64,000 nt of DNA from Rhizobium mongolense subsp. loessense (GTDB lineage: Bacteria > Pseudomonadota > Alphaproteobacteria > Rhizobiales > Rhizobiaceae), in contig NZ_FMTM01000008.1 of the NCBI RefSeq assembly GCF_900099775.1, forward strand, positions 62,001 through 126,000, in the 5' to 3' direction. How positions within the stretch are numbered: the first letter of the stretch is position 1; each line of letters begins with the position of its first letter. Under the pieces are notes generated by a model. That model saw only the letters and a list, made by a program, of their open reading frames with translations, was not told the DNA's origin and did not search any database. This document shows, piece after piece, positions 1-64,000 of this stretch. The position numbers were made by a program, and so were the translations under genes.

Positions 1-102
1 TCGCAAAGCCGGTGCCTAGCGAACTGAGTAGTACGAGCAGCCTTCCAGGCCTTGAGGCCGTAGCATTTGCGATACTTCTTTGCCTTAGTCGACCTGTGGT
101 CC

Positions 103-127
103 GGAACCTTGGATTCGGTCACACGTT
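103..127 (+). promoter_or_regulatory. sigma-EcfG type general stress promoter
   Basis: The sequence shows GGAAC at 103-107, a 16-base spacer and CGTT at 124-127, with the ATG of the DUF3606 gene 29 bases downstream. GGAAC-N16/17-CGTT is the known consensus of the alphaproteobacterial general stress sigma factor EcfG (RpoE4). That this promoter is active is inferred from the match and its position. Confidence 0.7.
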
Positions 128-155
128 CAGCACCTGCAGTGGAAGGAGGACCCCA

Positions 156-338
156 ATGGCAGACGACAAGAGCAAGCGTGGCAAGCCTGACCGGAGCCGA
201 GTAGCGGCTGGTGAGCCGTACGAGGTGAATTATTTTGCCCGAAAGCACCGCATCTCAAAGGAACAGGCTGAGAAGATAGTGAAGAAACACGGGCGTGATC
301 GTGAGGCCGCAAACAAGGCGGCAGAAAAGATAAAATAG
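156..338 (+). CDS. DUF3606 domain small protein
   Basis: This 60-residue, very basic and hydrophilic protein has the DUF3606 pattern: a lysine-rich start, a V-N-Y-F segment near residue 25 and a helix with KEQAEKIVKKHG near residues 35-46, ending in a Lys/Ala-rich tail. The ATG at 156 follows GGAAGGAGG with suitable spacing. The frame is open further upstream, but those codons run through the promoter, so the short form is preferred. The biochemical role of DUF3606 proteins is not established. Many rhizobial copies belong to stress regulons, and the EcfG-type promoter directly upstream fits that. It sits in the accessory strip beside tRNA-Lys. Confidence 0.8.
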   Translation: MADDKSKRGKPDRSRVAAGEPYEVNYFARKHRISKEQAEKIVKKHGRDREAANKAAEKIK

Positions 339-343
339 CAAAA

Positions 344-380
344 GCGGCAGGGAGCCTGCGTTACAAGCTCGACTTGCCGC
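344..380 (+). terminator. possible hairpin after the DUF3606 gene
   Basis: GCGGCAGG at 344-351 can pair, with one G-T wobble, with CTTGCCGC at 373-380, just after the DUF3606 stop codon. No T-run follows, so termination here is uncertain. Confidence 0.3.
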
Positions 381-400
381 AGATCACCTATCGCGGAGGA

Positions 401-443
401 GGCGCGCCAGGCGATGGGTGTACGACGCAAAAAAAGGCGCGCC
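401..443. repeat. pair of GGCGCGCC palindromes
   Basis: The 8-base palindrome GGCGCGCC occurs at 401-408 and again at 436-443, 27 bases apart. As palindromes the two copies can also pair with each other as a stem. The second copy is followed by an AT-rich stretch (about 447-480) rich in T-runs, so the structure could terminate transcription rightward. Confidence 0.45.
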
Positions 444-517
444 AACACATCTTATTTTATTTATTTCTAAATTATACTTTGGTATAGGTCTCCCCAACTG
501 TATGGGAGGAGTAACGT

Positions 518-703
518 ATGCAGCGAGTTGAACCGAATAACGTCGGCACCGGAACCACGACCCGTGTTTGGTCGGTCAAGGATTTCTCCAAACGGCGCCG
601 ACTTAAGGAGGAGGAAGAGGCTCGATTGCTAAAATTGTTTGGACCATTCGCGTCCGCCAGCGAATTGCTGCACAACGCACCACGAGAGCCGCGGTGGCGG
701 TAG
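518..703 (+). CDS. small conserved-looking hypothetical protein
   Basis: This 61-residue product has a good ribosome-binding site (GGGAGGAG, 7-8 bases before ATG). It reads as a W-S-x-x-D-F-S segment near residues 18-25, a charged helix rich in Arg/Lys/Glu (residues 26-38), L-L-K-L-F-G-P near 37-43, and a basic tail. I recall similar short unassigned proteins in rhizobial genomes but cannot name a function. The last codons lie opposite the start of the decayed Toprim sequence, yet the basic end looks natural rather than truncated. It lies in accessory DNA between the DUF3606 gene and tRNA-Lys. Confidence 0.55.
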   Translation: MQRVEPNNVGTGTTTRVWSVKDFSKRRRLKEEEEARLLKLFGPFASASELLHNAPREPRWR

Positions 704-707
704 GGTT

Positions 708-1020
708 CGGGACAGTCCCAGCGATCCACGCGAGTTTGAACGTCCGCGGATCGACAGCTGCCCAAATGGAGAAGGCCGCGCAATGGCGGCCTCTTTCGCC
801 TGCGGCGTCGTTGTCTGCGAGGACGTAAACCGTGCGACCGGACAGCGCCGACAGATCCTCTGGCCAAGCCAGCCCCAAACGGGTTCAGCTTGCACTGTCA
901 GTCGCACTGAGTTCGTCGGCATCATCGTGGACATCAATGTCCATGACGCGCCAGCCGACCCAGCCCCGGACTGCTGCCATGCGGTTGGCCGCCGAGCGCT
1001 CAAACGCGCGCTACGTGGTC
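708..1020 (-). pseudogene. decayed Toprim-domain protein
   Basis: Read on the minus strand, one frame contains GRTVYVLADNDAAGERG (about 840-790), which matches the Toprim signature of primase-like and plasmid replication proteins (acidic D-N-D followed by G). The preceding sequence on the same strand, ending in GWRVMDIDVHDDADELS (about 980-920), lies in another stretch broken by a stop. There is no start, no full domain, and several frame changes, so this is a remnant. Toprim-helicase genes of this kind are common in integrated elements, which fits the nearby tRNA gene and HTH remnant. Confidence 0.55.
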
Positions 1021-1089
1021 AGGTTTCTTGATCATTGTGAAAGCGCGAACTTCGGCCAACGTCAGGCCCCTCGACTGCCATTGAAATGC

Positions 1090-1300
1090 GCATGAATCAG
1101 TGAATGCGATTGCTTATTGTCGGTGTCTGGCACGGCGATGTCCAATGAATGGCACGCTCGGGTACGCGCGCACTCCGCCATCCAAGCATCGAGAGCCGCG
1201 GTCGAGTCTTGAAGTAGGTCGGCCCTCCACCAAAATGGCGAAGCTTGTCGCCAGAGCGGCGGTCGTTGCGAATGAAGTTGGAACTTCAAGGCTCCTGATT
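1090..1300 (-). pseudogene. decayed excisionase-like HTH protein
   Basis: On the minus strand one frame reads KLRHFGGGPTYFK (about 1245-1205). After a frame change it continues as AALDAWMAECART (about 1198-1160). The pair F-G-G-G-P-x-Y-F-K followed by D-A-W-M is typical of the C-terminal half of AlpA/excisionase-type helix-turn-helix proteins. The recognition-helix part upstream is not readable. This is a broken gene of a former integrated element. Confidence 0.5.
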
Positions 1301-1520
1301 CTCGATCGGATCAACCTTCTATCGTTACGCGATTTATTAGAAGAATATCTTGGACAGGATATTGAACCATTTAGGAAACATCATTCGGATCGGCCGATTC
1401 CCGCTGTTAGAAACATGCAATTTTATTACTGGCGGACTCGAAAAACCCACCGCGTGGCTATTCGGTGGCGAGTGGAGCAATCATAAAAGATCTGAATTTC
1501 CACCAAGATATTGAAAGGCT
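1301..1520. other. AT-richer stretch with no recognisable gene
   Basis: Between the HTH remnant and the 3' end of tRNA-Lys the DNA is less GC-rich than the core genome. An open frame runs through it on the plus strand (1100-1486), but its composition is not protein-like and I recognise nothing in it. The position immediately after a tRNA 3' end is where the integrase gene of an element would usually lie. Confidence 0.5.
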
Positions 1521-1596
1521 TGGTGAGAGCGATGGGGCTCGAACCCATGACCTACTGATTAAAAGTCAGTTGCTCTACCAGCTGAGCTACGCTCTC
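1521..1596 (-). tRNA. tRNA-Lys (anticodon TTT)
   Basis: The minus strand from 1596 to 1521 folds as a standard tRNA. The acceptor stem GAGAGCG pairs with CGCTCTC, the D-arm contains AGCTCAGCTGGTAGAGC, the anticodon loop is CTTTTAA with anticodon TTT, the T-arm contains GGTTCGAGCC, and the discriminator A and CCA are encoded at 1524-1521. The length is 76 bases. The 3' end faces the accessory strip, so it may have served as an integration site. Confidence 0.97.
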
Positions 1597-1790
1597 CCTT
1601 GACGCCTTGAACTCAAAAACAGCCCCGGCCGGAAGTGCGCGGAACATATGCAGGCGACTTATTGCGGTCAACCGAAAAATCGCCCTTTTTCGCGGCGTTA
1701 GGCATATTTCTTGCCGCGGCTCGAAAAGGTGATTGGCATTCGGTGGATTGCGGCGCTAAACATCCGCCAGATTGCAGCCGGAGAGAATGC

Positions 1791-2540
1791 GTGTCGATTG
1801 CCGATATTTCCCTGTTGAGCGCCCTGCTTGCGGGTGCCCTCTCCTTTCTCTCTCCCTGCGTGCTTCCCCTCGTTCCGCCCTATCTCTGCTACATGGCAGG
1901 CATATCCGTCGAGCAGTTCCGGGGCGGCAATGCTGTTGCGGTTGCGCCCGATGTTCGGCGCGGGGTGCTGTTTTCGGCGCTGTTCTTCACGCTCGGGTTC
2001 GCCACGGTCTTCGTCGCGCTCGGCGCCGGCGCTTCCAGCATCGGAATGCTGCTGCGCCAGCATTTGGATCTTCTGGCAAAGGTCGGCGGCCTCATCATCA
2101 TCATCATGGGACTGAACTTCCTCGGCGTCTTCCGAATCGGGCTTTTCGCGCGCGAGGCCCGTTTCCAAAGCGGTGGCAAGCCGGCGACGCTGACCGGCGC
2201 CTATATCATGGGACTTGCCTTCGCCTTCGGCTGGACGCCCTGCATCGGGCCGGTGCTCGGCGCCATTCTGGGGGTTGCGGCATCGCGCGAGACCGTTGGC
2301 TCCGGCGCAGGGCTCCTCGCCGTCTATTCGCTCGGCCTCGCTATTCCGTTTTGGATCGCCGCCGGCTTTTCCGGTGCATTCATGAAGTTTCTGGCGCGCT
2401 TCCGCCGCCATCTCGGCACAATCGAAAAGATCATGGGGGGCTTCCTCGTGCTCACGGGGCTCGCCTTCATCTTCGGTTTCGTCAGCGATACTGCCATTTG
2501 GTTCCAGCAGACCTTTCCGATCCTGATGCGGATTGGCTAA
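1791..2540 (+). CDS. ccdA: cytochrome c biogenesis protein CcdA
   Basis: CcdA is an inner-membrane protein that moves reducing equivalents from cytoplasmic thioredoxin to periplasmic thiol proteins needed for cytochrome c assembly. The 249-residue product is mostly hydrophobic, with about six membrane segments. It carries the two redox motifs S-P-C-V-L-P (Cys about 23) and W-T-P-C-I-G-P (Cys about 151), one in each half. The GTG start at 1791 is preceded by GGAGAG at a good distance and gives the normal family length; an in-frame ATG at 1635 would add an unlikely hydrophilic extension. It converges with the ubiH-like gene downstream. Confidence 0.93.
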   Translation: MSIADISLLSALLAGALSFLSPCVLPLVPPYLCYMAGISVEQFRGGNAVAVAPDVRRGVLFSALFFTLGFATVFVALGAGASSIGMLLRQHLDLLAKVGGLIIIIMGLNFLGVFRIGLFAREARFQSGGKPATLTGAYIMGLAFAFGWTPCIGPVLGAILGVAASRETVGSGAGLLAVYSLGLAIPFWIAAGFSGAFMKFLARFRRHLGTIEKIMGGFLVLTGLAFIFGFVSDTAIWFQQTFPILMRIG

Positions 2541-2599
2541 AGGCAGCACATCATAGCCTGCCTTGCAAAGAGTAAGCCGCCGTACAGGTCGCAATCAGA

Positions 2600-3808
2600 T
2601 CAGCCTTTCTTCCGGCTGAACCTTTCCCGCAAGGCAGTAGGAATATCCCGCAATCCGCGGCCAGGCTCGATGCCTTCGCGCATGACAACGCTGCGTAGCG
2701 GCGGAAACGCCGAGAGGATGTGGAGGCCCGCGGCGCGCAGCATCTGCACCGGCAGGAAACCCGAAAGAAGCGAGCGGTTCAGCAAATCGACGCTGACCGT
2801 TCGCGTCATGATGTCGGCGCGGCGCCTGCGGTCGAAGCGATCGCCCGAATCGGCTGGTATCGGCAGTTCGGCCCGGTCGCAGAGAATGTCCGTCAGCGCC
2901 ATTATATCGCGCAGGCTGAGATTGAGGCCCTGGGCCCCGATCGGCGGGAAGACGTGCGCGGCCTCCCCGATCAGCGCCATCCGGCCCTTGCCGAAGCGGT
3001 GCGCCATCATGCCCGAAAGGGGCCAAATCTGGACGCCTTCCTCGACACTCACCTTTCCGAGCAGCGACTGCATCCGCTCTTCGACGACGTTGCTCAATTC
3101 GGCAAGCGACAATTCGAGGCCAGCGGCGGCATCCGACGGATTCTGTACCCAGACCAGGCTAGAGCGGTTGCCGCGCAAGGGCACCTGGGTAAAGGGGCCA
3201 CATTCGGTGTGAAATTCCGTCGAGGTGTTCTCGTGCGGCAGCGAATGGCTGAAATTCAGTACCATGGCCGACTGCGGATAGGACCAGTTGCGTGCGCCAA
3301 TGCCGGCTTTTTCCCTAAGCTTCGATTTGCGACCGTCGGCGCCAACAGCAAAATCTGCAGACAACATCTCGCCGCCCGCCAGCATAATCGAAACATTCAC
3401 GCCGATATCAATGCTGTCAGCAAAAGCAGTGAAGCGCGTGATATTGCCTTCGATGGCGACCGCCGCCTCGAGCACGTCGGTCAACGCCTTGTTCGGGAAG
3501 TTGTAGCCGAAGGCGTCAAGCCCGACTTCAACCGAGCGGAACGTCGTGGTCGGTGCACGCAGCAGGCGATGTGTGCCGTCGATGATGCGCATGCTTTTCA
3601 GCGGCGCGGTCTCGGGCTTCAGTTTTTCCCAGAGCGCCAGGCGATCGAGGAAGCGGATTGACTGATCCATCAGCGCCGTCGTGCGCCGGTCCTCGGTCGC
3701 GGCGGGAGGGGCAATCAGCGCCACGCCGCGGCCGCCGCGGGCCAGTGCGATCGCAGCCACCATGCCGGCGAGACCGCCACCGATCACCGCCACTTCGAAA
3801 TGTTTCAT
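2600..3808 (-). CDS. UbiH/COQ6-family FAD-dependent monooxygenase
   Basis: This 402-residue flavoprotein belongs to the UbiH/UbiF/COQ6 family, which hydroxylates the aromatic ring during ubiquinone synthesis. The FAD-binding GGGLAG motif is at residues 10-15, the second FAD/NADPH motif (G-A-D-G-R) near 157, and GEAAHVFPPIGAQGLN near 281-296. The gene follows the DUF934 gene by 36 bases on the same strand and may be read with the sulfur operon, although the function is unrelated. Alphaproteobacteria often use a broad-specificity UbiL-type enzyme, so the exact ring position cannot be read from the sequence. Confidence 0.85.
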   Translation of the reverse strand: MKHFEVAVIGGGLAGMVAAIALARGGRGVALIAPPAATEDRRTTALMDQSIRFLDRLALWEKLKPETAPLKSMRIIDGTHRLLRAPTTTFRSVEVGLDAFGYNFPNKALTDVLEAAVAIEGNITRFTAFADSIDIGVNVSIMLAGGEMLSADFAVGADGRKSKLREKAGIGARNWSYPQSAMVLNFSHSLPHENTSTEFHTECGPFTQVPLRGNRSSLVWVQNPSDAAAGLELSLAELSNVVEERMQSLLGKVSVEEGVQIWPLSGMMAHRFGKGRMALIGEAAHVFPPIGAQGLNLSLRDIMALTDILCDRAELPIPADSGDRFDRRRRADIMTRTVSVDLLNRSLLSGFLPVQMLRAAGLHILSAFPPLRSVVMREGIEPGRGLRDIPTALRERFSRKKG

Positions 3809-3844
3809 TGCATCGCTTCCGTCATCAGAGACGGCGAGCCGGCA

Positions 3845-4357
3845 TTATGCCGCCGGCTTCGCCTGACGGCGCCAACTATAGCCCTTGCCGACCTCCGCGT
3901 CACGCACAGCCGGCTGATAATGATGGGGAATTCCGGGCAGCCGGTTCTCGGAAAGCCGCTTGATCGCCGTTTCATTGGTCACGGCGAAGCTGTCGATCCC
4001 GACGCGCAGCATCAACGGGATCTGGTCGATCAGCACATCACCTACCGCCCGCAATTCGTTGGCATAACCCAGTCGCTCGCGCAGCAGCGAAGCATGGCTG
4101 AAAGCACGGCCGTCGCTGAATGCCGGAAAAGCAACGGCGACGATATCGAGACGATCGAGGTAAGGCTCGAGCTTGCGAACGTCGTCGGCGGGCTTGATGA
4201 GCACACCAAACCCGACATCGTTGCTCTCTCCGGCCCTGGCGATCAGATCGTCGAGGCCGAGCAGAGGTTTCTGATCTTCGGTCGCTTTCACCTCATCGCT
4301 CTCGATCACCCAGGGATCGTTGGCGACGAAACCGGCTTCTCTCCAAATCTTCGTCAT
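3845..4357 (-). CDS. DUF934 protein of the sulfite reductase operon
   Basis: This 170-residue protein matches the DUF934 family, which is found almost only beside assimilatory sulfite reductase and APS reductase genes. The central part (L-D-I-V-A-V-A-F-P-A-F-S-D-G-R, about residues 70-85) and the R-x-G-I/V-D-S-F segment towards the end are typical. No catalytic role is proven; an accessory function in sulfate reduction is inferred from gene neighbourhood. Two adjacent ATG codons (4360 and 4357) follow AAGGAGGGG. The second has the better spacing. The ribosome-binding site overlaps the cysI stop codon, so translation is probably coupled. Confidence 0.85.
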   Translation of the reverse strand: MTKIWREAGFVANDPWVIESDEVKATEDQKPLLGLDDLIARAGESNDVGFGVLIKPADDVRKLEPYLDRLDIVAVAFPAFSDGRAFSHASLLRERLGYANELRAVGDVLIDQIPLMLRVGIDSFAVTNETAIKRLSENRLPGIPHHYQPAVRDAEVGKGYSWRRQAKPAA

Positions 4358-4367
4358 CATCCCCTCC

Positions 4368-6038
4368 TTATGCCGCTTCCGCAGCCGCGCCATAGAGCGC
4401 ATCCTTGAAAGGCTGCGGACCGACGCGGCGATAAGCTGCAAGAAAGGTTTCAGACTGGTCCCGGCGGATGCCTAGATAGGTATCGACGATCGTCTCGATC
4501 GCGTCCGTCACCTTGTCCGGTTCGAACCCGCGGCCGATGATCTCGCCGATCGAGGTGTGTTCGTCGCCGGAGCCGCCAAGCGTGATCTGATAGAGTTCGG
4601 CGCCCTTCTTCTCGACGCCGAGCAGGCCAATATGGCCGACATGGTGATGCCCGCAGGCGTTGATGCAGCCTGAGATCTTGATCTTCAGTTCACCGATCTC
4701 CGCCTGACGCGCCGGATCGCCAAATCGCTTGGAAATCTCCTGGGCAACCGGAATGGAGCGCGCATTGGCGAGCGCGCAATAGTCCAGCCCCGGACAGGCA
4801 ATGATATCCGTGATGAGGCCGGCATTGGCAGTTTCCAGGCCAGCCGTGACCAGGCCGCGATAGACTGCTTCCAGATCGCCCAGCGCCACGTGCGGCAGGA
4901 TGAGGTTCTGTTCGTGGCTCACGCGGATTTCGTCGAAGGCATATTCCTCGGCGATTTCGGCAACGGCATCCATCTGCGCGTCAGAGGCATCACCCGGGAT
5001 GCCGCCGATCGGCTTCAGTGAGATCGTCACCATGCCGTAATCGGGGTTCTTGTGGGGCGCTACATTCTGCTGCACCCAGCGGGCAAATGCCGGATCGGCC
5101 TTCTTCCAGCGGGCAAGGTTCTCCCAGCCTTCGGCGCGTTCCGGCAGCGCGGGCGGCGCGAAATAGGCGGCGATCGCCTGGACGTCCTTCTCCGGCAGCT
5201 TGAGCTCGGTATCCTTGAGCTGCACGAACTCAGCCTCGACCTGACGCGCCAGTTCCTCGGCACCGGTCTCGTGCACGAGTATCTTGATGCGCGCCTTGTA
5301 CTTGTTGTCGCGGCGGCCGTGCAGATTGTAAACGCGCATGATCGCGGTCGTGTAGGACAGCAGGTCCTCTTCCGGCAGGAAGTCGCGGATCAGCTTGGCG
5401 ACCATTGGCGTGCGGCCCTGGCCGCCGCCGACGTAAACGGCAAAGCCGATCTCGTCCTTGTCGTTCTTCTTCAGATGCAGGCCAATATCGTGGACCTGGA
5501 TCGCCGCGCGGTCGCGCTCGGCGCCGGTGACGGCGATCTTGAACTTGCGCGGCAGGAACGAGAATTCCGGATGCACAGACGACCACTGGCGCAGGATTTC
5601 CGCATAGGGACGCGGGTCGGCGACTTCGTCCGCCGCGGCACCGGCGAAATGATCCGCCGTGACATTGCGAATGCAGTTGCCGGAGGTCTGCATGGCATGC
5701 ATCTCAACCGTCGCAAGTTCGGCAAGCACATCCGGCATGTCGGAGAGCTTCGGCCAGTTGAACTGCAGGTTCTGGCGGGTCGTGAAGTGGCCGTAGCCGC
5801 GGTCGTAGGTGCGGGCGATATGGGCGAGCATGCGCATCTGACGCGAGGAGAGCGTGCCGTAGGGGATGGCGATGCGCAGCATGTAGGCATGGAGCTGCAA
5901 ATAGACACCGTTCATCAGGCGCAGCGGCTTGAACGCATCCTCGGCAAGCTCACCGGACAGACGGCGCTGGACCTGGTCGCGAAACTGCTCGACGCGCTCG
6001 GCGACAAAGGCGTGGTCAAATTCGTCGTAACGGTACAT
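4368..6038 (-). CDS. cysI: assimilatory sulfite reductase, siroheme subunit
   Basis: This 556-residue enzyme reduces sulfite to sulfide with six electrons in cysteine synthesis. The siroheme and 4Fe-4S ligands are visible as C-P-G-L-D-Y-C (about residues 413-419) and G-C-I-N-A-C-G-H-H-H (about 456-465). Two nitrite/sulfite reductase ferredoxin-like half domains and the R-Q-N-L-Q-F-N-W segment (about 88-95) are in the usual order. It lies in one operon with cysG, which makes its siroheme, and with the DUF2849 and DUF934 genes. A related siroheme nitrite reductase is the alternative, but this context favours sulfite. Confidence 0.92.
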   Translation of the reverse strand: MYRYDEFDHAFVAERVEQFRDQVQRRLSGELAEDAFKPLRLMNGVYLQLHAYMLRIAIPYGTLSSRQMRMLAHIARTYDRGYGHFTTRQNLQFNWPKLSDMPDVLAELATVEMHAMQTSGNCIRNVTADHFAGAAADEVADPRPYAEILRQWSSVHPEFSFLPRKFKIAVTGAERDRAAIQVHDIGLHLKKNDKDEIGFAVYVGGGQGRTPMVAKLIRDFLPEEDLLSYTTAIMRVYNLHGRRDNKYKARIKILVHETGAEELARQVEAEFVQLKDTELKLPEKDVQAIAAYFAPPALPERAEGWENLARWKKADPAFARWVQQNVAPHKNPDYGMVTISLKPIGGIPGDASDAQMDAVAEIAEEYAFDEIRVSHEQNLILPHVALGDLEAVYRGLVTAGLETANAGLITDIIACPGLDYCALANARSIPVAQEISKRFGDPARQAEIGELKIKISGCINACGHHHVGHIGLLGVEKKGAELYQITLGGSGDEHTSIGEIIGRGFEPDKVTDAIETIVDTYLGIRRDQSETFLAAYRRVGPQPFKDALYGAAAEAA

Positions 6039-6046
6039 CAGCTTCC

Positions 6047-6361
6047 TCAGACTGCAATGAATTCGGGATCGGCCGGCTTATAGCCCGGCGCATAATCCAT
6101 GGTCGGGCCCTGGGCGCGGATGCGCTCGCGAAGGCGCAGTGGCCATAGAACTCCGTTGTTTTCCTGAACTTCGATGACGGCCACGTCAACGACCTTGTTG
6201 TCGGCATAGGATTTCTTGCCGATCTCTTCCAGAGCCGTCACGGCCTCGGCATGGCGGGCGACGAGCGCATTCTGCAGCGAGGTTACCCATTCGCCGCTGG
6301 CGTCAAGCCAGACGGCCACGCCGTCCGTCAGCCTGTTTGCGGTCAGAACCTTGTCGACCAT
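6047..6361 (-). CDS. DUF2849 protein of the sulfite reductase operon
   Basis: This 104-residue hydrophilic protein matches DUF2849, a small family seen between cysG and cysI in alphaproteobacteria. It has N-terminal L-T-A-N-R-L-x-D-G-x-V-V/A-W-L and a C-terminal R-E-R-I-R-A-x-G-P-T-x-D-Y segment. Its function is unknown; a helper role for sulfite reductase is inferred from the fixed neighbourhood. The ATG comes two bases after the cysG stop and its ribosome-binding site (AAGGAG) lies inside the end of cysG. It precedes cysI by 8 bases. Confidence 0.85.
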   Translation of the reverse strand: MVDKVLTANRLTDGVAVWLDASGEWVTSLQNALVARHAEAVTALEEIGKKSYADNKVVDVAVIEVQENNGVLWPLRLRERIRAQGPTMDYAPGYKPADPEFIAV

Positions 6362-6363
6362 GT

Positions 6364-7800
6364 TCAGCTCCTTGCAAATTCCGGCGCGGTCGCCTTATGG
6401 CGCACCAGTGGCTCGGACAGTTCGAAATTAGCGCCTGCGACAGCATCGCCGATAATGACCATGACCGGCCCGGTCAACTCGTCACGATGCTGCAAGTCGG
6501 GAAGATCGCGCAGAATGCCGTGCAGTAGGCGACGGTCCGCACGGCTGGCATTCTCGACGACGGCAACGGTCGTCTCGGCAGGAAGCCCAGCGCTCATCAG
6601 CCGCTCGGAGACCGAGGCTGCGACGGTACGTCCCATATAGACGGCGATCGTCGCGCCGGACACGGCAAGGCTTGCCCAATCGGGCAGCACGTCACCGGTC
6701 AGATCATGCCCGGTCGTGAAGACCAGCGACGAGGCAACGCCGCGCAGCGTCAGCGGCAGCTCGAAATCGGCCGCAGCGGCGAAAGCGGAAGTGATGCCCG
6801 GAACGACCTCGTAGCCGATGCCCGCGGCACGCAGCGCCGCCATCTCTTCCCCTGCCCGCCCATAGACCAGCGGATCGCCGGATTTCAGGCGCACGACGCG
6901 CTTGCCCTGGCGTCCAAGCTGGACAAGCAGATCGTTGATCTCTTCCTGCGATTTCGAATGGCAACCCTTGCGCTTGCCGACCGCAAGGCGCTCGGCATCG
7001 CGGCGGCCCATATCGACGATCGCCTGCGGCACCAGTGCATCGAAAACGATGACGTCGGCTTCCATCATCACGCGCTGGGCGCGCAAGGTCAGCAGATCTT
7101 CCGCTCCAGGACCGGCACCGACGAGCCAGACGCGGCCGTCAACCCTTTTCGTCGGGCGCAGGAGGCCGTTTGCGGCACGCCGCGCTTCGGGAAGATTGCC
7201 GTTTGCAACGGCGTCCGCCACTCGACCAGAGAAGAAGCGGCGCCAGAAGACCCTTCTGGCCACGCCGCGCGGAACGCAATGTTCGACGGTCCTGCGGTAG
7301 CTCGTCGCAAGATCGGCCAGGCGGCCGAGCGACGGAGAAAGCAACTGATCGACCTGCGCACGGATCATCTGGGCGAGCACCGGACCTGCACCTTCCGTGC
7401 CGATCGCAACGGCGACCGGCGCGCGATTGACGAGAGCGGGGGTGAAGAAATCGCAATAGTCCGGCTGGTCTACTGCGTTGGCCGGAATTCTGACCGCCCG
7501 GGCAGCTTCCACGACCGCGCGATCTTCGGCAGCATTGCCGGTTGCAGCAAAAACAAGAGTCGCACCGTCCACCTGCTGGGGCGAGAAAGCACCACGAACC
7601 GTTTCGATGCGATTGGAAATCAGGAACGAATGATAATCAGCCTCGGGATGGTCGGCATAAGCAACAACGCGAGCGCGCGTGTTCAGCAGGAGGCGCACCT
7701 TTGCGAAGGCCTCGTCTCCATTGCCGAAAACGGCTGCGATCCGCCCTTCCACACGGAAGAATGCGGGAAACACCGATAGCTGTTCGCTGCTGGAAGGCAT
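6364..7800 (-). CDS. cysG: siroheme synthase CysG
   Basis: CysG makes siroheme from uroporphyrinogen III: it methylates twice with SAM, oxidises with NAD and inserts iron. The 478-residue product has an N-terminal NAD-binding ferrochelatase/dehydrogenase half (to about residue 200) and a C-terminal uroporphyrin-III C-methyltransferase half. The latter has VWLVGAGPGAEDLLTLRA near 223-240 and the V-x-L-K-x-G-D-P-x-x-Y/F-G-R-x-x-E-E motif near 298-315. The ATG at 7800 is placed 6 bases after GTGGA; an ATG two codons earlier is possible. It is the first gene of the sulfite reduction operon. Confidence 0.92.
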   Translation of the reverse strand: MPSSSEQLSVFPAFFRVEGRIAAVFGNGDEAFAKVRLLLNTRARVVAYADHPEADYHSFLISNRIETVRGAFSPQQVDGATLVFAATGNAAEDRAVVEAARAVRIPANAVDQPDYCDFFTPALVNRAPVAVAIGTEGAGPVLAQMIRAQVDQLLSPSLGRLADLATSYRRTVEHCVPRGVARRVFWRRFFSGRVADAVANGNLPEARRAANGLLRPTKRVDGRVWLVGAGPGAEDLLTLRAQRVMMEADVIVFDALVPQAIVDMGRRDAERLAVGKRKGCHSKSQEEINDLLVQLGRQGKRVVRLKSGDPLVYGRAGEEMAALRAAGIGYEVVPGITSAFAAAADFELPLTLRGVASSLVFTTGHDLTGDVLPDWASLAVSGATIAVYMGRTVAASVSERLMSAGLPAETTVAVVENASRADRRLLHGILRDLPDLQHRDELTGPVMVIIGDAVAGANFELSEPLVRHKATAPEFARS

Positions 7801-8048
7801 TATCATTCCACTTCGAAGTTGGCCGACTATGCCTTTTAAGGTCAACGGATTGAAGAAACAGAAATTCGAAAGCCCCGCTGAGCGCGTATTCTTTTGCTCG
7901 CCTTCTCAAGGATTTGAGAAAAGTCGCCCGGTCGTTTGAAAATGCTGCTGCAGGGCATCAAAGGTGGTGACAAATGCGCAGAATCGGCGGGATCATGCAT
8001 TTCGCTTCTCGGTGGCAAACGGTAAACTGCAAGAAACAGGAGAACACC

Positions 8049-8636
8049 ATGCCGGAAAAGACGATTGCCTCCCGTCTTCTCGAAGTCATCGAGGAGCATA
8101 TCCTGCCGATCACGGAACTCGGCGTTTCCGAGGGCAACAAGGTCTTCGGCGCGGCAATCCTGCGTAAATCCGACCTAGCGCTGGTCGTCGCGGAAACGAA
8201 CAACGAACTCGAAAATCCGCTATGGCATGGCGAAGTCCACACACTGAAGCGCTTTTACGAGCTCTCCGACAAGCCTTCGACTAAGGAGCTCATCTTTATC
8301 TCGACGCACGAGCCCTGCAGCATGTGCATGTCGGCGATCACCTGGGCGGGTTTCGATAATTTCTATTATTTCTTCAGCCATGTGGATTCACGCGACAGCT
8401 TTGCCATCCCACATGATCTGAAGATTCTGAAGGAGGTCTTCGGCCTCGAACCAGGCGGATACCGGCGTCACAACGCGTTCTGGAACAGTTTTGCGATCGC
8501 CGATCTCATCGAAGCCGAGGACGAACCGCTGAAAACCAATCTGAAAACGCAGGCCGCCAGCATCAAGGCCCGCTACGATGCGCTGTCCGACACCTATCAG
8601 GCGTCCAAAGACGCTAATGCCATCCCGTTGAACTGA
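8049..8636 (+). CDS. nucleoside/CMP deaminase family protein
   Basis: This 195-residue protein has the zinc-deaminase signature H-G-E (His60, Glu62) and P-C-S-M-C (Cys90, Cys93), so it should be a zinc-dependent hydrolytic deaminase of the cytidine/guanine/tRNA-adenosine group. The C-terminal third (helical, after about residue 140) is longer than in TadA. The substrate cannot be deduced. ATG 8049 follows AGGAG at 7 bases. It is divergent from cysG and ends 6 bases before mazG, so the two are probably co-transcribed. Both genes act on nucleotides. Confidence 0.8.
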   Translation: MPEKTIASRLLEVIEEHILPITELGVSEGNKVFGAAILRKSDLALVVAETNNELENPLWHGEVHTLKRFYELSDKPSTKELIFISTHEPCSMCMSAITWAGFDNFYYFFSHVDSRDSFAIPHDLKILKEVFGLEPGGYRRHNAFWNSFAIADLIEAEDEPLKTNLKTQAASIKARYDALSDTYQASKDANAIPLN

Positions 8637-8642
8637 GATATC

Positions 8643-9524
8643 ATGGAAGCTTCAAAAGATATTTCGCGCCTGATCGAGATCATGGCTGCACTGCGCGATC
8701 CGGAAACCGGCTGCCCCTGGGACACCGTCCAAACCTTCGAAACGATCAAGCCCTATACGATTGAGGAAGCCTACGAGGTCTCCGATGCGATCGAACGCAA
8801 CGACATGGACGATCTTTGCGAGGAGCTTGGCGACCTGTTGCTCCAAGTCGTTTTCCATGCCCGTATGGCCGAGGAAGCCGGCGAATTCACCTTCGGCGAC
8901 GTCGTCGAAGCCATCACGCGCAAGATGATCCGCCGCCATCCGCATGTCTTCGCGCGATCCGATGCAGACACGCCGGAACTCGTCAAGAAGCAGTGGGACG
9001 AGATCAAGCAGGCGGAGAAACACGAGCGTGCCGAAAGGCGCGTAAGGCGCGGCGTTTCCGAAGATTTCAAAGCAGGTTTTCTTGGCTCCGTGCAGCGGAG
9101 CTTCCCCGCGCTCACAGAAGCGCTGAAACTACAGGAACGCGCCGCAAAGGTCGGCTTCGACTGGTCGGCTCCAGAGCCCATCCTCGACAAGATCGAGGAA
9201 GAGATCGGCGAGCTTCGTGTCGCACTCAAAGAGGGCAATCACGCGAAGGTCAGCGATGAACTCGGCGATCTGATCTTCGCCATTGCGAATATCGGCCGGC
9301 ATGTACAGGCCGATCCCGAGCAGGCGCTTCGCGGTACGAACACCAAATTCAGGCGGCGATTCAATCACATCGAGAAAACACTTGAAGCAGATGGCGAAAC
9401 GCTGGAAGCGGCTACGCTGGAGCGCATGGAGGAAATCTGGCAGGCCGCCAAGGCGATCGAGCGGTCGGTCGCGGGGAATGACATCTCCGCGGCTAGAGCA
9501 GATTCGACTTATTCCGGGTCATAA
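8643..9524 (+). CDS. mazG: nucleoside triphosphate pyrophosphohydrolase MazG
   Basis: MazG hydrolyses (d)NTPs to monophosphates and pyrophosphate, cleaning the nucleotide pool. Both MazG repeats are present: E-E-A-Y-E-V with [10 protein letters not shown] in the first (about residues 41-68), and E-E-I-G-E-L with [10 protein letters not shown] in the second (about 189-217). The C-terminus R-F-x-x-R-F-N-H-I-E and the final W-Q-x-A-K are normal. The last nine codons after about 9493 read into the IS630-type remnant, so the extreme tail is not native. All catalytic parts are intact. Confidence 0.93.
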
Positions 9525-9877
9525 CCGGACGCTTCGAAATAATGTCGGATTCCTCGGTGGCGAACGCAGAGAGGCAATCGGCGACGACGGACCAGAGTTC
9601 ATCGATGGTTCTGGCCGCGGCCCTTCTCAGGAGGGCCTTGAGCTTTGAGAAGGCCATCTCGATGGGGTTGAAGTCCGGCGAGCATGGCGGCAGGAACAGG
9701 ATCTGCGCTCCGACGTTCTCGACCGCCTCGCGCACGCCGCTGATCTTGTGGGCCGGCAGGTTGTCCATGACCACGATGTCGCCAGGGCGAATTTCGGGAG
9801 CGAGCACCTGCTCTGCATAGGCGAGGAAGGCTGCACCGTTCATCGGCCCGTCGAGCACCATCGGCGCGGTCATGCCC
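9493..9877 (-). pseudogene. IS630-family transposase, 3' fragment
   Basis: The 127 readable codons on the minus strand match the C-terminal half of an IS630-type DDE transposase. [12 protein letters not shown] holds the second Asp, and [10 protein letters not shown] holds the last Glu. The first catalytic Asp and the whole N-terminal DNA-binding part are missing, because the sequence switches to a lysR remnant near 9877. The stop codon lies in the terminal CTAGAGCAGATTCGA, which is probably the element's right end. The fragment cannot transpose. Confidence 0.85.
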
Positions 9878-9879
9878 GA

Positions 9880-10356
9880 CAGCTCTGATCGACGAAGCGC
9901 CGGCCGGCATCCACCGACGCCGCCTCTATGACGAAGAACTCGTGACGCTCATGCGGGTGCATCACCCTGCGCTCGCCGGAAAACTCACGCTCGACCGCTT
10001 TCTGGCGCTTGAGCATATCGTGGTGAGCGTCACCGGCGTCGGGCCTGCACCTGTCGATGAGGTGCTTGCGCGGATGGGGCGAAAGCGACGGATGAAGCTG
10101 CGCGTGCCGAACTTCTTCGCGGCGGTCGAGATCGCCGCTCGCTCCGACCTCATCATGACCCTGCCGTCGAGCCTGGCACGAGCGGCCACCAACATGAGGC
10201 GCTTCGTATCGTTGCCGCCGCCCCTCGATCTTGGGAGTTTCGCGATGAGCCTCGTTTGGCACGCGCCACCAAGACGCGCCCAGGCACATCTGGTTGAGAC
10301 GTGCCATTGTCACGGCGGCGATGGATATGTCATCGGTGATTGAAGTTGGAAGCTGA
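9880..10356 (+). pseudogene. LysR-family regulator, truncated and frameshifted 3' end
   Basis: From about 9882 the plus strand reads as the substrate-binding domain of a LysR regulator: [17 protein letters not shown], then F-F-A-A-V-E-I-A-A-R-S-D-L-I-M-T-L-P and a P-L-x-L-x-x-F-x-M-S-L-V-W-H segment. The frame breaks at about 10266. A one-base shift restores H-Q-D-A-P-R-H-I-W-L-R, ending at TGA 10354-10356. The DNA-binding half is absent, removed at the junction with the transposase fragment, so no regulator can be made. Confidence 0.8.
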
Positions 10357-10424
10357 GGCCACAAAGCGGGCCATCTGTCGCACAACTCCTCAAACCGACT
10401 CCGTGTTCATCGAAGATGCTCTAG

Positions 10425-10787
10425 CGTCGAGGGTCGACGCTCATTCGTCGAATCTGCCGCCTTCGGCATAGCTGCGCGAAGGCAAAGCCGCAGGGGCCTG
10501 AAGGACGTCGCCTTTGCGGGATGGATCTGCTGAATGCCTGCCCTTTGCCACCAGCGTCCATCATACTCTCCTCACAGGCAGCCAGCCACCGGTGCGCGGC
10601 AAATGACTCACATGCCACGAGACAAGTGTCTCCTGCACCAGAGACTTGAGCGCTGGATCCCATCGACAGGCGTAGGAATGAGGGCAAGGATACAAGGCGA
10701 CACCAAACAGCGCCGAACCGTCTTTTCATCCGCAACGGACACCGGGTCTCGAATTTGCCTAGAAGTGATCAGCTGTCAGGCTTTTTG
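10425..10787. other. intergenic stretch, no gene recognised
   Basis: These 363 bases lie between the insertion scar and the end of hflX. Open frames exist on both strands (for example 10421-10735 on the minus strand), but none has a good ribosome-binding site or a recognisable product. The stretch may be further remnant sequence. Confidence 0.5.
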
Positions 10788-12113
10788 CTATTCCCAGTCT
10801 TCCTTCTGCGGCTTCGGGCCGTCGCCCATGCGCCGTTCCAATTCGGCGGCTTCGCTTTCGGCGAGCCTTACATCGAGCGTCACCGTGCCGTCTTCATTGT
10901 CTTCTCGGCCGTCGACGATCGAATGTTCGTAAAGCCAGGGTAGCAGCGCCAACTTGCCCAAAGGCAGCTTAATCGTCGTCGCGGTCATCACCCCGGAAAG
11001 GCGCTTGCTGATTTCCTGCATCAGGTGATCGATGCCCTCGCCGCTGATGGCCGAAACAGCGATCACGTTTTCGGCGCCTGCAACCTTCTGCACCATCGCG
11101 TCATGCGTTTCCGGTTCGAGAAGGTCGATCTTGTTCCAGACTTCGATGATGCGTCGTGCGCCTTCGGCATCGTCGATACCGAGATCATTCAGGATGCGCA
11201 TCACGTCTGCGCTCTGCGCCTGATTGTCGGCATCCGACATATCGCGGACGTGGAGGATCAGATCGGCTTCCAGCACCTCTTCGAGCGTTGCGCGGAAGGC
11301 GGCGACAAGATGCGTCGGCAGGTCGGAGATGAAGCCGACGGTGTCCGACAGGATAACAGTCCGGCCATGCGGCAGCTTCATGCGGCGAAGCGTCGGGTCG
11401 AGCGTTGCGAAGAGCATGTCCTCTGCAAGCACGCCTGCGCCGGTAATGCGGTTGAAGAGCGTCGACTTGCCGGCATTGGTGTAGCCCACCAGTGCCACGA
11501 TCGGATGCGGTACCTTCTTGCGCTTGGCTCGATGCAACTGACGGGTGCGCACAACCTGCTCCAGCTCGCGCTCCAGCTTGATGATCCGATCCTGCAGCAG
11601 ACGACGGTCGGCTTCGATCTGCGTTTCGCCCGGGCCGCCCATGAAGCCGCCGCCGCCGCGCTGGCGTTCAAGGTGGGTCCAGCTGCGGACCAGACGGCCC
11701 TTCTGATAGTTCAGATGCGCGAGATCAACCTGCAGCGTGCCTTCCTTCGTGGAGGCGCGGCGGCCGAAGATTTCTAGGATCAGCCCCGTGCGGTCGATGA
11801 CCTTGGCATTCCACTCCTTCTCGAGATTGCGCTGCTGCACCGGCGTCAGCGGGTGATCGACGATTACCAGGCCGGAATCATCCTCATCGAGCTGCACCTT
11901 GATTTCCTCGATCTTGCCGGTGCCGAGCAGCGTGGCCGGACGCGGTTCTGAGATCGGTACGATCGCGCCGTTGACCACATCCAGATCGATTGCCTCTGCG
12001 AGACCGGTCGCTTCCTCAAGGCGGCTCTCCGGTGAGCGGGTCGCAGCTCCTTCGATGGGCGCACTCTTACTCCGCGCCTGCCTGAGCACAGGCACGACGA
12101 CGGTCGCCCGCAT
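10788..12113 (-). CDS. hflX: ribosome-associated GTPase HflX
   Basis: HflX is a GTPase that binds the 50S subunit and splits stalled ribosomes during stress. The 441-residue product has the HflX N-terminal domain with [11 protein letters not shown] (about 61-71), the glycine-rich [18 protein letters not shown] linker (about 150-167), and G-domain motifs GYTNAGKST (about 208-216), D-T-V-G-F and N-K-I-D. It follows hfq by 77 bases, the classical hfq-hflX pairing. The frame stays open upstream to the hfq stop and the sequence there looks coding, so the true N-terminus may be longer, possibly from a non-ATG start. Confidence 0.93.
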
Positions 12114-12190
12114 ATCATCCCGAAGTCTCTGAGCCTCCGGGATGATGGAATCATTCCTGGTATCGCGTGTCGAAATGACTGCTGACCCTG

Positions 12191-12433
12191 TTAGGACGCT
12201 GCTTCTTCGCTCTCGAACATCTGCATGGGCTGACCCGGCATGATCGTTGAGATCGCGTGTTTATACACGAGTTGCGAATGGCCGTCACGGCGAAGAAGAA
12301 CGCAGAAATTGTCGAAAGAAGTGACAACGCCCGTGAGCTTTACGCCGTTAATGAGAAAAATTGTGAGAGAAATCTTTTGTTTGCGAACAGTATTGAGAAA
12401 TAAGTCCTGCAAATTCTGAGAACGTTCCGCCAT
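12191..12433 (-). CDS. hfq: RNA chaperone Hfq
   Basis: Hfq forms a hexameric ring that pairs small RNAs with mRNAs; in rhizobia it also affects nitrogen fixation gene control. The 80-residue protein has the N-terminal A-E-R-S-Q-N-L-Q-D-x-F-L-N, Sm1 with [18 protein letters not shown] (about residues 26-43) and Sm2 with the conserved Y-K-H-A-I-S-T-I (about 57-64). The ATG at 12433 gives the standard length; an earlier in-frame ATG at 12487 would add 18 unlikely residues. It sits upstream of hflX. Confidence 0.97.
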
Positions 12434-12543
12434 CGCGCCGCTTCTTTCTTTATTGCCGGCTTGATCTAGCCGGTGAATATTAATCAACCTCTCCTGAAAG
12501 ACGGATGGTAACCCTCATCCCTTCCGTCCAGCAAATCTTGGTA

Positions 12544-13407
12544 TCAAATCGCAATCTTTTCCGCAACGTCGAAAAATGCTTCTCGAATATTCTGCGAGAT
12601 CGTACCGGGGTGACCGTTGGCGATCGTCTGCCCGTCGATGGAAACGACGGGAAAACAAATGCTTGTGGCAGCCGTGATGAACACCTCGCGTGCCGCCAGC
12701 ATTTCGGCGACGGTGAAGTTCCGCTCGGCGATCCTGAGGTCAAGCTTCAACGCGACATCCATCAGCGTCGTGCGCGTGATGCCACGCAGAATGCCATGTT
12801 CGGCAGGGCGCGTGATCAAGGTGCCGTCGGCGTCGACCATCCAGACATTGGTCGCGGCACCTTCTTTCACGCAGCCGTTGGCATCGACATAGATGGCCTC
12901 CTGGGCGCCGGCTTCCTTCGCCTGCTGGCGGACCAGGGCATTCGAAAGAAGACCGACCGTCTTGATGTCAACCCGATCCCAGCGATTGTCCGGAACGGTA
13001 ATCGCCTTGATGCCGTTTGCGTTTTTCTTCGCGATGACCGCAGGATCGGTGCTTTTGGCCGTGATGACCAGCGAAGGCTTGGTGCCTTCGGCCGGAAAGA
13101 CATGGTCGCGGCGCGCCACGCCGCGTGTCACTTGCAGATAGAACAGGCCGTTGCGTACCTTGTTGCGGCGCGCCGTCTCACGAATCACAAGGATCATGGC
13201 CTGGCGGCTCATCGGCCAGGCGATACGCAACTCGCCAAGCGAGCGGTTCAAGCGGTCGAGATGGCGCGTGATATCAACTATGTAGCCGTGACGTATTTCG
13301 CAGACCTCGTAGACGCCGTCCGCGAACTGGTAGCCTCGGTCTTCGATATGTACCATCGCATCGGCGTGCTGCACGTAGCGGCCATTTACATAGGAAATTC
13401 TCGGCAT
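12544..13407 (-). CDS. dat: D-amino acid aminotransferase (class IV, PLP)
   Basis: This 287-residue class IV aminotransferase should interconvert D-amino acids and 2-oxo acids with pyridoxal phosphate. The expected PLP lysine is Lys149 in D-I-K-T, and E-G-A-A-T-N-V-W (about residues 182-189) is the conserved cofactor-binding stretch. The start I-S-Y-V-N-G-x-Y and D-R-G-Y-Q-F-A-D-G-V-Y-E are typical of DAAT-like members. 4-amino-4-deoxychorismate lyase and branched-chain aminotransferase are related alternatives, but the DRGYQFADGVYE pattern favours DAAT. It lies between ntrX and hfq. Confidence 0.85.
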   Translation of the reverse strand: MPRISYVNGRYVQHADAMVHIEDRGYQFADGVYEVCEIRHGYIVDITRHLDRLNRSLGELRIAWPMSRQAMILVIRETARRNKVRNGLFYLQVTRGVARRDHVFPAEGTKPSLVITAKSTDPAVIAKKNANGIKAITVPDNRWDRVDIKTVGLLSNALVRQQAKEAGAQEAIYVDANGCVKEGAATNVWMVDADGTLITRPAEHGILRGITRTTLMDVALKLDLRIAERNFTVAEMLAAREVFITAATSICFPVVSIDGQTIANGHPGTISQNIREAFFDVAEKIAI

Positions 13408-13441
13408 GGAAAACCTGGATCTAAGGCAATGAGATGGAAAA

Positions 13442-13463
13442 CCGGCGCAGAAAACTGCGCCGG
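13442..13463 (-). terminator. rho-independent terminator of ntrX
   Basis: A perfect 9-bp stem (CCGGCGCAG / CTGCGCCGG) with a 4-base loop begins 5 bases after the ntrX stop and is followed on the minus strand by TTTTCC. The short T-run makes it moderate in strength. Confidence 0.75.
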
Positions 13464-13468
13464 AGCAA

Positions 13469-14833
13469 TCAGACCCCGAGCGACTTCAGCTTACGGTGAA
13501 GCGCCGAGCGCTCCATCCCAACGAATTCCGCGGTGCGCGAGATATTGCCGCCAAAGCGGTTGATCTGCGCGATCAGATAATCCTTCTCGAACATCTCGCG
13601 TGCTTCGCGCAGCGGAAGCGTCATGATGTGGTAGTCGTTCTTGGCAGACACCTTGGGCAGCATGTCGCCGAGGTCCGTCGGCAGCATGTCGGCTGTGATC
13701 GGTGCATCCGGGCCATCTGAGCGTGCAAGAATCATCAGGCGTTCGATATTGTTGCGCAGCTGGCGGATGTTGCCTGGCCAGTCATGAGCCTGCAGGACCG
13801 CCATTGCATCGTCGCCGATACGGCGCAGGCGGATGCCCGCCTGCTCGGAAATCTGACGCATCAACTGATCGACAAGGAACGGGATGTCCTCCCGACGTTC
13901 CGCCAATGCCGGCACTCGCACGGGGACGACCGCGAGGCGATGGTAAAGATCCTCGCGGAACCAGCCTTCGGCGATGCGGCTTTCCAGATTGTAAGCCGTC
14001 GAAGAGATGATACGGACATCCACCTTCACGCGCTTCGATCCGCCGACGCGCTCGAACTGCTGGTCCACAAGCACGCGTAGGATCTTGTTCTGCGTCTCGC
14101 GCGGCATTTCGCCGACTTCATCAAGATAGAGTATGCCGCGGTGGGCCTCTTCCAGCGCCCCGGTCTTGCGCGCTTGGCCAGGGGAGCCTTCGGTCCCGAA
14201 GAGGGCGACTTCCATGCGGTCCGGCGTAATGTTCGCAGCATTCAAAGCCACGAACGGCCCGTTAGCGCGCGCCGACTTCTTGTGGATCATCCGCGCAACC
14301 AGCTCCTTGCCGGAGCCGGATGCGCCGAAGATCATGATGCGGCTGTTGGTCGGCGCGACCTTTTCGATCGTCTGGCGAAGCTGCGAGACCGCGACCGAAG
14401 TGCCGATCAGTTCGACGGCGTCGCCTGCGCGCCGCTTCAGCTCGGATACCTCCCGCTTCAGCTTCGAGTTTTCCAGCGCGCGTTCGGCAATCAGGATCAG
14501 GCGATCAGCCTTGAAGGGCTTTTCGATGAAATCGAAGGCGCCGCGTTTGATGGCGGAAACAGCCGTTTCGATATTGCCGTGGCCCGAAATCATGACGACC
14601 GGGATGTCGGGATGGCGCGTCTTAATCTCGTCCAGCAATGAGAGACCGTCGAGTTTGCTGCCCTGCATCCAGATATCCAGGAAAATCAGGCGCGGCGCGC
14701 GATCGGAAATCGCGGCGAGCGCGCTGTCGCTGTCATGCGCGGTACGCGTCTCGTGTCCTTCATCAGAGAGGATGCCGGAGACGATCTCGCGAATATCATG
14801 CTCATCATCGACGACGAGAATATCAGAGGCCAT
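13469..14833 (-). CDS. ntrX: response regulator NtrX
   Basis: NtrX is the response regulator partner of NtrY, acting in nitrogen and redox regulation and envelope processes. The 454-residue protein has a receiver domain (phospho-acceptor Asp53 in F-L-D-I-W-M), an AAA+ domain with Walker A GASGSGKE (about 166-173) and Walker B I-L-Y-L-D-E-V, and a C-terminal Fis-type HTH (G-N-I-S-R-T-A-E-F-V-G-M-E-R). The sigma-54-contacting GAFTGA loop is absent; F-G-T-E-G-S-P-G-Q-A stands in its place. The ATG at 14833 overlaps the end of ntrY by 11 bases, implying coupled translation. Confidence 0.95.
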   Translation of the reverse strand: MASDILVVDDEHDIREIVSGILSDEGHETRTAHDSDSALAAISDRAPRLIFLDIWMQGSKLDGLSLLDEIKTRHPDIPVVMISGHGNIETAVSAIKRGAFDFIEKPFKADRLILIAERALENSKLKREVSELKRRAGDAVELIGTSVAVSQLRQTIEKVAPTNSRIMIFGASGSGKELVARMIHKKSARANGPFVALNAANITPDRMEVALFGTEGSPGQARKTGALEEAHRGILYLDEVGEMPRETQNKILRVLVDQQFERVGGSKRVKVDVRIISSTAYNLESRIAEGWFREDLYHRLAVVPVRVPALAERREDIPFLVDQLMRQISEQAGIRLRRIGDDAMAVLQAHDWPGNIRQLRNNIERLMILARSDGPDAPITADMLPTDLGDMLPKVSAKNDYHIMTLPLREAREMFEKDYLIAQINRFGGNISRTAEFVGMERSALHRKLKSLGV

Positions 14834-17093
14834 ACACACTTTCCTTGTCATTTGACGCCGGGGCGGCGGGAACCGGCTCGAGACGCGGCAGATGCACGCG
14901 GATCATGGCCCCCCTTCCCTGGTCGAAATCGGCGGGCGCATCATGCAGTTCCAACTGCCCACCATGCTCTTCAATGATCTTCTTGACGATTGCCAGGCCA
15001 AGGCCAGTGCCCTTCTCCCGCATCGTCATGTAGGGCTCAAGGATGCTGTGCCGGTTTTCCACCGGCAGTCCCCGGCCGTTGTCGATGACGTCGACCGTGA
15101 AGCGGTCGCGGCTCTCGTCCAACGACGCCCTTACGAGAACTTTCCGTTGATCGCGCTCACCACTCGGGACAGCCTCAATGGATTCGACCGCATTCTTGAT
15201 TAGGTTTCCGAATGCCTGGCCCAGCATGCGGCTGTCGAACTGGCCCTCCAGCGGTTTCTCGCCGAATTCCTGCAGGAAGCTCACATGCGTATTGCCCATC
15301 TCACGCAGGAAGATGGCATCGCGAAGAATATTGCGCAGATCGGTCTGTTCCTTCGTCGGCTTGGGCATGCGCGCAAAAGCCGAGAACTCGTCCACCATGC
15401 GGCCGATATCGCCAACCTGCCGGATAATCGTATCGGTACACTGATCGAAGACCGTGCGATCCTCCTGATTGATTTGCTTTCCGTAACGGCGCTGAATGCG
15501 CTCGGCGGAGAGCTGGATCGGCGTCAGAGGGTTCTTAATCTCATGGGCGATGCGCCTTGCCACGTCGCCCCAGGCCGTCGAGCGCTGCGCAATTACGAGA
15601 TCGGTAATGTCGTCGAGGGTGATCACGTAGGAATCGCTCGTATCGCGAACTTCCTCGCGGGTGACCTGCACGCTCAGCGTTCGCACCGTTCCACCGCGCA
15701 CGAGGGCAATCTGTTTGCGGAAATCACCGCGGTAGCGCGATGCGGCTTCGGTCAGCACCTGGTCGACTTCTGGAGCAATTTCATTCAACTGCTTCCCGAG
15801 CATCTCGCGCGCCGGCTGCGACATCAGCGTCTCGGCAGAACTGTTGACGATGGTGATCCGCCGGTCGCTCTCGACGCCAATCACTGCGGCGGTCACACCC
15901 GACAGCACGGCCTCGATGAAGCGGCGGCGGTCGTCGACCTCGTCCTTCGCCTCCAAAATCTCGTCACGCTGCGTGCGGATTTCCGAAATCATCTTGTTGA
16001 ACGTGCGGGACAGGTTTGCAACGTCGCCATCGACCGCATGAACCGGCACGACGATATCCATGTTGCCGGACGCCACGCTGTCGGCCGCCGTGATCAGCAG
16101 GCGGATCGGGCGGACGATCCGGTCGGCAACGGCAATAGCTGTCCAGATCGCCGCAAGCAGCACGATCAGGGCAAAACCGATATAGAGAACCGCGAACGCA
16201 ATCTGCAGCGAGACGCGGCCCGCCTCCATCGAGCGATATTCCGTCGCATTCTCCTCCATCATGCGCATTGCGCCCATGACCTTCGGATCGACGGCGCGCA
16301 CGGTGTAGAGGAACGCGCTTGGAATCTGCTCGAGTTTGATGATGGCGCCGACAAGGTTGGTAACGCCCGGCGGAATGAGCGTCGGCTGGCCGGCGGCGGC
16401 TTTCTGCAGGGCATCCTGCGGGATCGCGGGTAACGGCTTCTCGGTCTTGATATCCGCCTGAACGATGACCGTGCCGTCGCTTTCAACTAGGAATGCGCCC
16501 AGCAGCCCGCGGCCCCGCGCCTGACGCGTCATCAACTCGCCAAAGCCCGTGCGGTCGAGGTTGTAAAGCACCCGGTTGCGTTCCAGGTCGTTCGCCATGG
16601 AGATGGTCTGGCCCTGCAGATAACTGGCGTTCTCCATCATGTAGGCCTGGCCGATATTGCGCGACGAACTGACGATGGATTGCGTGCGCAGCGCGAACCA
16701 GCGGTCGAGCCCGGCGTTCAGCGTGATACTTGCAAAGATCGCCACCAGGATCGCCGGCGTGATGGCGACGATAGAGAACAGGACGACGATCCGAATGTGC
16801 AAACGGGCAGCGGCGCGGCCGCGCGTGCGAGCTTTGAGCAACCGCGCAACTTCGCGTCCGATCAGCGCTATCAGTGCAAGCACGAAGAAGGAATTTACCA
16901 CGACTGACGTGATGACGACCCGGGTCGTCGGGTCGATCGGCGTCACACCCAGCAGAATGAATAGCGTCAGCGTCGCGCAGAGCAACGCGCCGCCGGCCAG
17001 GACAAGACCCGGCAGCGCAAACAGCGCCCGGCGATCGGTAACGGTCGAGACCGTATCGCTATCTGCCGCAGGCGGTGCCGCATCCTGCTTCAT
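14823..17093 (-). CDS. ntrY: membrane sensor histidine kinase NtrY
   Basis: NtrY is an inner-membrane sensor kinase that phosphorylates NtrX. From the chosen ATG the product is 756 residues. It has hydrophobic segments near residues 25-45, 55-75 and 95-115, an extracytoplasmic region, another membrane helix near 300, HAMP, PAS and the kinase core. The H-box is [19 protein letters not shown], with N (N-A-V-E-S-I), G1 (D-N-G-R-G) and G2 (G-T-G-L-G-L-A) boxes following. GGAG lies 10 bases before ATG 17093; ATGs at 17138 and 17162 would add 15 or 23 residues. It follows ntrC after a gap of about 220 bases. Confidence 0.93.
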   Translation of the reverse strand: MKQDAAPPAADSDTVSTVTDRRALFALPGLVLAGGALLCATLTLFILLGVTPIDPTTRVVITSVVVNSFFVLALIALIGREVARLLKARTRGRAAARLHIRIVVLFSIVAITPAILVAIFASITLNAGLDRWFALRTQSIVSSSRNIGQAYMMENASYLQGQTISMANDLERNRVLYNLDRTGFGELMTRQARGRGLLGAFLVESDGTVIVQADIKTEKPLPAIPQDALQKAAAGQPTLIPPGVTNLVGAIIKLEQIPSAFLYTVRAVDPKVMGAMRMMEENATEYRSMEAGRVSLQIAFAVLYIGFALIVLLAAIWTAIAVADRIVRPIRLLITAADSVASGNMDIVVPVHAVDGDVANLSRTFNKMISEIRTQRDEILEAKDEVDDRRRFIEAVLSGVTAAVIGVESDRRITIVNSSAETLMSQPAREMLGKQLNEIAPEVDQVLTEAASRYRGDFRKQIALVRGGTVRTLSVQVTREEVRDTSDSYVITLDDITDLVIAQRSTAWGDVARRIAHEIKNPLTPIQLSAERIQRRYGKQINQEDRTVFDQCTDTIIRQVGDIGRMVDEFSAFARMPKPTKEQTDLRNILRDAIFLREMGNTHVSFLQEFGEKPLEGQFDSRMLGQAFGNLIKNAVESIEAVPSGERDQRKVLVRASLDESRDRFTVDVIDNGRGLPVENRHSILEPYMTMREKGTGLGLAIVKKIIEEHGGQLELHDAPADFDQGRGAMIRVHLPRLEPVPAAPASNDKESVYGL

Positions 17094-17316
17094 AAAGTCA
17101 TCACTCCAAGCGGCAGAAGCCGGTATGTCACGGTTCATCGATTGGATATGATCGCCATGCATGCAAAGCCCCCGGCGTCTCAGCCTTCTGCTGAAACGGC
17201 GCCGGACAGCCTGAAACATGAGCTTCAGCAGCCTCAATGCGATGGCGAAGTCCAAACCCTATGCGTGACCTTTAAGCAACGCATTGTGGCGAAAATGCAA
17301 CGCGGCCCACAGCCTG

Positions 17317-18768
17317 TCAAGCTGTTCGAGAGCTTCTGTAAACGGAGACGCCGAGTTCGCGGATCTTTTTGCGCAGCGTATTGCGGTTGAGTCCGAGCAA
17401 ATCCGCCGCTTTGATCTGGTTGCCGCGCGTGGCCGTCAATGCGGCGAGGATCAGCGGATATTCCAGTTCCGTCAGCACCCGGTCGTAAAGGCCCGGAGGC
17501 GGCAGATTATCGCCGAAACTTGCGAAATAAGTCCGCATGTTTTCTTCGACTGCCTGGGCAATCGACATCGATCCCGCACGGATCGGCCCCTTGTCGATCG
17601 GGCTGTCCGGTACGTCGGAACGAAGCTCGGATTCGATTATCTCTCGGGTGATCACATCCTGTGGATAAAGTGCCACCAAGCGGCGGATAAGGTTCTCCAA
17701 CTCGCGCACGTTGCCCGGCCATGCGTAGGCCTTCATCAGCTCGATTGCTTCCTGGTCAAACCGCTTGGTACCGAGCCCTTCCTTTTCGGCCTGCTGGATG
17801 AAGTGCCGAACCAGGTCCGGAATATCCTCGGCGCGGTCGCGCAACGGCGGAAGCCGCAGCGGCACGACGTTCAAGCGGTAATAGAGGTCCTCGCGGAAGA
17901 GCCCCTGGTTGATCGCCTGCTTCAGATCCTTGTTGGTCGCTGCGACGATGCGGACGTCCGTGCGGATCGGCGTACGCCCGCCGACAGTCGTATATTCGCC
18001 CTGCTGCAGGACGCGCAAAAGACGCGTTTGTGCGTCCATCGGCATATCGCCGATTTCATCGAGGAAGAGCGTGCCGCCTTCGGCCTGCTCGAAGCGGCCG
18101 GTGGAACGGGTCTGAGCCCCGGTAAAGGCGCCCTTTTCGTGGCCGAAGAGCTCGGATTCGATGAGGTCACGAGGGATGGCCGCCATGTTGATCGCCACAA
18201 ACGGTCCGTTGCGGCGCTTGCCGTAATCGTGCAGCGCGCGGGCCACAAGCTCTTTGCCGGTGCCGGATTCGCCCGTGATCATCAGCGTCAGGTCGGTCTG
18301 CATCAGGCGGGCGAGGACGCGATAGATTTCCTGCATGGCCGCGGAACGGCCGACAAGCGGCATGCCGTCCTGCATGTCTTCGTCGAGCTTTGCTGGCTTC
18401 TTCTTCGGCTCCGCGAGCGCGCGACCGATAATCCCGATGAGTTCAGTCAGGTCGAAGGGCTTTGGAAGATAGTCGTAAGCGCCCTTCTCAGAGGCTTTGA
18501 TGGCCGTCATGAAGGTGTTCTGCGCGCTCATGACGAGCACCGGCAACTCGGGACGAGCCTTCTTGATTCTCGGCAGCAGATCGAAGGCATTCTCGTCCGG
18601 CATCACCACGTCAGTCACGACCAGATCGCCCTCGCCAGCCGAAACCCAGCGCCAGAGCGTGGCGGCATTGGAGGTGATGCGAACATCATAACCTGCACGG
18701 CTGAGCGCCTGGTTTAGCACGGTACGGATGGCCGCGTCATCATCCGCGACGAGGATCGTTGCTGTCAT
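17317..18768 (-). CDS. ntrC: nitrogen regulator NtrC
   Basis: NtrC activates sigma-54 promoters under nitrogen limitation once phosphorylated by NtrB. The 483-residue protein has a receiver domain (Asp53 in V-V-T-D-V-V-M-P), an AAA+ domain with Walker A GESGTGKE (about 167-174), intact GAFTGA (about 215-220), Walker B G-T-L-F-L-D-E-I, and a C-terminal Fis-type HTH with [13 protein letters not shown]. Its ATG overlaps the ntrB stop as ATGA, so the pair is translationally coupled. Confidence 0.98.
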
Positions 18769-19907
18769 CGAGAAGTTCCTGTTGGGTTTGCAATTGCCGC
18801 ATCATCGGCCGAAGCATCCTTGGAAGCCGGCATAAGGACGCGGAACGTCGTCTTGTTGTTCTGGCTGTCGCATTCGATGATGCCGCCGTGATCGCCGATG
18901 ATCTTGGCCACAAGTGCAAGGCCGAGGCCGCTGCCGTTCGTCTTCGTGGTGATGAACGGATCGAAGAGATGCGGCAGCAAGTCGGACGGCACGCCGGGAC
19001 CGTTGTCCTGCACGCAGAACTCCAGCGGCAGAGAGATTTTCTCGCGCGTTCCGGCGACAGAAAGGCGGATGCCGGGGCGATAGGCCGTCGTCAGCATGAT
19101 CTCGCCGTCCTGCCGGTCTCCGACTGCTTCGGCTGCATTCTTCACGAGGTTGAGGAAGACCTGCACGAGTTGATCGCGGTTGGCGTAAACTGCTGGCAGC
19201 GACGGGTCGTAGTTCTCGGTGATGCGGATGTGCCGGGCAAAGCCTGCCTTTGCCACCGCCTTCACATGGTCGAGCACCGAATGGATGTTGACGGGCAGAC
19301 GATCGACAGGGCGTTCGTCTGAGAAGACCTCCATGCGATCGACCAGCGATACGATGCGGTCGGTCTCGTCGCAGATGAGCCTCGTCAGCGCGCGGTCCTC
19401 ATCGACGACCGACTGCTCGAGAAGCTGGGCGGCTCCACGAATGCCGGAGAGCGGATTCTTGATTTCGTGGGCGAGCATGGATGCAAGGCCCGTCACCGAC
19501 CGGGCGGCCGCTCGGTGCGTCAGCTGACGGTCGATCTTGTCGGCCATCGAACGCTCCTGGAACACCACGACGACGGAGCCGGGCTCGCTGATCACCGGCG
19601 CGACGTAGATATCGACCAACTTGTCCTGGCCAAGACGGGGCGAACTCAGGTCGACGCGGTATTCATTGACCGGCGCCCTGCGCTCCCGCACCTGATCGAT
19701 GAGGGCCAGTAGTGGGCTTCCAAACGGAATGAAGGTGGAAATCTTGTAGCGGGCGAGGTGCGACGCGCTGGCGCCGAAAAACGATTCCGCCTCCCAATTC
19801 GCGAAGGCGATCAAGCCCGCCTCGTCGACCATCACCACGGGATTCTGGATCGCGTTCAGCACTGCCATCGCAACGCCACCGGTATGATCGGCTTGAACCT
19901 TGTCCAT
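18765..19907 (-). CDS. ntrB: nitrogen sensor histidine kinase NtrB
   Basis: NtrB is the soluble kinase/phosphatase that controls NtrC and takes its signal from PII proteins. The 380-residue product has an N-terminal PAS domain (about 10-125), the phospho-acceptor His147 in [12 protein letters not shown], an N-box L-V-K-N-A-A-E-A, and G boxes D-N-G-P-G-V and G-S-G-L-G-L-A. Two adjacent ATGs (19910 and 19907) follow GGGAGG; the second has better spacing. The first overlaps the dusB stop codon as ATGA. The operon order dusB-ntrB-ntrC is the classic nifR3-ntrB-ntrC arrangement. Confidence 0.97.
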
Positions 19908-20929
19908 CATGCCGCCTCCCGGCTTCTTGAAATTTCCACACCGGCCGCCAGCGCATCGCGAAGGCGCGAGACAACTTCTGCCCGTGTATGCGATGTCATG
20001 ATTGCCGCCTTCTGCGAAACCGGCAGCAACGGTGCGAAACGCTCCAGATACCAGCCCAAGTGTTTGCGGGCATGGCGGATAGCCATCGCTTCGCCATAGA
20101 AATCCAGCATCATTTCGTAGTGCTCGACCACAATATCCGGAATTTTCTCCGGCGACGGCGCGGCTGCGCCAGCCAGCACGCCTGCATGCCATGGCCGCCC
20201 CTGACAACCCCGACCGATCATCACCGCATCAGCGCCCGAGCGGCGAAGGATCTCCTGCGCATCTGCCTGTGTGTCGACATCGCCGTTTGCGATCAGTGGA
20301 ACCGAAATTGCGTTTCGAACGGCGCGGATCGCGTCCCAATCCGCCTTGCCTTCGTAAAACTGCATGCGCGTGCGGCCATGAATGGTGATCAGCTTTACCC
20401 CTGCATCTTCGGCACGCTTGGCGATCTCTGGTGCATTAATCGAATTGTCGTCCCAGCCGAGCCGCATCTTCAGCGTCACCGGAATATCGACCGCCTTCAC
20501 GGTTGCCTCGATAAGGCTCAGCGCATGATCCGGATCGCGCATCAGCGCCGAGCCGGAATACCCGCCGATCACCTTCTTGGCCGGGCAACCCATGTTGATG
20601 TCTATGATGTCGGCGCCGCTATCGGCGGCGATCTTGGCCGCCAGCGCCATCCAATGCGCCTCACGGCCGGCGAGCTGCACCATATGCGGCCTGAAGCCGG
20701 CAGCCCTCAGGCGAGACCATGATTCGGCCGTGTTGTTCACGAGCTCCCTGCTCGCTACCATCTCGGTTACAACAAGGCCCGCGCCGTGGCGCCAGGCGAG
20801 TTGCCTGAAAGGCATGTCGGTGACGCCGGACATCGGCGCCAGCACAACGCGGTTGCGCACGGAGACATTTCCGATCTGCAAGGGCGCCGCAAGATTTATA
20901 GGATGCAATTGATTATCTTTCAGGCACAC
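19907..20929 (-). CDS. dusB: tRNA-dihydrouridine synthase DusB (NifR3)
   Basis: This FMN enzyme reduces uridines in the tRNA D-loop; in rhizobia it was first named nifR3 for its position ahead of ntrBC. The 340-residue TIM barrel has L-A-P-M-S-G-V-T-D near 31-39, the active-site [11 protein letters not shown] (Cys near 115), I-H-G-R-T-R and [10 protein letters not shown]. The GTG at 20929 has no clear ribosome-binding site; TTG at 20908 is an alternative start. A promoter for the whole dusB-ntrBC operon should lie in 20930-21074, shared with the divergent ispDF. Confidence 0.94.
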
Positions 20930-21074
20930 GATACTGCTGCACTATTTTTAGCCATACTAAAGGGGCTTGCCAAGAGGCTTCGGTGAGAATTGATATTTTT
21001 TGGGCAGATGCTGGAAAGCAAACTGCGAAGGCGATAGAGCAGTCATGCCGCTTTCCGCACATTTTTAGGGATTT

Positions 21075-22295
21075 ATGCCGCAAATGCATTCGAAGCAACC
21101 GATCTCGGCTGGAATTGTCATCGTTGCCGCCGGCCGCGGCGAGCGGGCGGGCTCGCTCGAGGAAGGTCCGAAGCAATACCGCTTGATCGGCGGAAAGCCG
21201 GTTATCACGCATACGCTTGAAAACTTCATGACATGGGAGCACGCCGCCCAAATCGTCGTCGTCACCCATCCTGACGACGACGCGCTGGTCGCAAAGGCAT
21301 TTAGCGAAGTGTTGTCCGCCACGCCGATCGAAGCCGTTCACGGCGGTGCGACGCGACAGCAGTCTGTTCTCGCCGGACTGAGGCACCTGAAAAACAAAGG
21401 CATTACGCATGTCCTCATTCATGACGCCGTTCGCCCCTTCTTCGACCACCAGCTTCTCGATCGCATTGCCGATGCCTTGGCCGGCGGTGCGCCGGCGGTC
21501 CTGCCCGCAATGCCTGTTGCCGACACGCTGAAGCGGGCTGACAGTACGGGCACGGTTCTGGAAACGGTGTCGCGCGAGCATCTTTTCGCAGCCCAGACGC
21601 CGCAATCTTTCGTCTACGACACCATCCTCTCGGCGCATGAAAGGGCAAGCGAGATCGGCCGCACGGATTTCACAGACGATGCATCAATCGCCGAATGGGC
21701 GGGGATTCCCGTGACGATCGTCGAAGGTGCTGCCGACAACGTGAAACTGACGGTCAAACGGGATATCGCCCTTGCCGACGACCGGCTTTCGTCGTCGCAT
21801 CTGCCCGACGTGCGCACCGGCAACGGCTACGATGTGCATCAATTGGAAGCCGGCGATGGGGTCACGCTCTGCGGCGTCTTCATCCCGCACGACCAGCGGC
21901 TCAAGGGCCATTCGGATGCGGACGTCGCGCTGCATGCCCTGACGGACGCGCTGCTTGCGACCTGCGGCGCAGGCGATATCGGCGATCACTTCCCGCCTTC
22001 GGATCCACAATGGAAGGGGGCCGCGTCGCGCATCTTCCTCGAACATGCGGCGAAGATCGTGCGCGATCGCGGCGGCACGATCATGAATGCCGACGTCTCG
22101 CTGATTGCCGAAGCGCCGAAAGTCGGCCCGCACCGCGACGCGATGCGGACCAATCTCTCCGAATTTCTGGGTATCTCGATCGACCGCTGCTCAGTGAAGG
22201 CCACGACGAACGAGACGATCGGCTTTGTCGGCCGCCGCGAGGGCATTGCGGCGATCGCAACCGTGACCGTCGTCTATCGCGGAGCAAAGGGGTAA
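21075..22295 (+). CDS. ispDF: bifunctional IspD/IspF isoprenoid enzyme
   Basis: This 406-residue fusion carries two MEP pathway steps. The N-terminal cytidylyltransferase IspD (about 1-235) makes CDP-methylerythritol and contains I-V-A-A-G-R-G-E-R near 15-24. The C-terminal IspF (about 250-406) makes the 2,4-cyclodiphosphate; its metal-binding D-V-H is in NGYDVHQL, followed by [12 protein letters not shown]. The D-F fusion is usual in alphaproteobacteria. An upstream AGGGATTT is the likely ribosome-binding site. The cinA-type gene follows after two bases. Confidence 0.97.
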
Positions 22296-22297
22296 AC

Positions 22298-22798
22298 ATG
22301 TTCACCGCCGACATTCTCTCGCTCGCGGAGAACATCGTCCGCGATTTCACGACGGCAAAGAGAATGATCTCAACTGCTGAATCCTGCACCGGGGGGCTGA
22401 TCGCCGGCGCGCTCACCGAAATCTCCGGCTCCTCGGCAGTTGTCGATCGCGGTTTCGTCACCTATACCAATACCGCTAAGATCGAGATGCTCGGCGTTCA
22501 GGAACGCACCCTCGAAAGCTTCGGCGCCGTTTCCGAGGAGACTGCGCTGCAGATGGCGCACGGCGCCCTTTTCCGTTCCCGCGCCGACGTCGCGGTCGCC
22601 GTGACGGGGATTGCCGGGCCGAGCGGGGGCTCGCCACAAAAGCCGGTCGGACTGGTTCATCTGGTGGCGAAATCGCGCACCGGCCCCCTCATCCGCCGCA
22701 AGATGCTCTATGGAGATATTGGCCGCGAAAAGGTCCGTCTTGCATCCGTACAGACCGCGCTGGAAATGCTGATCGAACTCCAGGAAAACCGGGCCTAA
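22298..22798 (+). CDS. CinA C-terminal family amidase (PncC-like)
   Basis: This 166-residue stand-alone CinA C-terminal domain should hydrolyse nicotinamide mononucleotide to nicotinate mononucleotide in the pyridine nucleotide cycle. The catalytic region T-A-E-S-C-T-G-G-L-I-A near residues 26-36 and V-A-V-T-G-I-A-G-P-S-G-G near 106-117 are clear. The N-terminal molybdopterin-like domain of full CinA is absent, as usual in this group. Its ATG lies two bases after ispDF, with GGGG just upstream. Confidence 0.9.
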   Translation: MFTADILSLAENIVRDFTTAKRMISTAESCTGGLIAGALTEISGSSAVVDRGFVTYTNTAKIEMLGVQERTLESFGAVSEETALQMAHGALFRSRADVAVAVTGIAGPSGGSPQKPVGLVHLVAKSRTGPLIRRKMLYGDIGREKVRLASVQTALEMLIELQENRA

Positions 22799-22869
22799 TC
22801 TTGCGCTTGGAACAAAGAGCACTGGCGCCCGTTCCTATGCCGGATTTCATTCCGCAAGGGGTTACGTCG

Positions 22870-23178
22870 ATGAGATATCTGGCCGCAATGGGAGTTGCTT
22901 TGAGCCTGGGCTGCGTATCGGCTGCCGAGGCCCCGTCAAACTATCAGACATATCATGGGATCCGCGTCGATTCCGACCCGGTCTTGCTGGCGAAATACGA
23001 CCGGGCGCTTGGATATTGCCGGTACGAGGCGTTGTCGTGGCGAAGAGGGTCGCCCAATCCGTACAGCCTCGTTTACAACGCGGCCCTGAGAAGTTGCTTG
23101 TCCCGGCGAAACTTTATTGATCGGGGGGCATATGCCTATCCGGCAAATCGATACTTCGATCACTTCTTCGATCGGTAA
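22870..23178 (+). CDS. small exported hypothetical protein
   Basis: This 102-residue product starts with MRYLAAMGVALSLGCVSA, a short basic then hydrophobic segment that looks like a secretion signal with cleavage near A-x-A at about residue 20. The rest is rich in Tyr, Arg and Asn, with two further cysteines (in Y-C-R-Y and S-C-L-S) that could form a disulfide in the periplasm. ATG 22870 is preceded by AAGGGG; a TTG at 22801 is an upstream alternative. I do not recognise the family. It lies downstream of cinA and converges with the COQ10-like gene. Confidence 0.5.
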   Translation: MRYLAAMGVALSLGCVSAAEAPSNYQTYHGIRVDSDPVLLAKYDRALGYCRYEALSWRRGSPNPYSLVYNAALRSCLSRRNFIDRGAYAYPANRYFDHFFDR

Positions 23179-23205
23179 GGCTGTCAGGACACGGCCGTCT
23201 GACGG

Positions 23206-23652
23206 CTACCGGTAGATCGCTTCCGCCCTCTTTTCGAAAGCCTCGGAAAACATGCGGAAGGCGCGGTCGAACATCGAGCCCATCAGCGCACCGAGGATCC
23301 GACTCTTGAACTCGTAGTCGATGAAGAAATGGATGGTGCAGCCGTCACCGGCGGCCTCCTCGAAGCGCCAGCGATTGTCGAGATACCGGAACGGCCCGTC
23401 GATATATTTGACGTCGATGAAACGCTCCCCCTTGTTGAGCAGCACCTGCGTCGTGAAGGTCTCGCGGATCGCCTTGTAGCCGACGGTCATGTCGGCAATC
23501 AGCAAAATCTTGCCGTCGCGCTCCTTGCTGCTGCGTATGCTCAGGCCTTCGCAGAGTGGCAGGAATTCCGGATAGCGCTCCACATCGGCCACGAGGTCGA
23601 ACATCTGATCGGCGGAGTGCGGGACGCGGTGATGCGTTTCAAATTGCGGCAT
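23206..23652 (-). CDS. COQ10/RatA-like START-domain protein
   Basis: This 148-residue protein has the COQ10/RatA pattern: V-x-D-V-E-R-Y-P-E-F-L-P-L-C near 23-36, and F-F-I-D-Y-E-F-K-S followed by a terminal helix with F-x-x-A-F-E-x-R-A. In mitochondria and alphaproteobacteria COQ10 binds ubiquinone and helps it function in respiration. The E. coli homologue RatA was described as a ribosome-association toxin, and many databases copy that name. For this organism a ubiquinone-binding role is the better guess. It sits downstream of the P-loop gene, 9 bases apart. Confidence 0.82.
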   Translation of the reverse strand: MPQFETHHRVPHSADQMFDLVADVERYPEFLPLCEGLSIRSSKERDGKILLIADMTVGYKAIRETFTTQVLLNKGERFIDVKYIDGPFRYLDNRWRFEEAAGDGCTIHFFIDYEFKSRILGALMGSMFDRAFRMFSEAFEKRAEAIYR

Positions 23653-23661
23653 GATCGGCAG

Positions 23662-24228
23662 TTAAGCGGGAGAACCGAGAAGATCAAGAAGCTCGCGCAT
23701 CTGACGGCGTGATTTTAGCTGGAGAACCGGGACATCGGGGCCGTGGGCGGCTATGGCCGCGAGAACCATGGGCGAATGCTTCTTTTCGAAATCCCAGATG
23801 TAGCGCAGGAATTCGAGATCGACCTTCTCCCGACAGCCCGGCGTCATTTCCGGCCGTGTACGCCCAATCCACTTCAGCCAGCGGCTGACGGCGCCCCAAA
23901 CGCATATCAGACGTGGCATGCGGACCCACAGGACAATATCGGTCCGCGGCAGCCGGAGATCAAAGCTCGACGTGTTCGTTCCGTCCATGATCCAGCGATC
24001 TCGCTTGATCCGTTCGGCTATCAACGCCCGCTGCTCCGGCCTTGCGCGTTCGACCCAGCCCGGCAGCCAGAAGAACTCGCGATCCATGGAAATGAAGGGC
24101 AGGTTGAAGCGCGTTGCGATTTTCCGCGCAAGCGTGGTCTTGCCGCCGCCTGAGCAGCCGATGACGAGTACGCGATCAGCCGTCTTCAGCCGATGGGCGG
24201 CATCCCTGACATCGCTCAACCAGGCCAT
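23662..24228 (-). CDS. P-loop adenylate kinase-like protein
   Basis: This 188-residue protein begins with the Walker A motif GCSGGGKTT (about 24-32) and resembles small adenylate kinase or shikimate kinase-like P-loop proteins, sometimes labelled topology modulation protein. D-R-W-I-M-D-G-T appears near 78-85 and acts like the acceptor-site segment. The substrate is unknown. ATG 24228 follows GGAGG by 5-6 bases; a TTG four codons upstream is not needed. The lipA terminator lies just upstream, so this gene and the COQ10-like gene form their own short unit. Confidence 0.75.
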   Translation of the reverse strand: MAWLSDVRDAAHRLKTADRVLVIGCSGGGKTTLARKIATRFNLPFISMDREFFWLPGWVERARPEQRALIAERIKRDRWIMDGTNTSSFDLRLPRTDIVLWVRMPRLICVWGAVSRWLKWIGRTRPEMTPGCREKVDLEFLRYIWDFEKKHSPMVLAAIAAHGPDVPVLQLKSRRQMRELLDLLGSPA

Positions 24229-24242
24229 GGCATCCTCCAAGG

Positions 24243-24271
24243 AAAAGCCGCGGGAGGATCGCCGCGGCTTT
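24243..24271 (-). terminator. rho-independent terminator of lipA
   Basis: On the minus strand AAAGCCGCGG pairs with CCGCGGCTTTT around an 8-9 base loop, 24 bases after the lipA stop codon. The long GC stem with flanking A and T runs makes this a strong terminator. Confidence 0.85.
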
Positions 24272-24294
24272 CAGAAAATGCAAGCCTTCGTTGA

Positions 24295-25266
24295 TTATTC
24301 CGCCGCCATCAGCAGCTTCTTTTCGCGCGCCGCCCTCAATCGGGTGAAGTCGTCGCCGGCGTGGTGCGAGGAGCGGGTGAGCGGGCTCGATGCCACCATT
24401 AGGAAGCCCTTGGTGTAGGCGACGGTTTCGTAGGACTTGAATTCATCCGGCGTCACGAACTTCTCGATTTTGTGGTGCTTGCGGGTCGGTTGCAGGTACT
24501 GGCCGATCGTCAGGAAATCGACGTCGGCGGTGCGCAGGTCGTCCATCAATTGGAGCACTTCGTTGCGCTCTTCGCCAAGACCCACCATGATGCCGGACTT
24601 GGTGAACATCGTCGGGTCCAGTTCCTTCACGCGCTGCAGCAGGCGAATGGAGTGGAAATAGCGAGCGCCTGGACGGACCGTAAGGTAGTTCGACGGCACG
24701 GTTTCCAGATTGTGATTGAAGACGTCCGGCTTGGCGGCGACGACGCGCTCCAGGGCGCCCGGCTTGCGCAGGAAGTCCGGCGTCAGGATTTCGATTGTGG
24801 TTGCCGGAGATGCGGCGCGGATCGCCCAGATCACTCTCTCGAAATGCTCAGCACCACCGTCTTCCAGATCGTCGCGGTCGACCGAGGTGATGACGACGTG
24901 GGAGAGGCCCATCTCCTTCACGGCCTTGGCGACGTTTTCAGGCTCTGCCATGTCGAGCGCGTTCGGCTTGCCGGTCGAGACGTTGCAGAAGGCGCAGGCA
25001 CGGGTACAGATCTCGCCCATGATCATGAAGGTCGCGTGCTTCTTGTCCCAGCACTCGCCGATATTTGGACATCCGGCTTCTTCGCAGACGGTGACGAGCT
25101 TGTTTTCCTTCACGATCGCGCGCGTTTCGGCATAGCCCTTCGAGGTCGGGGCCTTGACGCGGATCCAGTCCGGCTTGCGCATGACTTCCGTATCGGGGCG
25201 GTTCGCCTTTTCCGGATGCCGCACGCGCTTGGCGTCGGGATTGATCGTGTCGAGAATCGTTACCAT
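24295..25266 (-). CDS. lipA: lipoyl synthase LipA
   Basis: LipA inserts two sulfurs into protein-bound octanoyl groups, giving lipoate for pyruvate dehydrogenase and related complexes. The 323-residue radical-SAM enzyme shows the auxiliary cluster motif [12 protein letters not shown], the radical [11 protein letters not shown] motif, and the C-terminal R-S-S-H-H-A-G-D serine ligand region. ATG 25266 gives the family's usual M-V-T-I-L-D start; an upstream ATG is in frame. It lies downstream of lpdA and the pdh operon, whose lipoyl domains need it. Confidence 0.97.
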
Positions 25267-25360
25267 TGCAGTATCAACTTTCCGCCGCCCCATGCGGCTT
25301 CGTCATCCGTCTGCACATAAGCGTTTTGCTCGAACCTTACAATTCGAGTCGTGATGGGCA

Positions 25361-25609
25361 TTATCGCCGCACGAGCCGGGCGATGAATATCAGCAGGCAT
25401 GCGCCGAGGAAGCCAGTGACGAAATAGCCGAGCCGTCCTGCGGCCACCTCGATGTGGAATTGCGCCAGGATGGCGGTCGCGACCACCGAACCGACGATGC
25501 CGAGCACGATGTTCAGCACAATACCATATCGCGCTTCCATCAGCTTGCCGGCGAGCCAGCCCGCGAAACCGCCGATGATGATTGCCGCTATCCAGCCGAC
25601 GCCTTCCAT
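25361..25609 (-). CDS. GlsB/YeaQ/YmgE-family membrane protein
   Basis: This 82-residue protein has three hydrophobic segments and the glycine-zipper pattern of the transglycosylase-associated (GlsB/YeaQ) family: I-I-I-G-G-F-A-G-W-L-A-G-K-L near 10-23 and I-V-L-G-I-V-G-S near 34-41. Family members are often stress-induced, but their function is unknown. It follows a second family member by 14 bases. Confidence 0.82.
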   Translation of the reverse strand: MEGVGWIAAIIIGGFAGWLAGKLMEARYGIVLNIVLGIVGSVVATAILAQFHIEVAAGRLGYFVTGFLGACLLIFIARLVRR

Positions 25610-25623
25610 GATTGTCGTTTTCC

Positions 25624-25878
25624 CTAAGCTATCGCCCTTGCAATCAACACCACGATAATGGCGCCCACTGTGGCGTGAATGATCTGCACGACCAACGCAT
25701 TTTCAATGCCGAGCGATATACCCAGCGCATTGAACAGAAACCCGCCCACGAACGCGCCGATGATGCCGCTGAGCAGGCAGCGTATCAATCCACCTCCGCC
25801 GACGACCAAGCTCGCGAGGAAGCCCGCAACGAGGCCAATCAGGAGGAAGACAAGCCATGCCTGCGTCTCCATGGACAT
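25624..25878 (-). CDS. second GlsB-family membrane protein
   Basis: This 84-residue paralogue of the gene downstream of it has L-I-G-L-V-A-G-F-L-A-S near 12-22 and C-L-L-S-G-I-I-G-A-F-V-G-G near 34-46, with three membrane segments. The start ATG 25878 follows AAAGGAA. It lies 54 bases after lpdA. The tandem pair probably arose by duplication, and the two products may associate in the membrane. Confidence 0.8.
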   Translation of the reverse strand: MSMETQAWLVFLLIGLVAGFLASLVVGGGGLIRCLLSGIIGAFVGGFLFNALGISLGIENALVVQIIHATVGAIIVVLIARAIA

Positions 25879-25932
25879 GATGATTTCCTTTCGTTTTTTC
25901 TACCTTCGGATAGAGGGTGGAAAGGGAAATTA

Positions 25933-27381
25933 TCAAGCGTTCAACACCCGGCCGTAAGCATCCAGCACGGCTTCCTTCATCGATTCGGAGACGGTCGGAT
26001 GCGGGAAGATCGTGTGCATCAGTTCTTCTTCGGTCGTCTCGAGGTTCATCGCGACGACAAAGCCCTGGATCAGCTCGGTTACCTCAGCGCCAACCATATG
26101 CGCTCCGAGGAGTTCGCCGGTCTTCTTGTCGAAGATTACCTTGCAGAGGCCCTGGTCCTCGCCGAGCGCGATCGCCTTGCCGTTTGCGGCGAAGGAGAAG
26201 CGGCCGACGCGGATGTCGCGGCCCAGTTCCTTGGCCCTTGCTTCCGTCAGGCCAACAGAGGCAACCTGCGGCTGGCAATAGGTGCAGCCCGGAACCTTGG
26301 TCTTGTCGGTCGGATGAACATTCGGCAGGCCGGCGAGCTTTTCGACGCAGACAACGCCTTCATGTTCGGCCTTGTGAGCCAGCATCGGTGGGCCGGCGAC
26401 ATCGCCGATCGCGTAGATGCCGGGGACGTTGGTCTTGCCATAGCCGTCAGTTACCACGCAGCCGCGGTCCGTCTTCACGCCGAGTGTTTCGAGACCGAGA
26501 CTCTCGATATTGCCCTGCACGCCGACGGCTGAGATCATACGGTCCGCGGTGATCTGCTGGATCTTGCCGTCAGCCGTCTCGACATGGGCCGTGATGCTGC
26601 CGGCGCCCTTCTCGACCTTCGCCACCTTGGCGCTCGTGAAGATCTTCATGCCACGCTTTTCCAGCTGCTTGCGGGCGATGGCGGTCACTTCCGCATCCTC
26701 GACGGGCATGATCGTTGGCAGGACTTCGACGACGGTCACATCGACCCCCATCGAGCGGTAGAAGCTCGCGAATTCGATGCCGATGGCGCCCGAGCCCATG
26801 ACGATCAAGGATTTCGGCAGGAAATCCGGCTTCAGCGCCTCGAAATAGGTCCAGATCAGCTTGCCGTCCGGCTCGATGCCCGGCAGCGCGCGCGGACGGG
26901 CGCCGGTCGCAATAATGATATGCTTGGCTGTGTAAGTACCTTCCTGGCTCTTGATGTTCTTAGGCAGCGGATGCTGCGGCTCAACAACCGGCTTGGAAGA
27001 CTTGGAGACTACGATCTCGCCGGGCTTGGTGATCTTGGCCTCGCCCCAGATCACATCCACCTTGTTTTTCTTCATCAGGAAGCCGACACCGCTATTGAGG
27101 CGTGCTGAGACGCCACGCGAACGCGAAACAACGGCCTTCACATCGGCACTGACCTTGCCTTCGAGAACGAGGCCGTAATCTTTCAAATGATTGGAATGGT
27201 CGAGAATTTCGGCGGAGCGCAGCAACGCCTTGGTCGGGATGCAGCCCCAGTTCAGGCAGATGCCGCCCAGGTGCTCGCGTTCGACGATCGCGGTCTTCAG
27301 ACCGAGCTGGCCGGCACGCACGGCGGCGACATAGCCGCCCGGACCGGAGCCGATGATGATGACGTCGTAATTCTCAGCCAT
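25933..27381 (-). CDS. lpdA: dihydrolipoyl dehydrogenase (E3)
   Basis: E3 reoxidises dihydrolipoyl groups with NAD in the pyruvate dehydrogenase complex. The 482-residue flavoprotein has the FAD motif GSGPGGYVAA (11-20), the redox disulfide C-L-N-W-G-C (Cys42, Cys47), the NAD motif G-S-G-A-I-G-I-E-F near 190-198, and the C-terminal H-P-T-x-S-E catalytic histidine. It is the last core gene of the pdhA-pdhB-pdhC series, with an SGNH hydrolase and a GNAT gene in between. Confidence 0.97.
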   Translation of the reverse strand: MAENYDVIIIGSGPGGYVAAVRAGQLGLKTAIVEREHLGGICLNWGCIPTKALLRSAEILDHSNHLKDYGLVLEGKVSADVKAVVSRSRGVSARLNSGVGFLMKKNKVDVIWGEAKITKPGEIVVSKSSKPVVEPQHPLPKNIKSQEGTYTAKHIIIATGARPRALPGIEPDGKLIWTYFEALKPDFLPKSLIVMGSGAIGIEFASFYRSMGVDVTVVEVLPTIMPVEDAEVTAIARKQLEKRGMKIFTSAKVAKVEKGAGSITAHVETADGKIQQITADRMISAVGVQGNIESLGLETLGVKTDRGCVVTDGYGKTNVPGIYAIGDVAGPPMLAHKAEHEGVVCVEKLAGLPNVHPTDKTKVPGCTYCQPQVASVGLTEARAKELGRDIRVGRFSFAANGKAIALGEDQGLCKVIFDKKTGELLGAHMVGAEVTELIQGFVVAMNLETTEEELMHTIFPHPTVSESMKEAVLDAYGRVLNA

Positions 27382-27396
27382 GTTTTCCTGCCTTTT

Positions 27397-27978
27397 TTAA
27401 CCGGCGAGGCGGGTCAAAAGCACCCACTCGTGTTTCCTGCTGTTTTCGAAAATCGCCGCGGCCTCTGCGCGGGCGGCTTGCGAAAACCCATTCTTCTCGT
27501 ACAGCGCGAGCGCTGCCTCATTATCACTTGCGGTGATCAGGCTGACAGCCCGCTCTCCCGCTTTCTCGATCTGGTCGCCCAGCAATCGCTTTCCGATTCC
27601 AATACCGCGCAGATGGCGGTAGACGGCCAGTGTGCCGATGAACCAGTTTCCGACCGCCTGCTTCTGCAGCGCTATTACCGGCTCCAGCGCAGGACGATCC
27701 GCCGCGATCGCTCTGATCTCTTCGCCGAGCGCATAGCCCACCGCCGTTCCGGCAATCTCGCCATAAGCCTCGGCAATCACCGCGTACTGCCAATTTCCCC
27801 ATGCGCCATCGCGGCTCATCTTCATTCGGCCCCGCTCCAGCGGCGTGTCGGCGCTGCTGCCCGCCACCTCCGTGAACCAAAGCCACGAAGCAAAGCCGTG
27901 CGAGCCGATGTCCACGAGGATGGCCAGCTCCGCCGCGTCCCGCCGTTCTGCCGGCCGCAGCGCGGCGAAGGAGGCCAT
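27397..27978 (-). CDS. GNAT-family N-acetyltransferase
   Basis: This 193-residue protein has the acetyl-CoA binding pattern V-Y-R-H-L-R-G-I-G-I-G-K-R-L-L (about 120-134) and the following S-D-N-E-A-A-L-A-L-Y-E-K-N-G-F (about 153-167), typical of GNAT enzymes. The substrate is unknown. ATG 27978 lies two bases after the stop of the SGNH hydrolase gene, and lpdA begins 15 bases further on, so the gene is embedded in the pdh operon. Confidence 0.85.
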   Translation of the reverse strand: MASFAALRPAERRDAAELAILVDIGSHGFASWLWFTEVAGSSADTPLERGRMKMSRDGAWGNWQYAVIAEAYGEIAGTAVGYALGEEIRAIAADRPALEPVIALQKQAVGNWFIGTLAVYRHLRGIGIGKRLLGDQIEKAGERAVSLITASDNEAALALYEKNGFSQAARAEAAAIFENSRKHEWVLLTRLAG

Positions 27979-27980
27979 AT

Positions 27981-28622
27981 TCAGAGCCCCAGCATCATCC
28001 GTACAGTTGATTCCAGCCCGCGCCCGAGAGCGCGGGTATTTTCCGCATCGAGATGGATGCCGTCGGCCGGTGTCGTCTTCGCGACGGAGTTGGCGTCGAA
28101 GAAGCCGCAACCGAGTTCGTCGGCAAGGTCACGATAAAGCGTTGCGAGTTTTGCCGATTCCTCGATACCGCCCGGGAATGAAGCGGCAAAAGGCACATTC
28201 CCAGTCGCGCAGATCGCCGGCGGTGCTATGATTAGGATGTCCGGCCCATCGAATTCGAAGGGCCAGGCATGATTGCGGATCAGGCGCACCAGACGGCCGA
28301 TGCCCTGGCAGGCGGCAAAAGCCGAGCCCGCCACGACCGACTTCATGTCATTGGTTCCGAGCATGATGATGACGAGATCGAGCGGCGCATGCGTCTGCAG
28401 GATCGTCGGCAGGACGCGGGCACCGTTGCGGTCGCAATCGGCGAGATGGTCGTCGAAAGCGGTCGTCCGGCCGTTCAGTCCTTCCGGAATAACATGCGCC
28501 GCACCGCCAAGCGCTGCCTGGAGCACGCTCGGCCAGCGGTCCTCATAGGCATGCCGCCTCAGCGAAACCGGATCGTAGCCCCAGGTCAGCGAATCGCCAT
28601 AGCAAAGAACGGTCTTGGTCAT
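27981..28622 (-). CDS. SGNH/GDSL-family hydrolase
   Basis: This 213-residue esterase-like protein has the blocks of the SGNH fold: G-D-S-L-T near residues 9-13, a Gly in block II (E-G-L-N-G-R), G-T-N-D near 94-97, and the catalytic D-G-I-H-L-D near 188-193. There is no signal peptide, so it should act in the cytoplasm. Its natural ester is unknown. It lies between pdhC and the GNAT gene with short gaps, implying co-transcription with pyruvate dehydrogenase. Confidence 0.87.
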   Translation of the reverse strand: MTKTVLCYGDSLTWGYDPVSLRRHAYEDRWPSVLQAALGGAAHVIPEGLNGRTTAFDDHLADCDRNGARVLPTILQTHAPLDLVIIMLGTNDMKSVVAGSAFAACQGIGRLVRLIRNHAWPFEFDGPDILIIAPPAICATGNVPFAASFPGGIEESAKLATLYRDLADELGCGFFDANSVAKTTPADGIHLDAENTRALGRGLESTVRMMLGL

Positions 28623-28641
28623 TTCCGTCTCCGCTCAATGA

Positions 28642-30027
28642 TCAGACAAGCATGCTCATCGGGTTTTCGATATAGCCCTTGAAGGCCTGCAGCAACTCGG
28701 CGCCGAGTGCACCGTCAACGCAACGGTGGTCGGTCGAAAGCGTGATGCTCATCACGGTCGCGATCGCCATTTCGCCCTTCTTGACAACGACGCGCTGCTC
28801 GCCGGCGCCAACCGCAAGGATCGTCGCGTGTGGCGGGTTGACGACGGCTGCGAAGTCCTTCACGCCCATCATGCCCATGTTCGAGACCGAGGTCGTGCCG
28901 CCCTGGTATTCCTCAGGTTTGAGCTTGCGGTCCTTGGCGCGCTTGCCGAGATCACGCATCTCGTTGGAGATGGCGGACAGCGTCTTTTCTTCAGCCTTGC
29001 GGACGATCGGGGTGATCAGCCCGCCTGGAATGGAGACGGCGACGCCGACATCGGCATGCTTGTGCTTGACCATGTTGTTTTCGGTCCAGGACACATTCGC
29101 GTCCGGAACGTCTCGCAGCGCGAGCGCCATCGCCTTGATGACCATGTCGTTGACGGAAAGCTTGTAGGCCGGAGAACCATCCTTGCGAGGGGCGGAATCG
29201 TTGAGCTGGGCACGAAGCGCCAGAAGCGCATCCAGTTCGCAATCGACGGTGACGTAGAAGTGCGGGATGGTCTGCTTGGATTCCACCAGACGGCGGGCAA
29301 TCGTCTTGCGCATGCCGTCATGCGGCACCAGCTCGTAGGAGCCCGGCTCGAAGAGCTTGAGGACAGCCTCTTCCGGTGCCCCCTTGGCTGCAGGCGCAGG
29401 GGCCGCAGCAACCTGCTGCGCCGCCGCAGCAGCAGCGGGAGCCGCTTTAGCGCCACCACCGGCGACGGCGGCCTCGACATCGCTCTTAACCACACGGCCG
29501 CGCGGGCCGGAACCGGCAATTGCGGAAAGATCTATACCGGCTTCCTTGGCCAGACGCCGCGCGAGCGGCGAGGAGAAGGTGCGTGTGCCGCCCTCGCCCT
29601 TCGGGGCCGACTGCAGCGGCACCTCAGGGTGAGGGCTCACATTGGCATTTGCGGCAAGCAGGGCAGCGGCGGGCGCGGTGCCTTTCCCTGCCTCATCCCG
29701 AGGGGAAGAAGCGCTTTGGGCTTTCACCTCGAAGGACGAGGCAGCAGCCGAACCCGCGCCGCTTGCAGCGGCAGCAACGTCCTCGCCTTCGCCGGCAAGA
29801 ACCGCAATCAGCGCATTGACCTTGACGCCTTCCGTACCGGCCGGAACGACGATTTTGGCAATCGTGCCCTCATCGACGGCTTCGACTTCCATTGTCGCCT
29901 TGTCTGTCTCGATCTCGGCGATCACATCGCCGGACTTGACGGTGTCGCCTTCCTTGACGAGCCACTTGGCCAGATTGCCTTCTTCCATCGTCGGAGAAAG
30001 GGCTGGCATCGTGATGTTGATAGGCAT
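28642..30027 (-). CDS. pdhC: pyruvate dehydrogenase E2, dihydrolipoamide acetyltransferase
   Basis: E2 is the core of the pyruvate dehydrogenase complex and moves acetyl groups from E1 to CoA. The 461-residue product has one lipoyl domain (1 to about 78, lipoyl Lys43 in T-D-K-A), a linker, a peripheral-subunit binding domain (about 150-185), a second Ala/Pro linker, and the catalytic domain with D-H-R-x-V-D-G (His434). The first linker (about residues 96-146) is unusual: it is encoded by two palindromic repeats and lacks the usual Ala/Pro run. The gene is third in the pdhA-pdhB-pdhC series. Confidence 0.96.
29591..29635. repeat. palindromic repeat inside pdhC, copy 1
   Basis: The plus strand begins CCCTCGCCCTTCGGGG and ends CACCTCAGGGTGAGGG, which fold back on each other with few mismatches around a central CTGCAG. 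On the coding strand it translates as part of the PdhC linker ([17 protein letters not shown]). Its form is that of the CCCTCA...TGAGGG palindromic elements I recall from rhizobial intergenic DNA. Confidence 0.6.
29691..29741. repeat. palindromic repeat inside pdhC, copy 2
   Basis: The plus strand starts CCTCATCCCGAGGGGAAG and ends CTTTCACCTCGAAGGACGAGG, again an imperfect inverted repeat, 55 bases from copy 1. In PdhC it encodes the start of the unusual linker (about residues 96-112). Both copies keep the reading frame. Confidence 0.6.
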
Positions 30028-30045
30028 CGAAATACCCTCCCCTTG

Positions 30046-31419
30046 TTATTTGTAGCAGACAGCCTTCACCGCATCGACGACTTCGCCGACATTCGGCAGA
30101 GCCAGCTTCTCGAGGTTGGCGGCATAGGGCATTGGAACGTCCTTGCCGGCAATCGTCAGGATCGGTGCATCGAGATAGTCGAAGGCCTGCTGCATGACGC
30201 GGGTGGCGATTTCCGTGCCGACGGACGACTGCGGATAGCCTTCCTCGACCGTGACCAAGCGGCCCGTCTTCTTGACCGATTCGATGACGCTCGGCAGATC
30301 CATCGGACGGATGGTGCGAAGGTCGATCAGTTCGACGTCGATGCCGAGTTTTTCGAGTTCGGCGGCGGCCTTCGTGGCATAGGTCATGCCAATGCCCCAT
30401 GAAACGACGGTCGCATCCTTACCTGGACGGTGGATACGGGCCTTGCCAATCGGCAGTACGAAGTTATCGAGCTTCGGCACGTCGAAGTGCTGGCCGTAGA
30501 GGATTTCGTTCTCGAGGAAAATGACCGGGTTCGGATCGCGGATGGCGGCCTTTAGCAGTCCCTTGGCGTCCGACGCCGTGTACGGCATGACAACCTTGAG
30601 GCCCGGAATGCTCGAGTACCACGCAGCGTAGTCCTGGCTGTGCTGGGCGGCAACGCGGGCAGCCGCGCCGTTCGGGCCGCGGAAGACCATCGGTGCGCCC
30701 ATCTGGCCGCCTGACATGTAGAGCGTCTTGGCGGCGGAATTGATGATCTGGTCTATCGCCTGCATGGCGAAGTTGAAAGTCATGAATTCGACGATCGGTC
30801 GTAGGCCGGCCATAGCAGCACCGACGCCGATGCCGGCAAAGCCGTGTTCGGTGATCGGGGTATCGACCACGCGGCGCGAGCCGAACTCCTGCAAGAGGCC
30901 CTGGGTTACCTTGTAGGCGCCCTGGTATTCGGCAACTTCCTCGCCCATGACGAAGACGCTTTCGTCGGCCCGCATTTCTTCGGCCATGGCGTCGCGAAGC
31001 GCTTCGCGAACGGTCATCGACACCATCTCGGTGCCTGCCGGGATTTCCGGATCGTTCGGAACGAACGCCTTAGGCTCGGCCGGAACGGGCGCCTGGGCCG
31101 CCGGTTTTTCCTCGGCCTGTGGAGCCGGAGCCGGCTGTGCGGCGGGAGCTGCCGCGGAGATGTCTGAAGCCGATTCGCCATCCTGCAGCAGCACGGCGAT
31201 CTTGGCGTTCACCTTGACATTTTCGGTGCCGGCCGGGACCAGCAGCTTGCCGATCACGCCTTCGTCGACAGCTTCGACTTCCATCGTCGCCTTGTCGGTT
31301 TCGATTTCGGCAATCACATCACCGGAAGTGACCTTGTCGCCTTCCTTCTTGAGCCATTTGGACAGCGTGCCTTCTTCCATCGTCGGAGAGAGGGCGGGCA
31401 TGAGGATATCGATAGGCAT
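30046..31419 (-). CDS. pdhB: pyruvate dehydrogenase E1 beta with lipoyl domain
   Basis: This 457-residue subunit forms the E1 component with PdhA and decarboxylates pyruvate using thiamine diphosphate. An N-terminal lipoyl domain (1 to about 78, Lys43 in T-D-K-A) is joined by an Ala/Pro linker to the transketolase-like beta domain (from about 135). That domain includes [12 protein letters not shown] and D-T-P-I-T-E-x-G-F-A-G-I-G. A lipoyl domain on E1 beta is a known feature of alphaproteobacterial complexes. It is 15 bases after pdhA and 18 before pdhC. Confidence 0.97.
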
Positions 31420-31434
31420 GGGTTCCCTCCCCGA

Positions 31435-32481
31435 TTAGAGCAGAATGTCGGTGTAGAGCTCGGATACATCCGGCTCTGGATCGGCCTGGGCAAAATCGGC
31501 GCTGTCGGCGACGATATCGCGCACGTCCTTGTCGATGGACTTCAAGTCTTCTTCCGACGCCCAGCCCTTCTCGATAAGGCGCAGGCGCACCTGCTCGATC
31601 GGATCGGATTCAGAGCGCATCTTCTGCACTTCATCCTTCGAACGATACTTCGCCGGGTCGGACATCGAATGGCCGCGATAGCGATAGGTCAGCATTTCGA
31701 GGATCATCGGACCCTTGCCGGAACGGCAGTACTCGATCGCCTCATCGGCAGCAGCCTTGACGGCGCGCACGTCCATGCCGTCCACCTGCATGCCCGGAAT
31801 GCCGAAGGACGCGCCGCGCTTGGAGAAATCGGCCTGCGCGGTCGCGCGGGCGGTCGACGTACCCATGGCGTAGCGGTTATTCTCTATCACGTAGATGACG
31901 GGCAGCTTCCAGAGCTGCGCCATATTGAAGCTTTCGTAGACCTGGCCCTGGTTGGCCGCGCCGTCGCCGAAATAGGCGACGCTAACATTGTCATTGCCGC
32001 GATACTTGTTGGCGAACGCGAGGCCGGTGCCGAGCGAAACCTGGGCGCCGACGATGCCGTGGCCGCCGTAGAAATGCTTCTCCTTGGAAAACATGTGCAT
32101 GGAGCCGCCCTTCCCCTTGGAATAGCCGCCCCTGCGTCCCGTAAGCTCAGCCATCACGCCGCGCGCGCTCATGCCGGTCGCCAGCATATGGCCGTGATCG
32201 CGGTAGCCGGTGATGACCTGGTCGCCTTCCTTCAGCGCGAACTGCATGCCGACGACAACGGCTTCCTGGCCGATGTAAAGGTGACAGAAACCGCCGATGA
32301 AGCCCATGCCGTACAGCTGGCCTGCCTTTTCCTCGAAACGGCGGATGAGCAGCATTTCGCGATAGGCCTTAAGTTCGGTATCGCGGTCGAAATCGGCGAT
32401 AGCCCCGCCATTCGATTGCTTGCTCTGAGGTTTTGCGCTGGTTTTGCGGCTGGAAACGGTCGCGGTCTTTCGCGGCGCCAT
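31435..32481 (-). CDS. pdhA: pyruvate dehydrogenase E1 alpha
   Basis: This 348-residue subunit binds thiamine diphosphate for pyruvate decarboxylation. The ThDP motif G-D-G-A-A-N-Q-G (about residues 172-179) continues to E-N-N-R-Y-A-M-G-T near 201-209, and the phosphorylation-loop like R-Y-R-G-H-S-M-S-D-P lies near 270-279. The first 30 residues are a low-complexity Ser/Lys/Thr-rich extension common in rhizobial PdhA. Its ribosome-binding site GGGAGGG directly follows an inverted repeat in the leader (see 32490-32530). It is the first gene of the operon. Confidence 0.97.
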   Translation of the reverse strand: MAPRKTATVSSRKTSAKPQSKQSNGGAIADFDRDTELKAYREMLLIRRFEEKAGQLYGMGFIGGFCHLYIGQEAVVVGMQFALKEGDQVITGYRDHGHMLATGMSARGVMAELTGRRGGYSKGKGGSMHMFSKEKHFYGGHGIVGAQVSLGTGLAFANKYRGNDNVSVAYFGDGAANQGQVYESFNMAQLWKLPVIYVIENNRYAMGTSTARATAQADFSKRGASFGIPGMQVDGMDVRAVKAAADEAIEYCRSGKGPMILEMLTYRYRGHSMSDPAKYRSKDEVQKMRSESDPIEQVRLRLIEKGWASEEDLKSIDKDVRDIVADSADFAQADPEPDVSELYTDILL

Positions 32482-32489
32482 TCAACCCT

Positions 32490-32568
32490 CCCTATGGGTT
32501 TGTCGTTTCTTAGGTGGGCGTACCATAGGGAAGAAATTTGGCCACAGCAATGCCATAAATGCATGGCA
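32490..32568 (-). promoter_or_regulatory. two inverted repeats in the pdhA leader
   Basis: CCCTATGG (32490-32497) is inverted as CCATAGGG (32523-32530) with perfect 8-base arms; the 3' arm in the mRNA touches the pdhA ribosome-binding site. Further upstream TGCCAT (32551-32556) and ATGGCA (32563-32568) form a second perfect dyad. These could be an RNA hairpin affecting translation and a protein operator. Neither role is proven. Confidence 0.4.
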
Positions 32569-32626
32569 CGTATTCTGCTTTAAATAATTGATAAAACTAC
32601 AGAATTGCCGATTAACCTATTTTCGG

Positions 32627-32947
32627 TTAATTGGCATAGGAATTGAATATGACAATTTCGTCGGCCCGCGACATGTTCAATTGATAGCGGGCTTTTTCGT
32701 CCAGCATGTCCTTGTCGAGCGAGCCATCGCTCAACAGCGCGACTTGCTGCTCCAGATGTTCGCGTTTCGTCCTCAACACCGCAAGCTCACGCTCACGGGC
32801 AATTCGGCGCTTCTCGAAGCCTTCCGTGGCCCGGAGACCATAGTCGCCGTGAATGCAGTGATAGCCGAAATAGGAGAGAAAAGCGACAGTCATGGCCGGA
32901 ATGACGAACCGGCCGATCTTTCTCTTCTTATGATGCTTTGTCCACAT
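32627..32947 (-). CDS. ftsB: septum formation initiator FtsB/DivIC family
   Basis: This 106-residue single-pass membrane protein matches the FtsB/DivIC family, which links early and late cell division proteins at the septum. After a basic N-terminus there is one membrane helix (about residues 14-31), then a coiled coil (about 42-75, rich in Arg/Glu/Leu), then D-E-K-A-R-Y-Q-L-N near 84-92. The ATG at 32947 is preferred over a GTG two codons earlier. It sits between eno and pdhA, its usual place in rhizobia. A TTAACC/GGTTAA dyad covers its stop codon. Confidence 0.85.
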   Translation of the reverse strand: MWTKHHKKRKIGRFVIPAMTVAFLSYFGYHCIHGDYGLRATEGFEKRRIARERELAVLRTKREHLEQQVALLSDGSLDKDMLDEKARYQLNMSRADEIVIFNSYAN

Positions 32948-33032
32948 TCGCACACGCTCTCAAACGCATTACTTATTTAACGAGCTTACGCCTGAGAGAT
33001 TAACCGTCCGTTGACTATGAATTTAGAGCAAC

Positions 33033-33061
33033 AAAAAACCCGCGCCGGCAAAGCGCGGGTT
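33033..33061 (-). terminator. rho-independent terminator of eno
   Basis: On the minus strand AACCCGCGC pairs with GCGCGGGTT around a short loop, followed by TTTTTTG, 25 bases after the eno stop codon. This is a textbook terminator. Confidence 0.9.
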
Positions 33062-33085
33062 CAAGGAACTGATTTTTAAAGGCTA

Positions 33086-34803
<1,718 letters not shown>

Positions 34804-36639
34804 ATGAAACTCAATATTGCACGCAGTCTTGCTATCTTCGCGATGGTCGTCGCCGCGGGATTGATCGCTTCGATCGGCATACAGAATTATGCCTTCAATA
34901 AGCTGCGGGTGAACGGCGAGATGTACAAGCAAATCATCTACGGCAAGGATCTCGTCGCCGATATTTTGCCGCCGCCTCTCTACCTCGTTGAGTCTTACAT
35001 GCTTGCGCTCGAAGCGGTGCAGCGCCCTGACGTTGCCAAGAAGAACGTCGACCGCATCGAACATGTCCTGAAGCCCGCCTACGAGGACCGCCGCAAATAT
35101 TGGCAGGCGACCGCGCTCAGCTCGGACCTTAAGGAGAAGCTCCTGAACGATGTCCTTGTCAAAGGCGACGTGTTCTGGAAGGTGATGCAGGAGGAACTCG
35201 CGCCGGCCATCGTCAAGAATGACTCCGCAGTCATTCCGGCCTCCTTCGAAAAGCTTGCGACCAATTTCCATATCCACGAAAACGCCGTCAACGAACTCGT
35301 CGATATGGCGAACGCCTTCCTGGCGTCCGCTGAAAAGGACGCCGCCGAACAAACGCGCATCCTTTCGGCTATTACGCTCGCGGCTGCCGCAGTCTCGCTT
35401 TGCCTGCTTCTTGGCGGCCTTTACGTCTTCCGCCGCCGCGCCATCGTGCCGCTCTCGGCGATGCGCGACTATATGGCGATCCTTGCCGGCGGCGACTATT
35501 CGAAGGATGTGCCCTTCAGCCGCCGGGCCGACGAGATCGGGGAGATGGCGCGTGCCGTCACCGTCTTCCGCGAATCCGCCGAAGAGCGGAACAATATCCG
35601 CGCCCGCCAGGATGCCGAACGTCAGGCCCAAGCACAGCGCGATGCGGCGCTTGCCGCTGCCAAGGCAGACGAGGAAGCCCTACGCGAGGGTGTCATCGCC
35701 AGCCTGAGCCGTGGTCTGGAACGGCTCTCCGGCGGCGATCTCACGGTCCAGCTTAGCGAGCCTTTCGACGCCGCCTACGAGAAGCTGCGCGAGCAGTTCA
35801 ATTCGAGCGTCCGCACGCTTTCCGGAGCGATGAAGGAAATCTCGACCGTGACGAATGCAGTAAGGACCGGTTCGGGCGAAATCGCATCGAGCACCGACGA
35901 TCTGGCCCGGCGAACCGAGCATCAAGCCGCCTCACTGGAGCAGGCGGCCTCGGCGCTCGACCAGATCACGGTCACCGTCAAGAACTCGTCGGAACGGGCA
36001 AATGAAGCCAACGCGATGATGGCGGCGACGAAGGAAAGCGCCAGCTATTCGGCAACCGTCGTGCACGAGGCGGTCGCTGCGATGGAGAAGATCGAGACAT
36101 CATCTACGCAGATCGGCGAGATCATCAACGTCATCGACGAAATCGCCTTCCAGACCAACCTGCTCGCGCTCAACGCGGGCGTGGAAGCCGCCCGAGCGGG
36201 CGAGGCCGGAAAGGGATTTGCGGTCGTTGCACAGGAAGTGCGCGACCTAGCCGGCCGCTCCGCCAATCTGGCGAAGGAAATCAAGCAGTTGATCGAGACG
36301 TCTTCCAGCCAGGTTTCAGCCGGCGTTGCCTTGGTCAACCGCACCGGTGAAGCGCTCAGCAATATCGATCAACAGGTTCTGAAGGTCACCGCGCTGATCG
36401 AGTCGATCGTGCGTTCCTCTGCCGAACAAACGACCGCTCTTCTGGAAGTCAACGCCGCCGTCAACACTATGGACAGCGTCACGCAGCAGAACGCGGCGAT
36501 GGTTGAACAGACAAGTGCCGCCTGCCGCGAGCTCGGTGACGAGGCGATAAACCTCAACCACCTGCTGGCCCGTTTCCTTCTCGACGACGTATCGGCATCC
36601 GCCGCGTACTCAAGCCAAGGGATGGCGCTCGCCGGTTGA
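34804..36639 (+). CDS. methyl-accepting chemotaxis protein
   Basis: This 611-residue chemoreceptor has a membrane helix near residues 7-24, a helical periplasmic sensor region with many Lys/Glu (about 30-185), a second membrane helix near 188-208, a HAMP domain (about 210-262), a coiled region and the signalling domain. The conserved hairpin tip [20 protein letters not shown] lies near 440-460. There is no CheR-binding pentapeptide at the C-terminus. ATG 34804 is chosen over 34792 because GGGG lies 6 bases upstream. The ligand is unknown. Confidence 0.93.
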
Positions 36640-36661
36640 CGGCGGGCACCTTCCGCCAGTT

Positions 36662-37507
36662 TCAGGCCGCCTTGGCAACGGCGTCGATGGCCAGCAGCTT
36701 TTCCAGAAGCCGCGGCATGTCGTTCAAATACACCATGTTGGGGCCGTCGCAGGGAGCATTGTCCGGATCCTGGTGGGTCTCGATGAAGACACCTGCAACA
36801 CCGACTGCAACCGACGCCCGCGCCAGCGTCTCGACGAACTGGCGCTCCCCGCCCGACGTCGTGCCCTGGCCGCCGGGCTGCTGTACGGAATGGGTCGCAT
36901 CGAAGATGACCGGAGCCCCCATGGCCGCCATGATCGGCAGCGAGCGCATGTCCGAGACCAGCGTATTATATCCGAAGGACGCGCCACGCTCACAAAGCAG
37001 AACATTCGGATTGCCGCTCTGATTTAGCTTGGCGAGAACATTCTTCATGTCCCAGGGAGCGAGAAACTGGCCCTTTTTGACGTTGATGACACGGCCGGTC
37101 TTCGCGGCTGCCACAAGCAGGTCCGTCTGACGGGAGAGGAAGGCCGGGATCTGCAAGATGTCCACGACCTCTGCGACCAGCGCGCATTGCTCTTCCGAAT
37201 GGATATCTGTCAGAACCGGAATGCCGAGTTCCTTCTTGAGGTCGGCGAAGACTTCCAAGCCCTTCTCTAGACCGATACCGCGTTTGCTCGACAGCGAAGA
37301 GCGGTTCGCCTTGTCGAAGGAAGTCTTGTAGACAAGCCCGATGCCGAGATTGCCACAAAGCTCCTTGAGCGTGCCCGCAACCATAAAGGCATGGTCGCGG
37401 CTCTCCATTTCGCATGCGCCGGCGATCAGCGACAGCCTGCCATTATTGGAAAATACGACGCGTCCGGCACCTTCACCGACTGCGACTTCGGAATTCGTAT
37501 TGCTCAT
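36662..37507 (-). CDS. kdsA: KDO-8-phosphate synthase
   Basis: KdsA condenses phosphoenolpyruvate with arabinose 5-phosphate to make the KDO sugar of lipopolysaccharide. The 281-residue TIM barrel shows L-I-A-G-A-C-x-M-E-S near 27-36, [12 protein letters not shown] near 60-71, [10 protein letters not shown] near 141-150, and [10 protein letters not shown]. The Cys in A-G-A-C fits the metal-dependent subclass. Its start overlaps the stop of the VOC gene as ATGA, so the two are translated together. Confidence 0.97.
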
Positions 37508-38382
37508 TGGGTCTCCTCGAAGGCGAAGATTGCACCTTGGCCGGGCGCGGGCTTCACCAGGATTCTGTTGTTCTTGCGTGTATAGGGCATCCCGTTATCA
37601 GCCAAAAGCGCTTCTGTCACGGCAAGATCGGTGGTGTGGAAAACGATAGCGCTGCCTCTCAGTCCCTTATCCACGGTTAACGGCAGCGAATCGAAATAAG
37701 CCTCCATCCCTTCCGGCGACAGCAGACTGATCCTGGCGTTCGCTGCCGCGATCGCCACGCCAAATGGTGTCCGCTCCATTTCCGTCGTAGACGCGGCCAA
37801 CTGAAGGAACGAGCCGAAGGCTTCGGGCTCCGGCGCGCTCAGCGCGATCTCCGAGATGCCGGTTGCACCGTTCCCATGCTTTTCCAGCGCGCTGCGATCA
37901 GCTGGAAAGGCGTTGATGCGCTGGCAGTCAAAGAGGAAGAAATCCGGCGCCCGAAGATCGGCGGCAAAGGCAAGCTTGAAAGTGCCTGTCGATTGCGACC
38001 CGTCCGGCATCTTGATCAGGCGCGAAAACTCCAGCATGGCGCCGCCGCTCTTTCTCGCACGCACGAAATGAGCATGATCGGCGTCGGCGTCCTCCGTGCT
38101 GAATGCTGCCGCAGAGAACCCGTCATTGCCGCACCGGAAACGAAAGGCCTGGTCGCGCGCCACAAAGACGTTTCCGTGCCGCACTGACTCTTCACATTCT
38201 TTCGCGCTCGCGACGCCAAGCGGCTCGAGATAGGTCTTGTCGGCGAAGAAAACACAAGCGTTCACCGTGCCGAAAGGATGACGACCCTCGGCGGCAACCG
38301 TGAACCCCAATCGTCCCAGCCGCTCCCGCGCGAGATCGATGTTGGTGACCGGTAGAACAAGATGATCCAACGGATGCAGCAT
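37504..38382 (-). CDS. VOC/glyoxalase-like domain protein
   Basis: This 292-residue protein starts with L-D-H-L-V-L-P-V and continues [10 protein letters not shown], the usual opening of a vicinal oxygen chelate (glyoxalase-like) domain. A second VOC-like half follows after about residue 150. Metal-ligand positions are only partly readable, so the reaction is unknown. It is the first gene of a two-gene unit with kdsA, with a four-base overlap. Its promoter must lie in the 205-base gap shared with lexA. Confidence 0.75.
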
Positions 38383-38523
38383 GGCGTCAGGTCTCCATTT
38401 CCTGTGCTGAAGATGTGTGCCGCTATGTGGTCAATGCAAGCTGAAAGCGCTGATCCGGCAAACAAAAGTTTCCGAAAATGAACGCAGTTGAGATGAAGTT
38501 TTACGAAAATTTAGGTACTTGCG

Positions 38524-38538
38524 GAACACATATGGAAC
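38524..38538 (+). promoter_or_regulatory. SOS box of lexA
   Basis: The direct repeat GAAC-N7-GAAC lies at 38524-38527 and 38535-38538, 49 bases before the lexA ATG. This is the established LexA operator form of alphaproteobacteria (GTTC-N7-GTTC on the other strand), so lexA should repress itself. Confidence 0.88.
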
Positions 38539-38549
38539 ATATAGTGTCT

Positions 38550-38564
38550 GTTCTGGCTTTGTTT
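38550..38564 (+). promoter_or_regulatory. possible second, degenerate SOS box
   Basis: GTTC at 38550-38553 and GTTT at 38561-38564 are separated by 7 bases, one base away from the consensus GTTC-N7-GTTC and 11 bases from the first box, in the opposite orientation. A second LexA dimer could bind here, but the mismatch leaves this open. Confidence 0.4.
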
Positions 38565-38587
38565 CACGAATCTGAGGTTAAACTTCG

Positions 38588-39304
38588 ATGCTGACACGCA
38601 AACAACAGGAGCTTCTCCTCTTCATTCATGAGCGTATGAAGGAGTCCGGCGTTCCGCCGTCCTTCGACGAAATGAAGGATGCGCTGGATCTCGCGTCCAA
38701 GTCCGGCATCCACCGGCTGATTACCGCCCTGGAAGAGCGCGGTTTCATTCGTCGCCTACCGAACCGCGCCCGAGCCCTTGAAGTGATCAAGCTGCCGGAG
38801 GCCTATAGCCCGAGCATCCAGCCCCGCCGCGGCTTTTCGCCGAGCGTCATCGAGGGCAGCCTCGGCAAGCCACAGCCTGCGGCCGCCGCGCCGAAGCCGG
38901 CGAACGAAGATAGCAACAGCTCTATTTCGGTTCCCGTTATGGGCCGTATTGCGGCAGGCGTGCCGATCTCGGCGATCCAGAACAACACCCACGACATCAA
39001 CGTTCCGGCCGATATGCTCGGCTCCGGCGAACACTACGCGCTTGAGGTGAAGGGCGATTCGATGATCGAGGCTGGCATCTTCGATGGCGACACGGTCATC
39101 ATCCGCAACACCAGCACCGCCAATCCCGGCGACATTGTCGTGGCACTGGTCGATGACGAGGAAGCGACGCTGAAGCGGTTCCGCCGCAAGGGTGCGTCCA
39201 TCGCCCTTGAAGCGGCAAACCCGGCCTATGAGACGCGCATCTTCGGACCGGATCGCGTAAAGGTTCAGGGTAAGCTCGTTGGCCTTATCCGCCGCTACCA
39301 TTGA
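38588..39304 (+). CDS. lexA: SOS repressor LexA
   Basis: LexA represses DNA-damage genes and cleaves itself when RecA is activated. The 238-residue protein has the N-terminal winged helix ([10 protein letters not shown] start, P-P-S-F-D-E-M near 23-29) and a C-terminal S24 peptidase domain. The cleavage site is Ala123-Gly124 in I-A-A-G-V, the nucleophile is Ser158 in G-D-S-M, and the general base is Lys196 in A-T-L-K-R. The long linker (about 75-115) is usual in rhizobia. Its end overlaps a remnant of comEC on the other strand. Confidence 0.98.
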
Positions 39305-39548
39305 GCGGCAGCGCGTCGCCGCCCAAGGCGCCGCTGCGCCAATCATAGGCGTGACGGGGCGATTGCGTTTCTCGAAGCGGTTGTTCAAAGCGCGGTTCGA
39401 CGACGCCGGTTTTCCGCAGGGTTTGATCTGCGAAATGCACGGCGCCGGATCGGCAGGGCGCCGAACCTAAGCCTTACCCGCGTGACGACGATGTCCGAGG
39501 TATCGCACGAGTTAAGATAGGCGGCATTTTCGAGCACCGTCAGCGCGG
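39285..39548 (-). pseudogene. decayed 3' end of a comEC-like gene
   Basis: On the minus strand, the frame ending at the TAA at 39285-39287 reads T-L-R-K-T-G-V-V-E, then R-H-A-Y-D-W-R-S-G (from about 39422 down). In another frame upstream, L-N-S-C-D-T-S-D-I-V-V-T-R (about 39520-39480) can be read. This order resembles the C-terminal end of ComEC/Rec2 DNA-uptake proteins. The frames do not join and everything upstream of about 39550 is missing. The end overlaps lexA by about 20 bases. This is a remnant; the assignment rests on the short motifs. Confidence 0.5.
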
Positions 39549-40067
39549 AACCGTTTGAGTTTGCCGTACACTAGGCTTTCTTGACGCAGGAGAAATGGCC
39601 GGCCGCGGCACCGTTCCGCATCGCATTTCTTGCCTCTCCGCTGCCGCGGTGAGTAATTTCGCTTTCCTTTCGTCTTTCGCAGGTTGCAGCAGCCTCACGG
39701 CCGCTCACCACTTGCAGGCCGAAAGCCTGGGAATGCCGCGGAAATGCGAAGCTCATCGTTTTCAACTCCGGCATGCACCCAGCCCGCCGACAACCCTCTG
39801 AATACAACCAGAATGCAGCCCTAAGGGCGTTTCAGCAACAATAATCGATTGAAAACAGAGCAAAAAAATGGATTGCAAAAAGCCGAATTAAATCATTGGC
39901 TTCCGCTATGCGCCTCCGGCATCGCAGGAGTGTCTAAAAGTTGATACTGCGATGCACAAAATGGCGCCACGGTAACTTGGCATTGGCGCCGTGATCATAT
40001 AGCTATCGGAGAGGACGCTTAACCCTATGGCGCTTTTATGGCGCCGCCGCCAGTTTGGAGGATCAGC
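39549..40067. other. non-coding stretch before gltA
   Basis: These 519 bases carry no gene that I can support. A 78-codon open frame on the minus strand (39571-39807) ends G-H-F-S-C-V-K-K-A but lacks a good ribosome-binding site and a recognisable fold. The AT-richer part from about 39830 to 40020 probably holds the gltA promoter and leader. Confidence 0.5.
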
Positions 40068-41357
40068 ATGACGGATCAAAGCGCAACAATCAAAATCGGC
40101 GACAAAACCGCCAATCTTTCCGTGAAAAGCGGAACGATCGGACCGGATGTCATCGATATTGGTGCACTCTATAAAAACACCGGCTCCTTCACGTACGATC
40201 CTGGTTTCACCTCGACCGCTTCCTGTGAATCGAAGATCACCTATATCGACGGCGATGAAGGCATTCTGCTGCATCGCGGCTACCCGATCGAACAGCTTGC
40301 CGAACATGGCGACTTCCTCGAAGTCTGCTATCTACTGCTTTACGGCGAATTGCCAACGGCTGCCCAGAAGAAGGATTTCGACTACCGCGTCACGCATCAC
40401 ACTATGGTGCACGAGCAGATGTCTCGCTTCTTCACCGGCTTCCGCCGCGACGCCCATCCGATGGCCGTCATGTGCGGCTGTGTCGGCGCTCTGTCTGCCT
40501 TCTACCACGACTCGACAGACATCACCGATCCGCATCAGCGTATGGTCGCAAGCCTGCGCATGATCGCCAAGATGCCGACTATCGCGGCCATGGCCTACAA
40601 GTACTATATCGGCCAGCCTTTCGTTTATCCGAAGAACGATCTCGACTACGCCTCGAACTTCCTGCGCATGTGCTTTGCCGTACCGTGCGAAGAATATGTC
40701 GTGAACCCGGTCCTCTCGCGCGCCATGGACCGTATCTTCATCCTGCACGCCGATCACGAGCAGAACGCCTCGACCTCGACAGTTCGTCTCGCCGGCTCTT
40801 CGGGTGCCAACCCGTTCGCCTGCATCGCGGCCGGCATTGCCTGCCTCTGGGGCCCGGCACATGGCGGTGCCAACGAGGCGGCGCTCAACATGCTTTCGGA
40901 AATCGGCTCGGTCGAGCGCATTCCGGAATATATCGCCCGCGCCAAGGACAAGAATGACCCGTTCCGCCTGATGGGCTTCGGTCACCGTGTCTACAAGAAC
41001 TACGATCCGCGCGCCAAGATCATGCAGAAGACGACGCATGAGGTTCTCGCCGAGCTCGGTCACAAGGACGATCCGCTTCTCGAAGTCGCGATGGAGCTGG
41101 AACGCATCGCGCTGACCGACGAATACTTCATCGAAAAGAAGCTCTACCCGAACATCGACTTTTATTCCGGCATCACGCTGAAGGCGCTGGGCTTCCCCAC
41201 GACGATGTTCACGGTGCTCTTTGCGCTGGCCCGCACGGTCGGCTGGATCGCCCAGTGGAACGAGATGATCGAGGACCCCCAGCAGCGCATCGGCCGTCCG
41301 CGCCAGCTCTATATCGGCGAACCGTTGCGCGACTACGTTCCGGTTTCGAAGCGCTAA
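40068..41357 (+). CDS. gltA: citrate synthase
   Basis: GltA condenses acetyl-CoA with oxaloacetate, the entry step of the citric acid cycle. The 429-residue hexameric-type enzyme has the catalytic residues in [12 protein letters not shown] (His near 230), G-P-A-H-G-G-A-N-E (His near 270) and [14 protein letters not shown] (His and Asp). ATG 40068 follows GGAGG with good spacing; an in-frame ATG 10 codons earlier has none. Confidence 0.98.
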
Positions 41358-41377
41358 GCCGCTTCCGCCCGAAAAGA

Positions 41378-41406
41378 AACCCGGTCAGAAACGGCCGGGT
41401 TTTTTC
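41378..41406. terminator. terminator shared by gltA and lpxB
   Basis: AACCCGG and CCGGGTT form a hairpin 20 bases after the gltA stop, followed by TTTTTTC on the plus strand; the minus strand has AAAGAAA-type flanks only partly suited to termination. The lpxB stop codon (41385-41387) lies inside this hairpin, so the structure doubles as coding end of lpxB. Confidence 0.85.
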
Positions 41407-42548
41407 TTGTCCAGTATGTCGGAAACGATATCCGCCGCTTTCTCGCCCGGCGGCTTTTCCGTCTGCATGCGCTGCCAGACAAGCTCGAAACCTTCGAGCA
41501 TTGCGCGCCGCTGAAGCGTGTCGCTGGAAAGGCGCTCCATCCAGCGCGCCAGGCTCGCGCCACGAACGACCTCGTTAATATATTCCGGGACGACGGCATA
41601 GTCGGCGATCAGATTCGGGATTGCGCCTGTCCACGTCTTGATGCGCCGCGTCATCATCGTAATGATCCAGTCTGTCTTATAGACTGAGACAGTCGGCACG
41701 CCTGTAAGTGCAAGCTCGAGGATCACAGTCCCCGAGGCAGCCATTGCCGCATCGGCCTCTGCGAAAGCCCGCCATTTCTGTTCATTGCCGGTCAGGATCT
41801 CAGGTTTGGTTTCCCAGTCCTTCACGAGGTTGCGAACCATCGATTCCCTGCGGCTGACGGTCGGCATGAGAAACCGCATTGTGCCACTGCGGGCGACGAG
41901 CTCATTGACGGCATCGCGAAAATAGGGAAGCAGTTTTGTGATCTCCGACGAGCGCGAGCCGGGGAGCAGCATGATCGTTTTCCCGCCCTCCGCGTCGGTC
42001 TTGAGCCTTTCTGCCCGGCCGCGCCTGGCGGCAATCAAATCCGCATCCGCCGTTAGCCGGTGACCGACATAGGTCGTTTGCGGTCCACCGAGCTGCTCCA
42101 TCACCGCCGGTTCGAACGGCAGAACGGCCAGCACATGGTCGACATAACCGAGCATCTGCTGGGCGCGATATTCCTTCCACGCCCAAACGCTGGGACAGAC
42201 GTAATTGACGACTGGGAGTTCCGGCAGGGCTTCGCGAACACGTTTGGCAACGCGATGGGTGAAATCCGGGCTGTCGATGACGACCAGAATATCGGGCCTT
42301 GCCGCAATGATTGCAGCCGTCGTCTGCCTGATGCGGGTGACAAGCTTCGGCAATTTTCCAAGCACCTGCGTGATGCCCATGATCGAAAGCTCGGAGAAGT
42401 CGAAGAGCGATTTCAGCCCCTGTGCCTCCAGCGCGTCGCCGCCGACACCCACAAGTTCAATCCCGGCATGCCTGCGCTTTAGTGCAGCCACGAGATCGGC
42501 GCCGAGAAGGTCTCCGGAAACCTCGCCTGCCACGATCGCGATCTTCAT
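41385..42548 (-). CDS. lpxB: lipid A disaccharide synthase
   Basis: LpxB joins UDP-diacylglucosamine and lipid X into the lipid A disaccharide at the inner membrane. The 387-residue GT-B enzyme shows A-G-E-V-S-G-D-L-L-G-A near residues 7-17, I-D-S-P-D-F near 90-95, Y-V-C-P-S-V-W-A-W near 116-124, and L-L-P-G-S-R-S-S-E-I near 195-204. The ATG at 42548 overlaps the lpxI stop as ATGA; an upstream ATG at 42560 is less likely. It is the last gene of the lipid A series. Confidence 0.96.
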   Translation of the reverse strand: MKIAIVAGEVSGDLLGADLVAALKRRHAGIELVGVGGDALEAQGLKSLFDFSELSIMGITQVLGKLPKLVTRIRQTTAAIIAARPDILVVIDSPDFTHRVAKRVREALPELPVVNYVCPSVWAWKEYRAQQMLGYVDHVLAVLPFEPAVMEQLGGPQTTYVGHRLTADADLIAARRGRAERLKTDAEGGKTIMLLPGSRSSEITKLLPYFRDAVNELVARSGTMRFLMPTVSRRESMVRNLVKDWETKPEILTGNEQKWRAFAEADAAMAASGTVILELALTGVPTVSVYKTDWIITMMTRRIKTWTGAIPNLIADYAVVPEYINEVVRGASLARWMERLSSDTLQRRAMLEGFELVWQRMQTEKPPGEKAADIVSDILDKKKPGRF

Positions 42549-43426
42549 CTCAGCCCCCATGACGGCAGGCCGCGATCGAGCCCGCAGACAAAAAGCCCGG
42601 CTTGGTCGGCTGCCTTGATTACAGCCCGGCGATCCAGCACGAGAGCACGTCCCGCCTCGATGGCAATTCCCGCCAAGCCCGCCGCCTTGGCATTCGTCAC
42701 CGTGGAGAGGCCGATCGACGGAAGGTCGGCGCGGACATCCTGCTGCGGCTTGCAGAGCTTGACCAGCACGCCACGGCGGCGCGGAGATATACGCCCGGCG
42801 GCCCGCAGTGATGCGACGCGCTCAAGCATGCCGTCGGTCCCTTCCGCGCCTTCGAGCGCCACGATGCGCCCCCCCACGGAGACTGCGCCCTGCCCGACAT
42901 CGAGCGCACCAAGCGCTTCGGCGGCTGCTGCCGCCTTCAGGATATCGATCTTGTCGTCGTTCCCCGGCGACATGGTGCCGATCGGCCCGACGGCCGCCAG
43001 CAGGTCGGGGGCAATATCCTGCGCGCCGATGACGCGGCGGCCGTCATCCTCGATAAGCTTGATGACCATCTGCAACACCGTATCGTCGCCGCCCGAAAGC
43101 AGCGTGCGCACCACACCCGGCATCTTTACGACCGTCCGCCAGGTTGGCCGCACTTCCCGCCATTCGGGGCGACGGCGAACGCCGCCGGACATGACGACGC
43201 GGGTGATGTTGTTGCGCTTGAAAAGTTCTGCCAGCGCCGACAAATCACCGACGCCGATGACTGCATGGTCATAGCCCTCCCATGACCGGTCGAGCTCGCC
43301 CTTCAGCGAAATCACGAATGGATCCTCGCCAGCTGCCCGCGCCGCCTCGGCGACATAAGAGGGCAGAAGACCGTTTCCCGCAATGATCGCCAGACGGCCT
43401 TTGTCGGTATCATCGGCGGGAGACAA
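42545..43426 (-). CDS. lpxI: UDP-2,3-diacylglucosamine pyrophosphatase LpxI
   Basis: LpxI (DUF1009 family) cleaves UDP-2,3-diacylglucosamine to lipid X and UMP, replacing LpxH in alphaproteobacteria. The 293-residue protein has L-A-I-I-A-G-N-G-L-L-P near 11-21, S-G-G-V-R-R-R-P near 76-83, and D-L-P-S-I-G near 235-240. The only well-placed start is TTG at 43426, two bases after the lpxA stop and 5 bases after AAAGGC. It lies between lpxA and lpxB. Confidence 0.93.
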   Translation of the reverse strand: MSPADDTDKGRLAIIAGNGLLPSYVAEAARAAGEDPFVISLKGELDRSWEGYDHAVIGVGDLSALAELFKRNNITRVVMSGGVRRRPEWREVRPTWRTVVKMPGVVRTLLSGGDDTVLQMVIKLIEDDGRRVIGAQDIAPDLLAAVGPIGTMSPGNDDKIDILKAAAAAEALGALDVGQGAVSVGGRIVALEGAEGTDGMLERVASLRAAGRISPRRRGVLVKLCKPQQDVRADLPSIGLSTVTNAKAAGLAGIAIEAGRALVLDRRAVIKAADQAGLFVCGLDRGLPSWGLR

Positions 43427-43428
43427 GG

Positions 43429-44247
43429 TCAGCCTTTCTGCCCTCGCGTCGGCGATGACAGCGCGCGGTCGCTTTCCGCGGCAATGAAATCGAGGATCTG
43501 CATCACCGGCTCGCAATCGGCGTATTCGTCGCGGATCGCTGACGCGTTGTCGCGGATCGAGCCTGATCCTTCAAAAATCGCCTTGTAAGCGCGCCGCACC
43601 GTATGGATGACAGCGCGATCAATCCCGGCGCGCGTCATGCCGACGACGTTAAGACCACCCAGCAAACCGGGATTTCCATTGAGCATCCCATACGGAATGA
43701 CATCGTAGCTGACAGCCGAAAGGCCGCCGACGAAGGCCTGGCGGCCGACGCGCGTGAACTGATGCACGGCCGATCCGCCGCCGAGAATGACCCGATCCTC
43801 GATCGTCACATGCCCGGCGAGCATGACATTGTTCGACATGATGACATGATTGCCGACGCGGCAGTCATGGGCGACATGAGAATTGGCGAGAAACAGGTTG
43901 TTGTCGCCTACGATTGTCTTGCCGCCGAAATCGGCGGTGCCGGTATTCATCGTCACGCCTTCGCGGATGGTACAATTCTCGCCCACCGTCAGCGTCGTCT
44001 CCTCGCCGCCATGGTGGACGCTCTGGGGGTCGCCGCCGATGACCGCCATCGGGAAAATCCGGGTGCCTTTGCCGATCTCGGTTCTACCCGTCACCACGAC
44101 ATGCGCTAGCAGTTCGGCATTGTCATGAAGAACAACCTTCGGACCGACATGGCAGAACGGACCGACGGTCACGCCTTCCCCGATGACGGCGCCATCCTCG
44201 ACAACGGCCATGGCATGGATGCGGGCGCTCCCTGCGATCGTGCTCAT
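43429..44247 (-). CDS. lpxA: UDP-GlcNAc acyltransferase LpxA
   Basis: LpxA transfers a hydroxyacyl chain from ACP to UDP-GlcNAc, the first step of lipid A synthesis. The 272-residue product has the left-handed beta-helix hexapeptide repeats from about residue 8 to 190, the catalytic His near 130 in S-H-V-A-H-D-C, and the C-terminal helical part with A-Y-K-A-I-F. Its start overlaps the fabZ stop by four bases. Confidence 0.97.
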
Positions 44248-44711
44248 GCCTCGTCCTTACGAAGAATCATCGCGCCGATATCAGCTTCCGCGGCCAATGC
44301 GCCGTCGACCTTGGCGTCGCAATGGAACTTCCAGATATTACCGCGTTGCTTCTGCTTCTTCACATGAAATTCGACCCTATCGCCCGGGATGACGGGTTTG
44401 CGGAAACGTGCATTGTCGATGGTCATGAAATAGACGAGGTTACCGCTCGTTCCATCCTTGCGCGCGCAGATCGCACCCGCCGTCTGCGCCATGCCTTCGA
44501 TCAGCAGCACACCCGGCATGATCGGCGACTCGGGAAAGTGGCCGGTGAAATGAGGCTCGTTGGCAGTGACGTTCTTGATGCCGATCGCGGAATCATCGCC
44601 GTCGATCTCAATAATCCGGTCGACCAGCAAAAACGGATAGCGGTGCGGCAGAAGCTTCATGATCTCCATGATGTCCGCCGAAGCAAGCGTCTCCTTGACC
44701 CCTTCAGTCAT
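44244..44711 (-). CDS. fabZ: 3-hydroxyacyl-ACP dehydratase FabZ
   Basis: FabZ dehydrates 3-hydroxyacyl-ACP in fatty acid elongation and so competes with LpxA for substrate. The 155-residue hot-dog fold protein has [12 protein letters not shown] near 21-32, the catalytic H-F-P-x-x-P-I-M-P-G-V-L with His near 58, and the Glu in L-I-E-G-M-A-Q near 70-76. Four-base overlaps join it to lpxD and lpxA. Confidence 0.98.
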
Positions 44712-45769
44712 TCTTGATCTCCCGTTTTATGAGCCCGAGCGCTCGCCCGCGCCATTATCTCCGCCGACTCTCGAAGAAAATCCTTTACCGGACGCGCTGG
44801 AATGCCGCCATAACGCTCACCGGCAGGAATGCTCTGAATGACGCCGCTCTTTGCCGCGATCTGTACGCCATCGCCAATCGTAATATGGCCATTAATACCT
44901 GTCTGGCCGCCGATCTGCACGCCATTTCCAATAACCGCACTGCCGGCGATACCGACCTGCGAAACGATCGCGCAATGACGCCCGATCCTGACGTTGTGGC
45001 CTATCTGCACCTGGTTGTCGATCTTCGTTCCCTCGCCGACAACCGTGTCGTCCATCGTGCCGCGATCGATCGTCGTGTTCGCGCCGATCTCGACATTGTC
45101 CTGGATGATGACCCGGCCGATCTGAACGATCTTGATCATTCCTCTGGGGCCTGGCGCATATCCGAAACCATCCTGGCCAATACGCGCACCGTTGTGCACG
45201 ATCACGCCATTGCCCAAAAGCGCGCATATCACGCTGGCACCGCCGGCGATCGTGCAATCGCGGCCGATCTTGACACCGGGACCGATAAGCGCGCCGGCAC
45301 CGATCCGTGTTCCTTGACCGATTTCCGCATTCGCGCCGATGACAGCAAAAGGCTCGACGATCACGCCCGATTCCAGCCGCGCCGTCGGATCGACAGCCGC
45401 AGTCGCCGCGATCTCTGCTGTCGAAGACATTGTTGGCAGCGGCTGCAGAGCAGTTGGATGGAGATGCCCGCCTGCCATCGCAAAAGCGGCATGGGGATTC
45501 TTCGACAAGAGAACCGGAATATGAGGAGGTACCGCCGACCTTATCGCGGGCTCGCAAAGAACTGCCGACGCCCGACAGGTTTCAAGCTCGGCACGGCTCC
45601 TGCGTGAGATGATATAGCAAAGATCACCGGCCTTCGCACGGCTGACCGGCGACACCGATCGGATAAGGATGTCGCCATTTTCGGGATCGGCAAGTTCCGC
45701 CCCGAGATATTGCGCCAACTCCGAAAGTTTGACGCCGTCGCGGGGCGGAAAGAAATTGTTCTGCTCCAC
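44708..45769 (-). CDS. lpxD: UDP-3-O-acyl-glucosamine N-acyltransferase LpxD
   Basis: LpxD adds the second acyl chain in lipid A synthesis. The 353-residue product has an N-terminal uridine-binding domain (to about 100), many left-handed beta-helix hexapeptides (I-G-x-G-x-x-I type, about 105-310) and a helical C-terminus. The catalytic His is in Q-I-G-H-N near 250. The start is GTG 45769, after GGAG, giving V-E-Q-N-N-F-F and the normal length; the ATG at 45829 lies in the end of bamA and would add 20 residues. Confidence 0.95.
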
Positions 45770-45806
45770 CGGCAAAGCTCCAGTCTTCGATTCTGGATTG
45801 CCGATA

Positions 45807-48149
45807 TCAGAATTGGTTGTTGATGCCAAACTTGAAGTACTGCGTTTGGTCGTAATCTTCCTTCACGACTGGAATCGCGTAGTCGACGCGCAGCGCGCCG
45901 AACGGCGACTGCCAGACAAGGCCAACACCGACGGACGCACGAAGTGCCGCGCTATCGCCTCGCACGAATTCTGGCGAACTCACGTCAACATCATTTCCAA
46001 ACAATGTTCCCGCATCAGCGAAGACCGCGCCACGAAGGCCAAAGTCACGCGGGAATCCGGGCATCGGGAAGGTCGCTTCCGCCGACACGGTAAAATAAGT
46101 CGTTCCTCCGAGCGGATCATCCGGTCCGCCACCAACGCGAGGACCGATACCCTTGTTTTCGAAGCCGCGGATGTCGTTGTTGCCCAATGTGAACTGGTCG
46201 AAGATGTTTAGGTCCTTGCCGATACCGACAACATGGCCCGCGCCGGCCGCAACAGAACCAATGATATCGGCATCGTCAGCCAGCAGATGATAATAACGCG
46301 CCTTCCCGTAGATCTTGTAAAACTGCGAGTCGCCACCCAAGCCCGCAATCTCCTGCGTCAACGTCGCGTATATACCCTCGCGCGGGAGCGTCATGTCATC
46401 GAGCGTGTTATAGGTCAGCGTATTGGAAATCGATGAACGGATCCAAGGCCCATCGTTCACAAGGTCCTGGTAGGGCGTCGAAAGATCGGACAGATCGTTG
46501 CCATCGGCGTCGTAGTCCATCCGCTTGAAGTTGTAGCGGAACGTCGTCGCCAGGTCCTCGGTGATCGGCGCGGTCGCGCGGAGAACGACGCTATCTTCGG
46601 TATAGTCGTAATTGTCGTTGCTCGAGGTTTCGCTGTGATTGAGGTCGAAACCGGTCGCAAGGCGATAACCGAGGAAGTAAGGCTCGGTGAAGCTCAAACC
46701 ATAACTCTGCGAGCCTTCGACACCGCCACCGGCAGAAACCCTGATATACTGGCCGCGACCCAGGAAGTTCTTTTCTTCGATGGACGCTTCCAGGATCAGA
46801 CCGTCGCCGCCTGCGGCGTAACCGGCACCGATACCGAACGAACCCGTCGACTGATCCTGAACATCTACGATGACAACGACGCGGTCAGCCGAGCTGCCGG
46901 GCGCGGTCGAGATATTCACCGACGAGAAGAAGCCGAGCGCTTCGAGACGGCGCTTCGCCTTGGTGATCATCTGCTGATTGAAGGCGTCGCCTTCGCTCAT
47001 GTCGAATTCGCGGCGGATGACGTAATCGCGCGTGCGGCTGTTGCCGCGGATTTCGATGCGCTCGATGTAGGCACGCTCACCCTGGTCGACGAGGTATTCG
47101 ACACCGATCGTATTGTTGCCGAGGTCGCGGTTACCGCGCGGCGTCACGCGGGCGAACGGATATCCTGCCGAAGCCACCTGATCCGAAATGGCTTCCATGG
47201 ACCTCTGGACGTCCTTGGCGCTGTAGACTTCGCCTTCACGCGTCTCCACTAGGCCTTGAAGCTGCTCGCCGGACACGCCTTCTACGGTCGACTGTACGGT
47301 TACCGGACCGAAGTCGTAACGCGGGCCTTCCTCGATATTGAAGGTCAGCGTGTACTTATTCGTGGCTTCGTCAAAAGTAGCATCCGAAGAGATGATCTTG
47401 AAGTCGGCATAGCCGCGGTTGAAATAGAACTGGCGCAGCGCCTCTTCGTCGGCATGCAGGCGATCTTCGCTGTAAACGTCCTTGCGGGTCAGGAACGAGA
47501 GGAAGTTCGAGCGCTTGGTGCTAATGACGGCAGCTAGACGACCGGTACTGTAGGCATTGTTGCCCACGAAATTGATGGCTGCGATCTTCGTGCGATCGCC
47601 CTCATCTATGACGAAAGCGAGGTTGACGCGGCCTTCGCCAAGCGGAACGACCTGCGTCGTGACCTGCACTTCGCTGCGGCCCGTTGCCGCGTAAGCTTCC
47701 TTGATCGCTGCGATATCGGCCTGGATCAGCGCATCGTTGTAGGGACCGGAGGCATGCGTCTGCACAACCGAGGCCAGCTTGTCGTCCTTGACCTTGCGGT
47801 TGCCGTTGAAAACGACCTGGTTGACGAGCTGGGCTTCCTCGACAGTCACTACCAGCGTGCTGCCGGAGACGGAGATCTTGACATCGGAGAAGTACCCCGT
47901 GCCGTACAGCTGCTTTACCGAGTCATCGATGTCGGTATTCGAGAAGTTCCTGCCTGGGGCAATGGTGAGATTGGACCGGACTGCCTCAGCGCCAACGCGG
48001 CTTGCTCCACGCACATCGATCCGCTGAATAACGGCTGCTTCCGCAGCCGTCGCAGAGACGATAGTAATTGCGCTTGCGCCCGAAGCAACAATACCTGCAG
48101 ACAGCGCAACCGCCGATACTGCGTTCAAAAATCTTGAACCAGCCTTCAT
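45807..48149 (-). CDS. bamA: outer membrane assembly factor BamA
   Basis: BamA is the Omp85 core of the BAM machine that folds beta-barrel proteins into the outer membrane. The 780-residue product has a signal peptide (about 1-38, ending A-T-A-A-E-A), five POTRA domains (about 40-420), and a C-terminal beta barrel ending in F, the expected terminal aromatic residue. V-R-G-x-x-R (start of POTRA1) and R-G-F near the barrel end are visible. ATG 48149 (M-K-A-G-S-R-F) is preferred; one at 48158 is possible. It lies between rseP and lpxD. Confidence 0.96.
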
Positions 48150-48343
48150 TTCACCCATTACCTTTTTTCTCGTCCCCGTCGCCAGGCGAACCCGATTCCG
48201 GCACGTGTGTCGTTTTACCCGCTTTTGCCCTACAAGCAAGGCAGCAAGTTAATTTCTGTTTACTTCATTTCGAAGCGTGACCCATTCGCCACTACAGCTT
48301 TGAAACATCGTAAATAAACGGTAATTTCCCCTCACCGCGCGTG

Positions 48344-49477
48344 TTAACCTATCAACGCGCTAATGTCATTCCAGGTAGCAAAAACCATCAGCGAAAGGAC
48401 CATAGCCAGACCAATGCGAAATGCAATTTCCTGGGCCGATGCCCCCAGAGGTTTACCCCTCACCGCCTCAATCGCATAGAACATCAAATGCCCGCCATCA
48501 AGTACCGGAACAGGCATCAAATTCAGTAATCCGATGGAAACGGACAACACCGCGGCAAGCTGAAGCAGGGCTGCAACACCGAGCGTTGCCATCTGGCCGG
48601 ATGCCTGGGCCACGCGGATGGGTCCCCCGAGCTGATCGGGTTTCATGTAGCCCGCGAAAAGATTGCCGATATATTTGAAGGTGCCGGTGACGATATGCCA
48701 GGTCTGGACGGCGCCTTCCTCCAAGGCTGCGAGCGGCGTGTATGTCTGCACGCGGAAATGGCCGACCTCCTGGTTCGTCACGATGCCAATCAGACCGATC
48801 TCCATCTTGTTGCCGAACTGGTCCGTCATGTCGGTGCGCTTTGGCACCATCGGCAGGTCCATCTTCTCGCCGTTCCGCTCGATGGTAACGACGATCCGCT
48901 GCTCAGGGCGAACGCTTACATAGCGGCGCACATCGTCGAACGTATCGACCTTCCCGCCGTCGATTGCGATCAGCAGGTCACCGGGCAGGATTCCGGCCTC
49001 AGCGGCAGCGCTCTCCGGCTTCACTTCGGCGACGACCGGATCGGCGATCGAGCGGCCGTAGATCGAGAAAAGAACCGCAAAGATGATGATCGCAAGCAGA
49101 AAGTTGGCGATGGGACCTGCGGCCACCGTCGCTGCGCGCTTCCAGAGCTTTGCGCCGGCAAATGAGCGCGCCCGATCCGCTTCCGACATCGCTTCGAGCT
49201 TATCCATGTCCGGCTTGCTCGAGGCATCCTCGTCGCCGAAGAACCGCACATAGCCGCCAAGCGGGATCGCCGAGATCTTCCAGCGCGTTCCATGCCGATC
49301 GGTAAAGCCCGCAAGCTCTGGTCCGAAGCCGACAGAAAAAGCGAGCACGCGGATGCCGCTCCAGCGGCCGACCAGATAGTGACCCATCTCGTGCACGAAA
49401 ACGAGCAGCGAGAGGACCAGAACGAACGGAATGATATAACCCGTCAGAAAGCCGAATATACCGGTCATGCCTTCCAT
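48344..49477 (-). CDS. rseP: site-2 protease RseP
   Basis: RseP is an intramembrane zinc metalloprotease that cleaves anti-sigma factors and signal peptide remnants. The 377-residue protein has H-E-M-G-H near residues 29-33, a PDZ domain (about 125-205, with A-G-I-L-P-G-D), and the second metal site L-N-L-M-P-V-P-V-L-D-G-G-H near 315-327, between hydrophobic segments. AAGGATTT precedes ATG 49477. It is the usual neighbour of cdsA and bamA. Confidence 0.95.
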   Translation of the reverse strand: MEGMTGIFGFLTGYIIPFVLVLSLLVFVHEMGHYLVGRWSGIRVLAFSVGFGPELAGFTDRHGTRWKISAIPLGGYVRFFGDEDASSKPDMDKLEAMSEADRARSFAGAKLWKRAATVAAGPIANFLLAIIIFAVLFSIYGRSIADPVVAEVKPESAAAEAGILPGDLLIAIDGGKVDTFDDVRRYVSVRPEQRIVVTIERNGEKMDLPMVPKRTDMTDQFGNKMEIGLIGIVTNQEVGHFRVQTYTPLAALEEGAVQTWHIVTGTFKYIGNLFAGYMKPDQLGGPIRVAQASGQMATLGVAALLQLAAVLSVSIGLLNLMPVPVLDGGHLMFYAIEAVRGKPLGASAQEIAFRIGLAMVLSLMVFATWNDISALIG

Positions 49478-49506
49478 AAATCCTTCCGCTGCGCCCAGCG
49501 CAGATA

Positions 49507-50343
49507 TCAGAACCCGAACAAAGCGGCGCCAAGCGGCGCCATGCCGTCACCCTTTATCAGGGAAAATAGTGTCGCGAGCAAGAAGGCTGCAAAACAAGCG
49601 AATATCAGCCCGTCGACGCGATCCATCACGCCACCGTGTCCTGGAATGAGATGACTGGAATCCTTCACGCCGAATCGCCGCTTGATGAAGGATTCGAAGA
49701 GATCGCCTGCCTGGCTGCAGACGGAAAGAATGAAGGCGACGGCCGCCGCCATCAGCCAGTCCGCCTCGGGAATGAAGAAGTAGGCGATGACACTGCCCGC
49801 AATCACAGCCGAAACTGCGCCGCCCAAAGCACCGGATTGCGTCTTTCCCGGTGAAATCCTCGGTGCGAGCTTCGGCCCGCCGACCGCTCGGCCGACGAAA
49901 TAGGCAAGGATGTCGGTTGCCCAGACCACCGCGAAGACAAAGAGCATGGCTTGCAGCCCTGCAGCGTCCCCGCCCCGGATTTCGGCAAGTGCGATGCCGG
50001 TCAGTCCGGCATAGACGATGCCTGCCGGAAACCATCGGCTGGCGCTCTGCGCCGCCACGAAGCCGACAGCAATCGCAAAAAAGAAGACAAGCAGGCTCAA
50101 GGCAAAATCGAAGCGCCCGAGCAGGATTGCGGCCGCGATGGCCGCCTGCCCCACCCAGCCTGCCACATTCGCGATCGGCTGTTCGGTTTGCAGCCGCGTG
50201 ATTGTCGACCATTCATAATAGACAAGCAGGGTAATTGCCGCCGAGAGCAGGCGGAAGGCGAAGCCGCCGTACCAGGTCACCGCGAGCACGACGATCGCCA
50301 GAATGACACCGGAGAAAATGCGGAGTTTCAATTCCTGCTGCAT
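49507..50343 (-). CDS. cdsA: CDP-diacylglycerol synthase CdsA
   Basis: CdsA makes CDP-diacylglycerol from phosphatidate and CTP, the precursor of all phospholipids. The 278-residue product has about eight membrane segments and the CDP-DAG synthase signature near the C-terminus, K-D-S-S-H-L-I-P-G-H-G-G-V-M-D-R-V-D. The ATG at 50343 comes three bases after the uppS stop; the in-frame TTG just before it is not needed. Confidence 0.95.
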   Translation of the reverse strand: MQQELKLRIFSGVILAIVVLAVTWYGGFAFRLLSAAITLLVYYEWSTITRLQTEQPIANVAGWVGQAAIAAAILLGRFDFALSLLVFFFAIAVGFVAAQSASRWFPAGIVYAGLTGIALAEIRGGDAAGLQAMLFVFAVVWATDILAYFVGRAVGGPKLAPRISPGKTQSGALGGAVSAVIAGSVIAYFFIPEADWLMAAAVAFILSVCSQAGDLFESFIKRRFGVKDSSHLIPGHGGVMDRVDGLIFACFAAFLLATLFSLIKGDGMAPLGAALFGF

Positions 50344-50346
50344 CAA

Positions 50347-51090
50347 TCAGGTGCCTACTGCCGCGGCCTGCGGCGACAGGCCGCCGAATCGACGGTCGCG
50401 CGCCGCGAACTTCTCGAGCGCGGCATAGAAGAGCTCCCGACCGAAATCCGGCCAGAATTCCGGCACAAAGACGAACTCGGAATAAGCGGCCTGCCACAAA
50501 AGGAAGTTCGAAAGGCGCTCCTCGCCGCTGGTGCGAATGATTAGATCGGGATCGGGAATGCCGGCCGTATCCAGCCGGGTATTGACGAGCTCGGGTGTGA
50601 TCTCCTGGGCTCGCAGCCGTCCGGCCTCGACATCCTCGGCAAGGCTCACCATTGCTCTGGCGATTTCGTCGCGCGAGCCGTAGTTGAAGGCGATGACCAG
50701 CGTCAGCGCGGTATTGTCCCGCGTCGTCTCTTCGGCTTCGAGCAGGAGGTTGAGGATATCGCTGCGAAGACCATGCCGGTCGCCGATGATCCTGATCCGC
50801 ACATTCTGCGCATGCAGCTCGGCGAGGTCGCGCCGGATGAAGGCCTTAAGCAATCCCATGAGGTCCGAGACCTCCGCTTCCGGCCGGCGCCAGTTTTCCG
50901 AAGAAAAGGCAAAAAGCGTCAGGTACTTGATGCCGGCATCGCCTGCGGCGCGCACGGTCTCGCGAACGGCTTCAACACCTTTGCGGTGACCCATCGCGCG
51001 CGGCAGCCCTCGCTGCTTTGCCCAACGGCCGTTGCCATCCATGATGATGGCAACATGTTCTGGCATACTCAAGAATACTGGTTCCGACAT
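50347..51090 (-). CDS. uppS: undecaprenyl diphosphate synthase
   Basis: UppS (cis-prenyltransferase) makes the C55 lipid carrier of peptidoglycan and polysaccharide synthesis. The 247-residue product has [10 protein letters not shown] (Asp18) near residues 15-24, H-R-K-G near 35-38, F-A-F-S-S-E-N-W near 60-67, and R-T-S-G-E-x-R-L-S-N-F-L-L-W near 195-208. ATG 51090 follows ACGGGAA. It lies between frr and cdsA. Confidence 0.97.
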
Positions 51091-51124
51091 TTCCCGTCCG
51101 GTCTCCAGGGGCGCAGGCAAAGCC

Positions 51125-51685
51125 CTAGACCTGCATGATTTCCTTTTCCTTGTCGGCAAGCAAGCGATCGATTTCGGAAATCATCTCATCCGTCATCTTC
51201 TGCACACGATCTGATTGCGCCCGGCTTTCGTCCTGGCTTATGACACCGTCCTTTTCGGCTTTCTTAAGGCCGTCCATGCCGTCACGGCGCACATGGCGGA
51301 TCGCAACCTTGCTTTTCTCGGCGTAGTCATGCGCGACCTTGACTAGCGACTTGCGACGCTCTTCGTTGAGTTCCGGCAACGGAATGCGCAGGTTTTGGCC
51401 GTCGACGATCGGGTTGAGTCCGAGATTCGACTCGCGGATCGCACGTTCCGTCGCGCTCACCATCGACTTGTCCCAGACGGATACCGAAAGCATGCGCGGC
51501 TCCGGCACGGTGATATTGGCGACCTGATTGAGCGGCAAGCGCGAACCGTAGGCTTCGACCGTCACCGGGTCTAGGATGTTGGCCGAGGCGCGGCCGGTGC
51601 GTAGCGATGCGATATCGTGTTTGAATGCGGAAATAGCGCCGTCCATGCGGCGCTTCAGTTCCTTGATGTCTGTAGCTTCAGTCAT
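51125..51685 (-). CDS. frr: ribosome recycling factor
   Basis: RRF splits post-termination ribosomes together with EF-G. The 186-residue protein has R-T-G-R-A-S at about residues 29-34, D-K-S-M-V near 73-77, [10 protein letters not shown] near 84-93 and [10 protein letters not shown] near 106-115. ATG 51685 is preceded by AGGAG at 8 bases; an upstream in-frame ATG is not supported. Confidence 0.98.
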
Positions 51686-51739
51686 GCTCAATACTCCTGT
51701 CAGTCGAAGACGCGCAGCCGTCGCAGCGCTGTCTCTCAA

Positions 51740-52462
51740 TCAGTTGTCCGATACGATGGTCTTGAGGCCACCGCCCGTCAAGATTTCAGCAAAACCGCCT
51801 TTCTCGTGGATCGAGAAGACGATGATCGGAATGGAATTCTCGCGCGCGAGGGCGACAGCCGCGACGTCCATCACGGCAAGGCCCTTGTCGAGCACTTCCT
51901 GGTGAGTCAGCCGGTCGAAACGCGTTGCAAACGGATCCTTCTTCGGGTCGGCTGAATAGATTCCGTCCACCTGGGTGCCCTTGAAGATCGCCTGGGCGCC
52001 CATCTCGGCGGCTCGAAGGGCTGCGGCAGAATCGGTCGTGAAAAACGGATTGCCGGTGCCGCCCGCGAAAATGACCACGCGGCCCATCGACAGATGGTAG
52101 AGGGTCGCGCGCTGCGAGAAGCTCTCGCAGAGCTCCGGCATGGAGATCGCCGAAAGCACGACCGTATCGATGTTCAGCTTGCGCAGCGAGGTTGCGAGCG
52201 CCAGCGCGTTGATCACGGTACCAAGCATACCCATGTGGTCGCCGGTCACACGGTCGCCGCCCTTGGAGGCGACGGCCACGCCACGGAAGATATTGCCGCC
52301 GCCGACGACGACACCGACTTCGACGCCCATCTGGCGGGCTTCGGCAATATCCGACGCGATGCGGTCCGCTACCGCAACATCGATACCGAATCCCTGGCTG
52401 CCCATGAGCGCTTCGCCGGAAGCCTTGAGTAGAACGCGTTTATAGACAGGCTCTGACGACAT
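51740..52462 (-). CDS. pyrH: UMP kinase
   Basis: PyrH phosphorylates UMP to UDP in pyrimidine nucleotide synthesis. The 240-residue amino acid kinase fold protein has L-K-A-S-G-E-A-L-M-G near residues 12-21, G-G-G-N-I-F-R-G near 54-61, G-G-T-G-N-P-F-F-T-T-D near 134-144, and G-T-Q-V-D-G-I-Y-S-A-D-P near 163-174. It lies between tsf and frr in the usual order. Confidence 0.98.
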   Translation of the reverse strand: MSSEPVYKRVLLKASGEALMGSQGFGIDVAVADRIASDIAEARQMGVEVGVVVGGGNIFRGVAVASKGGDRVTGDHMGMLGTVINALALATSLRKLNIDTVVLSAISMPELCESFSQRATLYHLSMGRVVIFAGGTGNPFFTTDSAAALRAAEMGAQAIFKGTQVDGIYSADPKKDPFATRFDRLTHQEVLDKGLAVMDVAAVALARENSIPIIVFSIHEKGGFAEILTGGGLKTIVSDN

Positions 52463-52502
52463 CTTGGCTCCTCGTATGTTGGCATGATTGCCGGATACAC
52501 GA

Positions 52503-52530
52503 AGGGCACCGCGTTGTCACGCGATGCCCT
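52503..52530. other. hairpin between tsf and pyrH
   Basis: AGGGCACCGCG and CGCGATGCCCT form a stem with one mismatched pair and a six-base loop in the 95-base gap. There is no T-run, so it may be a processing or attenuation structure instead of a strong terminator. Confidence 0.4.
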
Positions 52531-52557
52531 GCCGTTTTCACATTATATGAGGTTTTA

Positions 52558-53484
52558 TCAGCCCTTGGCGGCAGCCGCGACTTCGGCTGCGAAGTCGGTT
52601 TCTTCCTTCTCGACGCCTTCGCCGAGCAGCAGGCGTGCCATGCCGGTGATCTCGATCGGCGCACCGACGGTCTTTTCAGCTTCCTTGAGTGCGGCACCGA
52701 CCGTCAGGTCCGGATTGATGACGAAAGCCTGGGAAACCAGCGCGACTTCTTCGAAGAACTTGCGCATGCGGCCATCAACCATCTTTTCGATGATGTTGTC
52801 CGGCTTGCCGGAAGCACGCGACTGCTCGATGAAGACGTTGCGTTCGCGCTCGGCGACAGCGGCGTCGACTTCTTCCGGACGGATGGCGAGCGGCGAGGTC
52901 GCTGCGATGTGCATGGCGATCTGGCGGCCGATGGCGTTCAGCGCCTCCTTGTTGCCGGTCGACTTCAGCGCAACCAGAACGCCCAGCTTGCCGAGACCGT
53001 CGGAAACAGCGTTGTGGACGTAGGTGGCGACGACGCCGTCCTCGACGGAGAGGGCAACCGAACGGCGGAGGTTCATGTTTTCGCCGATGGTCGCGATCGC
53101 GTCCTTGATCGTGTCCGCAACGGACTTGCCGGAAACCGGATAGGTCGCAGCAGCAACGGCCTCGACAGAACCGTTGGTCGACGCGGCAACCTTTGCGATG
53201 CCGCGGACGAGATCCTGGAAGGCGTCATTACGGGCAACGAAGTCGGTTTCGGAGTTGACTTCGACCACGACTGCCTTGGTGCCTTCGCTGGCAACCCCGA
53301 CGAGACCTTCGGCGGCGGTGCGGCCCGACTTCTTGTCAGCCTTGGCGATGCCCTTGGCGCGCAGCCAGTCGATCGCCGCTTCCATGTCGCCATTGGTTTC
53401 AGCTAGAGCCTTCTTGCAGTCCATCATCCCTGCGCCGGTTTTTTCGCGCAGTTCCTTCACCATTGCAGCCGTAATCTCGGTCAT
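52558..53484 (-). CDS. tsf: translation elongation factor Ts
   Basis: EF-Ts exchanges GDP for GTP on EF-Tu. The 308-residue protein has the N-terminal [19 protein letters not shown] (about 9-27) and A-I-D-W-L-R-A-K-G near 37-45, followed by the core with S-E-T-D-F-V-A near 79-85. A ribosome-binding GGAAG precedes the ATG. It follows rpsB after a 239-base gap. Confidence 0.98.
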
Positions 53485-53690
53485 AAGCTTCCTCTTGTCG
53501 GTTTACGGTGGTCCGCAACATGCTCTGCGCCACCGGATTGAGGCACGAAATGTACCTTTATGTATGACAGCGTGATGAAGACGCGCCATAACAGAACTCG
53601 TTGCGGATCGGCCTGAACCTACCGCCCTGAAAAGGTCAAGGCCGCCGGAGCTTCGCAAAGTCTCGCGCGGCCTTTCCCAATCCAGTCAAG

Positions 53691-53714
53691 CTGGACGGAC
53701 CTGAGGGCCCGTCC
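53691..53714. other. hairpin after rpsB
   Basis: GGACGG and CCGTCC can pair around a GC-rich loop just downstream of the rpsB stop codon. A second imperfect stem (AAGGCCG/CGGCCTT) lies near 53638-53675. Neither has a T-run, so they may attenuate read-through from rpsB into tsf. Confidence 0.35.
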
Positions 53715-53723
53715 GCCTGTTTA

Positions 53724-54488
53724 TCAGGCTTGAGCCTCGTCGAGCGTCGGCTCGATCGGAGCTTCAACGGAAGCGCCGAGGTCGCGGCCCGATGCGCTCT
53801 GCTGACGGGCGATACCGTCGATAGCGGCGCGGGAAATCAGGTCGCAGTAGAGAGCGATGGCACGCGAAGCGTCGTCGTTGCCCGGGATCGGATAGTCGAT
53901 GAGGTCCGGATCGCAGTTCGAGTCGATGATGGCGACAACCGGGATGCCGAGGCGCTTGGCTTCGTCGATCGCGATCTTTTCCTTGTTGGTATCGATGATG
54001 AACATCAGGTCCGGCGTACCGCCCATGTCCTTGATACCACCAAGAGCCTTGTCGAGCTTTTCACGCTCGCGCTCGAGGTTCAGACGTTCCTTCTTGGTGA
54101 AGCCCTGCGCTTCGTTGGAAAGGATTTCGTCGAGCTTGCGCAGACGCTGGATCGAGTTGGAGATCGTCTTCCAGTTCGTCATCATGCCGCCGAGCCAGCG
54201 CGAGTTGACGTAGTACTGGGCGGAACGCTTGGCCGAGTCAGCGATGAGCTCGGAAGCCTGCCGCTTGGTACCGACGAAGAGAACGCGGCCGCCACGGGCA
54301 ACGGTGTCGCTGACAACCTGCAGCGCGCGCGAAAGCATCGGAACGGTCTGAGCCAGATCGATGATGTGGATGTTGTTACGATCGCCGAAAATGTACGGCT
54401 TCATCTTCGGGTTCCAGCGATGAGTCTGGTGGCCGAAGTGAACACCAGCTTCCAGAAGCTGGCGCATAGAAAAATCAGGCAATGCCAT
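53724..54488 (-). CDS. rpsB: 30S ribosomal protein S2
   Basis: S2 is a late-assembling protein of the small ribosomal subunit. The 254-residue product has [12 protein letters not shown] near residues 11-22, V-G-T-K-R-Q-A near 72-78, W-L-G-G-M-M-T-N-W near 99-107, and [12 protein letters not shown] near 177-188. ATG 54488 follows AAAGGAG. Structured RNA in the leader (54531-54549) may be regulatory. Confidence 0.98.
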
Positions 54489-54530
54489 GCCTTTGACTCC
54501 TTTTCCGGTTGAACCTCCGCAAGGCGAACA

Positions 54531-54549
54531 GCATCTTCTTCGAAGATGC
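54531..54549 (-). promoter_or_regulatory. hairpin in the rpsB leader
   Basis: A perfect 8-base stem (GCATCTTC / GAAGATGC) with a 3-base loop lies 42 bases before the rpsB ATG, with other GC-rich inverted stretches just upstream (ATCCGGA near 54560-54580). Ribosomal protein leaders often fold to bind their own product. That use is an inference here. Confidence 0.4.
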
Positions 54550-54676
54550 CACCGGCGGAAAAATCCGGATTTCTCCCGGACGATCCCATGCCTTACGTGT
54601 GGAATGCGGCTGCCCTTACCGTCGATCCGCCGAAAATGCAAGGCGTTCGCTCAAAAAAACTGCCATCAGACTGCCC

Positions 54677-55321
54677 CTAGCCCTGCACTTGGAGAAACTC
54701 GACCGGCCCGCCGGCCAGCGAATCTTCAAACACGGCGCAGGAAAGCGGACCGCCAAACACGCATCCGCTGTCGATATTCGTGCGGTTGCCGACGGTCAAC
54801 GGGTTTGCGTCCGAGGGCGTGTGTCCATGACACAAGTGTTTCCCCCAATAGTCGGCTGAATAGTCATCGGGAACTCGAAGCCAAAGCAAGTCTTGGGGGG
54901 CCTGCATCTCCAGCGGCAGATCCGGAACAACGCCGGCATGCACAAAGATTCGGTGGCTATCGGCATACATCAACGACAGCTGACTGACCCACAGCAGATG
55001 GTTTGCGGCAACCTTGCCCCCATAGGAAAGCTCCGTTTCGAAACCGCCGTTCTCCAACCACCAGATGCGCTCGTCATCGTTAGCACAGGCGCGCAACATC
55101 ATATCCTCGTGGTTGCCCTTCAGGCATACCCATCGCCAGGATTCGCTGCCCGATCCGTTCATCAGGAGATCGATCACTCCTTTGCTGTCTGGGCCACGGT
55201 CGATATAGTCGCCGATGAAAACCACCGTGCCGGCGCGTGCGTATGTCGCGATGCGATCAAGCATCGCTCTCAACGGCTCTAGGCAGCCATGGATGTCGCC
55301 AACCGCAAATGTGAAATTCAT
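54677..55321 (-). CDS. calcineurin-like serine/threonine phosphatase
   Basis: This 214-residue metallophosphoesterase has the three metal motifs of PrpA/PP1-type enzymes: G-D-I-H-G (8-12), G-D-Y-I-D-R-G (about 37-43) and G-N-H-E (about 69-72). A later His in H-A-G near 130 and G-H-T-P near 171-174 complete the site. It should remove phosphate from proteins or small molecules in the cytoplasm; the target is unknown. It lies alone between rpsB and the pentapeptide gene. Confidence 0.9.
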   Translation of the reverse strand: MNFTFAVGDIHGCLEPLRAMLDRIATYARAGTVVFIGDYIDRGPDSKGVIDLLMNGSGSESWRWVCLKGNHEDMMLRACANDDERIWWLENGGFETELSYGGKVAANHLLWVSQLSLMYADSHRIFVHAGVVPDLPLEMQAPQDLLWLRVPDDYSADYWGKHLCHGHTPSDANPLTVGNRTNIDSGCVFGGPLSCAVFEDSLAGGPVEFLQVQG

Positions 55322-55373
55322 GCCGGCGCCTCCCGCGGGACATTGATTTCATTGCCACCGTTTGCGCGCCCGC

Positions 55374-56084
55374 TCAGTCCGTTGCGCAGGGCCAGTTCTT
55401 CGGCATCGTGAGACCGGAAGGAAGCTTGGTCGACGTATCGCCGCAGGCCAGTTCGATCTGCGACTGCTGAAGCCCTGTTGCGGCGGAGAGATCGAGCCCC
55501 TCTATTCTCGTCAGGAACATGAAGGCGCGATCGAAATCGATCGAACCTTCGAAGCTCGCGCCGCTGAGATCGGCGCGGGAGAGATTGGCAAGCGCAAACC
55601 TGGCTCCGGTCAATACGGCGGTTTCAAAGGTTGCGCGCCCGAGCTCGGCCTTTTCGAAGTTCGCGCCTGAAAGCTGTGCGCCAGTGAAATCCGCACGCTG
55701 CAGCTCAGCGCTGATGAAGGAAGCGCGCTGCGCCGACGCATTCTGGAACACGACCCGGTAGGCTTCGATCTTGTCGAATCTGGCCCCATCGGCCTTTGCG
55801 CCTTCGAGCCAGGCGCGTATCAGGGTGGCTTTCTCTAGGTTTGCCGAAGCAAGGTTCGCGTTCTTGAGGCTGGTCTGCGACAGATCCGTGCCTGCGAGAC
55901 TAGCTTTTTCGAAGTCGCTGCCTTCAAGCATCAGGTTCTTCTTGGTGCATTCGCTCCAGTCAACGCCTGCGTTAGGCGTGTCGTGGCAATCGGCCGCCAT
56001 CACACGACCGCCCGATACCACAGCCGCAGCAGCAACGAGCGCCACCATAAGCCCTGAACGTGCAATCCGTGACAAGTTCTTCAT
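55374..56084 (-). CDS. exported pentapeptide-repeat protein
   Basis: This 236-residue protein has a signal peptide (about 1-31, ending R-V-M-A-A) and then a run of A(D/N)LxX pentapeptides, such as A-N-L-A-S, A-D-F-T-G and A-D-L-S-G, from about residue 50 to 180. These form a right-handed quadrilateral helix. Three or four cysteines in the mature part could form disulfides. The function is unknown. ATG 56084 follows GGGGGTGGG. Confidence 0.8.
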   Translation of the reverse strand: MKNLSRIARSGLMVALVAAAAVVSGGRVMAADCHDTPNAGVDWSECTKKNLMLEGSDFEKASLAGTDLSQTSLKNANLASANLEKATLIRAWLEGAKADGARFDKIEAYRVVFQNASAQRASFISAELQRADFTGAQLSGANFEKAELGRATFETAVLTGARFALANLSRADLSGASFEGSIDFDRAFMFLTRIEGLDLSAATGLQQSQIELACGDTSTKLPSGLTMPKNWPCATD

Positions 56085-56226
56085 ATCCCACCCCCTATCG
56101 GCCCCGCCCGGCAACAGCGGCAGGCCCGGGCAGGACAATGTCCGTCCTGCACTTCTATTATGCACTAGAAAAAGAGAAACAGGGCATAACACGTTGTCTA
56201 AGATGCGCCTCAATGCCGAGAGCGGT

Positions 56227-57066
56227 TCACTTGCAGGTATCGGCCTTGTTATCCAGCATTTCCAACTTCGCGAGCCTGCCGGTCAGAACGAAATCTCCAT
56301 AGTCCATGGTCAGATCGCGCGTAATGCCGTTCTCATAAAGCTTGAATGACATGCGATAGACCGGCAGCGCGTCCGATTTCGTATTCTCGTTGAAATAGGA
56401 GATCGTCACCGGCCAGACCGCCGTCTTTGAAAACGCGCCGGCATTGCCCGCATCCGCCTCGTCGCCGGCAACCGGCGTAATCTGTTTGCCGACCACGGTC
56501 GTCGTCGCCAGCGGCTTGTCCCCATCGTCAGAGCCATCGAAGACGCGGGCTTCGAAGAAACGCCTGCCCGCCTTGGCATTCTCGATCACGTCGAGCATGT
56601 GCTCGGTCGGAAAGCGGCTTTCGGCAAGCTGCAATTCCTTGCTCTGAGGGCGCGTCAGATCGACTGTCACGCCGTCCGGCTTGTCGTTTGCCTCGCCGTT
56701 GACTTCCTTGTCGAGCTGATCGTCCGTGAAAGACTTCGTTTCGAAGGTGAAGCGGCGGTCCTTCACGTTTTCGAAGGTTTTCGTCTGCTGGTCGCTGACG
56801 CGGGTGCTGTCGCCGGTGTTGATCTGCGTCACGAAGCGGAAATTGGTGGTGAAGCCGTCGCAATAATTCCCGTTGAATTCATAGACCATGCGGCCATACA
56901 TGCCGGCGATGCCAGAGCGCTCGGTAGCGTCCTTCAGTTCGAGATCGTAGATCGCCCGGTGGGCGACCAGGCCGGAGGCGATCGCAGCGCCGGAGGCAGG
57001 CGCGGCCGCCCCGGCACTCGTTGCGACGCCGGTAAGAAGAAGGGCGGCAAGACTCGGTCGGAACAT
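56227..57066 (-). CDS. eipB: cell envelope integrity protein EipB (DUF1849)
   Basis: EipB is a periplasmic beta-spiral protein first studied in Brucella, where it supports envelope integrity. The 279-residue product has a signal peptide (about 1-20), then the DUF1849 core with L-V-A-H-R-A-I-Y-D-L-E-L near 33-44 and M-V-Y-E-F-N-G-N-Y-C-D-G near 60-71. Two conserved cysteines, near 69 and 278 (N-Y-C and D-T-C-K), match the known disulfide pair. It has its own gap on both sides. Confidence 0.88.
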   Translation of the reverse strand: MFRPSLAALLLTGVATSAGAAAPASGAAIASGLVAHRAIYDLELKDATERSGIAGMYGRMVYEFNGNYCDGFTTNFRFVTQINTGDSTRVSDQQTKTFENVKDRRFTFETKSFTDDQLDKEVNGEANDKPDGVTVDLTRPQSKELQLAESRFPTEHMLDVIENAKAGRRFFEARVFDGSDDGDKPLATTTVVGKQITPVAGDEADAGNAGAFSKTAVWPVTISYFNENTKSDALPVYRMSFKLYENGITRDLTMDYGDFVLTGRLAKLEMLDNKADTCK

Positions 57067-57203
57067 CCATTATCTCCTGTTGGACTCGGCCGCGATGTTA
57101 TAAGAACGCTTTCGGCCAAATCGAGGCTCGAAACCGTCATACGCAAGATTCTAGTCCCGATGCATAATTTTTTGAAGAACTGAAACAAAAAGCGGAGACG
57201 AAA

Positions 57204-57674
57204 ATGTCGAATGAAATCGCGGCCCGCCTGACGGAAATGGGGATAACTCTGCCGGAAGCCGCCGCACCCGCTGCCAATTACGTTCCTTATGTGATCAGCG
57301 GCAACCTTCTCTATATTTCCGGCCAGCTTCCGCTCGAAGGCGGCAAGGTCGCCGTGAGCGGCCATCTTGGCAGGAATGTCGACGTTCCCGCCGGTCAGCG
57401 CGGCGCCGAGCTTTGCGCCATCAACATTCTCGCTCAGGCCAAGGCGGCGCTCGGCGGCGATCTCGGCCGTATCAAGCGCGTCATCAAACTCAACGGCTTT
57501 GTCGCCTCCACCCCGGAATTCGTCGAACAGCATCTTGTTATCAATGGCGCATCAAACCTGATAGCCGGCGTCCTCGGCGAGGCCGGAAAGCATGCCCGTG
57601 CCGCCGTCGGCATGGCGGCGCTGCCGCTCAACGCCGCAGTCGAAATCGATGCCATCATGGAAATTGCGTCATGA
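57204..57674 (+). CDS. RidA-family protein
   Basis: This 156-residue protein belongs to the RidA/YjgF family, which hydrolyses reactive enamine/imine intermediates. It resembles the longer subgroup with A-P-A-A-N-Y-V-P-Y-V near 22-31, S-G-Q-L-P near 45-49 and a C-terminal A-V-G-M-A-A-L-P-L-N-A-A-V-E-I-D. The canonical arginine of RidA (R-A-x-V-G) is near 133. Its stop overlaps the glycerophosphodiesterase start as ATGA, so they form one unit. Confidence 0.88.
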   Translation: MSNEIAARLTEMGITLPEAAAPAANYVPYVISGNLLYISGQLPLEGGKVAVSGHLGRNVDVPAGQRGAELCAINILAQAKAALGGDLGRIKRVIKLNGFVASTPEFVEQHLVINGASNLIAGVLGEAGKHARAAVGMAALPLNAAVEIDAIMEIAS

Positions 57675-58390
57675 CTTCCGCCGCCTGGATAAAGGAACTG
57701 CCGGTCGCCCATCGCGGCTACCACGACACCAACAAGCTCGTCTGGGAAAATACGCTCACCGCCTTTGCCCGCGCCGTCGAAGCCGGCTTCGCGATCGAAT
57801 GCGATCTCCATTATGCCTCCGATGGCGTGCCGATCATCTTTCATGACGAGAACCTCGAACGTCTCTGTAACATAAAGGGCGATATCCGCGAGCGCACCTC
57901 CAGGGAGCTCGGCCTGCTGTCCGTCGGCGGCACGACCGACAAGATCCCGACGCTCAGGCAATTGCTCGATCTCGTGAAGGGCAAGGTTCCGCTCGTCCTC
58001 GAACTCAAGGGCCGCGAGGCGGATGACGAAGGCTTTGCCGAAGCGGTGATCGAAGTGCTGGAAGGCTATGACGGCAAAGTCGCGCTCATGAGCTTCGACC
58101 ACTGGCTGCTGCGCGACCTCAAAGCCTTGAACGCGCCCTACCCGCTCGGCCTCACCGCCGGCGGCAACAAGCCGGAAGAATTCGCGAACCACGAACGGGC
58201 GATGGAAATCGACCTCGATTTCATCTCCTATTTCTTCGCCGATCTGCCGAATGCCTTCATCACCGGCCAGCGCGCCAAGGGCATCCCGGTCATCACCTGG
58301 ACGGTCCGCGACGAGAAGGCGCGCAAGCACACCTTCGAGAATGCCGATCAGATGACGTTCGAAGGTTTCGATCCCCGCGTTTCCGTTTGA
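57671..58390 (+). CDS. glycerophosphodiester phosphodiesterase
   Basis: This 239-residue enzyme should cleave glycerophosphodiesters to glycerol 3-phosphate and an alcohol. The GDPD signature is clear: A-H-R-G near residues 13-16, P/W-E-N-T-L-x-A-F near 25-32, E-C-D-L-H near 44-48, D-G-V-P-I-I-F-H-D near 52-60, and L-V-L-E-L-K-G near 111-117. There is no signal peptide, so it is cytoplasmic. It is translated with the RidA gene. Confidence 0.9.
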   Translation: MTSAAWIKELPVAHRGYHDTNKLVWENTLTAFARAVEAGFAIECDLHYASDGVPIIFHDENLERLCNIKGDIRERTSRELGLLSVGGTTDKIPTLRQLLDLVKGKVPLVLELKGREADDEGFAEAVIEVLEGYDGKVALMSFDHWLLRDLKALNAPYPLGLTAGGNKPEEFANHERAMEIDLDFISYFFADLPNAFITGQRAKGIPVITWTVRDEKARKHTFENADQMTFEGFDPRVSV

Positions 58391-58469
58391 CGCTCGCTTT
58401 TTGGACAAGATCGTGCGCAGACTGAAGGGGAGCCAATAATCCTCCTCCCAAGGGCCTCGCATTTGCTCC

Positions 58470-59660
58470 ATGACAGACGAATTATCGATCCGCGTCGAAC
58501 GGTCCTTCACCGCGATTTCCCCGGAGAGCTGGTCCCGGCTTTCCGGAACGTCTAAGGAAGGCAAGGCGCTCGCCTATAACCCCTTTCTGTCGCACGCCTT
58601 CCTCTCCGCGCTCGAAGAGTCAGGCTCTGCCACCGCGCAAACCGGCTGGCTCGGCCATCATCTGCTACTTGAGACGGACACGGACGAGCTGATCGGTGCT
58701 CTGCCCGGTTATCTGAAGAGTCACAGCCAGGGCGAATACGTCTTCGACCACGGCTGGGCAGATGCTTTCGAGCGCGCCGGCGGGCGCTATTACCCGAAGC
58801 TGCAATGTTCGATACCCTTCACGCCGGCGACCGGTCCGCGCTTGCTCGTTGCGGATGGCCTTGAACGGCGGCCGATCCAGAACGCCATTGCCGAGGGCCT
58901 GAAGGAAGTCGTCCGTCGCCTCGGCGTCTCATCGGCGCACGTCACATTCGTGCCTGAAGACGAGATCGGCGTCTTCGAGACCGACGGCTACCTGCACCGG
59001 ACCGACCAGCAGTTCCATTTCATCAACGAGGGCTATACCAATCACGAGGAATTCCTCGAAACGCTGGCCTCGCGCAAGCGCAAGGCGCTGCGCAAGGAGC
59101 GCCGCACCGCGCTTGAAAACGGCATCAGTATCGACTGGCTGACCGGCAGCGATCTAACCGAACGCATCTGGGACCAGTTCTTCGCTTTCTACATGGATAC
59201 CGGCGGCCGTAAATGGGGACGGCCATACCTGACCCGTAAGTTCTATTCGCTGATCGGCGAGCGTATGCCGGAAGATGTCTTGCTGGTGATGGCCAAGCGC
59301 AACGGCCGCTATATCGCGGGTGCCATCAACTTTATCGGCGGCGATACGCTCTACGGGCGCCACTGGGGCTGCGTCGAAGACCATCCCTTCCTGCACTTCG
59401 AGGTCTGTTATCATCAGGCGATCGACTTTGCGCTCGCCAAGGGCCTGAAGCGCGTCGAAGCGGGCGCGCAGGGCGAGCACAAGCTCGCGCGCGGTTACCT
59501 GCCGGTGACAACACATTCGGCGCACTATGTCGCCCATGCCGGCCTGCGGCGCGCGATTGCCGACTATCTGGAACGCGAACGCGAGGACGTCGAGCACATG
59601 AACGAGATTCTCGCCGAGCACAGTCCGTTCCGCAAAGGCGAGCGGCAGCAGGAGGATTGA
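58470..59660 (+). CDS. FemAB/GNAT-like N-acyltransferase (DUF482)
   Basis: This 396-residue protein matches the DUF482 (peptidogalycan biosynthesis/recognition) family, a GNAT-type acyltransferase fold. It has Y-N-P-F-L-S-H-A-F near residues 36-44, a lysine/arginine-rich segment K-R-K-A-L-R-K-E-R-R near 204-213 and F-Y-M-D-T-G-G-R-K-W-G near 240-250. The substrate is unknown. It starts 79 bases after the glycerophosphodiesterase stop and ends 53 bases before the HIT gene. Confidence 0.82.
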   Translation: MTDELSIRVERSFTAISPESWSRLSGTSKEGKALAYNPFLSHAFLSALEESGSATAQTGWLGHHLLLETDTDELIGALPGYLKSHSQGEYVFDHGWADAFERAGGRYYPKLQCSIPFTPATGPRLLVADGLERRPIQNAIAEGLKEVVRRLGVSSAHVTFVPEDEIGVFETDGYLHRTDQQFHFINEGYTNHEEFLETLASRKRKALRKERRTALENGISIDWLTGSDLTERIWDQFFAFYMDTGGRKWGRPYLTRKFYSLIGERMPEDVLLVMAKRNGRYIAGAINFIGGDTLYGRHWGCVEDHPFLHFEVCYHQAIDFALAKGLKRVEAGAQGEHKLARGYLPVTTHSAHYVAHAGLRRAIADYLEREREDVEHMNEILAEHSPFRKGERQQED

Positions 59661-59713
59661 CGCTCGCGCCTTTGCTGCGCTACCCGATCACCGGAGAACG
59701 AGGAGATTTCGAG

Positions 59714-60145
59714 ATGACCAGCGCCGCCTACGACGACACCAATATCTTCGCCAAAATCCTGCGTGGTGAGATCCCGTCGCACCGCATCTACGAGGACGAG
59801 CACACGGTCGCCTTCATGGACGTCATGCCGCAGGCTCCCGGCCATGTCCTGGTCGTGCCGAAGGCGCCGTCACGCAATATTTTCGATGCCGACCCCACGG
59901 TCCTCGCGCAGACGATTCCCGTCGTTCAGAAGATCGCGAAGGCCGTGAAAGAGGCTTTCGATGCCGACGGTGTCCTGGTCTGCCAATTCAACGAACCGGC
60001 CGCCGGCCAGAGCGTCTTCCACTTGCACTTCCACGTCATCCCGCGCCACGAGGGCGTTGCCCTCAAGCCGCATTCCGGCAAGATGGAGGATGGCGCCGTG
60101 CTTACCGCGAATGCCGAAAAGATAAAGGGTGAGCTTGGGAACTAG
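59714..60145 (+). CDS. HIT-family nucleotide hydrolase
   Basis: This 143-residue protein has the histidine triad H-L-H-F-H-V near residues 105-110, after F-A-K-I-L-R-G-E-I-P near 12-21 and A-P-G-H-V-L-V-V-P-K near 41-50. It should hydrolyse nucleoside phosphoramidates or dinucleotide adducts, as Hint proteins do. ATG 59714 follows GAGGAG; the upstream open frame is not needed. It converges with clpA. Confidence 0.92.
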   Translation: MTSAAYDDTNIFAKILRGEIPSHRIYEDEHTVAFMDVMPQAPGHVLVVPKAPSRNIFDADPTVLAQTIPVVQKIAKAVKEAFDADGVLVCQFNEPAAGQSVFHLHFHVIPRHEGVALKPHSGKMEDGAVLTANAEKIKGELGN

Positions 60146-60467
60146 TTTCAGGACCAATTAATTTGCAGCTCGTCAAATGACTGCTGCGGGCCCAGCCTTG
60201 ACCGTTCCGAAATTCGAACAGCTGAGATCGGTCAAATTGGCGTACACGTGTCAGAAAGTTTTTCAGTCCGGTGAAGGTCCACGTCGGTTTCCCGCCTATC
60301 GATTTTCGGCCGGTTCGCGACCTGCCGCCAAGCGTCCAGAGACTGCCGATCGCGCCAAAGCCTAACGATGTTAACACGCTCTGTTAGAGCGGCCTTGTGC
60401 CCCGAGAACCTAGAAAAATCAAAGGCCGCATCGCTGCGGCCTTCTTCATCTACGTCACGACGACGAC
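60146..60467. other. intergenic stretch between HIT gene and clpA
   Basis: These 322 bases between convergent genes hold the shared terminator near 60422-60443. Short open frames exist (for example 60177-60365 on the plus strand) but have no ribosome-binding site or recognisable product. Confidence 0.6.
60422..60443. terminator. terminator between HIT gene and clpA
   Basis: AAGGCCGCA and TGCGGCCTT form a 9-base stem with a 4-base loop. On the minus strand TTTGATTTTT follows, so it should end clpA; on the plus strand CTTCTTC follows and it may also end the HIT transcript. Confidence 0.8.
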
Positions 60468-62954
60468 CTATTTCCTTCGCGGCACCTTAGGCACTGCACT
60501 CGCCTTCTTCGGTGCGTCCCGGACCTCAGCCTTCGCCTTCTTAACTGCCGTCTTCTTGGCTTTTGCCTTCGTCTTCAGCTCGCCGTCATCCTCGTCGTCT
60601 GTTTCCGGATGAACGGTTTCGGCTTCCGGCTTCGGCTTGATTGGCGCGGATTCGGGGATTGCTTCGAGGATGATACCAGGCTTGCCGTCTTCCGTCGGAC
60701 CGACGGTGACGTTCACGACGCCGCCCTTCTTCAGCTTGCCGAAGAGGATTTCGTTCGCCAGCGGCTTCTTGATCGCATCCTGAATGACGCGGGCAAGCGG
60801 GCGAGCTCCCATCTTCTCGTCGTAACCCTTTTCCGCAAGCCAATCTATCGCTTCCTCCTGCAGGTCGAAAGTGACGTTGCGTTCAGAAAGCTGAGCCTCC
60901 AGCTGCATGATGAACTTCTGCACGACCTTGTGGATGACGGCCGTAGGCAGTGACGCGAAGGGAATGATCGCGTCGAGACGGTTGCGGAATTCCGGCGTGA
61001 ACAGACGGGTCAGCGCCTCCTCATCCTCGCCGGTGCGCTTGGACGAACCGAAGCCAATTGCGGCCTTGGCCATTTCCGACGCGCCCGCATTGGTCGTCAT
61101 GATCAAGATGACGTTGCGGAAGTCGATCTTCTTGCCGTTATGGTCGGTCAGCGCGCCGTGGTCCATGACCTGCAGCAGGATATTGTAGATATCCGGATGC
61201 GCCTTCTCGATCTCATCGAGCAGGACCACGCAATGCGGATGCTGATCGACGCCATCGGTCAAAAGGCCACCTTGGTCGAAGCCAACATAGCCGGGAGGTG
61301 CGCCAAGCAGGCGAGAAACGGTGTGCCGTTCCATATATTCCGACATGTCGAAGCGCAGCATCTCGACGCCGAGCGACGACGCGAGCTGCTTGGCTACTTC
61401 CGTCTTGCCGACGCCGGTCGGGCCGGAGAAGACGTAGGCGCCGATCGGCTTGTTCGGCTCGCGGAGCCCGGCACGCGCAAGCTTGATCGAAGTCGCAAGG
61501 GCTTCGATTGCCGTATCCTGGCCGTAGACCACCGAGCGCAGTTCCTGCTCCAGGTTGGCGAGAACGGCTTCGTCGTCCTTCGAAACGCTCTTTGGCGGAA
61601 TGCGTGCCATGGTCGCGACCGTCGCCTCGATCTCCTTTTCGGTAATCAGCTTGCGGCGCCTGGATGGCGGCAGCAGCATCTGAGCGGCACCCGTTTCATC
61701 GATGACGTCGATCGCCTTGTCAGGCAGCTTGCGGTCGGAGATATAGCGGGCCGACAGCTCGACCGCCGACTTGATGGCGTCGTTCGAGTAGCGCAGGTGG
61801 TGGTACTCTTCGAAATAAGGCTTCAGGCCCTTCATGATTTCGATCGCATCATCGATCGACGGCTCGTTGACATCGATCTTCTGGAAACGGCGAACCAGAG
61901 CTCGGTCCTTCTCGAAGAACTGGCGGTATTCCTTGTAGGTCGTCGAACCGATGCAGCGGATCGCGCCGGACGAAAGCGCCGGCTTCAGAAGGTTCGATGC
62001 ATCCATCGCGCCGCCAGAGGTGGCGCCCGCACCAATGACGGTATGGATTTCGTCGATGAAGAGCACGGCGCCCGGATACTCTTCGAGTTCCTTGACGACC
62101 TGCTTCAGACGCTCTTCAAAATCGCCACGGTAACGAGTGCCGGCAAGCAGCGTGCCCATGTCGAGCGAGAAGATGGTGGCGTCGGCGAGCGCTTCCGGCA
62201 CCTTGCCTTCGACGATGCGCTTGGCGAGGCCTTCAGCGATCGCCGTCTTGCCGACACCCGGATCGCCCACATAAAGCGGGTTATTCTTGGAGCGGCGGCA
62301 CAGCACCTGGATCGTACGGCTGACTTCCGAGTTACGCCCGATCAACGGATCGATCTTGCCGCTCTTGGCCTTCTCGTTGAGATTGACGCAATAGGCCTTC
62401 AGAGCATCCTGCTGCTTCTTGGCGCCGCCTTCATCCTCACCGCCGCGCGATGCAGTCGGCTTGCTTTCGGCCTCCTCGTCGGCGCCACGCGGCGTGCGGA
62501 CTTCCGAAGAGCCCGGGCGTTTGCCGATTCCGTGGGAGATGTAGTTGACCGCGTCGTATCGGGTCATTTCCTGCTCCTGCAGGAAATAGGCCGCGTGGCT
62601 TTCGCGCTCGGCAAAGATTGCGACAAGGACATTTGCCCCCGTTACTTCTTCCCGGCCGGACGATTGCACATGGATCACGGCACGCTGGATGACGCGCTGG
62701 AAGCCGGAGGTCGGCTTGGAGTCCTCGTCGTATCCGGTAACCAGATTGGAAAGTTCATTGTCGACGTATTCGATCAGCGTCTTGCGCAGCGCGTCGAGGT
62801 CGACATTGCATGCACCCATGACAGCTGCCGCATCGGCATCGTCGATCAAGGCGAGCAGCAGATGCTCGAGCGTCGCATATTCGTGATGCCGCTCGTTGGC
62901 AAAGGTCAGTGCCTGATGGAGCGCCTTCTCAAGACTAGGCGAAAATGTTGGCAC
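60468..62954 (-). CDS. clpA: ATP-dependent Clp protease ATPase ClpA
   Basis: ClpA unfolds substrates and feeds them to ClpP; its partner adaptor ClpS is encoded just upstream. The 828-residue HSP100 protein has an N-domain (about 1-145) and two AAA+ modules: Walker A G-D-P-G-V-G-K-T-A near 222-230 and G-P-T-G-V-G-K-T-E near 509-517. It has the C-terminal ClpP-binding I-G-F loop region (A-A-I-G-F-G) near 625. The last 45 residues are a Lys/Ala-rich tail of low complexity, longer than in E. coli. Confidence 0.97.
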   Translation of the reverse strand: MPTFSPSLEKALHQALTFANERHHEYATLEHLLLALIDDADAAAVMGACNVDLDALRKTLIEYVDNELSNLVTGYDEDSKPTSGFQRVIQRAVIHVQSSGREEVTGANVLVAIFAERESHAAYFLQEQEMTRYDAVNYISHGIGKRPGSSEVRTPRGADEEAESKPTASRGGEDEGGAKKQQDALKAYCVNLNEKAKSGKIDPLIGRNSEVSRTIQVLCRRSKNNPLYVGDPGVGKTAIAEGLAKRIVEGKVPEALADATIFSLDMGTLLAGTRYRGDFEERLKQVVKELEEYPGAVLFIDEIHTVIGAGATSGGAMDASNLLKPALSSGAIRCIGSTTYKEYRQFFEKDRALVRRFQKIDVNEPSIDDAIEIMKGLKPYFEEYHHLRYSNDAIKSAVELSARYISDRKLPDKAIDVIDETGAAQMLLPPSRRRKLITEKEIEATVATMARIPPKSVSKDDEAVLANLEQELRSVVYGQDTAIEALATSIKLARAGLREPNKPIGAYVFSGPTGVGKTEVAKQLASSLGVEMLRFDMSEYMERHTVSRLLGAPPGYVGFDQGGLLTDGVDQHPHCVVLLDEIEKAHPDIYNILLQVMDHGALTDHNGKKIDFRNVILIMTTNAGASEMAKAAIGFGSSKRTGEDEEALTRLFTPEFRNRLDAIIPFASLPTAVIHKVVQKFIMQLEAQLSERNVTFDLQEEAIDWLAEKGYDEKMGARPLARVIQDAIKKPLANEILFGKLKKGGVVNVTVGPTEDGKPGIILEAIPESAPIKPKPEAETVHPETDDEDDGELKTKAKAKKTAVKKAKAEVRDAPKKASAVPKVPRRK

Positions 62955-62964
62955 GTTGAGATCC

Positions 62965-63318
62965 TCACTTCTTTTCCATGACGCACTGCAGCGGATGCTG
63001 GTGCTGACGGGCGAAGTCCATCACCTGACTTACCTTCGTCTCCGCTACCTCGTATGTAAATATCCCGCATTCGCCGACGCCATGGTTATGGACATGAAGC
63101 ATGATGCGGGTGGCACTTTCACGATCCTTCTGGAAAAAACGCTCCAGAATGTGGATGACGAACTCCATGGGAGTGTAGTCGTCATTCAGGATGAGCACGC
63201 GGTAGAGATTGGGCTTCTTGGTCTTCGGCTTTGTGCGTGTGATGACCGAGGTTCCGCGATTTCCGTTGTCCCCGTTCCTTTCGCTGTCGTTCTGCATCCG
63301 GATCGGCTTTGCGATCAT
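62965..63318 (-). CDS. clpS: ClpS adaptor of ClpAP
   Basis: ClpS delivers proteins with destabilising N-terminal residues to ClpAP. The 117-residue protein has a disordered N-terminus, then [11 protein letters not shown] near residues 45-55 (substrate pocket) and the [12 protein letters not shown] near 70-81. It ends 10 bases before clpA starts. ATG 63318 matches the family length; an ATG two codons earlier (63324) has a slightly better placed AGGA. Confidence 0.95.
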
Positions 63319-63511
63319 TGTCATTCATTCCTCGGTCTATCCGGTGGTGCATGGGAGGCTGCTTTACCCGCCGGATATCTGAAACACTAACTTAGTTCAT
63401 AATAGAGCGATTTTAAGCCCCTTGTTTGCGACTGCAATCACAATTCGCCAGGACTCGACGCAAAGACTAAAAAAGTCCCATTCGAATTCTTGGAGGGCTT
63501 GTGGAAACAAA

Positions 63512-63549
63512 AAAGACCGGCCGCAGATGCGTTGCCGGTCTTCGTTTTT
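63512..63549. terminator. bidirectional terminator after the phasin gene
   Basis: AAGACCGGC (63513-63521) and GCCGGTCTT (63534-63542) form a 9-base stem flanked by A and T runs on both sides. On the minus strand it is followed by TTTTTTG, 30 bases after the phasin stop; rightward it is followed by CGTTTTTC. Confidence 0.85.
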
Positions 63550-63578
63550 CAAGAGGTGCGCTGTTCGCACCATCGCAT

Positions 63579-63947
63579 TTACGCAGCTGTGGGCGTCACC
63601 TGAGGAGCCTTGGGCGACTTCGCGGGCGGAGCCGATACCGGCGGTTCGTAAGGCTTATAGGCGCCCTTGGCGAGATCGGCGTACATTTCCCCCATCTTCG
63701 TCGCCTCGGCGATAAAATTCTCGTAGGAAGACTTGATGAAGCCTGTCTGCAATTCGAAGACCGTTTCGAAGCTTCGGGCGCCCGACAGCGTCTCGAAATG
63801 ATTGACGGCGTCCTGGAAGGATTTCTTGGAATATTCGGCAGCTTCGGTGGCGATCGCCTGGACGCCCTTGGCCGCGTCGGAATAGCTCTTCAGCATCGTG
63901 TCCATGGCTTCCTTGCTCTTCCGGCTCGTGTCGTCGAAGTTGAACAT
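63579..63947 (-). CDS. phasin family protein
   Basis: This 122-residue protein matches phasin family proteins, which coat polyhydroxybutyrate granules. It is almost wholly alpha-helical (about residues 10-90), with F-E-T-V-F-E-L-Q-T-G-F-I-K near 60-72 and S-Y-E-N-F near 74-78, and a Pro/Ala-rich tail near 95-122. ATG 63947 follows AGGAGGAG. A granule-associated role is inferred from the family; binding to other surfaces is possible. Confidence 0.88.
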   Translation of the reverse strand: MFNFDDTSRKSKEAMDTMLKSYSDAAKGVQAIATEAAEYSKKSFQDAVNHFETLSGARSFETVFELQTGFIKSSYENFIAEATKMGEMYADLAKGAYKPYEPPVSAPPAKSPKAPQVTPTAA

Positions 63948-64000
63948 GTTCGTCTCCTCCTTTTGTGGTACTGGCTGCCGCAAAAGGTAGCTGCGCCGCA

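Follow-up and report, generated by a model that had tools for sequence, protein, structure and literature searches.

Introduction

Rickettsial palindromic elements (RPEs) were reportedly described by Ogata et al. (2000, 2002), and Rhizobium-specific intergenic mosaic elements (RIME), of which RIME1 is said to hold two palindromes, by Osteras et al. (1995). According to the papers cited here, RPEs are about 150 bp long, nearly half of them lie in genes (PMC10969869), and they form in-frame, translated palindromic inserts in protein-coding genes of an alphaproteobacterium (PMC10969869, PMC3733652). CGTC- and GTAG-tagged REPs are described in PMC3733652 as short, mostly intergenic palindromes, the CGTC type being mostly alphaproteobacterial and without an associated transposase. 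CGTC-tagged elements carry an unpaired terminal CGTC, TGTC or CCTC, a stem of 8-9 bp, a loop of 4-5 and a 3-base tail that is mostly CCA. HH dimers predominate among tagged REPs, and some copies are intragenic, even two per ORF; uvrB of R. conorii is also interrupted by a REP insert, and flexible linkers were proposed to tolerate such inserts (PMC3733652). RIME are rhizobial intergenic repeats (PMC2573895), and Br-REP1 and Br-REP2 of Bradyrhizobium are alphaproteobacterial intergenic palindromes (PMC5082802).

We analysed a stretch of 64,000 nucleotides from Rhizobium mongolense subsp. loessense (the window), in which two palindromes lie within pdhC. They belong to a family of alphaproteobacterial palindromic repeats, CCTCATCCTGAGG...CCTCGAAGGACGAGG, defined in this analysis. 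The family shares in-frame translation with RPEs (a likeness of behaviour only), from which it differs in being 41-51 nt long, rhizobial and mainly intergenic. By description it resembles RIME, which are likewise rhizobial intergenic repeats. The consensus sequences of Br-REP1 and Br-REP2, as printed in PMC5082802, are unlike it. We kept the family apart from the CGTC-tagged REPs, since it lacks both their unpaired tag and their tail: its CCTC pairs with a terminal GAGG, and it has 12 arm pairs, a longer, variable centre and a GAGG end. A literature search with the arm sequences gave only papers that were unrelated by their titles, and the literature covered, which took in little of the subscription literature, yielded no mention of the repeat in an E2; the available text of PMC3733652 names no E2. 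In-frame palindromic inserts are already known, as Rickettsia RPEs and intragenic REPs; what is new here is that they recur at a single linker.

Results

Two palindromes in the E2 linker

The domain order of PdhC in Pfam (lipoyl, E3-binding, acyltransferase) is that of an E2. The locus has the following features.

28642..30027, minus strand: pdhC, dihydrolipoamide acetyltransferase (E2) of pyruvate dehydrogenase, 461 aa (ORF; Pfam Biotin_lipoyl, E3_binding, 2-oxoacid_dh)
28648..29340, minus strand: E2 catalytic domain, residues 230-460 (Pfam PF00198)
29473..29577, minus strand: E3-binding (peripheral subunit-binding) domain, residues 151-185 (Pfam PF02817)
29591..29635, minus strand: palindromic element copy 1, 43-45 nt, encodes residues 132-146 (strict family pattern; model R1, 48.1 bits)
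29636..29690, minus strand: spacer of the inverted pair, 55 nt, about 19 residues encoded (sequence; spaced '-+' family pairs elsewhere)
29691..29741, plus strand: palindromic element copy 2, 51 nt, read by the gene in reverse orientation, encodes residues 97-112 (model R1, 33.7 bits)
29797..30018, minus strand: lipoyl domain, residues 4-77 (Pfam PF00364)

A sequence-only reading of the window had described two imperfect palindromes with self-complementary ends, in frame in the pdhC linker. We found both at 29591-29635 and 29691-29741, between the Pfam lipoyl and E3-binding domains, and the CCTC start does pair with the terminal GAGG. The same reading overstated its case in denying the encoded linker the usual Ala/Pro composition, since copy 1 contains four Pro and one Ala in 15 residues. 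Copy 1 reads CCTCACCCTGAGG...CCCCGAAGGGCGAGG on the gene strand and copy 2 reads CCTCATCCCGAGG...CCTCGAAGGACGAGG on the strand opposite the gene. The two are members of the same repeat family in opposite orientations, a link that had been missed.

Both copies fold stably as gene-strand RNA (copy 1, -30.4 kcal/mol, z -3.85; copy 2, -26.6 kcal/mol, z -4.13), with none of 200 shuffles as stable for either copy. On the opposite strand, z was -3.88 for copy 1 (0/200 shuffles) and -1.73 for copy 2 (12/200). No Rfam family reached its gathering score over the palindromes, and a fixed-spacing pattern gave 0 matches in the window because element lengths vary. An AlphaFold model (pTM 0.53, mean pLDDT 65) left residues 80-148 without secondary structure; it was set aside as linker evidence, as the lipoyl domain was mostly below 50 too.

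Two neighbouring frames were noted at the locus. The gene at 30046-31419 (minus strand), which adjoins pdhC and which we take to encode the E1 beta subunit, has an N-terminal lipoyl-like domain of its own, with 69% identity to that of E2 (residues 1-112). An antisense open frame of 558 aa at 28726-30402 (plus strand) spans nearly all of the E2 gene; with a codon score of 0.18, lower than the 0.32 of E2, it is probably a shadow frame.

Definition and distribution of the repeat family

We built a covariance model, R1, from 28 genus copies of other genomes, with no window sequences, and used in addition a strict family pattern, CCTCRYCCTGAGG-N(8-38)-CGAAGGRYGAGG, with the reversed pattern as control. 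R1, run on the whole 6.7-Mb own genome, recovered both copies, with rough E-values of 4.7e-5 (copy 1) and 0.02 (copy 2), and each window copy has 11 of the 12 arm pairs of the family. Weak palindromes are common in GC-rich repetitive linker DNA, and the repeat finder did not list these hairpins, as would be expected had they arisen by chance from GC-rich linker codons. That origin is excluded for practical purposes because both copies match a family model built without them; the reversed-pattern controls were all 0.

The strict pattern matched 90 of 148 genus genomes, with up to 27 copies per genome, and 24 of 385 genomes sampled class-wide (reversed control 0 in each). Elements came in two sizes, short (~41 nt) and long (~49 nt). 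The family is nearly missing from the own genome. R1 detected one further clear copy there (C16:898981-899020, 43.2 bits; three in total), though weak copies may be missed because 150 of 5875 first-look candidates were scored. Strict patterns found one pdhC copy each and nothing else, and a BLAST search of the own genome with the 161-nt stretch returned 38 rows, mostly short chance-like matches. The expectation of further copies in this genome was thus borne out by at least this clear one, in a genome where the family is almost absent, and with so few copies no local donor is visible. A half-site pattern with two mismatches was too noisy for copy counts (105 matches vs 44 in the control), and a fragment near C16:394,900 that by eye resembled an eroded copy had no R1 match and was not counted.

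To place the copies relative to genes, we took 100 genus loci from the matches listed by the strict pattern, which held 107 copies (105 distinct, two being counted twice). An ORF test based on codon scores placed 100 of these copies (98 of the distinct ones) outside any coding-like ORF, 3 at an edge and 4 inside. Of 500 positions drawn at random from these loci, 236 fell inside a coding-like ORF, 97 at an edge and 167 outside. On plasmids, the best places in all 45 annotated records were outside listed genes; the set comprised 60 records (58 Rhizobium, 2 Methylobacterium), many of them near-copies of one another and 15 of them without annotation, and the gene table was incomplete. The family is therefore repeated and mainly intergenic in the genus, in keeping with the earlier statement that such rhizobial palindromes occur between genes, and a copy inside a gene is the exception. 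Two of the four copies scored as intragenic were set aside: in L288 Pfam found no domain and the frame looks antisense, and the frame of L293 also looks antisense.

Arrangement as an inverted pair

In the direction of the gene, copy 2 is reverse and copy 1 forward, forming a '-+' pair 55 nt apart. Pairs of this kind were found by a strict test in 9 of 14 stretches, most of which had been chosen on suspicion of pairs, with spacers of 16-128 nt. Among the matches listed, pairs within 300 nt were all '-+' in the class sample (9/9, counted by eye); in the genus, 3 were '-+' and 4 same-direction (by eye, n=7), and no '+-' pair within 300 nt occurred among the matches listed in either set. The strict pairs in the 100 genus loci numbered three, all '++'. 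Genus pairs therefore do not bear out '-+' as the usual intergenic arrangement. Inverted dimers predominate among CGTC-tagged REPs; in this family the '-+' pairs of the strict test come from pre-selected stretches, and same-direction pairs are equally common in the genus. The two pdhC copies are likely to have entered as one pair insertion rather than as two separate hits.

History of the insert in the genus

In an alignment of 50 PdhC proteins from 60 genus genomes, the linker type was present in the window protein only. The 49 other aligned proteins and 14 further genus proteins have other, mostly Ala/Pro, linkers. When 148 genus genomes were searched with the 93-aa linker, six more carriers were found at 119-166 bits (G093, G120, G073, G070, G141 and G140), and the other 141 scored at most about 70 bits. 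Conservation of the linker throughout the genus, which would speak against an insertion, was thus absent, the related linker being confined to 7 of the 148 genomes.

In a tree of 70 genes from which the linker columns had been removed (quick search), the seven carriers formed one side of a branch with an SH-aLRT of 99. A single ancestral insertion in this seven-species clade is likely because the carriers are 7 of 148, form one clade and have this branch support; gain and loss are indistinguishable from the tree itself. The E2 proteins of four clade members are 461-463 aa long and those of three are 447-448 aa, compared with 442-458 aa in the other aligned genus members. Since the carriers are hardly longer than their relatives, much of the Ala/Pro linker must, to judge from these lengths, have been lost or replaced, which a simple insertion leaves unexplained. 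The sister linkers are too diverged for a clean-ended empty site to be read in them, so where the insertion ended, whether its target was duplicated and how many events took place are inferred.

The E2 linkers of two other loci, L054 and L249 (in G041 and G125), hold a different odd segment, KPNNGERVGNGAP, which is unlike the palindrome-encoded peptides.

Decay of the palindromes within the clade

We next compared the insert among the seven clade members. The reading frame was kept in all seven. Arm pairs, assigned by eye, numbered 11 of 12 in both window copies and 8-11 of 12 in the sister species. Copy 2 is homologous in the six sister species and eroded in most of them, its first arm being deleted in G070. 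The peptide of copy 1 varies within the clade (PHPE, AQPE, PQPE, PNAE, PHSE, PRTE), and the underlying changes in copy 1 are mostly one-armed, with no matching change opposite. The exception is a T-A pair in G070 vs C-G in most others, a two-sided change that, taken alone, would favour structure. The 107 copies used for comparison had been chosen for their intact arms and hence provide no control for erosion.

Over 21 pairs, pN/pS was 0.79 for copy 1, 0.24 for copy 2 and 0.18 for the rest of the linker, the values for the insert regions resting on 15 and 16 codons only; it was 0.07 in the lipoyl part and 0.12 in the part after the linker. Copy 2 and the rest of the linker look moderately constrained. 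Drift of the DNA structure under a frame requirement fits these observations.

The hairpins might instead be a selected regulatory device, acting in ribosome pausing between domains, in mRNA processing or as a DNA site for protein binding. Their high fold stability as mRNA (z -3.85 and -4.13) and the recurrence at one site described below would suit such a role, but arm pairing decays in the sister species, G070 lacks one copy 2 arm, and a related linker is absent from 141 of the 148 genus genomes. Because the palindromes erode while the frame is kept, we regard a hairpin function as very improbable. We consider it just as improbable that the peptide was itself co-opted for some new binding role. 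Maintenance of the frame in all seven clade members, and the identical frames in five lineages (see below), would be expected of such a peptide; against this, the copy 1 peptide is variable (pN/pS 0.79) and the frames are explicable by avoidance of stops and of hydrophobic frames.

Recurrence in E2 linkers of other lineages

R1 was applied to the E2 loci of 80 named alphaproteobacterial records. Elements were found in two, a Pseudolabrys MAG (L150) and a Hyphomicrobiales MAG (L156), each with two elements, '-' then '+', within the lipoyl-to-E3-binding linker. A linker profile run over 397 genomes of the order matched 16, and R1 on the 15 loci other than our own confirmed two more, L367 (G910) and L373 (G756). 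With R1 applied to the profile matches, E2 carriers thus number at least 3 of 397 in the order sample, including the window. L367 combines a strong second element (48.7 bits) with a weak first one (19.2 bits). L373 (G756:C13) has the most intact E2 pair, at 1505-1558 and 1612-1654 (55.8 and 55.3 bits), and on this sequence evidence is probably the youngest insertion.

A class-wide profile (26 of 385 matched) and a broader order profile (12 of 397) gave no further E2 with R1 support, and none of seven additional class-wide profile places, fetched and scanned, was an element-bearing E2. The following were not counted: L372, a Devosia-like relative of L156 with a single weak linker match (19.9 bits, E 0.056); L402 (G631), which had a good linker-profile score and no element by R1; and other profile matches, which either were without R1 support or had it and lay outside E2 (L385, L392, L404, L409, L411 and L418).

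The frames are identical in all five E2 lineages, with start positions 1 and 0 modulo 3. The first element reads ..SFE...P(R/Q)D(E/K) and the second P(H/R)PE. The distance between elements varies over the five (107, 56, 77, 65 and 107 nt). We built an E2 tree of 95 proteins (linker columns removed; 23 of 118 loci without a full E2 dropped; quick search, no mixture model), in which the starred branches forced at least five changes. Near neighbours without a counted element include Bradyrhizobium, Xanthobacteraceae, Rhodobium and Devosia-like sequences.

A single ancient insertion into the E2 linker of the Hyphomicrobiales ancestor, retained in a few descendants and replaced by Ala/Pro sequence elsewhere, would explain why the linker, the '-+' order and the frames are the same in 5/5 lineages, and the weak, uncounted match in the L372 linker could be read as a remnant of it. 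The tree, however, would then demand many losses, given at least five forced changes, and the inter-element distances are unequal. Moreover, the pair of L373 is near-perfect, yet the Rhizobium clade has already lost 1-4 of 12 arm pairs. We therefore judge an ancient insertion to be improbable, if less so than a hairpin function or a recruited peptide. That L373 is near-perfect (55 bits) while palindromes erode within the Rhizobium clade argues for separate, younger insertions, and the four other Hyphomicrobiales lineages most likely gained their linker pairs by independent insertion, as far as sequence comparison can tell.

In-frame copies in other genes

Two further inserts were convincing. 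In UvrB (L208, G071:C59), an in-frame inverted pair lies in the C-terminal tail after the UVR motif, with elements at 1501-1543 and, as a weak partner of 26 bits, 1387-1429. In L329 (G077:C1), an in-frame inverted pair (1201-1249 and 1351-1393) precedes the second CoA_transf_3 stretch of a two-stretch CoA_transf_3 fusion protein of at least 816 aa. All seven in-gene pairs examined (five in E2, one each in UvrB and the CoA-transferase) were '-+'.

Open frames of 555 and 537 aa that include a pair-encoded peptide, ASSFET..PQDEA...PHPEE..SKD, were also seen at L392 (G517:C56) and L411 (G778:C1). They may be gene tails or chance frames.

Discussion

The sequence-only reading proposed that intergenic repeats had inserted into a gene and were kept because the linker tolerates them. 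Our results support this, as the family is mainly intergenic and relatives have other linkers. In the mechanism we favour, an inverted pair ('-+', ~150 bp) of the intergenic repeat would have entered the pdhC linker in the ancestor of a seven-species Rhizobium clade. The linker is specific to that clade, and we would prefer gain over loss and one event over two. The insert may have been retained because, in its length and orientation, it preserved the frame and gave a soluble, unstructured peptide (SSFE..PRDE...PHPE..PKGEGG), which would stand in for some of the Ala/Pro linker by which the swinging lipoyl domain is tethered. As the palindromes drift and the frame is kept, the insert would now be ordinary linker and no DNA or RNA device.

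Taken as a whole, this account (insertion of an ancestral '-+' pair, a linker kept in frame, later drift of the palindromes, and independent insertions in the other lineages) is in our view highly probable. We do not hold it more firmly, and leave a small share of belief to the ancient insertion, because pair orientations in the genus are mixed, E2 length is unchanged in three clade members and L372 has its weak match.

We also propose, tentatively and at a strength a little short of probable, that the E2 linker is a recurrent landing site, where pairs were acquired independently at least five times, each time as '-+' with the two frames unchanged, and were domesticated as ready-made linkers. 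If this is true, mobile intergenic DNA would be a repeated source of inter-domain linkers, including those in UvrB and the CoA-transferase fusion.

In these free-living bacteria, selfish intergenic DNA becomes part of an essential enzyme, and the sister species display the aftermath, in which the palindrome decays and the frame stays. Its recurrence in five lineages makes a countable process of what would otherwise be an isolated oddity. With matched carriers and non-carriers, the length and composition of the linker in the pyruvate dehydrogenase complex become testable.
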